The notes below the pieces were generated by a model. The model was not told the DNA's origin. It saw only the letters and a list, made by a program, of their open reading frames with translations, and did no database searches. 37,844 nt of DNA, from contig CADCTD010000167.1 of the NCBI GenBank assembly GCA_902805545.1, positions 1 to 37,844 of the forward strand, read 5' to 3'. This document shows, in pieces, positions 1 through 37,844 of the stretch. This DNA comes from an uncultured Craurococcus sp. GTDB lineage: Bacteria > Pseudomonadota > Alphaproteobacteria > Acetobacterales > Acetobacteraceae. Each line of letters opens with the position of its first letter. Position 1 is the stretch's first letter. The position numbers were made by a program, and so were the translations under genes.

Positions 1-172
1 GCGGCAGGGCGACCGGCGCCTGCCCCGGGGCGAGGGCGGCGAGCGCCGCGGCGGCCCCCTCATCCCAGCCGAGCGGCAGGGCGACGGCGCGGAGCGGCGC
101 ATCGGGGTCGGCGCCGGCGCGGGTCCGGCGTAGGGCGACCTCTTCCCACAGGGTTCCGGTGATCAGTGCCAT
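1..172 (-). CDS. Start of an unidentified protein, cut by the window edge
   Basis: A minus-strand frame opens with ATG at 172-170 and runs without a stop to position 1, giving about 57 residues beginning MALITGTLWEEVALRR. The rest is alanine- and proline-rich, including a WDEGAAAALAALAPG stretch. I do not recognise the family with confidence; a TSCPD-domain or ribonucleotide-reductase-like protein is a weak guess from memory of similar N-termini. No clear Shine-Dalgarno sequence precedes the ATG. It diverges from the NDUFA12 gene, so 173-366 should hold both promoters. Confidence 0.45.
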   Translation of the reverse strand, partial: MALITGTLWEEVALRRTRAGADPDAPLRAVALPLGWDEGAAAALAALAPGQAPVALP

Positions 173-366
173 GGCGTGATGCTAGGGCGCCCCGCGCCGG
201 GCGGGAAGCCGTATCTGGTGGTGAATCGACCCTGGAGACGCAACATCCTGTGGATAGTTGGCCGCCCCCACCCGGCTTTGCGCCGCAGCATGCCTTGTGC
301 GATTGTCCCGCGGCGGCCCCGCCCCCATCTGCGGGGCGGCCACCCCCCAGGAGCTCTCCCGGCCCC

Positions 367-723
367 ATGCCCGTTCTGCTGCGCCTCCAATCCGCTCTCT
401 TCGGCCGCAAGGTCGGGACCGATCGCTTCGGCAATGTCTATTACGAGAGCAAGTCGAAGCAGCCGGTCTACAACCGCACGCGGCGCTGGGCCGTCTTCGT
501 CCAGGGCTCGGACCCGACGGTGGTCCCGCCCGAGTGGCATGCCTGGCTGCACCACACCACCGAGGTGCCGATTCCGGAGGCGAAGCGCTACCCGTGGCAG
601 AAGGAGCACCTGCCGAACCTCACCGGCACGGCGCATGCCTACCGCCCGGCCGGACACGACTATGTCGGCGGCGCCCGGCCCACCAGCACCGGCGACTACG
701 AAGCCTGGACCCCGGGCTCCTGA
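367..723 (+). CDS. NADH:ubiquinone oxidoreductase NDUFA12-family subunit
   Basis: This 118-residue protein belongs to the NDUFA12/B17.2 family, an accessory subunit of respiratory complex I kept by alphaproteobacteria and mitochondria. The family signature is clear: VGTDRFGNVYYE near residues 16-27, then RRWAVFVQG, a PPEWHAWLHH block, and a late PNLTGT segment followed by AYRP. The reading frame stays open upstream to 166, but those residues are proline-rich and unlike the family. I chose ATG 367, which has AGGAG at 349-353, a rather long 13-nt spacing. It is followed after 3 nt by mlaD, an arrangement common in alphaproteobacteria. Confidence 0.9.
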   Translation: MPVLLRLQSALFGRKVGTDRFGNVYYESKSKQPVYNRTRRWAVFVQGSDPTVVPPEWHAWLHHTTEVPIPEAKRYPWQKEHLPNLTGTAHAYRPAGHDYVGGARPTSTGDYEAWTPGS

Positions 724-726
724 GGC

Positions 727-1257
727 ATGAAGGGACGCAGCCTCGCCGAGGTCGCCACCGGCGGCATCGTTCTCCTCGTCGCCGTGGTCTTCCTCGCCTA
801 TGCCGTGCTGCATAGCGGCCGCGGCACCGCCAGTGCCGATGGCATGACGCTCACCGCCCGCTTCGACAAGATCGACGGCATCTCCAACGGCGCCGATGTG
901 CGCATCGCCGGCGTCAAGGTCGGCAGCGTGACCGACAGCCGGATCGACCCGCAGAGCTTCGGCGCCATGCTGACCATGCGCGTCGACCGCAGCCTCCGCC
1001 TGCCGGACGATACCTCGGCCGAGATCACCTCGGAGGGGCTGCTGGGCGGCAAGTACGTCTCGCTGGTGCCGGGCGGCAGCGAGAAGCTCCTCGCCGACGG
1101 CTCGCGCATCACCGAGACCCAGGGCTCGGTCAGCCTGGAATCCTTGCTCGGCCGCTTCATCTTCTCGGTGACGCAGATGAACAGCCAGAACCAGGAGGGC
1201 GCGCAGGCCCAGCCGCAGGGAGCTCAGACGGGCGCGGCGCCCGCACCGGTGCGATGA
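727..1257 (+). CDS. mlaD: MlaD-like MCE-domain phospholipid transport protein
   Basis: A 176-residue protein with one N-terminal membrane helix (about residues 10-30) and a single MCE domain (about 38-117) with the typical FDKIDGISNGADVRIAGVKVG and GLLGGKYVSL segments. By family it is the inner-membrane-anchored, periplasmic substrate-binding ring of the Mla system, which moves phospholipids between the outer and inner membranes. The glutamine- and alanine-rich tail is probably disordered. No mlaE, mlaF or mlaC lies in the window, so the rest of the transporter must be elsewhere. It sits 3 nt after NDUFA12 and its stop overlaps the next start (ATGA), so the two are probably translationally coupled. 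Confidence 0.9.
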   Translation: MKGRSLAEVATGGIVLLVAVVFLAYAVLHSGRGTASADGMTLTARFDKIDGISNGADVRIAGVKVGSVTDSRIDPQSFGAMLTMRVDRSLRLPDDTSAEITSEGLLGGKYVSLVPGGSEKLLADGSRITETQGSVSLESLLGRFIFSVTQMNSQNQEGAQAQPQGAQTGAAPAPVR

Positions 1258-1472
1258 GTCTCGCCCCACCCGAGACCTGGCCGGGCGCGGATGGCAGCCC
1301 GATCTCCTGCCGGGAGAAGCTCAAGGTCCTGGCTGAGAACCATGCCGAACTCGCCCAGGTGATGCGCGACGCCTTCGAGGATGCCGTGCTGATGGGCGTC
1401 GACGAGGCGGCGCTGCGGCGGATGCTGGGCGAGATGGTCGCCGCGCTGCCGAGCCCGAAGCGCAAGCCATGA
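1254..1472 (+). CDS. Small conserved-looking protein of unknown function
   Basis: A 72-residue ORF starting in an ATGA overlap with mlaD and ending in another ATGA overlap with the DUF2155 gene. It has no signal peptide or membrane helix. The middle looks alpha-helical and acidic (ENHAELAQVMRDAFEDAVLMG), followed by a second helix and a basic tail ending KRKP. The double overlap and codon use typical of its neighbours support it as a real gene. I do not recognise a family. Confidence 0.65.
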   Translation: MSLAPPETWPGADGSPISCREKLKVLAENHAELAQVMRDAFEDAVLMGVDEAALRRMLGEMVAALPSPKRKP

Positions 1473-1831
1473 GGCGCCTCGCCGCCCTCGCCCTGCTGCT
1501 GCCGGTCGCAGCCTGGGCGCAGTCGCAGGACTGGCTGCCGAAGCAGCAGGCCGAGCTGCAGCTCCTCGACAAGGTGACGGCCCGCGTCTCCGTCCTCCGT
1601 GCCCAGGTCGGGCAGGCGACGCAGTTCGGCACGCTCGCCGTCCGGGTCGCTGCCTGCAATGCCAGGCCGCCGGACGAGGTGCCGGACGCCGCCGCTTTCC
1701 TCGAGGTGCGCGACAGCCGCCGCGCCGAGGGCTTCCAGCAGGTGTTCCGCGGCTGGATGTTCGCCAATGCGCCGGGCGTCAGCATGCTCGAGCACCCGGT
1801 CTACGACCTCCGGGTCCTCGATTGCAAATAG
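1469..1831 (+). CDS. DUF2155-family secreted protein
   Basis: A 120-residue precursor with a Sec signal peptide (MRRLAALALLLPVAAWAQ), probably cut after AWAQ. The mature part matches the alphaproteobacterial DUF2155 family: ARVSVLRAQVGQATQFGTL, the AACNARPP segment, and the C-terminal FRGWMFANAPGVSMLEHPVYDLRVLDC block. Two cysteines, near residues 63 and 119, could form a disulfide in the periplasm. The function of the family is unknown, though it is often found beside NDUFA12 and mlaD in this class. Its start overlaps the previous ORF by 4 nt, and its end overlaps the TTG start of the next gene by 10 nt. Confidence 0.85.
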   Translation: MRRLAALALLLPVAAWAQSQDWLPKQQAELQLLDKVTARVSVLRAQVGQATQFGTLAVRVAACNARPPDEVPDAAAFLEVRDSRRAEGFQQVFRGWMFANAPGVSMLEHPVYDLRVLDCK

Positions 1832-2790
1832 CGCCCTCCGACCATTGGGACGGCCGGACCTTCCACAACGTCCATGACCGGACGGTGAAGAGCTTCCGCG
1901 ACGTGCTGCGGTGGCGGCGCGAGAGCAAGCCGGCGCCCTGGCCGCGCTGGATCGAGGATTCGCCGCAGCCCCCGCCCGCACGCCTGCCGCCCGGGCGGAT
2001 CGGCGCGACCTTCATCGGTCACGCCTCCTTCCTGATCCGGATCGGCGGGCGGTGCGTCCTCATCGACCCGGTCTGGTCGATGCGGGCGAGCCCCCTCGCC
2101 TTCGCGGGCCCCCGGCGGGTGCGGGCGCCCGGCCAGGCGCTCGCGGCGCTGCCGGGCTGCGACCTCCTGCTGCTCAGCCACAACCACTACGACCATTGCG
2201 ACCTGGCGACCCTGCGCCGTGTCCGCCGCCGCTGGGCGCCGCCGGCCGTCACCGGGCTCGACAATGCGCGGCACCTGGCGAAGGCCGGCATCCGTGGCGC
2301 CGTGGAGCTCGACTGGTGGCAGTCGACCGAGGTGGCGGGGCTGCGCGTCACCTATGTGCCGGCGCAGCACTTCTCGGCCCGCACGCTCTTCGACCGCAAC
2401 CGCAGCCTCTGGGGCGGCTTCGTCATCGAAGCGGAAGGCGCGGCCGTCTACTTCGCCGGGGACAGCGGCTGGTGCCCGCATTTCGCCGAGATCGGCCGCC
2501 GCTTTCCGCGCATCGACCTGGCGCTGATCCCGATCGGCGCCTATGAGCCACGCTTCTTCATGCGCACCCAGCACATCGACCCGGGCGAGGCGGTGCAGGC
2601 CCATCTGGCGCTCGGCGCCCGGCGGAGCATCGGGATGCATTTCGGCACCTTCGCCGGGCTGACGGACGAGGCGATCGACGGGCCCGAGGCCTGGCTTGCC
2701 GAGGCGCGCGCGGCGGCGGGGCTCAGCGCGGCGGAGTTCGGCACCCTGCCCTTCGGCGGCAGCCTGGACCTGCCCGAATCGGGTCGATAG
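1822..2790 (+). CDS. MBL-fold metal-dependent hydrolase, NAPE-PLD/UlaG-like
   Basis: A 322-residue metallo-beta-lactamase-fold protein. The metal-binding motif is H120-x-H122-x-D124-H125 (LSHNHYDHCD), with further ligands at about H183 (PAQHFSAR), D214 (FAGDSGW) and H273 (GMHFGTF). The layout resembles N-acyl-phosphatidylethanolamine phospholipase D and bacterial relatives, so phosphodiester or lipid hydrolysis is possible, but the substrate cannot be read from sequence. The best start is TTG 1822, because the SDHWDGRTFHN segment that follows is typical of the family N-terminus. A GTG at 1885 would remove it. No signal peptide is visible, so the protein is probably cytoplasmic or membrane-peripheral. 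Confidence 0.85.
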   Translation: MQIAPSDHWDGRTFHNVHDRTVKSFRDVLRWRRESKPAPWPRWIEDSPQPPPARLPPGRIGATFIGHASFLIRIGGRCVLIDPVWSMRASPLAFAGPRRVRAPGQALAALPGCDLLLLSHNHYDHCDLATLRRVRRRWAPPAVTGLDNARHLAKAGIRGAVELDWWQSTEVAGLRVTYVPAQHFSARTLFDRNRSLWGGFVIEAEGAAVYFAGDSGWCPHFAEIGRRFPRIDLALIPIGAYEPRFFMRTQHIDPGEAVQAHLALGARRSIGMHFGTFAGLTDEAIDGPEAWLAEARAAAGLSAAEFGTLPFGGSLDLPESGR

Positions 2791-2822
2791 GCTGCTCCGC
2801 CTCCCCCTTGGAGGATGCGCCG

Positions 2823-3830
2823 ATGAGCCGGTTCGACTGCATGACGCCCCTGCCCGGCGCCGGCTTCGGCGGGCGCATCGGCCTCAATGGGCCGGCGGGC
2901 GCCGCCGCCCTGGTCGCCGCTGCCGAGGCGGAGCCGGAGGCGCTGCCGCGGGCGCTGGCCGCCTCGGGCGGCCTGCTCCTCCTCCCCGGCATGGGCGGGA
3001 TGGCGGCGGAGCCGGCGCTGCTGCTCCGCCTCAGCCGCATCTTCGGGCCGGAGGTGGAGAACTACCGGGAGACCGGGATGGCGCCGAACATGGTCCACCC
3101 CGAGGTGCCGGAGATCTTCGTCGTCTCCAACATCCCGCCCGTCCACCGCGCGCCGCCGCCCCGGCCCGAGCCACCGCTGACCGAGGATGGGCGCCTGCCC
3201 GTGCAGTTCCCGCACCGGAGGGGCTGGCATACCGACCAGAGCTACCGGCGGCCGCCGCCCGACATCTCGCTCTTCCTCGCCGTCGTGCCGGTGCCGCAGG
3301 GCCAGGGGCAGACACTCTTCGCCGATGGCGCGGCGGCCTATGCGGCGCTGCCGCCCGACCTCCGCGCGCGGATCGACGGGCTGGACGGGCTGCATGTCAG
3401 CAGCGATGCCGGCCGGCGGCGCGAGGCGGTACTGGGGGGCGCGGCGCCGAAGCCCCTCGCCCCGCACCAGCGTCCGCAGCGCCAGCCGCTGGCCCGGCTG
3501 CACCCGGTGACAGGGCAGCGGGCGCTCTATCTCTGCGAATACGGCCAGATGGACTGGCTGGAGGGGCCCATCGCCGGGCTCGAGCCCGGACCGCATGGCG
3601 AGGGCGGGCGGCTGCTGGAGGCGCTGATGGCGCATCTGACGCAGCCGCGCTTCGTCCATGTGCATGAATGGACGGCGGGCGACCTGGTGGTGTGGGACAA
3701 CCGCTGCCTGGTCCACGCCGCCACTTGGTTCGATGCCGAGCGGCTGGATCGGGTGATGTGGCGGACGACGGTGAGCGGCAATCCCGGCGCTGCCTATGCC
3801 GGGGAGGCGAAGAGCTGGCTGGCGGCGTGA
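2823..3830 (+). CDS. TauD/TfdA-family Fe(II)/2-oxoglutarate dioxygenase
   Basis: A 335-residue protein with the facial triad of this family: H136-T-D138 in GWHTDQSY, a distal H298 in DNRCLVHAATWF, and R314 (VMWRTTVSG) for binding 2-oxoglutarate. Relatives hydroxylate small substrates such as taurine, alkyl sulfates or herbicides; the actual substrate is unknown here. A TTG at 2808 is in frame, but it lies against the ribosome-binding site GGAGG (2810-2814). That site is 8 nt before ATG 2823, which I chose as the start. A proline-rich insert (PPVHRAPPPRPEPP) precedes the active site. Confidence 0.87.
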   Translation: MSRFDCMTPLPGAGFGGRIGLNGPAGAAALVAAAEAEPEALPRALAASGGLLLLPGMGGMAAEPALLLRLSRIFGPEVENYRETGMAPNMVHPEVPEIFVVSNIPPVHRAPPPRPEPPLTEDGRLPVQFPHRRGWHTDQSYRRPPPDISLFLAVVPVPQGQGQTLFADGAAAYAALPPDLRARIDGLDGLHVSSDAGRRREAVLGGAAPKPLAPHQRPQRQPLARLHPVTGQRALYLCEYGQMDWLEGPIAGLEPGPHGEGGRLLEALMAHLTQPRFVHVHEWTAGDLVVWDNRCLVHAATWFDAERLDRVMWRTTVSGNPGAAYAGEAKSWLAA

Positions 3831-3994
3831 GGCCAGCGATATCAAAGTGCAGGTTTCGGCAGAACCCTGGATGGGTGGGGAAGCGGCCGCTTTCCGATGC
3901 CAAACCGGGGCAAGGCAGGTCTGGATCCGGGTGGTTCAGGCATTGTCGCGGGGTTTGACGAACGGCATGCCCCTCTGGCAGGTGCCAGCGATGA

Positions 3995-4162
3995 TCCCCT
4001 GCGCAGGCTTGGGATGGTCGGGGACCGTATGTCGCGGGCACGCGCGAGGGCGCGGATTTCTATCGGGAGAACCTGCCCAAGTATAGCAGCTGGATCATCG
4101 TTCAGCGTGAGACGATCACCGTTCAGGAGGCGCTGCGATGGCTGGATGGCAGGGTCCAGTAG
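3995..4162 (+). pseudogene. Possible C-terminal remnant of a decayed gene
   Basis: Between a TGA at 3992 and a TAG at 4160-4162, the plus strand reads as a convincing protein end: segments GTREGADFYRENLPKYSSW and VQEALRWLDGRVQ, with normal codon use. No start codon or upstream continuation exists in this frame. The neighbouring frames over 3840-3990 give short uninterpretable stretches, as if frameshifts or a deletion removed the rest. Its last 40 nt overlap, antisense, the end of the ATP-grasp gene. I do not recognise the parent family. Chance cannot be excluded in such a short frame. Confidence 0.35.
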
Positions 4163-5046
4163 TCCCCTATCACCCGGTCGAAGGTGGTGGGGCTGAAGGG
4201 CGAACACGCATTGCCGTCATAATGGGTGATCTCGCCGAAAAACACCCGGCCACCCACGCAGTAGAGATCGACCCGCGCGAAATCGAACTCCCCGCCGATC
4301 CGCTCCGCCAGACGCAGGGCATCCTGGGTCTCCGCGGGGAGGACATAGTTGGGATTGGGCTCAGGCCTCTGCCGGACCTTCCACGGCTCCAGCCGTTCGT
4401 TATAGCTGTTGGCCTGATGATGGCCATGTCGCCCGGTATGGACACGCAGCAGCCTGACCCGGCCGTGGAAGACGTAAAATTTCAGATCGGCTGGGATGCC
4501 GCCATCCGCATCCAGCAGCATCTCCTCCGCGAGGAGGCGCGGCGTGAGATCACGGTAGGCCCACTCCCCGGCGGTCTCATAATGGTTGTCACGCAGCCAG
4601 CCATTCGCCTGGGAGACGGCGGCGGGGATGTCGAGCACCGTTCGGTCATGGACAAGCAGGTTCATGTTCCAACCGTGGCTGCCCTTGAGCACGAAGCGGT
4701 TGGGTAACTTCTCCCACGCAATGTCCTCTGCGCGGTTCCAGACGCCGAGCAGCGGCACGAGCACGTCCTCTCCGACGCGATCCGCGACATAGCGGCGTGC
4801 GTTAATCTTGTCTGTGGTCAGCGCCAGCAAGGGATTCCGATCATGGAGTATCCGCCAACCAAGCTTTTCGTTGAAAGTCTTCGGTTGAGAAAGATTGGGT
4901 TCATATCCCAGAGCAGCACGCATCCGATAGCGAAGATGTCTCTCTCGCAAAAGCGCGTCCAAGACCGGCATGTACTGGGCAGCTTGACGCACCACACTCC
5001 GTAATGGAGATAATTTCGCTTCAACGGGATGGATGGCCTGAGACAT
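4123..5046 (-). CDS. TupA-like ATP-grasp protein, probably glycan-modifying
   Basis: A 307-residue protein of the TupA-like ATP-grasp group. Visible features are the N-terminal FNEKLGWRILHDRNPLLA block, the nucleotide-binding RFVLKGSHGWNMNLLV, the central LLAEEMLL followed by DLKFYVFHGRV, and the C-terminal metal/ATP segment FDFARVDLYCVGGRVFFGEI. Relatives ligate amino acids or amines to capsule and cell-surface polysaccharides (TupA makes teichuronopeptide), so attachment to a surface glycan is the likely role. GAGG lies 9 nt before the ATG at 5046. Base composition is visibly lower in GC than the neighbours, and the gene stands alone, flanked by a gene remnant and AT-richer spacer, which suggests lateral acquisition. 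Confidence 0.8.
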   Translation of the reverse strand: MSQAIHPVEAKLSPLRSVVRQAAQYMPVLDALLRERHLRYRMRAALGYEPNLSQPKTFNEKLGWRILHDRNPLLALTTDKINARRYVADRVGEDVLVPLLGVWNRAEDIAWEKLPNRFVLKGSHGWNMNLLVHDRTVLDIPAAVSQANGWLRDNHYETAGEWAYRDLTPRLLAEEMLLDADGGIPADLKFYVFHGRVRLLRVHTGRHGHHQANSYNERLEPWKVRQRPEPNPNYVLPAETQDALRLAERIGGEFDFARVDLYCVGGRVFFGEITHYDGNACSPFSPTTFDRVIGDYWTLPSSHRSAS

Positions 5047-5560
5047 TGTCGGATCCTCGATGGCTCGCTTGACGTCCTAACGTGTGGTTAACCTTTGCAA
5101 CTCCATCGCTCACTTTGTTGTGCGACAACGTACTCACTGATGTTTTCGGTGGTGCTGGCGGCGAGACAGAGGATGACCCGATGACCAGCGAGGCGCGCAG
5201 CATGGCAACTGCATCCATGATAATGAATGATGGAACCGGCCAACAGGGTCTAATAATGTTGCATTACGGCCTCACATTTTTTTCTGCTCAATAATAAAAT
5301 TGTTCTTTGAAAACCTCTTGGTCGAAAGATCCTGAAAGAGATCTCGTGAGCCAATTGTCTCATAACCTGCTTCGAAATGCAGCCGTGACGACAGCTCAGG
5401 AATAAAACTCTCACCTGTCCATACCGGCGATGCCGCACCTAGCGTTTGGGTGCACTACAACATGTCGCTATGTTGGACGGGTTTCGAGAAGTACCATCCT
5501 GCGAAATTCATATGGGTTGTAGCAGGCCTTTATTACACTGAACCGAATTACCTGTCTCCC
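5047..5560. other. AT-richer intergenic region without a convincing gene
   Basis: About 0.5 kb clearly poorer in GC than the rest of the window, lying between the ATP-grasp start and the end of the amidohydrolase. Short ORFs on both strands (60-70 codons) have no ribosome-binding sites or recognisable motifs. A short palindrome (GTTGT, 3 nt, ACAAC) near 5119-5131 lies upstream of the ATP-grasp gene and might be an operator. A poly-T/poly-A patch sits near 5276-5300. I see no transposase, terminal repeats or tRNA. It should contain the promoter for the ATP-grasp gene. Confidence 0.6.
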
Positions 5561-6841
5561 TTACCCCTCCGCAACTTCATGAAGCACCTGCGCCAACACC
5601 CGCGCGCCCGCCGCCAGCTGCGCCGGCGAGGAATACTCCGCCGGGTTATGGCTGATCCCCTTGCGGCTCGGGACGAAGATCATCCCGCTCGAGCAGAGCG
5701 GTACCATGAACTGCGCGTCGTGAAAGGCACCCGAAGGCATCCGCAGCGCGCGCAGCCCCTGCGCCGCGGCGGCGCGCGACACCGCCTCCGTCACCAACGG
5801 GGCGAACTCCACCGGCAGGGCGTGGAAGCGCTCCGTCACCACCACCTCGCAATGCCGCACGGCGCCGCGGATGGTGGCCTCGATCGCATCGCCCCGCTCT
5901 GCCAGCACCGCGGCCGAGGGGTGGCGGAAGTCGATGGTGAAGCGCACCCGCTCCGCCACGCTGTTGGAGCTGTTGGGGTGCACCTCGATCCGCGCCACGG
6001 TGAAGCGCAGCACGTCGGTCGGGTCGTCCATCAGCGCGTTCAGCGCAGTGACGGCGCGCAGCATGTCCTGCACCGCATCACGTCGCGTCGACAGCGGCGC
6101 GGTACCGGCATGGGCGCTCTCGCCGCGCAGCTCGACGAGGAACCAGCGGCTGCCCTGGATGCCGGTGACGACGCCGATGTCGAAGCCCTCCGCCTCCAGC
6201 CGCGGCCCCTGCTCGATATGCGCCTCGACATAGGCATGCGGCGCCGGGCCCTCGACCACGCCAAGCGGGCGGCGCGGCAGGTCCGCCTCGAGCGAGAGCT
6301 GCTCGCTCAGTGCATCGCCGAAGCGGATGCCCTCGCCATCCTCCACCGCATCCCAGGTGCCGGGCGCGCTGTGGCCGGCATAGGCCATGCTGCCCATGCA
6401 GCCGGGCGCGAAGCGGCCGCCCTCCTCATTGGTCCAGGCGACCAGCTCGATCGGGCGGCGGGGGGTGATGCCGGCCTCGCGCAGCGCCTGGATCGCCTCC
6501 AGCCCGGCGAGCACGCCCCAGATGCCGTCGAACCGCCCGCCCGCCGGCTGGCTGTCCATGTGGCTGCCGGTCAGCACGGGGGCGAGGCCGGGCTCGCTTC
6601 CCTCCAGGCGAAGGAAGAGGTTGCCGAGCGCGTCGACGGAGGGGGCGAGGCCGATTGCCGCGCCCCAGCCGATCAGCAGGCGGCGAGCCTCGCGGTCGAG
6701 CGGCGAGAGGCAGGGGCGGTTGACGCCCGGGGAGCCGTCGGCGCCGGTTATGGCGCCGAGCCGGGCCATCTCCATCAGCCGGTCCCATTGGCGCTGCTCG
6801 CTCACCGCGGCCACCAGGTTCGGCGCGACCGTCCCACTCAT
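5561..6841 (-). CDS. Zn-dependent amidohydrolase (allantoate amidohydrolase/carbamoylase family)
   Basis: A 426-residue M20-type hydrolase of the hydantoinase/carbamoylase group. Dimetal ligands are visible as H94 (TGSHMDSQ), D105 (GGRFDGIWG), E139-E140 (WTNEEGGRF), a later histidine in EAHIEQGP, and the C-terminal KGISHNPAEY. The SAHAGTAP segment belongs to the dimerisation lid. Family members are allantoate amidohydrolase, ureidoglycolate- or N-carbamoyl-amino-acid hydrolases and beta-ureidopropionase. The neighbouring 5-hydroxyisourate hydrolase, about 200 bp away and divergent, favours allantoate as substrate, but sequence alone does not settle this. The frame stays open far upstream of the ATG at 6841; that extension is antisense to other genes and was rejected. 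Confidence 0.85.
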   Translation of the reverse strand: MSGTVAPNLVAAVSEQRQWDRLMEMARLGAITGADGSPGVNRPCLSPLDREARRLLIGWGAAIGLAPSVDALGNLFLRLEGSEPGLAPVLTGSHMDSQPAGGRFDGIWGVLAGLEAIQALREAGITPRRPIELVAWTNEEGGRFAPGCMGSMAYAGHSAPGTWDAVEDGEGIRFGDALSEQLSLEADLPRRPLGVVEGPAPHAYVEAHIEQGPRLEAEGFDIGVVTGIQGSRWFLVELRGESAHAGTAPLSTRRDAVQDMLRAVTALNALMDDPTDVLRFTVARIEVHPNSSNSVAERVRFTIDFRHPSAAVLAERGDAIEATIRGAVRHCEVVVTERFHALPVEFAPLVTEAVSRAAAAQGLRALRMPSGAFHDAQFMVPLCSSGMIFVPSRKGISHNPAEYSSPAQLAAGARVLAQVLHEVAEG

Positions 6842-7045
6842 CGTCCCCACCCCGTCCTGCTGCACGGGGACAAACCGCAGGCAGCGGGGCGGCGTCAAGC
6901 GGCAGCGGGGGCTGGTGGCGCCGGATGCGGCCGGCGGGGACGGCGCCCCCGGCGGCGGCGGCCCCCTCCCCTGCCAGGAATCCCTCGACGGAGCCCGGCC
7001 GCCGGCCTTGTCTGGCACGGCTGCCGCAACGGATGGGGGATGGCG

Positions 7046-7411
7046 ATGGCGGGGTATCTCAGCACGCATGTGCTCAACACGGCCGAAGGGGTGCCGGGGG
7101 CGGGCATCGCGGCGGAGCTCTGGCGGCTGGAGCCGGCGCCGGTGCTCGTCGCCCGCACCGAGACGACGGCGGACGGGCGGAACCGAGATGCCTTCTATCC
7201 GGAAGGCGCGGGCTTCGTCGCCGGGCCGCATGAGCTGCGCTTCGGCATCGTCGCCTATTTCGCCGGGCGCGGGCTGGCGGCTTCCTATGATCTGGTGCCG
7301 GTGCGGGTGCGGCTCGAGGCGGACCAGGGGCATTACCATGTGCCGCTGCTCTGCTCGCCCTTCGGCTACACAACCTACCGGGGGTCCGGAGCGTTCCGCT
7401 TGCCTCGGTAA
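7046..7411 (+). CDS. 5-hydroxyisourate hydrolase (transthyretin-like)
   Basis: A 121-residue HIUase, which opens the ring of 5-hydroxyisourate after uricase action, giving OHCU in the ureide pathway. Signatures are the N-terminal LSTHVLN histidine, the TTADGRN arginine, HYHVPLLCSPFGY and the terminal YRGS tetrapeptide. Normally YRGS is the very C-terminus; here seven more residues (GAFRLPR) follow. ATG 7046 gives the usual MAGYLSTHVL start; an in-frame ATG at 7040 would add two residues. No strong Shine-Dalgarno is seen. The divergent amidohydrolase fits the same pathway, but uricase, OHCU decarboxylase and allantoinase are not in the window. Confidence 0.9.
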   Translation: MAGYLSTHVLNTAEGVPGAGIAAELWRLEPAPVLVARTETTADGRNRDAFYPEGAGFVAGPHELRFGIVAYFAGRGLAASYDLVPVRVRLEADQGHYHVPLLCSPFGYTTYRGSGAFRLPR

Positions 7412-7423
7412 GGGGAGGCGGGC

Positions 7424-7831
7424 ATGGCGGAGCAGGAGGAATTCCTCGCAGCGGTCGGCCGGGGCGATGCGGTGGCGGTCGGTGGGCTGCTCGATGCCGA
7501 TCCCGGCCTCGCCGCGCCACGCGGCGGGCATGCGGATGACCCGGTGGCGCTGGCCGCGCGGCTCGGCCACCTGACCGTGCTGCGGCTGCTGCTGGAGCGC
7601 GGCGGCCAGGGCGCGCCGGAGGGCGACCCGCGCGAGGCGCCGACGGCGCTGATGCAGGCCGCCGCCGCCGGTCGTCAGGATGCCATTGCCTTGCTCCTCG
7701 AATTCGGCGCCGACCCTGCGCTGCGCGACCGCGAGGGGCGGAGCGCCGCGGATTACGCGACCGAGGCCGGGCATGCCGACCTCGCCCGACGCCTCTACAC
7801 CGATGCAGAGACGGAACGCCTGATCTGGTGA
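7424..7831 (+). CDS. Ankyrin-repeat protein
   Basis: A 135-residue protein of roughly three to four ankyrin repeats. Recognisable repeat pieces are DDPVALAARLGHLTVLRLLLERG, split around residues 40-60, then TALMQAAAAGRQDAIALLLEFG and GRSAADYATEAGHADLARRL. Such proteins are cytoplasmic binding scaffolds; the partner is unknown. The start is supported by a GGGGAGG just upstream. It follows the HIUase stop by 12 nt, so the two are probably co-transcribed. Confidence 0.85.
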   Translation: MAEQEEFLAAVGRGDAVAVGGLLDADPGLAAPRGGHADDPVALAARLGHLTVLRLLLERGGQGAPEGDPREAPTALMQAAAAGRQDAIALLLEFGADPALRDREGRSAADYATEAGHADLARRLYTDAETERLIW

Positions 7832-7842
7832 CGGAACGCCTG
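7810..7842 (+). repeat. Short direct repeat across the ankyrin gene stop
   Basis: The 13-mer GACGGAACGCCTG occurs at 7810-7822 and again at 7830-7842, a 20-nt period. The ankyrin stop codon (7829-7831) lies between the copies and shares bases with the second. It looks like a small slippage duplication. Confidence 0.7.
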
Positions 7843-7888
7843 TAGTATCCTCCGCACCGGTTCTATTGCAACGACCGGAGTGGATACG

Positions 7889-8488
7889 ATGGCGCGTGTT
7901 CTGGTGCTCTATTATTCGACCTATGGTCATGTCGAGACGATGGCTGGCGCCATCGCCGAGGGCGCCCGCGGGGCCGGCGCCACCGTCACCATCAAGCGTG
8001 TGCCGGAGATCGCGCCGCGCGAGGTGCTGGAGCAGGCCGGCGCCAAGCTCGACCAGGCGGCGCCCGAGGCCTCGCCGCAGGAGCTCGACCAGTACGACGC
8101 CATCATCCTCGGCTGCCCGACCCGCTATGGGCGGATGGCGGCGCAGATGGCGCAGTTCTGGGACCAGACGGGCGGCCTTTGGGCGCGCGGGGCGCTGCTC
8201 GGCAAGGTGGGCAGCGCCTTCACCTCCACCGCCAGCCAGCATGGCGGGCAGGAGACGACGCTGATGGCCATGCACACCATGTTCTTCCACCACGGCATGG
8301 TGCTGGTCGGCCTGCCCTATGCCGCGGCCGGGCAGTTGACGCTCGACGAGATCAGCGGCGGCAGCCCCTATGGCGCCACCACCATCGCCGGCGGCAAGGG
8401 CGAGCGGCAGCCGAGCGCCAATGAGCTGGAGCTGGCCCGCTTCCAGGGCAGGCATGTGGCGGGGATTGCGGCGAAGCTCCACGGCTAG
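7889..8488 (+). CDS. wrbA: NAD(P)H:quinone oxidoreductase WrbA
   Basis: A 199-residue flavodoxin-like WrbA. The FMN phosphate loop is [12 protein letters not shown] (about residues 8-19), followed by [13 protein letters not shown] and [13 protein letters not shown], all diagnostic of WrbA rather than of plain flavodoxins. It reduces quinones by two electrons with NAD(P)H, avoiding semiquinone radicals; relatives are soluble tetramers. A GTG at 7880 is in frame, but it forms part of CGGAG (7876-7880), an SD 8 nt before ATG 7889, so the ATG is preferred. The 57-nt gap after the ankyrin gene may hold its own promoter. Confidence 0.93.
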
Positions 8489-8511
8489 GGCCGCGGGTCC
8501 GGCCCCCGCCT

Positions 8512-8555
8512 TTCGGCCCGGTTTGCGCGAAAGCCGCTTGCAAAACCGGGCCGAA
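8512..8555 (+). terminator. Strong hairpin between wrbA and the EF-G gene
   Basis: A perfect 13-bp inverted repeat has arms TTCGGCCCGGTTT (8512-8524) and AAACCGGGCCGAA (8543-8555) around an 18-nt loop. It lies 23 nt after the wrbA stop and about 100 nt before the EF-G start. There is no T-run on either side, so a classical intrinsic terminator is only one reading; a leader structure for the EF-G gene or an mRNA-stabilising hairpin are others. Confidence 0.55.
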
Positions 8556-8659
8556 GGGGGCATCTCCCCTCGCGATACCAGACCGATTGAGTCAGACCTC
8601 GGCGGGCGGTGCGGAGAGATATCCGCGGCCGGGCCCGCTTTTGCCTATGGAGGCCCATC

Positions 8660-10741
8660 GTGGCGCGCACCCCGCTCGACCGAATCCGCAATATCGGCAT
8701 CACCGCGCATATCGACGCGGGCAAGACCACGACGACCGAGCGGATCCTCTACTACACCGGCAAGTCGCATCGGATCGGCGAGGTCCATGACGGCAACACC
8801 ACGACCGACTACATGGAGCAGGAGCGCGAGCGGGGGATCACCATCACCTCCGCGGCCGTGACCGCCGTGTGGAAGGACCACCGGATCAACATCATCGACA
8901 CGCCCGGCCACATCGATTTCAACATCGAGGTGAACCGGTCCTTGCGCGTGCTCGACGGCGCCGTCTTCATCATCGAGGGCGTGGCGGGCGTGCAGCCGCA
9001 GTCCGAGACCAACTGGCGCCTGGCGGACCGCTACAACGTCCCCCGCCTGATCTTCATCAACAAGCTCGACCGCACCGGCGCCGACTTCTACCGCGCCGCG
9101 GCGACGCTGACCGAGAAGCTCGGCATCACCTGGATCGCGCTGCAGCTGCCGATCGGCATCGAGGACACCTTCAAGGGCGTCGTCGACCTGGTCGAGATGA
9201 AGGCGATCATCTGGGAGGGCGACGAGCTCGGCGCCGCCTACCACTACGAGGAGATCCCGGAGGATCTGAAGGAGAAGGCGGCCGAGTACCGCCAGCTCCT
9301 GCTCGACACCGCGCTGAGCGTCGACGACGCCGGCATGGAGGAGTATTTCGACAAGGGCGACGTCTCGGTCGAGACGCTGAAGCGCGCCATCAAGCGCGGC
9401 ACCATCGACGGCACCTTCCGCCCGGTGATGTGCGGCACCGCCTTCAAGAACAAGGGCGTGCAGCCGCTTCTGGACGGCGTGCTCGACTACCTGCCGAGCC
9501 CGATCGACATCGCCGGCATCAAGGTCGCCGCCGAGGAGGGCGAGGAGGAGACCGCCGACCGCCGGGTGATCCCGGCCGACGAGACGCTGCCCTTCGCCGG
9601 CCTCGCCTTCAAGATCATCAACGACAAGTACGGCAACCTGACCTTCGTGCGCGTCTATGCCGGCGTGCTGAAGCAGGGCGACATGGTCATGAACACGACC
9701 AAGGGCCACAAGGAGCGCATCGGCCGCATGTTCCAGATGCATGCCGACAAGCGCGAGGAGATCAAGGAGGTCTTCGCCGGCGACATCGCCGCCTTCGTGG
9801 GCCTGAAGGACACCGGCACCGGCGACACCCTGGCCGACCAGTCGGACCCGGTGGTGCTCGAGCGCATGGCCTTCCCGATCCCGGTCATCGACATCTCGGT
9901 CGAGCCGAAGACGAAGGAGGGCGTCGAGAAGATGACGCTCGGCCTGCAGAAGCTGGCCGGCGAGGACCCCTCGCTGCGCCTCAAGACCGACCAGGAGACC
10001 GGCCAGACCATCCTGTCCGGCATGGGCGAGCTGCATCTCGAGATCATCATCGACCGGCTGCGCCGGGAATACGGCGTCGATGCCCATATCGGCGCGCCGC
10101 AGGTGGCCTACCGCGAGACGATCACCAAGCCGCACACCGAGGTCTACACCCACAAGAAGCAGTCGGGCGGCTCGGGCCAGTACGCCGAGGTGAAGATCAC
10201 CTTCGAGCCGAAGGAGCGGAACACCGGCATCGAGTTCGTCAATGCCGTGGTCGGCGGCTCGGTGCCGAAGGAGTACATCCCGGCGGTCGACAAGGGCATC
10301 AAGGTGCAGGCCGATACCGGCGTGCTCGCGGGCTTCCCGACGGTCGACTTCAAGTACAGCCTGGTGGACGGCAAATACCACGACGTCGACTCGAGCGCGC
10401 TCGCCTTCGAGATCGCCGCAAAGGCCTGCTTCCGCGAGGGCATGAAGAAGGCCGGCCCGGTCATTCTCGAGCCGATCATGGATGTCGAGGTGACGACGCC
10501 GCAGGACCATGTCGGCGACGTGGTGGGCGACCTCAACCGCCGCCGCGGCGTGATCCAGAGCCAGGACATGGCCGGCACCTCGGTCATCGTGCGGGCGCAT
10601 GTGCCGCTGAAGGAGATGTTCGGCTACATCTCCAACCTGCGGGGCATGACCAAGGGGCGTGCGTCCTTCTCGATGCAGTTCCACCACTACGATCCGGTGC
10701 CGCGCAACGTGGCGGACGAGATCATGAAGAACTCCGCCTGA
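8660..10741 (+). CDS. fusA: Elongation factor G, probable paralogue
   Basis: A 693-residue translational GTPase with normal EF-G length and domain order. G1 is AHIDAGKTT (16-24), G2 lies in [10 protein letters not shown]3 is DTPGH with the catalytic H84, and G4 is NKLD (134-137). Domain II starts near [10 protein letters not shown], and domain IV has [15 protein letters not shown] and the [10 protein letters not shown] tip. It catalyses translocation and, with RRF, ribosome recycling. GTG 8660 is the start, with GGAGG 6 nt before it. It is not in a str operon: no rpsL, rpsG or tuf is nearby. Several positions differ from the usual alphaproteobacterial sequence, for example [13 protein letters not shown] and [12 protein letters not shown], so this may be a second EF-G copy. 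Confidence 0.92.
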
Positions 10742-10764
10742 TCTCCTCGATCTAGGCTGATGGC

Positions 10765-10804
10765 AACGGCGCCTGGGGCAACCCAGGCGCCGTTTGCTTT
10801 TCTT
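10765..10804 (+). terminator. Intrinsic terminator after the EF-G gene
   Basis: A 13-bp perfect stem, AACGGCGCCTGGG (10765-10777) and CCCAGGCGCCGTT (10782-10794), closes a GCAA tetraloop and is followed by the T-rich tail TTGCTTTTCTT. It starts 23 nt after the EF-G stop and ends about 30 nt before hldE, so hldE should have its own promoter or rely on read-through. Confidence 0.9.
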
Positions 10805-10832
10805 CACCGCGGGAGGGGATTATGCCCCTCCC

Positions 10833-12269
10833 ATGCTCGACTTCAGCGCCCTCCGCATCCTCGTCCTCGGCGATGCCATGCTCGACCGCTTCCTCTATGG
10901 CGAGGTGGAGCGCATCTCGCCCGAGGCGCCCGTGCCCGTGCTGCGCCAGCGCCGGCTGATGGCGATGCCGGGCGGCGCCGGCAACGTGGCGCGCAACATC
11001 ACCGCCCTCGGCGGCCGGGCGGTGCTGGTCGGGCTGCTCGGGCGGGATGCCGCGGGGGCGGAGTTCCGGGCGCTGCTCGGCGCCGATCCGGGGATCGAGG
11101 ACCGGATGGTGGAGAGCCCTGGCCGCCCGACCATCTGCAAGATGCGCATCATCGCCGGCACCCAGCAGGTGGTCCGGGTCGATGACGAGGCGACCGGGCC
11201 GGCCGATGCGGCGGAGGCGGAGGCGATGCTGGCGGCGGTGCGGGCCGCCCTGCCCGGGTGCCAGGCAATGATCCTCTCGGACTATGCCAAGGGCGTGCTC
11301 GCGCCCCCGGTCATCGCCGAGGCGATCGCGGCGGCGCGGGCGCAGGGCATCCCGGTCCTCGTCGATCCGAAGAGCGAGGATTTCCGCATCTATCGCGGCG
11401 CCGATTGCGTGAAGCCCAATGCGCGGGAGCTCGCCCGGGCCACGCGGATGCCGGTCGGCACCCAGGCGGAGGTGGTGGCGGCCGCCGAATGGGTGATGGC
11501 CGAGGCGGGGCTTGCCGCCCTGCTCTGCACGCGGGCCGGCCATGGCATGGTGCTGGTCCGCGCCGGCGCCGGTGCGACCAGCGTGCCGGCCCTGGCGCGG
11601 GAGGTCTTCGACGTCTCCGGCGCGGGGGATACGGTGATCGCAACCCTCGCCCTGTCGCATGCCTCCGGCCAGCCGCTGGAGGAGGCGATGCGCATCGCCA
11701 ATGCGGCGGCCGGCATCGTGGTCGGCAAGCTCGGCACGGCGACGGTCGGCGTCGACGAGCTCTCCCACGCGCTGCGGGCCGAGAGCGGCTCCGCCCCGGA
11801 TGAGGGCGCGCTGCTCGACCGGGAGGCCGCCCAGCGGCTGGTCGCGGAATGGCGCTCGCACGGGCTGCGCGTCGGCTTCACCAATGGCGTCTTCGACATC
11901 CTCCATGCCGGGCATGTCGCCTCCCTGCGGGCGGCGCGGCGGCGCTGCGACCGGCTGGTGGTGGCGCTCAACGCGGATGCGAGCGTCCAGCGGCTCAAGG
12001 GCCCGACGCGGCCGGTGAATCCGCTCGCCGACCGCGCGGCCGTGGTCGCGGGCCTCGCCTCGGTCGATGCGGTGCTTGCCTTCGAGGAGGACACGCCGAT
12101 CGAGCTCATCCGCCTGCTGCTGCCGGATGTGCTGATGAAGGGCGGCGACTACACCAGGGAGACCGTCGTCGGCGCCCGCGAAGTCGAGGCGGCCGGCGGC
12201 GAGGTGGTACTACTCGACCTGCTGCCGGGACGCTCGACGACGGGCATCATCGCCCGGGCCAGGGGTTAG
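10833..12269 (+). CDS. hldE: Bifunctional heptose 7-phosphate kinase / heptose 1-phosphate adenylyltransferase
   Basis: A 478-residue fusion making ADP-heptose for lipopolysaccharide inner core. The N-terminal PfkB-type kinase has VLGDAMLDRF, the MPGGAGNVARN sugar-binding motif and SGAGDT with the catalytic Asp near 266. The C-terminal nucleotidyltransferase has FTNGVFDILHAGHV (HxGH at about 358) and the KGGDY and GRSTTGII motifs. ATG 10833 gives the normal MLDFSALRILVLGD start; an upstream in-frame TTG lies inside the terminator and was rejected. GGGAGGGG at 10811-10818 is a distant SD (14 nt). Its stop overlaps the convergent MaoC gene by 4 nt. Confidence 0.95.
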   Translation: MLDFSALRILVLGDAMLDRFLYGEVERISPEAPVPVLRQRRLMAMPGGAGNVARNITALGGRAVLVGLLGRDAAGAEFRALLGADPGIEDRMVESPGRPTICKMRIIAGTQQVVRVDDEATGPADAAEAEAMLAAVRAALPGCQAMILSDYAKGVLAPPVIAEAIAAARAQGIPVLVDPKSEDFRIYRGADCVKPNARELARATRMPVGTQAEVVAAAEWVMAEAGLAALLCTRAGHGMVLVRAGAGATSVPALAREVFDVSGAGDTVIATLALSHASGQPLEEAMRIANAAAGIVVGKLGTATVGVDELSHALRAESGSAPDEGALLDREAAQRLVAEWRSHGLRVGFTNGVFDILHAGHVASLRAARRRCDRLVVALNADASVQRLKGPTRPVNPLADRAAVVAGLASVDAVLAFEEDTPIELIRLLLPDVLMKGGDYTRETVVGAREVEAAGGEVVLLDLLPGRSTTGIIARARG

Positions 12270-12715
12270 CGCTTCAGGAACACCGTCCCCAGCACGTCCA
12301 GCACCTTGGCCCCGTCCGCGACACGGTGGGCCATGAAGCGCAGCTTCGCCACCCCGCGGTCCGGCCTGCTGCGGCTCGGCGTCAGCTCCTCCACAAGGCC
12401 CGAGACGCGGAGCACGTCGCCCGGCCGCACCGGCGCCGGCCAGGCGATCTCCATCCCCGCCCCGCCCATCGAGATCTTCGCCAGCAATCCGGTGCGGATC
12501 ATCTGCGCGAAGCTGGCCGAGAGGGTGTGCAGGCCGGAGGCGATCAGCCCGCCGAAGGGCCCCTCCGCCGCCGCATCCTCGTCCACATGGAAGGGCTGCG
12601 GGTCGAAGCGGCGGCCGAAGTCGAGGATCTCCTCCCGCGTCATCTCCAGCGTGCCGAAATCGAAGCTCTGGCCGAGCCGGAGTTCGTCGAAGGAGGTGAT
12701 CGGCTCGAGGCTCAC
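12266..12715 (-). CDS. MaoC-family (hot-dog fold) dehydratase
   Basis: A 149-residue MaoC-like protein. The hydratase signature is visible as FDPQPFHVDEDAAAEGPFGG followed by LIASGLHTLS, with the catalytic Asp-His pair in DPQPFH. Members hydrate enoyl-CoA thioesters in fatty-acid or related CoA metabolism, usually as dimers in the cytoplasm. It starts with GTG (12715), overlapping the stop of the upstream SDR gene by 4 nt (GTGA), so the two are translationally coupled. Together they could act on a 3-hydroxyacyl substrate, but the substrate is unknown. Confidence 0.88.
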   Translation of the reverse strand: MSLEPITSFDELRLGQSFDFGTLEMTREEILDFGRRFDPQPFHVDEDAAAEGPFGGLIASGLHTLSASFAQMIRTGLLAKISMGGAGMEIAWPAPVRPGDVLRVSGLVEELTPSRSRPDRGVAKLRFMAHRVADGAKVLDVLGTVFLKR

Positions 12716-13494
12716 GCCAGCACCTGCATGTCGCCATCCACCGAGAGCGACTGGCCGCTGATCGTCGCGCCGAAGGGTGAGCAGAGATAAAGCGCCATGT
12801 TGGCGATGTCCTGCGGCGTGACGTAGCAGCGGAGCGAGACGGGGCGCAGCGCCTCCGCCTCCTGCTCGGCGAAGCTGCGGCCGTTGGCCTGGGCCTTGGC
12901 CTCGAGCACGCGGCGGATGCGGTCGCCGGCGACGAGGCCGGGGAGGATGGCGTTCACCCGGATGCGCTCCGGCCCGAGCTCGATGGCGAGCGACTTGGTG
13001 AAGCCGATGACGCCCCATTTCGCCGCCGCATAGGGGCTGCGCAGCGGGAAGCCGAATCGTCCCGCCGCCGAGGAGAGGTTGACGATGGAGCCGCCGCCGG
13101 CCGCTCGCAACGCCGGCACCGCCCGGCGGGCGCAGTGGAACATGGCCTCCAGGTCGATCTTCAGCGTGCGGCTCAGCGCCTCGGGCGTCACATCCTCGAC
13201 GCGGGCGGTGGGGCCGGCGATGCCGGCATTGTTCACCAGCACGTCGAGGCCGCCGAGCCGGGCCACCGCCTCGTCGACGAAGCCCTCGCAGCCTTCGACG
13301 CTCTCCATGTCGGCGAGCATGGAGGGATGCGGGGAGACGGCCAGCGCCTCGCGGTCGACATCGCAGAGGAAGACCTTCGCGCCGCAACTGACGAACCCAT
13401 CCGCCATGGCGCGGCCGATGCCGCCGGCGCCGGCGGTGATCGCCACCCGCAACCCATCGAGCCGCACCGTGAGCGGCGCCGTGTTGCCTTGCAT
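12712..13494 (-). CDS. Short-chain dehydrogenase/reductase
   Basis: A 260-residue classical SDR. The Rossmann cofactor loop reads TAGAGGIG (20-27), with NNAG at 88-91 and the catalytic set S142, Y155 and K159 (YAAAK). An aspartate in FLCDVDREA (about D45) after the second strand suggests NAD(H) preference. Length and C-terminus (GQSLSVDGDMQVLA) are typical of 3-hydroxyacyl or sugar-alcohol dehydrogenases; the substrate is not evident. It overlaps the downstream MaoC gene and follows the secreted-protein gene by 10 nt. Confidence 0.9.
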   Translation of the reverse strand: MQGNTAPLTVRLDGLRVAITAGAGGIGRAMADGFVSCGAKVFLCDVDREALAVSPHPSMLADMESVEGCEGFVDEAVARLGGLDVLVNNAGIAGPTARVEDVTPEALSRTLKIDLEAMFHCARRAVPALRAAGGGSIVNLSSAAGRFGFPLRSPYAAAKWGVIGFTKSLAIELGPERIRVNAILPGLVAGDRIRRVLEAKAQANGRSFAEQEAEALRPVSLRCYVTPQDIANMALYLCSPFGATISGQSLSVDGDMQVLA

Positions 13495-13504
13495 CGTCTC
13501 CCTC

Positions 13505-14092
13505 CTACCGGATCGCCGCGGCCAGCTCGCCGCCGAGCATCTGGAGCTGCTGCGCCTCCACCGCCGGCACGCCGGACGGGAAGCTCATCCGCAGCTTCAC
13601 GAAGCTGCGTCGGGCAAGGCCGAGGCAGACATAGCTGTCCGACTTGCTGCCGCCGTCGAAGGCGAGGGTCAGGGCCTCGCAGCGCATCGCCTCGGCGCCC
13701 GAGGGCAGGGTGATGACGGGCCCGGCCTGCCGCGCCTCGACGCGGTAGCGGCGCATCGGGCCCAGCATCTCGATCTCGCGCGTCGCCTGGGTGAGCTCGG
13801 CGGCAAGGCTCTCGGCCGTCGCGCCGCCGGGGATGGCGCGGTCGTAGACATAGAGGGTGGCGACGCCGGGGCCGCCGAGCGAGGGGCGGTACTCCGCCGC
13901 GGCGCCCAGGCCGGCGCCGCCGGGGCGCGTTTCGAAATCCGCCACGGCGGCACGGCGCCAGCCGGAGGCCTCGCCCGGCAGGGCGGCGATGCGCTGCAGC
14001 GGCGTCTCGGCGCCCTTCCCGCCCGGGTTCACCCCCTGGGCGGCGGCGGGCAGTGCGATCAACAGGGCGAGGGAAGCAAGCGGGCGGGTCAT
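13505..14092 (-). CDS. Secreted protein of unknown function
   Basis: A 195-residue precursor with a clear Sec signal peptide (MTRPLASLALLIALPAAAQG). The mature part contains ETRPGGAGLGAAAEYRP, a LYVYDRAIPGG segment and two cysteines (about 144 and 162) flanking the SKSDSYV region. It has no lipobox or recognised catalytic motif. It may be a periplasmic protein of a DUF family I cannot name. It heads a minus-strand run with the SDR and MaoC genes and diverges from the endonuclease/phosphatase-like gene, 45 nt away. Confidence 0.75.
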   Translation of the reverse strand: MTRPLASLALLIALPAAAQGVNPGGKGAETPLQRIAALPGEASGWRRAAVADFETRPGGAGLGAAAEYRPSLGGPGVATLYVYDRAIPGGATAESLAAELTQATREIEMLGPMRRYRVEARQAGPVITLPSGAEAMRCEALTLAFDGGSKSDSYVCLGLARRSFVKLRMSFPSGVPAVEAQQLQMLGGELAAAIR

Positions 14093-14137
14093 GCGGCAGG
14101 CTAGGCACCCCGGCCGCCGCCCGGCAAGCTCCCCCGC

Positions 14138-15007
14138 ATGCGCGCCCTGATCCTCGCCTTGCTGATTCTGGCCCCCGGCCTCGCCCCCGGGCACGCCTTG
14201 GGGACGGAGCTGAAACTGGCGAGCTGGAACATTGCCTGGCTCACCCCCCGCACCGCGCTGCTGCCGCGGGACCGGCCGCCGCGGGAGCGGGCTGATATAG
14301 CCAGGCTCGCCGAATACGCGCGGCGGCTCGATGCCGACATCGTCGCGTTGCAGGAGGTCGACGGGCCGGAGGCGGCGGCGCAGGTGCTCGACCCCAAGGC
14401 CTATGCCTTCTATTTCCCGGAAGAGGATGACCTGCAACGCTCCGGCTTCGCTATCCGGCGGGGCCTGCGCGTCAGCCGCAACCCGGATCTGGCGGCGCTC
14501 GACCTCAACCCGGAGGCCCAGCGCTCGCTCCGCCGCGGCACGGACATCACCGTGGAGGCGGGCGGGGCGCGGCTGCGGCTGCTCTCGCTGCATCTGAAGG
14601 CCGGCTGCAGCAGCGGCCGGCTGGAGCGCGACGAGCCGGATTGCGAGCAGCTGGCACGCCAGGGCGAGGTGCTGGCCGGCTGGATCGCGGCGCGGCGGCG
14701 CGAGGGCGTGGCCTTCGCCCTGCTGGGCGACTTCAACCGAAGCTTCGAGGCGTCTGGCGAGGCGCTGTTCCGCCGGCTCGTCGCGGCAGCGCCGCTGACC
14801 AGGGTAACGGAGGGCGTCTCCAACCCCTGCTGGGCCGGGCCGCGCGGCGGCCGGGCCTTCATCGACCATATCCTGCTCGGCGGCCCGGCGCGGGACTGGC
14901 TGGTGCCGGAGAGCCTGCGCGTCCTGGTCTATGCCGAGCAGGGGCGGGACTGGCGCGACCGGCTGTCCGACCACTGCCCGCTCAGCATCCGCCTGCGCAC
15001 GCCCTGA
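14138..15007 (+). CDS. Secreted endonuclease/exonuclease/phosphatase-family protein
   Basis: A 289-residue protein with an N-terminal signal peptide (to about residue 21) and the EEP fold found in DNase I, inositol phosphatases and sphingomyelinases. Motifs in order are LASWNIAWL, ALQEVDG (metal-binding Glu), LLSLHLKAGC, LLGDFNRSF (catalytic Asp-Asn), FIDHILL and the final SDHCPLSI (catalytic His). An export signal suggests periplasmic or extracellular nuclease or phosphoesterase activity. Four cysteines (CSSGRLERDEPDC and others) could be disulfide-bonded. It is followed by the PPK2 gene after 11 nt, with the SD for PPK2 at its stop. Confidence 0.87.
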   Translation: MRALILALLILAPGLAPGHALGTELKLASWNIAWLTPRTALLPRDRPPRERADIARLAEYARRLDADIVALQEVDGPEAAAQVLDPKAYAFYFPEEDDLQRSGFAIRRGLRVSRNPDLAALDLNPEAQRSLRRGTDITVEAGGARLRLLSLHLKAGCSSGRLERDEPDCEQLARQGEVLAGWIAARRREGVAFALLGDFNRSFEASGEALFRRLVAAAPLTRVTEGVSNPCWAGPRGGRAFIDHILLGGPARDWLVPESLRVLVYAEQGRDWRDRLSDHCPLSIRLRTP

Positions 15008-15018
15008 GGAGAGACGCC

Positions 15019-15900
15019 ATGGATGTCAAGCAGCGCCGCAAGCTGGTCGCCCGCTACCGGGTAGAGCAGGGCAAGGGCTTCCATCTCAAGGACTGGGACA
15101 GCGGCGACACGGCCGGGCTCGACTTCGGCAAGGAGGCGGCGGCGGCTTTGCTGCAGGAGGGGGTGGAGCGGCTCTCCAACCTGCAGGACATGCTCTATGC
15201 GCAGGACCGGTGGGCGGTCCTTTGCCTCTTCCAGGCGATGGATGCGGCGGGGAAGGACGGTGCGATCAAGCATGTGTTCACCGGCGTCAACCCGCAGGGG
15301 TGCCATGCCACCAGCTTCAAGGCGCCGGGGCCGGTCGAGCTCGACCACGACTTCCTCTGGCGGCACGTGCAGGCGCTGCCGGGGCGCGGGCAGATCGGCA
15401 TCCACAACCGCTCTTGGTACGAGGAGGTGCTGGTCGCCCGGGTCCATCCGGCGGTGCTGGAGCGGCAGAAGCTGCCCGCCGCGCTGCGCACCAAGCGCAT
15501 CTGGGAGGAGCGGCTGGCGGATATCGCCGCCTTCGAGGGCTATCTCGGCCGGCAGGGCGTGGTGGTGGTGAAGTTCTTCCTCCATCTCGGCCGCGACGAG
15601 CAGCGGGAGCGCTTCCTCAAGCGGATCGAGGAGCCGGAGAAGAACTGGAAATTCGAGATCGGCGACATCACCGAGCGGCGGCACTGGGACGCCTACCAGG
15701 ACGCCTATGAGAAGGCGATCCGGGCGACGGCGACGCCGGCGGCGCCCTGGTATGTCGTCCCGGCCGACAACAAGTGGTTCACCCGGCTGGTGGTGGCGGA
15801 GGCGCTGGCGCAGACGCTCGAGTCGCTCGACCTGCATTACCCGGTCGTCACGGAGGCGGAGCGGGCGCGGCTCGCCGAAGGCCGGCAGGAACTGGGTTGA
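15019..15900 (+). CDS. Polyphosphate kinase 2 family protein
   Basis: A 293-residue single-domain PPK2. The Walker A-like loop is AMDAAGKDGA (73-82), the Walker B-like region is GIHNRSWYEEVLVARVHP, and the lid is rich in basic residues (RTKRIWEERLADI). PPK2 enzymes transfer phosphate between polyphosphate and nucleotides; one-domain forms make NDP or NTP from NMP or NDP. Which nucleotide class is used cannot be read here with certainty. ATG 15019 has GAGGAGAG just upstream, overlapping the preceding stop, suggesting co-transcription with the exported EEP protein, though the two act in different compartments. Confidence 0.9.
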   Translation: MDVKQRRKLVARYRVEQGKGFHLKDWDSGDTAGLDFGKEAAAALLQEGVERLSNLQDMLYAQDRWAVLCLFQAMDAAGKDGAIKHVFTGVNPQGCHATSFKAPGPVELDHDFLWRHVQALPGRGQIGIHNRSWYEEVLVARVHPAVLERQKLPAALRTKRIWEERLADIAAFEGYLGRQGVVVVKFFLHLGRDEQRERFLKRIEEPEKNWKFEIGDITERRHWDAYQDAYEKAIRATATPAAPWYVVPADNKWFTRLVVAEALAQTLESLDLHYPVVTEAERARLAEGRQELG

Positions 15901-15939
15901 ACCCTTGACCCGCGCCGCGCCGATTGCGACCTATTGCGC

Positions 15940-16221
15940 GTGAGGGACCTCTTCCCCGTCGGCCGCGACGATGACCGTCTCTGGGCCGTCTACGCCACGG
16001 TCGGGCGCACCAACCGCGTGGCCGATGTCTATCGCAGCCGGGCGGCGGCGCTGGCGGACCGGGATTGGCGGGCGCAGCAGGTAAAGGCCTATGAGGACTT
16101 CCTGCGTCGCAGCCGCCAGCCCGTGCCGCACTACAGCGTGGCGCCCATCACCCGCGCCGAGCTGCCGCGGAAATGGACCCCCCTGCCCGCGCTCGGCTTC
16201 CTCCGGGGCCAGTTCATCTGA
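15940..16221 (+). CDS. Small protein of unknown function
   Basis: About 93 residues starting at GTG 15940 (an in-frame TTG lies at 15934). The sequence is not low-complexity: DRLWAVYATVGRTNRVADVY, then an RDWRAQQVKAYEDFLRR helix and PRKWTPLPALGFLRGQF at the end. Aromatic-rich and basic, with no signal peptide, it looks like a genuine small cytoplasmic protein. No Shine-Dalgarno is visible, which leaves the start uncertain. I do not recognise a family. Confidence 0.6.
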   Translation: MRDLFPVGRDDDRLWAVYATVGRTNRVADVYRSRAAALADRDWRAQQVKAYEDFLRRSRQPVPHYSVAPITRAELPRKWTPLPALGFLRGQFI

Positions 16222-16241
16222 ACCAGACGCGGCGGCGGGGC

Positions 16242-17678
16242 TCAGGCCTCCCGCAGCGCCCGCGGCCAGCGCCCGCCGAGCAGCACCGCCAGCATCGCCA
16301 CATAGGTCGTGGCGCCGCAGCCGCCGATCATGCTGATCGCCATCAGCGCCGGCTTGCCTTGCACATGCTGCGCCACCAGCAGCGCGACGGCCGCCATGGC
16401 GAGCGTCGCCACGATCGGCACCACGAGCTGCGCGCCGAGCCAGCGCAGCGGCCGCTCCAGCGCGCGCAGGCCGAGGATTACCTGCAACGGCACCACGGCA
16501 AGCGTGCCGCCCACCCAGCAGACCGCGGCCCCGGCCGCATCCGTCGGACGGATGACCACCAGGGCCAGCAGCGGCACGGAGAAGGCGATGAGCTGGGTGA
16601 TGAGGTTCATCCGCGTCCGCCCGAGCGCCAGCCAGAGCGCCGGCGCCGGGCCGATCAGGAAGGCCGGCACCGCCGCCAGCGCCACCAGCCGCGCCGGCTC
16701 CGCCGCCTCCATCCACGGGCCGCCCATCAGCAGGGTGATGAGTTGCGGTGCGGTGATGGCGAGCCCGACCGCGATCGGCAGGCCGATCAGCGCCTGGAGC
16801 TGCGCCAGGTCGCCATAGCATTCGGCCAGTGCGTCCCGGTCATGCTGCAGGGCGGAGAGGCGCGGCATGGCAAGGCGGGACGAGGCGCCGGCCACCACCG
16901 ACATCGAGACATCGAGCAGGCGGAAGGCGATATGCGTCACCGCCACCACCGTCTCCGCCACCATCATGCCGAGGACGAGGATGAAGATGCGGTAGCGCCC
17001 GTTCAGCACCAGCAGCGCCAGGATCTGCGGCCCGGCGATCGGCCAGAGGTCGTTGATCGCCGCCCGGTCCAGCATCAGCTTCGGCCGCCAGCCGGAGAGC
17101 AGGGTGAGGAGGAGGAAGACGCCGAGCGTCGCCGCCACCTGCTGCACCACCATCGCCCAGGGACCCCAGCCGGCGCTGGCGGCCAGCATGCCGAGCCCGA
17201 CCGAGAGCGGCTGGCAGATGAGCACCCGCTGCGCCAGCAGCCGGTAGCGCCGCGCCCGGAGCGCCAGCGCCGCCAGCATCCCGGAGGCGGCGGAGAAGGG
17301 CAGCAGCAGCGCCAGCACCTGGATCATGTCGGCCAGGACAGGCGCGCCGATGGCATGGGCGATCAGCGGCGCCGCAAGGCTGAGGCCGAGCAGGCCGATG
17401 AGCGCAACGCCCATGGTCACCCAGAATGCGGAGGAACGGTGCCGCTCCTCGAGGTCCCGGCGCTGGAGCAGCGAATCTCCGAAGAGCGCGGCGATCGGGA
17501 AGTCGATGGTGAGGAAGGCGCTGGCCGCGATGGCACCGATGCCCGCCGCCTCCGGCCCGATCAGCCGGGCGATGAAGAGCAGGCCGACGAGAGAGAAGGC
17601 GGCCGAGCCCAGCGTCTCCGCCGCCACCCAGGCGGGCGAGCCGGTGGCAGGCAGCTTCCGCCGCACCAATCCGATCAT
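16242..17678 (-). CDS. Wzx-type oligosaccharide flippase (MOP superfamily)
   Basis: A 478-residue integral membrane protein with about 12-14 hydrophobic segments over its whole length. The N-terminal ETLGSAAFSLVGLLFIARLIGP and FPIAALFGDSLLQRRDLEER segments resemble the WzxC/polysaccharide-synthesis group. It should move undecaprenyl-linked glycans or glycolipids from the cytoplasmic to the periplasmic side of the inner membrane. It lies 150 nt downstream of the DprE2-like gene on the same strand, so it may export the product of that pathway or a glycan carrying it. The gap could hold a separate promoter. Confidence 0.87.
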   Translation of the reverse strand: MIGLVRRKLPATGSPAWVAAETLGSAAFSLVGLLFIARLIGPEAAGIGAIAASAFLTIDFPIAALFGDSLLQRRDLEERHRSSAFWVTMGVALIGLLGLSLAAPLIAHAIGAPVLADMIQVLALLLPFSAASGMLAALALRARRYRLLAQRVLICQPLSVGLGMLAASAGWGPWAMVVQQVAATLGVFLLLTLLSGWRPKLMLDRAAINDLWPIAGPQILALLVLNGRYRIFILVLGMMVAETVVAVTHIAFRLLDVSMSVVAGASSRLAMPRLSALQHDRDALAECYGDLAQLQALIGLPIAVGLAITAPQLITLLMGGPWMEAAEPARLVALAAVPAFLIGPAPALWLALGRTRMNLITQLIAFSVPLLALVVIRPTDAAGAAVCWVGGTLAVVPLQVILGLRALERPLRWLGAQLVVPIVATLAMAAVALLVAQHVQGKPALMAISMIGGCGATTYVAMLAVLLGGRWPRALREA

Positions 17679-17828
17679 CGGCTGCCCTCTCCGGCTGCCC
17701 GCGTGGGCGAAGCCGGGTCACTACTGTTCAACTGCGCCATGCCTTGCGCCATCTAGACCCTCGATATTTCATGCACATTAATGGTACTTTAGGGTAGTTG
17801 CACCTGCCGCGGTTCGGTGCCGAGCGGC

Positions 17829-18572
17829 TCAGATATTCAGCTTATTGAAGATCGGGGTCGGCAGGAGCCGAATGATGGTCATCACCGGCCACCATATGCC
17901 GGGGAGGTAGGCGCTACCGCCCCCCTTCCCCGCCCGCTGCCACGCCGCCGCGGCGAAGCCGCGGGGCGAGGCCATGAAGGGCAGCTTCGGCAGGGCCCAG
18001 GTCATCCCCGTATCCACTGGCCCGGCCTTGATACAGAGCACCCGCACGCCGGCACCCGAGAGCCGCGCCGCATAGCCCTGCAGGTAGACCAGCAGCGCCG
18101 CCTTGGTGGCACCGTAGAGGAAATTGCGCTTCCGCCCACGGTCGCCGGCAACCGAGCCCAGGGCGACGACCGTGCCGCCCCGCTGCGCCTCCAGCACCGG
18201 GGCGAGGGCGCCGAGCACGGAGGCGGCGCCGGTGAAATTGGCCTCGACCATGCCGGCGGCGACCTCGGGGTCGGCATCCGCCGCCGCCTGGTCGGGCATC
18301 ACGCCGAAGGCGAGGAAGACGTTCAGCAGCCCGTCGCCCGCCCGGCGCCGGCATTCCGCGACGAAGCCGGCATGGGTGGCGAGGTCGCGCGCCTCGAAGC
18401 GAAGCGGCATGGCGGGCACGCCGTAGCGGATGGCGAGGTCGGCGGCCTGGTGCTCCAGATCCTCCATGTCGCGCCCGGCGAGCACCAGCGCCGCGCCATG
18501 CGAGGCGGCCTCCCGCGCGAAGGCCCGTGCCACCGCCGAGGAGGCGCCGAGGATCACCCAGGTGTCGCTCAC
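17829..18572 (-). CDS. DprE2-like polyprenyl-phospho-ketoribose reductase (SDR)
   Basis: A 247-residue SDR resembling mycobacterial DprE2, which reduces decaprenylphosphoryl-2-keto-ribose to the arabinofuranose form with NADH. The cofactor loop is unusual for an SDR (GASSAVAR, 9-16), as in DprE2. The catalytic set is S140, Y153 and K157 (NFLYGATKAA). The tail, with PVMTIIRLLPTPIFNKLNI, matches the membrane-associating end of DprE2 proteins. It starts at GTG 18572, overlapping the stop of the DprE1-like gene by 4 nt. The assignment rests on sequence resemblance plus the invariant DprE1 neighbour. Confidence 0.85.
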   Translation of the reverse strand: MSDTWVILGASSAVARAFAREAASHGAALVLAGRDMEDLEHQAADLAIRYGVPAMPLRFEARDLATHAGFVAECRRRAGDGLLNVFLAFGVMPDQAAADADPEVAAGMVEANFTGAASVLGALAPVLEAQRGGTVVALGSVAGDRGRKRNFLYGATKAALLVYLQGYAARLSGAGVRVLCIKAGPVDTGMTWALPKLPFMASPRGFAAAAWQRAGKGGGSAYLPGIWWPVMTIIRLLPTPIFNKLNI

Positions 18573-19930
18573 AGGCCGATCCTCCGCGCCATGTCGGAGG
18601 AGAGGCGGCGCTGGGGATCGACCCGCTCCCGCACCGCCCGGAACTCGCCGGCCCGCGGATACATGGCGGCGAAGCCCTCGGCCGAGAGCAGGCTGTCCTT
18701 GGCCAGATAGATCCGCCCGCCGGAATCTCGGGTGATGCGCTCCAGCTGGGTGAAGATCGCCTCGCTGCCCGGACGGGCCGGGATGTCGAGGGCGAGGGAA
18801 TAGCCAGGCATGCCGAAGGAGAGCATCCCCGGCCCGTCCCGGCCCATGACCTTCAGCACGGCGAGGAAGGAGGCATTGCCGCCCGCCGCCACCGTCTCCA
18901 GCAGCCGCCGCAGCGCCGCCTCGCCGGGGCCGGGCGGGACCACGCACTGGAACTGGCGGAAGCCCTGCTTGCCGTACATCCGGTTCCAGCCATCGATCGC
19001 GTCGAGCGGGTAGAGGAACTGGCGGTAGGGCACCGTCGCCTGCTGCCCGGCAGCCGGCACGCGGCGCCAGTAGAGCTCGTTGAAGGCGCGGACGCTGAGC
19101 CCGTTCAGCAGCCAGCCCGGCGCGTCGACCGGGAAGCGCCGCGCCCTTGGCGGACGGGATTCGACGCGCGCCTCGCTCGGCTCCGCCGTCTCCAGCACGC
19201 CGCGGCCGAGGGAGGCGCCGCCGGCCAGCGCATCGATCCAGCCGACCGACCATGTGGCGCCGGCCGCCGCCTCGAAGGCCGCCAGGAACCCATCGAGGTT
19301 GCGGACGCGCCGCCGGCTCACCGCGAGCGCGTTGGAGGGCACCCGCGTCAGCCGAAGGCAGAGGGCGGCGACGATGCCGGTGAGGCCGATGCCACCGACC
19401 GTCGCCTGGAACAGGGCGGGGTCGCTCTCCGGCGAGACGCGCTGCATCCGCCCATCGGGCAGCAGCAGGTCGAACCAGAGCACATGCTCGCCGAAGCTGC
19501 CGGCATGGTGGTGGTTCTTGCCGTGCACGTCATTCGCCAGCGCGCCGCCGAGCGTCACATGGGAGGTCCCCGGCGAGACCGGGGCGATGAAGCCGCGCGG
19601 CAGGAAGACCTCGAGCAGGTCGGCGAAGGTGACGCCGGGCTCCGCCACCAGCTCGCCCGTCGCCGGGTCGAAGCCGAGGATGCGGTCGAGCCGCCCGGTG
19701 ACGACCACGGCGCCGTCGGTGTTGAGCGCCGCATCGCCGTAGCTGCGCCCGCCGCCATGGGCGATGAGCGTCCGCCCCTCCGGCGCGTCGAGCGCGGCGT
19801 GCAGCTCGCGCAGCCGCTCCGGCCTCGCCGCGAGGCAGGGGCTGAGGCTGGAGCGGCCCCAGCCCTGCAACGAAACCTGCTTCCAGCCAGTGGGGCGCGT
19901 CGCCGCGGGTGCGGCCAGCGTATCGGGCAT
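18569..19930 (-). CDS. DprE1-like polyprenyl-phospho-ribose 2-oxidase
   Basis: A 453-residue FAD-dependent oxidase of the VAO fold resembling DprE1, which oxidises the 2-hydroxyl of decaprenylphosphoryl-ribose. FAD-binding elements are AHGGGRSYGDAALN (57-70) and SPGTSHVTLGGALANDVHGK, with H136-G-K-N-H-H as in DprE1. The active-site lysine is K411 (YLAKDS) and the ending is DPQRRLSSDMARRIGL. The position of the mycobacterial benzothiazinone-binding Cys387 (GWNICVDFP) is Ala380 here (GYSLALDIP). ATG 19930 follows the UbiA fusion stop by 11 nt; upstream codons of the open frame lie in that gene and were rejected. Confidence 0.9.
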   Translation of the reverse strand: MPDTLAAPAATRPTGWKQVSLQGWGRSSLSPCLAARPERLRELHAALDAPEGRTLIAHGGGRSYGDAALNTDGAVVVTGRLDRILGFDPATGELVAEPGVTFADLLEVFLPRGFIAPVSPGTSHVTLGGALANDVHGKNHHHAGSFGEHVLWFDLLLPDGRMQRVSPESDPALFQATVGGIGLTGIVAALCLRLTRVPSNALAVSRRRVRNLDGFLAAFEAAAGATWSVGWIDALAGGASLGRGVLETAEPSEARVESRPPRARRFPVDAPGWLLNGLSVRAFNELYWRRVPAAGQQATVPYRQFLYPLDAIDGWNRMYGKQGFRQFQCVVPPGPGEAALRRLLETVAAGGNASFLAVLKVMGRDGPGMLSFGMPGYSLALDIPARPGSEAIFTQLERITRDSGGRIYLAKDSLLSAEGFAAMYPRAGEFRAVRERVDPQRRLSSDMARRIGL

Positions 19931-19941
19931 ACCCTTTTGTC

Positions 19942-21396
19942 CTACAGCGCGAGGACGATGGCGGCGGCGGCGATCGCGCCGATGCCCCATGACCAGGGGT
20001 CACGCAGCGCGAAGACCACCGGATCATGCTGCAGCTCCCGGCGATGCGCGAGCAGCCAGATGCGCATCAGCCAGACCGCGACCGCGCCAGGAGCCACGTA
20101 AAGCCAGGCGGGATGCGTATACATCCGCGAGGGCAGCGCATCATTGGCGACATAGAGGATCATGATCTGCAGGGCGCCGATCCCCGCCGCCGCGCCGAAG
20201 CCGAGGGTCAGTGGCCAGTCGTCCACCTGCCAGCCGCGCCGGGCGAGGCCGCCGCTCTCCTTGGCTTCCATAAGCTCGCAATGCCGCTTGGCCAGCGCCA
20301 GGGAGAAGAAGAAGAAGCCGGCGAAGGCGACCAGCCAGGGCGAGTAGGCGACGTCGGCCAGCTCGATGCCGAGCGAGAGCCGCATGGTGAAGAGAGCCGC
20401 GATGGTCAGCGTGTCGATCAGCGCGATGCGCTTCAGCCCGCCGGAATAGAGCAGCGACAGGCCGCAATAGCCGATGATGGCAACCGAGAGCATCGGCCGG
20501 AACAGCAGCGGCGCCAGCAGGGCGAAGGTGATCAGCCCGATCGCCACGGCCAGCGCATGCAGCGGCCGGATGCGGCCGGAGGCGATGGCCCGATGCCGCT
20601 TCTTGCGGTGCTGCCGGTCCGAGTTGAGGTCGGCCAGGTCGTTCAGCAGATAGGTGCCGGAGGCGGCGAGGCTCAGCAGCAGCATCCCGAGCACGCAGTG
20701 CAGGATCGCCGTCGGGTCGTGCAGCTTGTGGCCGAGGAGCAGCGGCACCAGCACCAGGACGTTCTTCGACCACTGGTGGATTCGCAGGGCGCTGAGCCAG
20801 GTGCGCAGCCGCGAGCCCTCGGGCGGGAATTCGGCGACGACGACGGGGTTCACGCTGCGCGCCGCGGCCGTGGTCGCCGGGCTCGCATTCACCAGCACGA
20901 TCTCCGAGGCGGCGGCGAAGACCGGCAGGTCGTGCCGGCTGTCGCCCGCATAGGCGAAGCCATCGGGGAAGGAGCGGCGGAGGAATTCCGCCTTCTCCTC
21001 GCTCCGCAGGTTGCGCGTGCCGTCGCTGCCCGTCGCGCTGCGGAACAGGCCGACATGGGCGGCGACGGCATCGGCGATCGCCTGGTCGGCGGCAGTGACG
21101 AGATGCAGTTCGCGGCCGAGATTATGCTGCTCGCGCAGCCAGTCGAGGAAGGGTTGGCGCAGCGGCAGCCCCGCCGCATCGGCGGGCGCCTGCTGGCTGA
21201 CACGGCGCTTGAAGGCGGCCCGGCCCTCGGGCAGGCTTCGCAACAGGCCGGGAAAGGCTGCCGGGCTGTGCAGCAGCGCCTCGACCAGTCCTTCGTGCAG
21301 CGTATCGGTCGCGAGCAGCGTCCCATCGAGATCGACGGCAAGCGGCAACAGCCGCGCCGTCCCGGGAAGCGCCTCGCTCGTCTGCACGCCCTGCAT
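19942..21396 (-). CDS. HAD phosphatase-UbiA prenyltransferase fusion (DPPR-synthase-like)
   Basis: A 484-residue two-domain protein. Residues about 15-190 are a HAD phosphatase: VDLDGTLL with the nucleophile pair D22/D24, a Thr in LVTAAD (T101), and AGDSRHDLPVF for Mg. Residues about 200-484 are a UbiA-type polytopic membrane domain with NDLADLNSD (N252, D256, D260), followed by RHRAIASG and YSGGLKRIALID. These closely resemble mycobacterial Rv3806c, which joins PRPP to decaprenyl phosphate. By inference the HAD part removes the 5-phosphate of the product, the step that precedes DprE1. First gene of the minus-strand unit; ATG 21396 has no obvious SD. Confidence 0.88.
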   Translation of the reverse strand: MQGVQTSEALPGTARLLPLAVDLDGTLLATDTLHEGLVEALLHSPAAFPGLLRSLPEGRAAFKRRVSQQAPADAAGLPLRQPFLDWLREQHNLGRELHLVTAADQAIADAVAAHVGLFRSATGSDGTRNLRSEEKAEFLRRSFPDGFAYAGDSRHDLPVFAAASEIVLVNASPATTAAARSVNPVVVAEFPPEGSRLRTWLSALRIHQWSKNVLVLVPLLLGHKLHDPTAILHCVLGMLLLSLAASGTYLLNDLADLNSDRQHRKKRHRAIASGRIRPLHALAVAIGLITFALLAPLLFRPMLSVAIIGYCGLSLLYSGGLKRIALIDTLTIAALFTMRLSLGIELADVAYSPWLVAFAGFFFFSLALAKRHCELMEAKESGGLARRGWQVDDWPLTLGFGAAAGIGALQIMILYVANDALPSRMYTHPAWLYVAPGAVAVWLMRIWLLAHRRELQHDPVVFALRDPWSWGIGAIAAAAIVLAL

Positions 21397-21706
21397 TCAA
21401 CAACCCGATCCTATGACGCGGTGCAAAATCACACCCGGCTCGGGTTTCGGGTAATGCCATTGGCGTGAGACCTGCGGCATCACGGAGAAACGTCCCGCAG
21501 CGCACACTAAGGTTTGACCGGACAGGGCCGGACGCCAATGCAACTTTGGCGCGGGCACGATCCGATGTGCGCACGCAACGCAACGTGACTGCAGCTCCGG
21601 CGCAGCAAGGGCGGCGCGACCTTTCATTCGCATGCGCACCGCTCCTATTTTCGGGCGGCTTCCGGGAAAACGGCGGATGCAGGATACGGTCACTACCGAG
21701 GACAGG
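21397..21706. other. Divergent regulatory region of the glycan module
   Basis: About 310 nt between the start of the HAD-UbiA gene and the chosen start of the first GT2 gene. It is moderately less GC-rich than the flanks. In-frame ATGs at 21632 and 21677 make a longer GT2 N-terminus possible, so the true gap may be shorter. Short TTGAC-like elements can be found, but none has a convincing partner box, so I call no promoter. No RNA gene or repeat is seen. Confidence 0.5.
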
Positions 21707-22795
21707 ATGACAACGACACACCATGGCGAGGCGGCAGCGCCACCCGCCGCCCGCGTGCCGAGCGTCACCGCCTGCTTGGTCACGCATGACCGGCCGCACT
21801 ACGTGCGCAGCTGTCTCGAGAGCCTGCGCCAGCAGACGGTCGGCCCGGATGGCTTCGACATCATCGTCGTCGACAGCTGCAGCAGCCCGGCGGTGAGCGA
21901 GGAGCTCGCCGCCATGGTCGCGCCGCTGCCGAATGCGCGGCTGCTGCGGGTCGACCGGCCGGGTGCCAGCGCCGCGCGCAACCGCGGCGCCGAGGCGAGC
22001 GAGGCGGATTTCATCGCCTATCTCGACGACGACGCGCTGGCGATGCCGGACTGGATCGAGCGGATCCAGGAGGTGGCCGCGACCCGCGACCCATGGCCGG
22101 GCGTGCTGGCCGGGCGCGTGCTGCCGGTCTGGGAGGCGCCGCTGCCGGGCTGGTGGCCCGAGAGCCTGCGCGGCGTGCTCTCCATCATCGAATGGGAGGG
22201 CGTGGGCGAGTTCCGCACGCCGCAGGTGCCTGACGGGCTCGAGCCCTACGGCGTCAACATGATCGTGCAGCGCCGGCCGCTGCTGGAGATGGGCGGCTTC
22301 GCCGACCGGCTCGGCCGCGTCGGCAAGCTGCTGCTCTCGGACGAGGATGTGCAGGTCGGCTGGCGGCTGCAGGATCGCGGCTACTCGGCCTGGTATGACA
22401 GCCGCATCGTGGTGCGCCACCAGATCCAGGCCCGGCGCATGCGGCCCGAATGGCTGCTGGACCGGCTCTACTGGCAGGGCGCCTCGACGGTCGCCACGCG
22501 GCGCATCCTCGGCGCGCCGGAGCAGGTCTGGCGCGAGCTGCCGCGCCGCCTCCTCGTCGAGGCGATCACCCTGCCGGCGGCGCTGCTGCCGCCAGGCAGC
22601 ACGGCGCTGCTGGCCTTGCGCTGGCGCCTCGCCTATGCGCGCGGCTTCACCCGCATGGCGCTGATGGGCGAGCACAGGAAGCGCACCCTCCCCGTCCGCC
22701 TGCTGCGCGCCCTGCTGCGCCGCGACGGCGAGCCGATCATCCCGACCCTCGATATCGGCGCCCGCGCCGATGAAGCCGGCAAGACCCATCGATGA
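21707..22795 (+). CDS. Family 2 glycosyltransferase
   Basis: A 362-residue GT-A fold glycosyltransferase. The N-terminal nucleotide-sugar site is SVTACLVTHDRPHYVRSCLE, then FDIIVVDSCSS, and the metal-binding motif is AYLDDDALAMPDW. An acceptor-side DEDVQVGWRL motif follows. The C-terminal third is basic, with a hydrophobic stretch (LPAALLPPGSTALLALRW) that may sit on the membrane. The sugar and acceptor are unknown. ATG 21707 has GAGGA just 4 nt upstream; 21677 and 21632 are alternatives. It overlaps the second GT2 gene (ATGA) and diverges from the arabinofuranose-donor genes, so both may build the same surface glycan. Confidence 0.87.
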   Translation: MTTTHHGEAAAPPAARVPSVTACLVTHDRPHYVRSCLESLRQQTVGPDGFDIIVVDSCSSPAVSEELAAMVAPLPNARLLRVDRPGASAARNRGAEASEADFIAYLDDDALAMPDWIERIQEVAATRDPWPGVLAGRVLPVWEAPLPGWWPESLRGVLSIIEWEGVGEFRTPQVPDGLEPYGVNMIVQRRPLLEMGGFADRLGRVGKLLLSDEDVQVGWRLQDRGYSAWYDSRIVVRHQIQARRMRPEWLLDRLYWQGASTVATRRILGAPEQVWRELPRRLLVEAITLPAALLPPGSTALLALRWRLAYARGFTRMALMGEHRKRTLPVRLLRALLRRDGEPIIPTLDIGARADEAGKTHR

Positions 22796-23712
22796 CCGAG
22801 CCTGCCGTCACCGTCTTCTTCGCCACCCGCAACCGGGCGCATGCCATCCCCCGCGTGCTGGAGGCCTTCACCGGGCTGCAGTCGCCGGAGGGGGGCTGGA
22901 AGCTCGTCGTCATCGACAATGGCAGCAGCGACGGCACGCTCGAGGTGCTGCAGGGCTTCGCCGGCCGGCTGCCGCTGACCATCCTCTCCTGCCCGAAGCC
23001 CGGCAAGAACCGCGCGCTGAACCTCGCCCTGCCGGAGCTCCGCGGCCGCCTCGCCGTCTTCACCGATGACGACGTGCTGCCGGACGCCGATTGGCTCATC
23101 CGCCTGCAGGCGGCGGCCGATGCGCATCCGGAGGCCGATCTCTTCGGCGGCACCGTGCTGCCCGACTGGCCGCGGCCGAAGCCGGACTGGCTCTCGGAGG
23201 AGGTCGTCGAGTTCAGCGTGCTCTACGCCCAGCAGCGCCGGCCGAGCGGGCCTTGCGGCTTCGCCGACATCTTCGGCCCGAACATGGCGATCCGCGCCGA
23301 CCTCTTCCGCGCCGGGACGCGCTTCGCCGAGCATGTCGGGCCGGACGGCACCAATCCGCTCTATGCCATGGGCAGCGAGACGGAGCTGCTGCGCCGGCTG
23401 GAGGCGGCCGGGCATCGCGGCTGGTTCGAGGCCACGGCGCGCGTCCGCCACATCATCCGCCCGGAGCAGATGGAGGAGGGCTGGATCCTCGACCGCGCCT
23501 TCCGCTACGGCGTCGGCGAGGGCCGCAACTATGCCGGCGGCGGGACGCCGAAGGACATCCTGCGCCGCGTCGTCTATCGCGTCGCCGCGCAGGGGATGCG
23601 GCTGATGCCGCCCTCGCCGCGGCGCCTGCGCATCCGCTATCGCGACCGCTGGCTGGCCGGCGTCGCCGCCGGGCGGCCGGCCCAGCAGGAGCAGGGCGCT
23701 ACTCCGCAGTAA
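22792..23712 (+). CDS. Family 2 glycosyltransferase
   Basis: A 306-residue GT-A glycosyltransferase related to its upstream neighbour. It begins with TVFFATRNRAHAIPRVLEAF, has LVVIDNGSSDGT, the KPGKNRALN loop and the metal motif VFTDDDVLPDADW. A conserved SETELLRRLEAAGH supplies the acceptor-side acid. It has no membrane helix and is probably cytoplasmic or peripheral. It starts within an ATGA overlap with the preceding gene, so the two are coupled. Its last 14 nt overlap the convergent TctC gene. Donor and acceptor are unknown. Confidence 0.88.
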   Translation: MTEPAVTVFFATRNRAHAIPRVLEAFTGLQSPEGGWKLVVIDNGSSDGTLEVLQGFAGRLPLTILSCPKPGKNRALNLALPELRGRLAVFTDDDVLPDADWLIRLQAAADAHPEADLFGGTVLPDWPRPKPDWLSEEVVEFSVLYAQQRRPSGPCGFADIFGPNMAIRADLFRAGTRFAEHVGPDGTNPLYAMGSETELLRRLEAAGHRGWFEATARVRHIIRPEQMEEGWILDRAFRYGVGEGRNYAGGGTPKDILRRVVYRVAAQGMRLMPPSPRRLRIRYRDRWLAGVAAGRPAQQEQGATPQ

Positions 23713-24670
23713 TCCGGCCCTGCGCCACTACGCGCTTCCAGCGGGCGATCTCGGCCTGCTGGAAGGCGGCGAATTCCTCCGGCGAGTTCGCCACCACCTC
23801 GAAGCCGAGATCGGCGAGCCGCGTCGCCGTCTGCGGCGCGCGCAAGGCGGCCACGGCCGCCGCATGCACCTTGGCGACCAGCGGCGCCGCCATCCCCGCC
23901 GGCCCGCCGAAGCCCTGCCAGGAATAGACGACGAAGTCGCCGAGCCCCGATTCGCCGGCCGTCGGCACCTCCGGCAGGAGCGGGCTGCGCGCCTCGCTGG
24001 TGATGAGGATCGGCCGCACCCGCCCATCCCTGATCTGCGGCGCGATGGAGCCGAGATTCTGGAAGGAGAGCTGCACCGTGCCGGCGATCAGGTCCGTCGT
24101 CGCAGGCCCGCCGCCGGGATAGGGCACATGCGCCGCCTCCGTCCCCGTCGCCTGCTTGAACATCTCCATCGTCAGGTGGTCGGAGGAGCCGATGCCGCTG
24201 GTCGAGTAGGATGCGCGGCGCGGGTCGGCCTTCAGCCAGGCGACGAGCTCCGGCAGCGTCTTCGCCGGCACCTGGCCCGGATGGACTACCAGCACGTTCG
24301 GCGTCCGCACCGTCTGGGTGATGCGCGTGAGCTGGGTGACGGGGTCGTAGGCGAGGTTCGGCCGCAGCGCGACATTGATCGCCCAGGTGCTGATCGGCGC
24401 GTGCATCAGCGTGTAGCCGTCCGGCGCGCTGCGGATGACGGCGCGCGCGCCGACCTCACCCGTGGCACCCGGCCGGTTCTCCGCGACGACGGGCTTGCCG
24501 AGCGACTGCTGCATCCCCTGCGCCAGCGCCCGGCCGATGATGTCGGAGGAGGAGCCGGGGGCGAAGGGCACCAGGATCGTCACGTTGCGCGCCGGCCATT
24601 CCTCCTCGGCCCGCGCCCCGGGCGCGGCGAGCAGCGCGGCCGCGGCCCCGATCAGTTGACGGCGATGCAT
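23699..24670 (-). CDS. Bug/TctC-family periplasmic solute-binding protein
   Basis: A 323-residue receptor of the tripartite tricarboxylate transporter type. A signal peptide (MHRRQLIGAAAALLAAPGARA) precedes the classic WPARNVTILVPFAPGSSSDIIGR start. PVVAENRPGATGEVGA and APDGYTLMHAP follow, then the C-terminal GPAGMAAPLVAKVHAA block. Members bind carboxylates or other small anions in the periplasm. No TctA/TctB membrane genes are near, as is common for the many orphan Bug proteins of this group. The ligand is unknown. Confidence 0.92.
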   Translation of the reverse strand: MHRRQLIGAAAALLAAPGARAEEEWPARNVTILVPFAPGSSSDIIGRALAQGMQQSLGKPVVAENRPGATGEVGARAVIRSAPDGYTLMHAPISTWAINVALRPNLAYDPVTQLTRITQTVRTPNVLVVHPGQVPAKTLPELVAWLKADPRRASYSTSGIGSSDHLTMEMFKQATGTEAAHVPYPGGGPATTDLIAGTVQLSFQNLGSIAPQIRDGRVRPILITSEARSPLLPEVPTAGESGLGDFVVYSWQGFGGPAGMAAPLVAKVHAAAVAALRAPQTATRLADLGFEVVANSPEEFAAFQQAEIARWKRVVAQGRITAE

Positions 24671-24809
24671 GGCGTTCCCCTTCCCGGCTTTTGCGGGGCA
24701 TTGGCGGCGCCTGCCGCGGCGCCGTCAAGACCGGGCGGATGCATCGCCAAGCGTTCCATCGCTTGACGCGCGGCCCCGCCGCGCGCTCGCCTGCAGGGAG
24801 GAGGAATCC

Positions 24810-25979
24810 ATGGTCCCGACCCCCCGGCCCTTCCGCCTCGACATCCCCGACCAGGCCATCGCCGATCTACGGTCGCGCCTCGCGCTGACCCGCCTGCCCG
24901 ACCAGCCGCCGGGCGAGGCCTGGGCGACCGGCACGGATGTCGACTATCTCGGCGGACTGCTGGCCTACTGGCAGAGCGGCTTCAACTGGCGCCATGCCGA
25001 GGCGCGGCTGAACGCCTTCCCGCAATTCACCGTGCCCCTGCACGGCATCGACCTGCACTACCTGCATGTCCAGGGCCAGGGCCCGGCGCCGATGCCGCTG
25101 CTGCTGATGCATGGCTGGCCCGGTTCGGTCTTCGAGTTCCTCGACATCATCCCCCGCCTGACGGACCCGGCGCATTTCGGCGGCGACCCGGCGGATGCCT
25201 TCACCGTGGTCGTGCCTTCGCTGCCGGGCTACGGCCTGTCCTTCCGGCCGGGCCAGCCGCGCTTCCCGATCGAGGCGGTGGCGGATTGCCTCGCCCATCT
25301 GATGACGGGCGTGCTCGGCTATGAGCGCTTCGGCGCCCAGGGCGGCGACTGGGGCGGCTTCACTGCCTCCCGCCTTGGCGTCGCGCATCCGGAGAAGCTG
25401 GTCGGCATTCACCTCAACCTGCTCTCCCTCCGCCCCGACCAGCCGCCGCCCGAGACGCCGACCGCCGAGGAGGCCCGCTACCAGGAGGAGGTCGCGCATT
25501 GGATGCGGGAGGAGACGGGCTACCAGTGGATCCAGGGCACCCGGCCGCAGACCCTGGCCTTCGCGCTGAACGACAGCCCGGCCGGGCTCGCCGCCTGGAT
25601 CGTCGAGAAGTTCCGCACCTGGTCCGATTGCGACGGCGACGTCGAGAGCGTCCATCCGCGCGACCGGCTGCTGGCGAACATCGCCCTCTACTGGTTCACC
25701 GGCTGCATCGGCGCCTCCTTCTGGCCCTACTACGCCCGGATGCACGGCGCCTGGCCGATCCCCGAGGGCCGCACCGTCGACGTGCCGATGGGCTATGCCG
25801 CCTTCCCGAAGGAGATCAGGCGCCCGCCCCGCAGCATCGCGGAGCGGACCTACACCGATATCCGCCGCTGGACGGAGATGCCGAAGGGCGGCCATTTCGC
25901 CGCCATGGAGCAGCCGGTGGCACTGGCCGAGGAGATCGCGGCCTTCTTCCGGCCGCTGCGTGGCTTGGCAGGCAGGTAG
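24810..25979 (+). CDS. Epoxide hydrolase (alpha/beta hydrolase, EHN domain)
   Basis: A 389-residue protein with the N-terminal EHN domain (FRLDIPDQAIADLRSRLALT, then WATGTDVDYL) followed by the alpha/beta hydrolase fold. Catalytic features are the oxyanion HGWPGS (101-106), nucleophile D180 in GAQGGDWGG, and the C-terminal histidine near 362 in PKGGHFAAMEQP. Conserved tyrosines of the cap (ALYWFTGCIGASFWPYY) would position the epoxide. It adds water to epoxides to give diols; relatives resemble microsomal epoxide hydrolase. ATG 24810 has a strong GGGAGGAGG upstream. The following GMC oxidoreductase, 41 nt away on the same strand, may act on the product. Confidence 0.92.
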   Translation: MVPTPRPFRLDIPDQAIADLRSRLALTRLPDQPPGEAWATGTDVDYLGGLLAYWQSGFNWRHAEARLNAFPQFTVPLHGIDLHYLHVQGQGPAPMPLLLMHGWPGSVFEFLDIIPRLTDPAHFGGDPADAFTVVVPSLPGYGLSFRPGQPRFPIEAVADCLAHLMTGVLGYERFGAQGGDWGGFTASRLGVAHPEKLVGIHLNLLSLRPDQPPPETPTAEEARYQEEVAHWMREETGYQWIQGTRPQTLAFALNDSPAGLAAWIVEKFRTWSDCDGDVESVHPRDRLLANIALYWFTGCIGASFWPYYARMHGAWPIPEGRTVDVPMGYAAFPKEIRRPPRSIAERTYTDIRRWTEMPKGGHFAAMEQPVALAEEIAAFFRPLRGLAGR

Positions 25980-26020
25980 GACGGCCATAGCCTCCCCGGT
26001 CGGGGAGGACAGCACCGCCG

Positions 26021-27664
26021 ATGGATGCCGACAGCTTCGACTATGTCATCGTGGGGTCTGGTGCCGCCGGCTCCGTCCTCGCCAACCGGCTCAGCGCCGA
26101 CCCGGGCATCACCGTCTGCGTGCTGGAGGCCGGGCCGCCGGACCGCAACCCCTTCATCCACATCCCCGCCGGCTTCATCAAGACGCTGGTCGACCCCGGC
26201 GTCACCTGGCAGTTCAAGACCGAGCCGCTGCCGATGACCGGCGGGCGGCGCATCAGCACGACGCAGGGTCGGACGCTGGGCGGCTCCTCCTCCGTCAACG
26301 GCATGGTCTACAACCGCGGCCAGCCGGCCGATCTCGACAGCTGGGCGCAGCGCGGCAACCGGGGCTGGGGCTATGCCGACTGCCTGCCCTATTACCGCCG
26401 CAGCGAGAACCGCATCGGCCCCGGGGGCACCGATGTCCACGAATCGCGCGGGCGGAACGAGGACGGCATCCCGGTCACCGACATGGACTGGATCCATCCG
26501 GTCTCGGAGGCCTTCATCGAGGGCTGCGTCGGCCTCGGCATCCCCCGCGCCCTCGACTACAACAGCGGCGACCAGGCCGGCGTCGGCTATTTCCAGCGCG
26601 CCATCCGCAACGGGCGACGGGTCTCGGCGGCGCGGGCCTTCCTCAAGCCGGCGATGCGGCGGCCCAATCTCGAGGTGCGGACCAATGCGCGGGCCAGCGC
26701 CATCCTCTTCGAGGGCAAGCGCGCCGTCGGCATCCGCTACCTCGCCGCCCGCGGCGCCCCGCCGCGCGAGGTGCGGGCGCGGCGCGAGGTCATCCTCTCC
26801 GCCGGGACGGTGAACACGGCGCGGCTGCTGCAGGTCTCGGGCGTCGGGCCGGTCGACCTGCTGGAGCGCCTCGGCGTGCCGGTCGTGCATGCGCTGCGCG
26901 GCGTCGGCGCCAATTTCCGCGACCACTACGCCTCGCGCGTCGTCATGCGGGCGAAGCCGGGCGTCGAGACGCTGAACCAGCTCGGCCGCGGCGTGAAGCT
27001 TGGCCTGCAGATCGCCCGCTGGGGATTGCGCAAGCCCAGCATCCTCGCCGTCGCGCCGTCGCACGTCCACGTCTTCTGGAAGAGCTTCGAGGGGCTCGAC
27101 GCGCCGGACCTGCAATGCGTCTTCACCCCCGGCTCCTATGTCGAGGGCAAGGTCTATGTGCTGGACGACTATCCGGGCGTGACCGCCGGCGCCTGGCAGC
27201 ACCGGCCGGAGAGCACCGGCTGGGTCACGGCGCGCAGCACGGATGTCTTCGAGGACCCGGTGATCAACCCGAACTACCTCTCCGACCCGATGGATGTGCG
27301 CGTGCATCTCGGCGGCATGCGGCTGGTGCGGCGGATGCTGGCGACGCCGGACCTCAGCCGCTACCTGGAGGCCGAGACCCTGCCCGGACCCCAGGCGCAG
27401 ACGGATGACGAGCTGCTCGACTTCGCCAAGCGCAACGGCAGCACCACCTACCACCTGATCGGCACCGCCCGCATGGGGCCGGAGACCGACCCGTCCGCGG
27501 TGGTGAGCGACCGCCTGCTGGTGCATGGCATGCAGGGGCTGCGCGTCGTCGATGCCTCCATCATGCCGAGCATGCCGTCCGCCAATACCTATGCGACGAC
27601 GATGATGATCGCGGAGAAGGCGGCGGATTTCATCCTCGGGCGGGAGGAGGCCGCCGCCGCCTGA
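26021..27664 (+). CDS. GMC-family FAD-dependent oxidoreductase
   Basis: A 547-residue glucose-methanol-choline oxidoreductase. The ADP-binding loop is YVIVGSGAAGSVLANRLS (8-25), followed by the GMC signature region GRTLGGSSSVNGMVYNRG and SAGTVNTARLLQVSGVGP. The C-terminal catalytic part has TYHLIGTARMG (active-site His) and VVDASIMPSMPSANTYATT (active-site Asn). It oxidises an alcohol to an aldehyde or ketone using FAD and is choline-dehydrogenase-like, but the substrate is not predictable. No signal peptide. GGAGG lies about 13 nt before the ATG. Probably co-transcribed with the epoxide hydrolase. Confidence 0.92.
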   Translation: MDADSFDYVIVGSGAAGSVLANRLSADPGITVCVLEAGPPDRNPFIHIPAGFIKTLVDPGVTWQFKTEPLPMTGGRRISTTQGRTLGGSSSVNGMVYNRGQPADLDSWAQRGNRGWGYADCLPYYRRSENRIGPGGTDVHESRGRNEDGIPVTDMDWIHPVSEAFIEGCVGLGIPRALDYNSGDQAGVGYFQRAIRNGRRVSAARAFLKPAMRRPNLEVRTNARASAILFEGKRAVGIRYLAARGAPPREVRARREVILSAGTVNTARLLQVSGVGPVDLLERLGVPVVHALRGVGANFRDHYASRVVMRAKPGVETLNQLGRGVKLGLQIARWGLRKPSILAVAPSHVHVFWKSFEGLDAPDLQCVFTPGSYVEGKVYVLDDYPGVTAGAWQHRPESTGWVTARSTDVFEDPVINPNYLSDPMDVRVHLGGMRLVRRMLATPDLSRYLEAETLPGPQAQTDDELLDFAKRNGSTTYHLIGTARMGPETDPSAVVSDRLLVHGMQGLRVVDASIMPSMPSANTYATTMMIAEKAADFILGREEAAAA

Positions 27665-27671
27665 TCCCTCG

Positions 27672-28760
27672 CTACCGCTGCGAGGTGGTCACCGCGACGA
27701 AATTGGCCGCGCTGTCCTCGGCCACGCGGAACCACTGGATCTGCTCCAGCCGGAACTTGTCCCAGTGCTCGTGGATGCGCTTGAAGCGGGCATTCTGCGC
27801 GCCAAGCTCCGCATAGAGCTCCTGCGCCGAGCGGTAGAGCGCGGCCATCACCTCCCGCGGATAGGGGCGGAGCTGCGTGCCGCCCGCCACCAGCCGCCGC
27901 AGCGCCGGAGGGTTCAGCACGTCGTATTTCGCCGCCGTCGCATGCCAGGCCTCGGCGCAGGCCGCCTCCAGCATGGACTGGTAGGGCTTCGGCAGCGCGT
28001 CCCAGCTGCGCTGGTTCACGATGAAGTCGGAGCTCGGCCCGATCTCCTGGAAGCCCGGATAGTAGTAGAACTTGGCCACCTGGCCGAAGCCGAGCTTCTC
28101 GTCGTCATAGGGCCCGATATACTCGGCCGCGTCGATCACGCCGCGCTCGAGCGCCGGGTAGATGTCGCTCGGCGCGATCTGCTGGGCGACGACGCCGAGC
28201 TTCGCCATCACGCTGCCGCCAAGCCCGGCGATGCGGAATTTCAGCCCCTTCAGGTCATCGACCGTGCGGATCTCCCGCTTCAGCCAGCCGCCCATCTGGG
28301 CGCCGGTGCAGGCGGAGGGGATGGCGACCACGCCCTGGTCGCGGAACACCTCCCGCAGCTGGTCCCGCCCGCCGCCATAGTTGAGCCAGGCGAACATCGC
28401 CCGGCTGGGCATGCCCCAGGGCAGGGTGGTGCTGATGGCGAGGCTCGGATCCTTGCCGAAGTAGAAGAGGCTGGCGGTGAAGCCGCACTCGACCGAGCCC
28501 TGCCCGACCGCGTCCATGATCTGCAGCGCCGGCACGATCTCTCCGGGGCCGGAGACGGAGATCTCGAAGGCCCCGTCCGACATCTCCCGCACCCGGCGCG
28601 CCACGATCTCGGCCGCGCCGTAGAGCGTGTCGAGCGTCTTCGGGAAGCTGTTCGGGCAGCGCCACCGGATGCGCGGCTGGGCGCTGGCGAGGTTGGGGGC
28701 GGCAAGTGCGGCGGCGCCGGCAAGACCGGCGATCCCGCCCGCGAGGGCGCGGCGTTCCAT
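27672..28760 (-). CDS. TRAP transporter solute-binding protein (DctP family)
   Basis: A 362-residue periplasmic receptor. The N-terminus MERRALAGGIAGLAGAAALA has twin arginines before a hydrophobic stretch, so Tat or Sec export are both possible. Family features are FPKTLDTLYGAAEIVARRVREMS, the ligand-arginine region GLKFRIAGLGGSVM, and YPALERGVIDAAEYIGPYDD. This subgroup (Dct-P with EYIGP) often binds keto- or aromatic acids, but the ligand here is unknown. No DctQ/DctM membrane genes are adjacent. GGAGG lies just before the ATG. It diverges from the uracil-catabolism operon by 128 nt, so it might supply a substrate for that pathway. Confidence 0.9.
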   Translation of the reverse strand: MERRALAGGIAGLAGAAALAAPNLASAQPRIRWRCPNSFPKTLDTLYGAAEIVARRVREMSDGAFEISVSGPGEIVPALQIMDAVGQGSVECGFTASLFYFGKDPSLAISTTLPWGMPSRAMFAWLNYGGGRDQLREVFRDQGVVAIPSACTGAQMGGWLKREIRTVDDLKGLKFRIAGLGGSVMAKLGVVAQQIAPSDIYPALERGVIDAAEYIGPYDDEKLGFGQVAKFYYYPGFQEIGPSSDFIVNQRSWDALPKPYQSMLEAACAEAWHATAAKYDVLNPPALRRLVAGGTQLRPYPREVMAALYRSAQELYAELGAQNARFKRIHEHWDKFRLEQIQWFRVAEDSAANFVAVTTSQR

Positions 28761-28888
28761 GCGATGATTCCTCCCTGTACGGCCCCTCGTGCCGAGGGCA
28801 TGCACGGAGCATAGGGCGCCGGCGCCTATTGTTGCCACCACGGAAGCGGCACTTTGAACCGGCGCCGCATCCTGGCAATCTTCCCGGC

Positions 28889-30139
28889 ATGAGCAGCAAC
28901 GCCCCGCGCCATATCCGCCTCACCTCCCACCCGGAGCCGCAGGCGCATCGCTGGCCGCTGCACTGGGCCGCGCCCACCCCGGAGGCGCGCGGACCGGTCA
29001 TCGGCTCCGTCACCCGCCCGTCCGACCGCAACGTCATCGGCACCCATGGCGGGTCCTACTCGCTCTACCGGGCGCTGGCCGTCTCGGCCGGTGCCCTGTC
29101 GCCGCTGCAGCGGCCGGACCTCGCCAATACCCATCCGGTGACCGATGTCGGGCCCTATCCGCAGTGGACGGAGCCCGGGAAGATCGTTTCGCTCGACCCC
29201 TGGGGCCATGTGACCGGCCAGGTCTTCGGCCAGGCGATCGGCGAGGGGATCGATATCCGCCCGACCATCGCCATCACCCGCGCCCGGCTGAACATGGCGG
29301 AGCTGAACGCGCTGATCGGCGCCGGCGAGCTGACGCCGGACGGGCAGGTGCTGCATGCCAATGGCGATGTCTCCGTCACCAAGGCGGCGATCGACCCGGT
29401 CTGGTGGCTGCCGGGCATCGCCGAGCGCTTCGGCGTTGCCGAGCATGACCTCCGCCGCACCCTCTTCGAGCAGACCGGGGGCATGTATCCCGAGCTGGTG
29501 ACGCGGCCGGACCTCTCGGTCTTCCTCCCCCCCATCGGCGGCATCACCGCCTATATCTTCGGCGACCCGCGGGCGCTGGCCGACCGCCATACCCGCCTCG
29601 CCTGCCGGGTGCATGACGAGTGCAACGGCTCCGACGTCTTCGGCTCCGACATCTGCACCTGCCGGCCCTATCTCATTCAGGGGATCGAGGAGGGGGTGCG
29701 CGCGGCGCAGCAGGGCGGCGTCGGCCTCGTCGTCTACAACCGGAAGGAGGGGCGGGCGCTGGGCGAGGTGACCAAATTCCTCGTCTACAATGCCCGCAAG
29801 CGCCAGGAGGGCGGCGACCAGGCCGCCACCTATTTCGAGCGGACGGAATGCGTCGCCGGCGTCCAGGATGCGCGCTTCCAGCAGCTCATGCCCGACGTGC
29901 TGCACTGGCTCGGCGTGACGCGCATCCACCGCCTCGTCTCGATGTCCAACATGAAATACGAGGCGATGGTCGAGCAGGGCATCGAGGTGCTGGAGCGCAT
30001 CCCCATCCCGCCCGACCGCATCCCGCCCGATGCCGCCGTCGAGATGGAGGCGAAGAAGGCCGCCGGCTACTTCGCCCCGGATGCCCCGAGCGCCGCCGAC
30101 CTCGCCCGCACCGTCGGCCGGCCGCTGGAGAGCATGTGA
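28889..30139 (+). CDS. GTP cyclohydrolase II-like protein, URC1 type
   Basis: A 416-residue protein whose second half is a RibA-type domain. Zinc ligands are C245, C256 and C258 (DECNGSDVFGSDICTCRP), with the same spacing as bacterial RibA. The N-terminal 200 residues are an extension absent from RibA, ending near TLFEQTGGMYPELVTRPD. The RibA substrate motif QEGRxIGL is replaced by KEGRALGEVTKFLVYNARKRQEGGD, and the NNPKK motif by MSNMKYE. This matches Urc1, a GTP-cyclohydrolase-II homologue required for uracil catabolism in the yeast Lachancea kluyveri, rather than a riboflavin enzyme. The DUF1688 and uracil phosphoribosyltransferase genes follow directly, the first by a 4-nt overlap. Confidence 0.88.
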   Translation: MSSNAPRHIRLTSHPEPQAHRWPLHWAAPTPEARGPVIGSVTRPSDRNVIGTHGGSYSLYRALAVSAGALSPLQRPDLANTHPVTDVGPYPQWTEPGKIVSLDPWGHVTGQVFGQAIGEGIDIRPTIAITRARLNMAELNALIGAGELTPDGQVLHANGDVSVTKAAIDPVWWLPGIAERFGVAEHDLRRTLFEQTGGMYPELVTRPDLSVFLPPIGGITAYIFGDPRALADRHTRLACRVHDECNGSDVFGSDICTCRPYLIQGIEEGVRAAQQGGVGLVVYNRKEGRALGEVTKFLVYNARKRQEGGDQAATYFERTECVAGVQDARFQQLMPDVLHWLGVTRIHRLVSMSNMKYEAMVEQGIEVLERIPIPPDRIPPDAAVEMEAKKAAGYFAPDAPSAADLARTVGRPLESM

Positions 30140-31251
30140 GCGAGTTGCTGACGCCGGAGGCGGTGCGGGAGCGGTGCGAGGCGCTCTTCGCGCTTGCCGA
30201 AGCGGGCGGGCTGGAAGGCTGGGTGCTGGAACCCGACAGGCTGCCGGCCGCGGCCGACTTCGTCGCGCAGGTGGTGCGGGAGAACTATCCGAGCCTCGCG
30301 GTTCCCTTCCATGCCCGCTGGCGGCATTTCGCGGTCGGCGGCGTCGACCGATGGGCTGCCCTTCCAGCCCGCGACCCGCGCATGGCCTTCGACCTCGCCA
30401 TCACCTCGGTCCTGCTCGATGCTGGCGCCGGCATGGCCTGGCGCTACCGCGAGGCGGAGACGGGCCAGGTCTTCACCCGCTCGGAAGGCCTCGCCGTCGC
30501 CAGCTTCCACATGATGATGGCCGGGGCCTTCGCCAGGGACGGGCGCAGCGCACGGGCGGATGCGGCGCGCCTCGCCGCCCTCACCGCCGCGGACCTGGCC
30601 ACCGGCTTCCAGGTCAGTGACGACAACCCGCTGGTGGGCCTCGAGGGCCGCGCTGCGCTGCTGCGCCGCCTGGGCGAGGCCGTCCCCGGCCGCCCCGGGG
30701 CGCTCTTCGACCATCTGGCGGCGCAGGCCTCGGGCGGCACCCTGCCGGCGCGGGCGATCCTCATCGCCCTGCTGCACCGGCTCGGCCCCATCTGGCCGCA
30801 TGGCGCCGATGCCTGGCCGCACCCCGCCCTCCCGGACGGGCCGGTGCCGTTCCACAAGCTCTCGCAATGGCTCGCCTATTCGCTGATCGAGCCGCTGGAG
30901 GAGGCAGGCATCCGCGTCACAGAGATCGACGCGCTGACCGGCCTGCCGGAATACCGCAACGGCGGGCTCTTTCTCGACATGGGCGTCATCCGCCTTGCCG
31001 ACCCGGCCGATGCCGGGCGCGAGCACGCGCCGGGCTCGCCGCTGGTCGTCGGCTGGCGGGCGCTGACCGTCGCGCTGCTCGACCGGATCGCGCCGCTGGT
31101 CAGGCAGCGCCTGGGTGTGACCGCGGAGGCCTTCCCGCTCGCCCGCGTGCTGGAGGGCGGCACCTGGTGGGCCGGCCGGCGGCTGGCCGCCGAGCGCCGC
31201 GCCGATGGCGGCCCGCCGCTCCGCATCGCCAGCGATGGCACAGTTTTCTAA
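30136..31251 (+). CDS. DUF1688 protein, URC4 type
   Basis: A 371-residue DUF1688 protein, the family of yeast Urc4, needed for the URC pathway of uracil breakdown; its reaction is not established. Recognisable blocks are [69 protein letters not shown] and [16 protein letters not shown]. Several conserved His, Asp and Glu residues in these blocks could form an active site. It starts at GTG 30136 inside the stop of the URC1-like gene (GTGA), showing translational coupling, and ends 10 nt before upp. No signal peptide, so cytoplasmic. Confidence 0.9.
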
Positions 31252-31261
31252 GAGGTCCCGA

Positions 31262-31891
31262 ATGCGCCAGGTCCATGTCGTCCGCCATCCGCTGGTGCAG
31301 CACAAGCTCTCGCTGATGCGCAGCGCGGAGCGCTCCACCCAGGGCTTCCGCCGCCTGCTGAACGAGATCGGCATGCTGCTGGCCTATGAGGTGACGCGCG
31401 ACCTGCCCCTCGAGGAGGTCGAGATCGAGACCCCCCTCTCCCGGATGAAGACGCCGATCCTCTCGGGCAAGAAGCTGGTCTTCGCCCCCATCCTCCGGGC
31501 CGGGATGGGCTTCGTCGACGGAATGCTGGACCTCGTCCCCTCGGCCCGCATCGCCCATATCGGCCTCTACCGCGACCCGAAGACGCTCCAGGCCGTCGAG
31601 TACTACTTCAAGGCCCCGCCCGACGTGGCGGAGCGCCTGGTCGTGGTGCTGGACCCGATGCTGGCCACCGCCAACAGCGCCGTCGCCGCCGTCGACCGGC
31701 TGAAGGAGCGCGGCTGCCGCGAGCTGCGGCTCGTCTGCCTCCTCGCCGCGCCGGAAGGGATCGAGCGCTTCCACGGCAGCCATCCGGAGGTGCCGATCTG
31801 GACTGCCGCCATCGACAGCCATCTCGACGGCCATGGCTACATCGTCCCTGGCCTCGGCGATGCGGGCGACCGCATGTTCGGCACGCGGTAG
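31262..31891 (+). CDS. upp: Uracil phosphoribosyltransferase (URC6 type)
   Basis: A 209-residue UPRTase that makes UMP from uracil and PRPP. The uracil-binding end is [18 protein letters not shown] (191-208), and [20 protein letters not shown] and [16 protein letters not shown] are typical. The PRPP loop reads [10 protein letters not shown] (131-140), whereas most salvage UPRTases have DPMLATGGSA. It is the third gene of the URC-like operon; UMP formation is the proposed entry step of that pathway, so the enzyme may serve catabolism rather than salvage. AGAGG lies 6 nt before ATG 31262. Confidence 0.94.
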
Positions 31892-31985
31892 CGGCTGGTC
31901 GTCTGGTCCTTTGGGTAGCAATCTATCATTGAATTCGTGTTACCCGACGCCCAACTACTCGCGCCCGTATTGCGTTCCGAGATCG

Positions 31986-32420
31986 ATGTCACGCAAGTCA
32001 AAGTCAGTCCGCCGCGGCCGACAATGCGCTGCCCTGCCCTTCCGGCAGGCGGGGGGCGAGACGCAGGTGCTGCTCGTCACCAGCCGGGAGACGAAGCGCT
32101 GGGTGCTGCCCAAGGGCTGGACGGAGAAATGCGGCGGGGCCAAGCAGGCCGAGCGGGAGGCTTTCGAGGAGGCCGGCATCCGCGGCCGCATCGCCCGTAA
32201 GCCGATCGGCCATTATGCCTATCCGAAGCGCCTGAACGACGGCGCGACGGTGACCTGCGAGGTGGACGTCTTCCCGCTCGCCGTCGATAAGCTGCTGGAG
32301 GACTGGCCGGAGAAGTCGCAGCGCGAGCGCCGCTGGTTCACCCTGCCCGAGGCCGCCATGGCAGTGCAGGAAGGCGGCCTGATCACGCTGATGCTAAACC
32401 TCGCCAAACCCGAGACCTGA
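31986..32420 (+). CDS. NUDIX hydrolase
   Basis: A 144-residue NUDIX protein of the diphosphoinositol-polyphosphate/Ap4A type. The box is KGWTEKCGGAKQAEREAFEE followed by AGIRG; the REAFEEAGI core with its metal-binding glutamates is intact. The VLPKGW lead-in is typical of this alphaproteobacterial group. Substrates of relatives are nucleoside polyphosphates. ATG 31986 gives a basic N-terminus (MSRKSKSVRRGRQCAALPF). The preceding 94 nt are less GC-rich and could hold a promoter, although no clear box or strong SD is visible. Confidence 0.87.
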   Translation: MSRKSKSVRRGRQCAALPFRQAGGETQVLLVTSRETKRWVLPKGWTEKCGGAKQAEREAFEEAGIRGRIARKPIGHYAYPKRLNDGATVTCEVDVFPLAVDKLLEDWPEKSQRERRWFTLPEAAMAVQEGGLITLMLNLAKPET

Positions 32421-32768
32421 TCAGGCCCCGGCCTCCTCCGCCGCATCGAGGACATGCAGCGCATAGGTGAAGGCAGCGCCGGCATTGAGCGCGACGGCGA
32501 CGCCCATCGCCTCCGCCATCTCCGCCTTGCTGGCGCCGGCGGCCTTCGCCTTCCGCACATGCGCGTCGATGCAGCCGTCGCAGCGCGTGGTGATGGCGAC
32601 GGCGATCGCGATCAGCTCCCGCGTCTTGGCATCCAGGTGCTGTGTCGTGGCGGCACCGCGGCTGAGCGCGCCGAAGCCCTTCACCAGCTCCGGATGCAGC
32701 GCGTTGAGCTCCTTGCCCCGCGCCCGCTCGGCGGCGTTGTAGGCATCCCAGTCCTTGATGGCGCTCAC
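32421..32768 (-). CDS. Carboxymuconolactone decarboxylase/AhpD-like protein
   Basis: A 115-residue all-helical protein of the CMD family. The redox motif is CDGCIDAH (CxxCxxxH), as in AhpD-type alkylhydroperoxidases, preceded by TRELIAIAVAITTR and followed by FTYALHVLDAAEEAGA. This suggests thiol-based peroxidase activity instead of decarboxylation. An in-frame TTG exists at 32783, but GTG 32768 has a good GGGGGAG six to seven nt upstream (minus strand) and is preferred. It lies downstream of clpA but beyond a terminator hairpin. Its stop abuts the convergent NUDIX stop. Confidence 0.88.
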   Translation of the reverse strand: MSAIKDWDAYNAAERARGKELNALHPELVKGFGALSRGAATTQHLDAKTRELIAIAVAITTRCDGCIDAHVRKAKAAGASKAEMAEAMGVAVALNAGAAFTYALHVLDAAEEAGA

Positions 32769-32788
32769 TGGCTTCTCCCCCAAATGGC

Positions 32789-32818
32789 AACGGGCGCGGA
32801 GGATGTCCTCCGCGCCCG
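32789..32818 (-). terminator. Terminator hairpin after clpA
   Basis: Arms CGGGCGCGGAGGA (32791-32803) and TCCTCCGCGCCCG (32806-32818) pair over 12-13 bp with a tiny loop. On the minus strand a TTGCCATTT tail follows. It lies 30 nt after the clpA stop and just before the CMD gene, so it should end clpA transcription or attenuate read-through. Confidence 0.75.
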
Positions 32819-32847
32819 CTCATTCTCCGTCAGGATGGGATGGAGCG

Positions 32848-35205
32848 CTACTCCACCGCCTCCGGCTCCTTCTCCGCCTCGCCATCGCCGGGGCCTTCCT
32901 CCGGCTTCGGCAGGGCGGGCGGCGCGGCCTCCTGGTAGTCGAAGGCGAGCGCGCCGTCGCGCAGGTTCACCTTCACCGAGCCGCCCTTGGCGAGCTTGCC
33001 GAAGAGCAGCTCCTCGGCGAGCGGCTTCTTGATGTGCTCCTGGATGACGCGGGCCAGCGGCCGCGCGCCGTAGAGCGGGTCATAGCCCTTCTCGGCCAGC
33101 CACTCCTTGGCCGCCGAGCTGAGCTCGATGGTCACGTTCCGGTCCGCGAGCTGAGCCTCCAGCTGCATCACGAACTTCTCGACCACCTGGCCGACGATCT
33201 CCTGCGACAGGCCGGAGAAGGGCACCACCGCGTCGAGACGGTTGCGGAATTCGGGGGTGAACATCCGCTGGATGGCCTCCGTATCCTCGCCCACCCGGAC
33301 GCTGCTGCCGAAGCCGATGGCGGGCTTCGCCATGTCGGCCGCGCCGGCATTGGTGGTCATGATCAGGATCACGTTGCGGAAGTCGACCGTCTTGCCGTTG
33401 TGGTCGGTCAGCTTCCCGTGGTCCATCACCTGCAACAGGATGTTGTAGAGATCCTGGTGCGCCTTCTCGATCTCGTCGAGCAGCAGCACCGCATGCGGGT
33501 GCTGGTCGATGCTGTCGGTCAGCAGGCCGCCCTGGTCGAAGCCGACATAGCCCGGAGGGGCGCCGATCAGCCGGCTGATCGAGTGCCGCTCCATGTACTC
33601 CGACATGTCGAAGCGGATCAGCTCGATGCCGAGGGTCTTGGCCAGCTGCTTCGCCACCTCGGTCTTGCCGACGCCCGTGGGGCCGGAGAAGAGGTAGTTG
33701 CCGATTGGCTTCTCCGCGTCGCGCAGCCCCGCACGGGACAGCTTGATAGCGGCGGAGAGCGCCTCGATCGCCTGCTCCTGACCGAAGACCATCGACTTCA
33801 GGTCGCGCTCGAGCGTCTTCAGCGTCTCCTTGTCGTCGTTGCTGACGGTCTTCGGTGGGATGCGGGCGATCTTCGCCACGATCTCCTCGACATCCTTCAG
33901 CGTGACGGTCTTCTTCCGCTTGCCCTCGGGCTGCAGCATGCGGGAGGCGCCGACCTCGTCGATCACGTCGATCGCCTTGTCCGGCAGCTTCCGGTCATGG
34001 ATGTACTTGGCCGAGAGCTCGACGGCGGCGCGGATCGCCTCCGGCGTGTAGCGGACCTTGTGGTGCTTCTCGTAGTTCGTCTTGAGCCCCTGGAGGATCT
34101 TGACCGCGTCCTCGATGTTCGGCTCGTTCACGTCGATCTTCTGGAAGCGCCGGACGAGGGCCCGGTCCTTCTCGAAGTAGTTGCGGTACTCCTTGTAGGT
34201 GGTCGAGCCGACGCAGCGCAGCGTGCCCTGGGCAAGCGCGGGCTTCAGCAGGTTCGAGGCATCCATCGCCCCGCCCGAGGTGGCGCCGGCGCCGATCACC
34301 GTATGGATCTCGTCGATGAAGAGGATGGAGCCGGGCTGCTGCTCGAGCTCGTTGACGACGGCCTTCAGCCGCTCCTCGAAATCGCCGCGGTAGCGGGTGC
34401 CGGCCAGCAGGCTGCCCATGTCGAGCGCGTAGATGGTCGACTTCGCGAGCACCTCGGGCACGTCGCCCTCGATGATGCGCTTCGCCAGCCCCTCGGCGAT
34501 GGCGGTCTTGCCGACGCCCGGGTCGCCCACGTAGAGCGGGTTGTTCTTGGTGCGGCGGCAGAGGATCTGGATCGTCCGCTCGATCTCGTGGTCGCGGCCG
34601 ATCAGGGGGTCGATCTTGCCCTGTTGCGCCTTCTTGTTGAGGTTGACGCAGTAGTTGGAGAGCGCGTCCTGGCTGCGGCCGCCGCGCGGCTTCTCCTCCT
34701 TCTCCGGCTCCTCCGGATTCGCCTGGTTGGCGGCCGGGGTGCCCTGGACGGGGCGGTTGGCGGCGCGGCCCGGAGCCTTGGCGATGCCGTGCGAAATGAA
34801 ATTCACCGCATCCAGCCGGGTCATGTCCTGCAGCTGCAGGAAGTAGACGGCATGGCTCTCCCGCTCGGAGAAGAGGGCGACGAGCACATTGGCGCCCGTC
34901 ACCTCGTCCCGGCCGGAGGACTGGACATGGATGGCGGCGCGCTGCACCACGCGCTGGAAGCCGGCGGTCGGCTTCGGGTCGCCGGCGCGCTCGGTGACGA
35001 GGCCTGCGAGGTCCTTGTCGAGGAACTCGGTCAGGTCGCGCTTGAGCTTGTCATTGTCGACACCGCAGGCGCGCAGCACGGTGGCTGCGTCGGTGTCGTC
35101 GGTGAGGGCGAGAAGAAGGTGCTCCAGTGTCGCGTATTCGTGCCGGCGTTCATTGGCCAGGCCGAGGGCGCGGTGGAGCGTCTGCTCGAGATTGCGGGAC
35201 AACAT
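32848..35205 (-). CDS. clpA: ClpA, ATP-dependent Clp protease unfoldase subunit
   Basis: A 785-residue AAA+ unfoldase feeding substrates to ClpP. The N-domain (1-140) has the two Clp-N repeats, starting [20 protein letters not shown]. The first ATPase has Walker A GDPGVGKT (227-234), Walker B LFIDEIH, and pore loop [12 protein letters not shown]. The second has GPTGVGKT (508-515), [10 protein letters not shown] and pore loop PPGYVG. An IGF tripeptide ([10 protein letters not shown]) is the ClpP-docking loop. The tail is acidic and proline-rich. GGGGAG lies about 10 nt before the ATG. clpS lies 226 nt upstream on the same strand; that gap holds a small GCCGGT/ACCGGC hairpin (35283-35300). Confidence 0.97.
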
Positions 35206-35431
35206 GCTTAGCGACGCTCCCCGATGGAACCCAACAGGCCTGGAACATCCTGGCCCATGGGTGGGTTTCCACTGAACTCTGCGCCGGTCCGAAAACCGGC
35301 GATAGGCGTGGGCATGATCTGGGTCGTCCTGGCAGTCTGGACGAGCCCCCCATTCGGCGGGGTGGCAGTCTTGTGACGGCGCCGCGGCCTTCGGCCATCC
35401 GATAATGCACCGGAACGAGACTCTCGCGCGA

Positions 35432-35794
35432 TCATTCCTTTTCGATCGTGCACTGCAGGGGGTGCTGGTTCTGCCGGGCGAGGTCCATCACCTGGGTGAC
35501 CTTGGTCTCGGCCACCTCATAGGTATAGACGCCGCAGACGCCGACGCCACGCCTGTGGACGTGGAGCATGATCCTGGTCGCCTCCTCCCGGTTCTTCTGG
35601 AAGAAGCGTTCAAGGACATGCACGACGAACTCCATCGGCGTGTAGTCGTCGTTCAGCATCAAGACCTTGTACATGGCCGGCTTCTTGGTGCGCGGCCGGG
35701 TCTTCACGACGACGCCGGTATTCGGCGTGGTGTCCCCGGGTGTGTTGCCGGGCGGGGTGGCCCCTTTGATCAACGGCTTGTCCTGAGCGCTCAT
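35432..35794 (-). CDS. clpS: ClpS adaptor for N-degron substrates
   Basis: A 120-residue ClpS. A flexible 40-residue N-terminal extension precedes the core [20 protein letters not shown], with the N-degron-binding residues of the NDDYTPM loop, followed by [20 protein letters not shown]. It hands proteins with bulky hydrophobic N-termini to ClpAP. ATG 35794 has AGGAAG a few nt upstream. Its place upstream of clpA on the same strand is the usual arrangement. Confidence 0.96.
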
Positions 35795-35954
35795 GAGCTT
35801 CCTGGTGGTCAGGCCTCGCCTGCCTTCGGGCATCCGGGCGGACCGGGCAATCGCCCCGGCCTGCCGGACAGGATATCGCCCCGGATGGCGCAAGGTGAAG
35901 GGCCAAGCGGGGCACAGGCGCAGGATATGGTCAGCGACGCCCCCGGAAAAAGCC

Positions 35955-36011
35955 CTGAAACGGGAAGGGCCCGGCCCGGCACCCCCACGAAGGAGATGCC
36001 GGGCCGGGCCC
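35955..36011 (-). terminator. Terminator after the phasin gene
   Basis: A 15-bp perfect stem has arms GGGCCCGGCCCGGCA (35967-35981) and TGCCGGGCCGGGCCC (35997-36011) with a 15-nt loop. On the minus strand it is followed by TTCCCGTTTCAGGGCTTTTT. It lies 36 nt after the phasin stop and isolates that highly expressed type of gene from clpS. Confidence 0.85.
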
Positions 36012-36046
36012 CGAGCCATGTGTCCCGGCGGCGCCGGGCCGCGCGA

Positions 36047-36568
36047 TCAGGCCGCGATCGGCTTCGACATCGTCTCGACCGCAACCTGCATGCGGGCGGT
36101 GAGCGGCGCGAAGGTGGCCTCGGCCAGCTTCAGCGAGGCCTCCTGCAGCTTGGTGGTCTCGGAGAGGGTCTTCTCCATCGCGGTGCGGGCGTAGGAGGTC
36201 TGGACCTCGGTGGCCTCCTTCAGGCTCTTCACCGCGGCGAGCGCGCGGGCGCTGGCGATCGCGTGCTCGCTCAGGCCCTGCATCATGCCGAGGGTCATCT
36301 TGGAGAGGTCCTGCACGCCGGCCATGTAGACCTGCGCGGCCTTCGCCATCGCCTCGGCATTGCCGCGGCCGAACTCGGCGGCCTGCTCGGCGGCCTTGAT
36401 CATGCCATCGGTAGCCTTCGTTGCCTGCTCCATCGTCTTCTCCATCGTCGCACGCGCCGGGGCGGCGCTGTCCTGCATAACCTTCTGGGTCTTCGCGGCG
36501 CCGTTGTTGGCAGCCTCGTTGACCAGCTTCTTCACATCGGCCAGCTTGGCCTCGGAAACAACCGCCAT
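36047..36568 (-). CDS. Phasin (polyhydroxyalkanoate granule-associated protein)
   Basis: A 173-residue almost entirely helical protein of the phasin family. It contains the AAEFGRGNAEAMAKAAQVYM core and the TKLQEASLKLAEATFAPL end; the alanine- and methionine-rich amphipathic helices are typical. Phasins coat PHB granules and control their size. AGGAG lies 7 nt before ATG 36568. A TGC-rich palindrome 64-77 nt upstream may be a PhaR-type operator, and a strong terminator follows the gene. An ATG 15 nt further upstream is in frame but would overlap the SD. Confidence 0.9.
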   Translation of the reverse strand: MAVVSEAKLADVKKLVNEAANNGAAKTQKVMQDSAAPARATMEKTMEQATKATDGMIKAAEQAAEFGRGNAEAMAKAAQVYMAGVQDLSKMTLGMMQGLSEHAIASARALAAVKSLKEATEVQTSYARTAMEKTLSETTKLQEASLKLAEATFAPLTARMQVAVETMSKPIAA

Positions 36569-36583
36569 AGCCTTGCTCCTCAA

Positions 36584-36914
36584 TGGGTTGAGGCGCGGCC
36601 CGGGTCACGAGCAGCGTTGGGACCACGCCTTTTGCTGCACTGCAACATGAGGCTATGTATGTCGGGGCCCGGGGCTTTAGCAAGCCCCTATCGCGCCGCA
36701 ACATCACTCTTTCGTGAGAAAGGCATCGAATCTTGGGACGGCTCCCGAGGCCGACGCCAGGAGATTCGGTACCGTATCTGAAACAAGGTCAGTAACTCCC
36801 TGCTTTCTTGTGGTTCTTATTCCATTCCAGTGGACAAAGAGCCTTACGCAGGCGTAGCTTATCCTCGATTCGCAGGTCGGCCGGGGGGCATGGGCCGCGT
36901 ATCGGGGGATTGGT
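36584..36914. other. Divergent regulatory region, phasin / carboxypeptidase
   Basis: About 330 nt between the phasin and the D-Ala-D-Ala carboxypeptidase start, less GC-rich than its flanks. It holds the TGC-rich palindrome at 36632-36645 and a 7-bp hairpin (GGGGCTT, TAGC, AAGCCCC) at 36671-36688. No convincing small ORF is seen. Confidence 0.6.
36632..36645. promoter_or_regulatory. TGC-rich inverted repeat, candidate PhaR operator
   Basis: TTGCTGCACTGCAA carries inverted ends (TTGC/GCAA) and repeated TGC triplets. It lies 64-77 nt upstream of the phasin ATG, where an operator would overlap the promoter. PhaR repressors of alphaproteobacteria bind TGC-rich sites before phasin genes, so this is a plausible operator. 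The assignment is by pattern and position only. Confidence 0.4.
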
Positions 36915-37844
36915 ATGTTGGGGACCTGCGCGTTGCGCTTCGGGGCCGTCATGGCCCTTGCCGTCACTTGTGGCTTCGCCACAGCCCTTCCAGCCCAGGC
37001 CCAGATCGGCAGCGAGCGATACGCCGCCATCGTGGCCGACGCCCGCAGCGGCAACGTGCTGATCGCCGCCAGCCCGGACGAGCGGCGCTACCCAGCCTCC
37101 CTCACCAAGATGATGACCGTCTACCTCGCCTTCGAAGCGTTGCGCGACGGCCGCGTCACCCTCGACACGCCGATCCGCGTCTCGGCCTACTCCGCCTCCA
37201 TGGCGCCCTCCCGCCTCGGCCTCACCACGGGCATGACGCTGACGGTGGAGGAGGCGATCCTCGCCCTCGTCACCAAGTCGGCGAATGACGCGGCCTCGGC
37301 CCTCGGGGAGTTCCTCGGCGGCGGCAGCGAGGACCGCTTCGCCCAGATCATGACGATGAAGGCCCGGGCGCTCGGCATGACGCGCACCACCTTCCGCAAC
37401 GCATCGGGCCTTCCTGACCTCGACCAGGTGACGACGGCGCGCGACATGGCGCTGCTCGGCCGGCGCCTGATGCAGGACTTCCCGGAGCGCTACGGCTTCT
37501 TCTCGACGCCGCATTTCGTCTTCCGCGGCCGGACCCACTGGAACCACAACCGCCTGCTCCAGGAGTATGACGGGGCGGACGGCATCAAGACCGGCTATGT
37601 GAACGACAGCGGCTTCAACCTCGTCGCCAGCGCGCAGCGGGACGGGGTGCGGCTGGTGGCCGCCGTGTTCGGCGGCGCCTCGGGCCGCGAGCGGGACCGG
37701 CACATGATGGCGCTGCTGGACCAGGGCTTCGGGCAGATGGGTGTCGCGGTCGCGGCGCGGCGAAGCGCGCCGGCTGTCCTCGCCTCGGCCCAGGCGTCCC
37801 CGCTGCGCGGCCGGCACGTGCTGGCGACGGCGCAGGCGGCGCCG
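36915..37844 (+). CDS. D-alanyl-D-alanine carboxypeptidase (peptidase S11), 3' end beyond window
   Basis: The first 310 residues of a DacA-type low-molecular-weight penicillin-binding protein, still open at the window end. A signal peptide (about 1-30, ending LPAQAQ) is followed by the active-site motifs S62-x-x-K65 (SLTKMMT), S122-A-N124 (KSANDAAS) and K225-T-G227 (GIKTGYVNDSG). It trims the terminal D-Ala from peptidoglycan pentapeptides in the periplasm. ATG 36915 has GGGGGA 5 nt upstream and gives a complete signal peptide; ATG 36951 would shorten it too much. An SPOR or PBP5-C domain may follow outside the window. Confidence 0.93.
   Translation, partial: MLGTCALRFGAVMALAVTCGFATALPAQAQIGSERYAAIVADARSGNVLIAASPDERRYPASLTKMMTVYLAFEALRDGRVTLDTPIRVSAYSASMAPSRLGLTTGMTLTVEEAILALVTKSANDAASALGEFLGGGSEDRFAQIMTMKARALGMTRTTFRNASGLPDLDQVTTARDMALLGRRLMQDFPERYGFFSTPHFVFRGRTHWNHNRLLQEYDGADGIKTGYVNDSGFNLVASAQRDGVRLVAAVFGGASGRERDRHMMALLDQGFGQMGVAVAARRSAPAVLASAQASPLRGRHVLATAQAAP

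Follow-up and report, generated by a model that had tools for sequence, protein, structure and literature searches.

Which lipid-linked sugar, if any, is produced by three closely packed minus-strand genes of an uncultured Craurococcus sp. is the question raised by positions 17829-21396 of the stretch of DNA analysed here (37,844 nucleotides in all, hereafter 'the window'). The original prediction described three overlapping or near-touching genes for a HAD-UbiA fusion, a DprE1-like oxidase and a DprE2-like SDR. ORF calls together with Pfam and NCBIfam searches confirm this composition and reveal a tight operon (Table 1). The longest ORF for the DprE1-like protein spans 18569-19990 (473 aa counted from the first ATG). 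However, its likely start is the ATG at 19930, which lies 11 nt beyond the stop codon of the fusion and is preceded by an AAAAGGG stretch. The DprE2-like gene begins with a GTG at 18572 and shares 4 nt (GTGA) with the end of the DprE1-like gene.

Table 1. Features of the operon and its flanking genes, with the evidence for each.
Feature	Position	Strand	Evidence
MOP/Wzx-type flippase (Polysacc_synt_3)	16242..17678	-	Pfam, NCBIfam
DprE2-like SDR reductase	17829..18572	-	Pfam, NCBIfam, PDB sequence match, residues
DprE1-like FAD oxidase	18569..19930	-	ORF, Pfam, NCBIfam, PDB sequence match, residues
HAD-UbiA fusion, 484 aa	19942..21396	-	Pfam, NCBIfam, PDB sequence match, residue counts
HAD domain, N-terminal 5'-phosphatase (predicted)	~residues 14-180 of fusion		
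UbiA domain, polyprenyl-phosphate 5-phosphoribosyltransferase (predicted)	~residues 195-484 of fusion		
GT2 glycosyltransferase a, divergent from operon	21632..22795	+	Pfam
GT2 glycosyltransferase b, divergent from operon	22792..23712	+	Pfam

This gene arrangement recurs among related loci. Among the best 80 named relatives of the fusion, DprE1 is present in 44 and both DprE1 and DprE2 in 40, and all 40 relatives that hold both partners carry HAD-UbiA, DprE1 and DprE2 in this order on one strand. The trio therefore occurs together in a fixed order more often than chance would give. An apparent three-enzyme fusion in locus L003 (a 1287-codon open frame) was rejected, as DprE1 has its own ORF there and the long frame merely continues upstream without interruption.

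Judging from sequence, the operon very probably makes polyprenyl-phospho-D-arabinofuranose, which would then be used to arabinosylate a surface glycan. Donor synthesis would take place at the cytoplasmic face on a lipid that is presumably undecaprenyl. The UbiA domain would transfer 5-phosphoribose from PRPP to polyprenyl phosphate, and the fused HAD domain would remove the 5'-phosphate from the resulting product. The DprE1-like enzyme, with FAD, would then oxidize C2 to give a 2-keto sugar, and the DprE2-like enzyme would reduce the keto group with the opposite stereochemistry to yield the arabino sugar. The glycan that receives arabinose is probably made with the adjoining GT2 enzymes and MOP flippase, and arabinose would be passed to it by a putative arabinosyltransferase. 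We infer all these activities in this organism, as well as the lipid, the role of the flippase and the acceptor.

Neither the fusion nor its partners are new to the literature. HAD-UbiA fusions constitute a curated NCBIfam family with a wide distribution, and their biochemistry was published in 2024 (PMC11127046); the DprE1/DprE2 partnership is likewise already in print. In the 2024 study, ORF15 of Citrobacter youngae O1 (PRP-PPPRS) also joins an N-terminal HAD domain and a UbiA domain in one polypeptide. A literature search combining Acetobacteraceae or Roseomonas with arabinofuranose returned nothing on point among the matches listed.

Pfam assigns FAD_binding_4 and ALO domains to the first of the two oxidoreductases and adh_short to the second, and sequence searches of the PDB match the first to DprE1 (~1e-80) and find DprE2 to be the nearest solved structure for the second (1.4e-24). 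We term these enzymes DprE1-like and DprE2-like because both score below the curated equivalog cut-offs (406 bits against 500 for NF053785, and 152 bits against 250 for NF053786). DprE1 residues Y60, H132, K134, Q334, Q336, K367 and K418 are kept in 69 of 69 loci, and Y60, H132 and K418, together with the FAD domain, are hallmarks of DprE1. The DprE2 triad S140/Y153/K157 is kept in 60 of 60 loci.

The alternative that fares best is that the lipid-linked product is not arabinofuranose, such that another pentose is formed, only the keto intermediate is made, or ribose itself is transferred. Such outcomes have precedent in C. youngae, where ORF15 is described as serving ribofuranose in O1, or xylofuranose in O2 with a different SDR (PMC11127046). 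In addition, DprE1 residues N385 and C387 are replaced by Ser and Ala in the window, and the sub-threshold scores noted above point the same way. However, the operon has both DprE1 and DprE2, every tested catalytic residue is intact in them, and a published survey ties their homologues to arabinofuranose glycans. Moreover, the related HAD-less locus L057 holds a gene of the DUF4185 family, which has been shown to comprise endo-D-arabinofuranases. We therefore regard a different product as unlikely.

The proposal that the fused HAD domain supplies the phosphatase step draws first on published mutagenesis. The HAD-UbiA protein ORF15 converts PRPP and farnesyl phosphate to farnesyl-phospho-ribose in vitro. 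When its HAD nucleophile is mutated (D18A), the product retains the 5-phosphate and little of the dephosphorylated form appears (PMC11127046). Fused phosphatase activity is thus already established for one family member. Comparison of the HAD active site, which the original prediction had proposed as a check, shows that catalytic residues D22, D24, K135 and D156 are present in the window and kept in all 113 loci where a HAD domain is matched.

Genomic context also favours this assignment. Of 31 genomes searched for the PAP2 family, 24 give a match, whereas the genome of the window gives none. Among the genomes searched, no PAP2 match by position adjoins the UbiA gene of HAD-less relatives, and a second PAP2 profile gives no match beside fused or HAD-less clusters. 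Instead of PAP2, stand-alone HAD and DUF212 genes lie beside some HAD-less relatives. At 95% clustering, a separate HAD or DUF212 gene is found nearby in 11 of 40 HAD-less and 0 of 108 fused clusters (p 1.8e-7), a comparison that was favoured because the DUF212 and stand-alone HAD queries were derived from HAD-less loci. When the four query-source clusters are removed, 7 of 36 HAD-less clusters have such a gene nearby (p 3.8e-5), and at 70% clustering the counts are 0 of 81 fused versus 4 of 27 HAD-less (p 0.003). Locus L198 is included in the HAD-less count with unsure status because a contig end cuts it, and its omission alters little. Locus L151, which appeared to be HAD-less from its frame length, was rejected because the contig ends within what is in fact a fusion gene.

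It is very improbable, given these findings, that the HAD domain acts on a different substrate or is regulatory rather than serving as the 5'-phosphatase for the lipid product. Some observations do lean in that direction: the D18A variant of ORF15 still gave some dephosphorylated product (PMC11127046) and deletion of noeN in Rhizobium IRBG74 merely lowers arabinosylation (PMC5080398), and therefore other phosphatases can act. Furthermore, no separate phosphatase gene was seen in 29 of the 40 HAD-less clusters, many of which were searched in 1.5 kb flanks only. Against this stand the 5-phosphate product of D18A, the invariant catalytic residues, the absence of a PAP2 match from the same genome, and the sampled distribution of separate HAD and DUF212 genes, which occur only beside HAD-less relatives.

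The first step of the pathway is assigned to the UbiA domain. Pfam places HAD (PF12710) at residues 21-159 and UbiA (PF01040) at residues 222-462, and with 534.9 bits the fusion clears the curated threshold (351) of NF006088/PRK08238, a model that spans both domains and is named 'UbiA family prenyltransferase' without a function. A PDB sequence search matches the fusion to Rv3806c at 2.9e-23. Against three PRK12324 models, which represent decaprenyl-phosphate phosphoribosyltransferase, the UbiA part scores 127.1, 122.7 and 95.9 bits, all below the respective cut-offs of 234, 207 and 474. Ten Rv3806c substrate residues (R22, K28, Y70, N73, D77, K87, R90, Y138, K143 and K191) are kept in every one of the 105 fused rows (the window among them) and of the 13 HAD-less rows. 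K28, Y70, K87 and K191 are missing or gapped in the three other UbiA proteins of this genome. The window thus carries the 5'-phosphate contacts Lys28/Tyr70 and the pyrophosphate K/R cluster of the Rv3806c type (K211, Y249, R205, K266, R269 and K322). Y157 is replaced by Phe in the window, and Q135, a ribose contact, by Ser314 (Thr in 87, Ser in 17 and Ala in 1 of 105 fused rows). The fusion therefore appears related to Rv3806c and to work like it, but since the Gln135 contact differs we do not assign it to the mycobacterial type.

The residues of ORF15 lead to a similar assignment. Its N247, D248, D251 and D255 are reported to be required for PPPRS activity, and D18, N247, D248, D251, D255, R366 and E369 (PMC11127046) correspond to window D22, N252, D253, D256, D260, R371 and E374 when paired by motif and spacing (offset 4-5). 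All seven are invariant in 22 of 22 alignment rows, window included, and thus the fusion has both the HAD catalytic residues and, by motif and spacing, the PPPRS residues that mark ORF15-type enzymes. A tree built quickly from 79 of the 123 rows, in which the outgroup branches are very long, places the fused enzymes and Rv3806c on one side and the genome's other UbiA proteins far outside. Although PF01040 and its N-D-x-x-D motif are common to ordinary prenyltransferases, it is extremely unlikely that the domain is a quinone, heme or aromatic prenyltransferase beside unrelated oxidoreductases, since heme O synthase (33 bits) and UbiA (21.5 bits) models score below the phosphoribosyltransferase models, the specific substrate residues are kept, the tree separates these groups, and the genome has three further UbiA proteins. 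A grouping with quinone or heme enzymes, which had been named as an outcome that would count against the original prediction, was thus not observed. The prediction of a Gram-negative pathway to a D-arabinofuranose donor likewise draws sequence-level support from the Rv3806c-type residues, the ORF15-type motifs, the DprE1/DprE2 residues and the fixed order of the trio.

Known systems resemble this operon in different respects. Mycobacterial Rv3806c, DprE1 and DprE2 carry out, according to published work, the enzymatic steps proposed here and have nearly all tested active-site residues in common with the window proteins. However, Rv3806c has no HAD domain, the separate phosphatase Rv3807c is unrelated to the HAD family, and the lipid is decaprenyl phosphate. 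The noeCHOP genes of Azorhizobium and noeCNHOP genes of Rhizobium sp. IRBG74, likened here by description, direct D-arabinofuranosylation in Gram-negative bacteria with enzymes that are mycobacterial orthologues by the paper's account, but the phosphatase proposed for them, NoeN, is encoded by a gene of its own and the acceptor is a Nod factor (PMC5080398). ORF15 feeds ribofuranose, or xylofuranose via ORF13 in O2, whereas the window trio has DprE1 and DprE2. The neighbours of ORF15 in C. youngae include a GT-C of the GT136 family and a small flippase with four helices (PMC11127046), whereas a MOP flippase, two GT2 enzymes and no GT-C are found here.

These flanking genes are partly shared by the seven closest named relatives (L071-L077), in which the MOP flippase lies downstream in five, GT2 a is present in six and GT2 b in four. 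The flippase would move the donor or a glycan. The GT-C and small flippase of the three-component pentofuranose system are not encoded alongside the operon, and the only membrane-rich frames in the window (at least 3 hydrophobic stretches) are the MOP flippase and the fusion. The GT-C of locus L032 has no match in the genome, an alignment-based search with a working positive control found the sister-cluster GT-C family to be absent from it, and its one GtrA and two PMT_2 matches are all on other contigs. One improbable arrangement is that the arabinofuranose donor feeds a Wzx-route glycan instead of a neighbouring GT-C after flipping by a small transporter, with the GT2 pair building the repeat unit and arabinose perhaps being transferred from the lipid donor ahead of export. 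If true, GT-A-type enzymes would be using a polyprenyl-phosphate sugar, which would be unusual.

Comparative evidence indicates that different proteins can supply the phosphatase activity, namely a fused HAD domain, a stand-alone HAD protein or a protein of the DUF212 (divergent PAP2) family. The predicted pathway would extend D-arabinofuranose chemistry, most familiar from the cell walls of mycobacteria, to an alphaproteobacterium from the environment, and makes this organism a candidate for carrying an undescribed arabinosylated surface glycan.

The window contains a tight operon of three genes whose products are a HAD-UbiA fusion, a DprE1-like FAD oxidase and a DprE2-like SDR. This trio, proposed in the original prediction, is borne out by the open reading frames and by profile and PDB sequence matches. 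A MOP flippase gene and two glycosyltransferase genes flank the operon. Among the 28 ORFs scanned, some in competing frames, the remaining genes are ordinary, with products including an EF-G-like GTPase, a PfkB-cytidylyltransferase (HldE-like), PPK2, a Clp ATPase, ClpS and an epoxide hydrolase. One gene, for a TupA-like ATP-grasp protein, has a third-position GC content of 0.72, which is below that of most called window genes, and was possibly acquired. Published work already covers the activity of the fused enzyme, the pairing of DprE1 with DprE2 and the overall pathway.

Coordinates of features in the window and in compared loci (L-numbers; L070 is from the same genome as the window)
Feature	Position	Strand	Basis or remark
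Operon, three genes	window 17829-21396	-	
Gene 1, HAD-UbiA fusion, 484 residues	window 19942-21396	-	profile and PDB sequence matches
Gene 2, DprE1-like FAD oxidase	window 18569-19930	-	profile and PDB sequence matches
Gene 3, DprE2-like SDR	window 17829-18572	-	profile and PDB sequence matches
MOP flippase	window 16242-17678	-	profile matches; downstream of operon
GT2 glycosyltransferase	window 21632-22795	+	profile matches; upstream of operon, divergent
GT2 glycosyltransferase	window 22792-23712	+	profile matches; upstream of operon, divergent
TupA-like ATP-grasp gene	window 4123-5046		
HAD-less locus with DprE1/DprE2	L057:4166-5999		
HAD-UbiA and DprE1, then GT87 protein	L048:4514-8447		
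Broken fusion gene	L055:8999-10544		
Weak PMT_2-type GT-C	L070:6506-8047		contig C36
Wider cassette			L081, L082, L084, L090, L091, L098, L100, L102, L103, L106, L109, L110, L113, L133, L141

The UbiA part of the fusion scores 127, 123 and 96 bits against models of decaprenyl-phosphate phosphoribosyltransferase, and the fusion scores 33 bits against the heme O synthase model and 21.5 bits against the UbiA model, each value lying under the curated cut-off. At a threshold of E 0.01, the only solved chains that match it by sequence are 8j8j and 8j8k, both of the mycobacterial enzyme Rv3806c. Among the substrate-contacting residues of Rv3806c named in PMC10994848, ten (R22, K28, Y70, N73, D77, K87, R90, Y138, K143 and K191) are kept in 105 of 105 fused rows, the window included and the aberrant row L167 excluded, and in 13 of 13 HAD-less rows. 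This genome encodes three further UbiA proteins, in which K28, Y70, K87 and K191 are missing or fall in gaps. Q135 is not kept in the fused rows, and at the Y157 position 66 of them have Tyr and the other 39, the window among them, have Phe. In a quick tree of 79 of 123 rows, whose root is unsure given very long outgroup branches, the fused enzymes fall together with HAD-less relatives and Rv3806c, and the genome's remaining UbiA proteins branch at a great distance. Model scores, residues and tree thus place the domain apart from quinone and heme prenyltransferases.

The original prediction also assigned the 5'-phosphatase step to the fused HAD domain, and this assignment is supported by published mutagenesis of a relative, residue conservation, the lack of a PAP2 match in the genome and the comparison of fused with HAD-less loci. 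The fused ORF15 of Citrobacter youngae O1 is described as converting PRPP and farnesyl phosphate to farnesyl-phospho-ribose, and its D18A variant as giving a product that still bears the 5-phosphate, along with a small dephosphorylated fraction (PMC11127046). The mutated residues pair with window residues at an offset of 4-5, by motif and spacing only. D22, D24, K135 and D156 are invariant in all 113 loci with a HAD domain of this type detected (129 examined). No PAP2-family match was found in the genome, a 97% complete draft, and such matches are present in 24 of 31 genomes searched.

With the profiles used, the fetched stretches of 116 fused loci yielded no separate gene for a PAP2, DUF212 or stand-alone HAD protein. 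After clustering, which takes out relatedness only partly, such genes occur in 0 of 108 fused versus 11 of 40 HAD-less clusters at 95% identity (Fisher p 1.8e-7), and in 0 of 81 versus 8 of 31 at 70% (p 1.7e-5). This comparison excludes L055, whose broken fusion gene has HAD and UbiA pieces in different frames with a stop present, and L056, a stretch without UbiA. HAD-less loci L057, L156, L153 and L053 had supplied the queries for DUF212 and stand-alone HAD; minus the clusters of these four, the HAD-less counts are 7 of 36 (p 3.8e-5) and 4 of 27 (p 0.003), respectively. Because the fused stretches are mostly longer, the bias runs against the contrast. The positives at 95% clustering comprise five DUF212 and six HAD genes and no PAP2, and 29 of the 40 HAD-less clusters show none of the three. 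The UbiA frames of L184 and L196 each begin within a few bases of the end of a stand-alone HAD gene, and in L153 such a gene follows genes resembling DprE1 and DprE2 (read by eye). The UbiA proteins of L053 and L054 are placed among the fused enzymes in the tree; they lack the HAD domain, and an adjacent gene codes for a different HAD protein.

In sister clusters L032, L074 and L077, a GT-C-like protein, called from its length and hydrophobic stretches without a Pfam match, is encoded between DprE2 and the flippase. It has no match in the compared stretches of L071-L073 (Belnapia, Paeniroseomonas and Roseicella) or anywhere in the window's own genome. Among the window products, hydrophobic stretches are abundant in just two, the flippase and the fusion. 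On other contigs of this genome, PMT_2 is matched twice and GtrA once; a weak PMT_2-type GT-C, located after cellulose-synthase-subunit-like genes (by eye), is a possible glycan-modifying transferase.

At least 572 stretches in named genomes encode a relative of the fusion, both domains not being confirmed in each. The best 80 all align across both HAD and UbiA domains, the closest being that of Belnapia arida (94% identity). DprE1 is found in 44 of these 80 and DprE2 in 40, and the order HAD-UbiA, DprE1, DprE2 on one strand is retained in 40 of 40 loci holding both partners. Fifteen of the 80 encode an amine-oxidase-like flavoprotein (PF01593), always with DprE1 and DprE2, that may modify the arabinose donor further. 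This wider cassette recurrently adds an NAD-epimerase (PF01370) and GtrA. L048 is 59% identical to the window in DprE1 and only 38% in HAD-UbiA, and no DprE2 was detected in its 15 kb stretch. L057, from a relative in the same family, also encodes DUF212 and DUF4185 proteins, the latter family being described as endo-D-arabinofuranases (PMC10115798); these genes at a HAD-less DprE1/DprE2 locus suggest that D-arabinan is both made and trimmed there.

Residues Y60, H132, K134, Q334, Q336, K367 and K418 of DprE1 are kept in 69 of 69 loci with DprE1 collected; N385 is replaced by Thr or Ser, and C387 by Ala in 65 loci and by Thr in four. The S/Y/K triad of DprE2 is kept in 60 of 60 loci. Because these residues are kept and a published survey ties DprE1/E2 homologues to arabinofuranose glycans (PMC11127046), the likely product of the operon, judged from sequence, is D-arabinofuranose. 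Matches occur in 31 of 200 genomes of the order, this one included (DprE1 in 12 and DprE2 in 10 of the other 30 loci), and UbiA-domain matches in 57 of 398 genomes sampled across the phylum, a patchy occurrence that fits surface-glycan genes.
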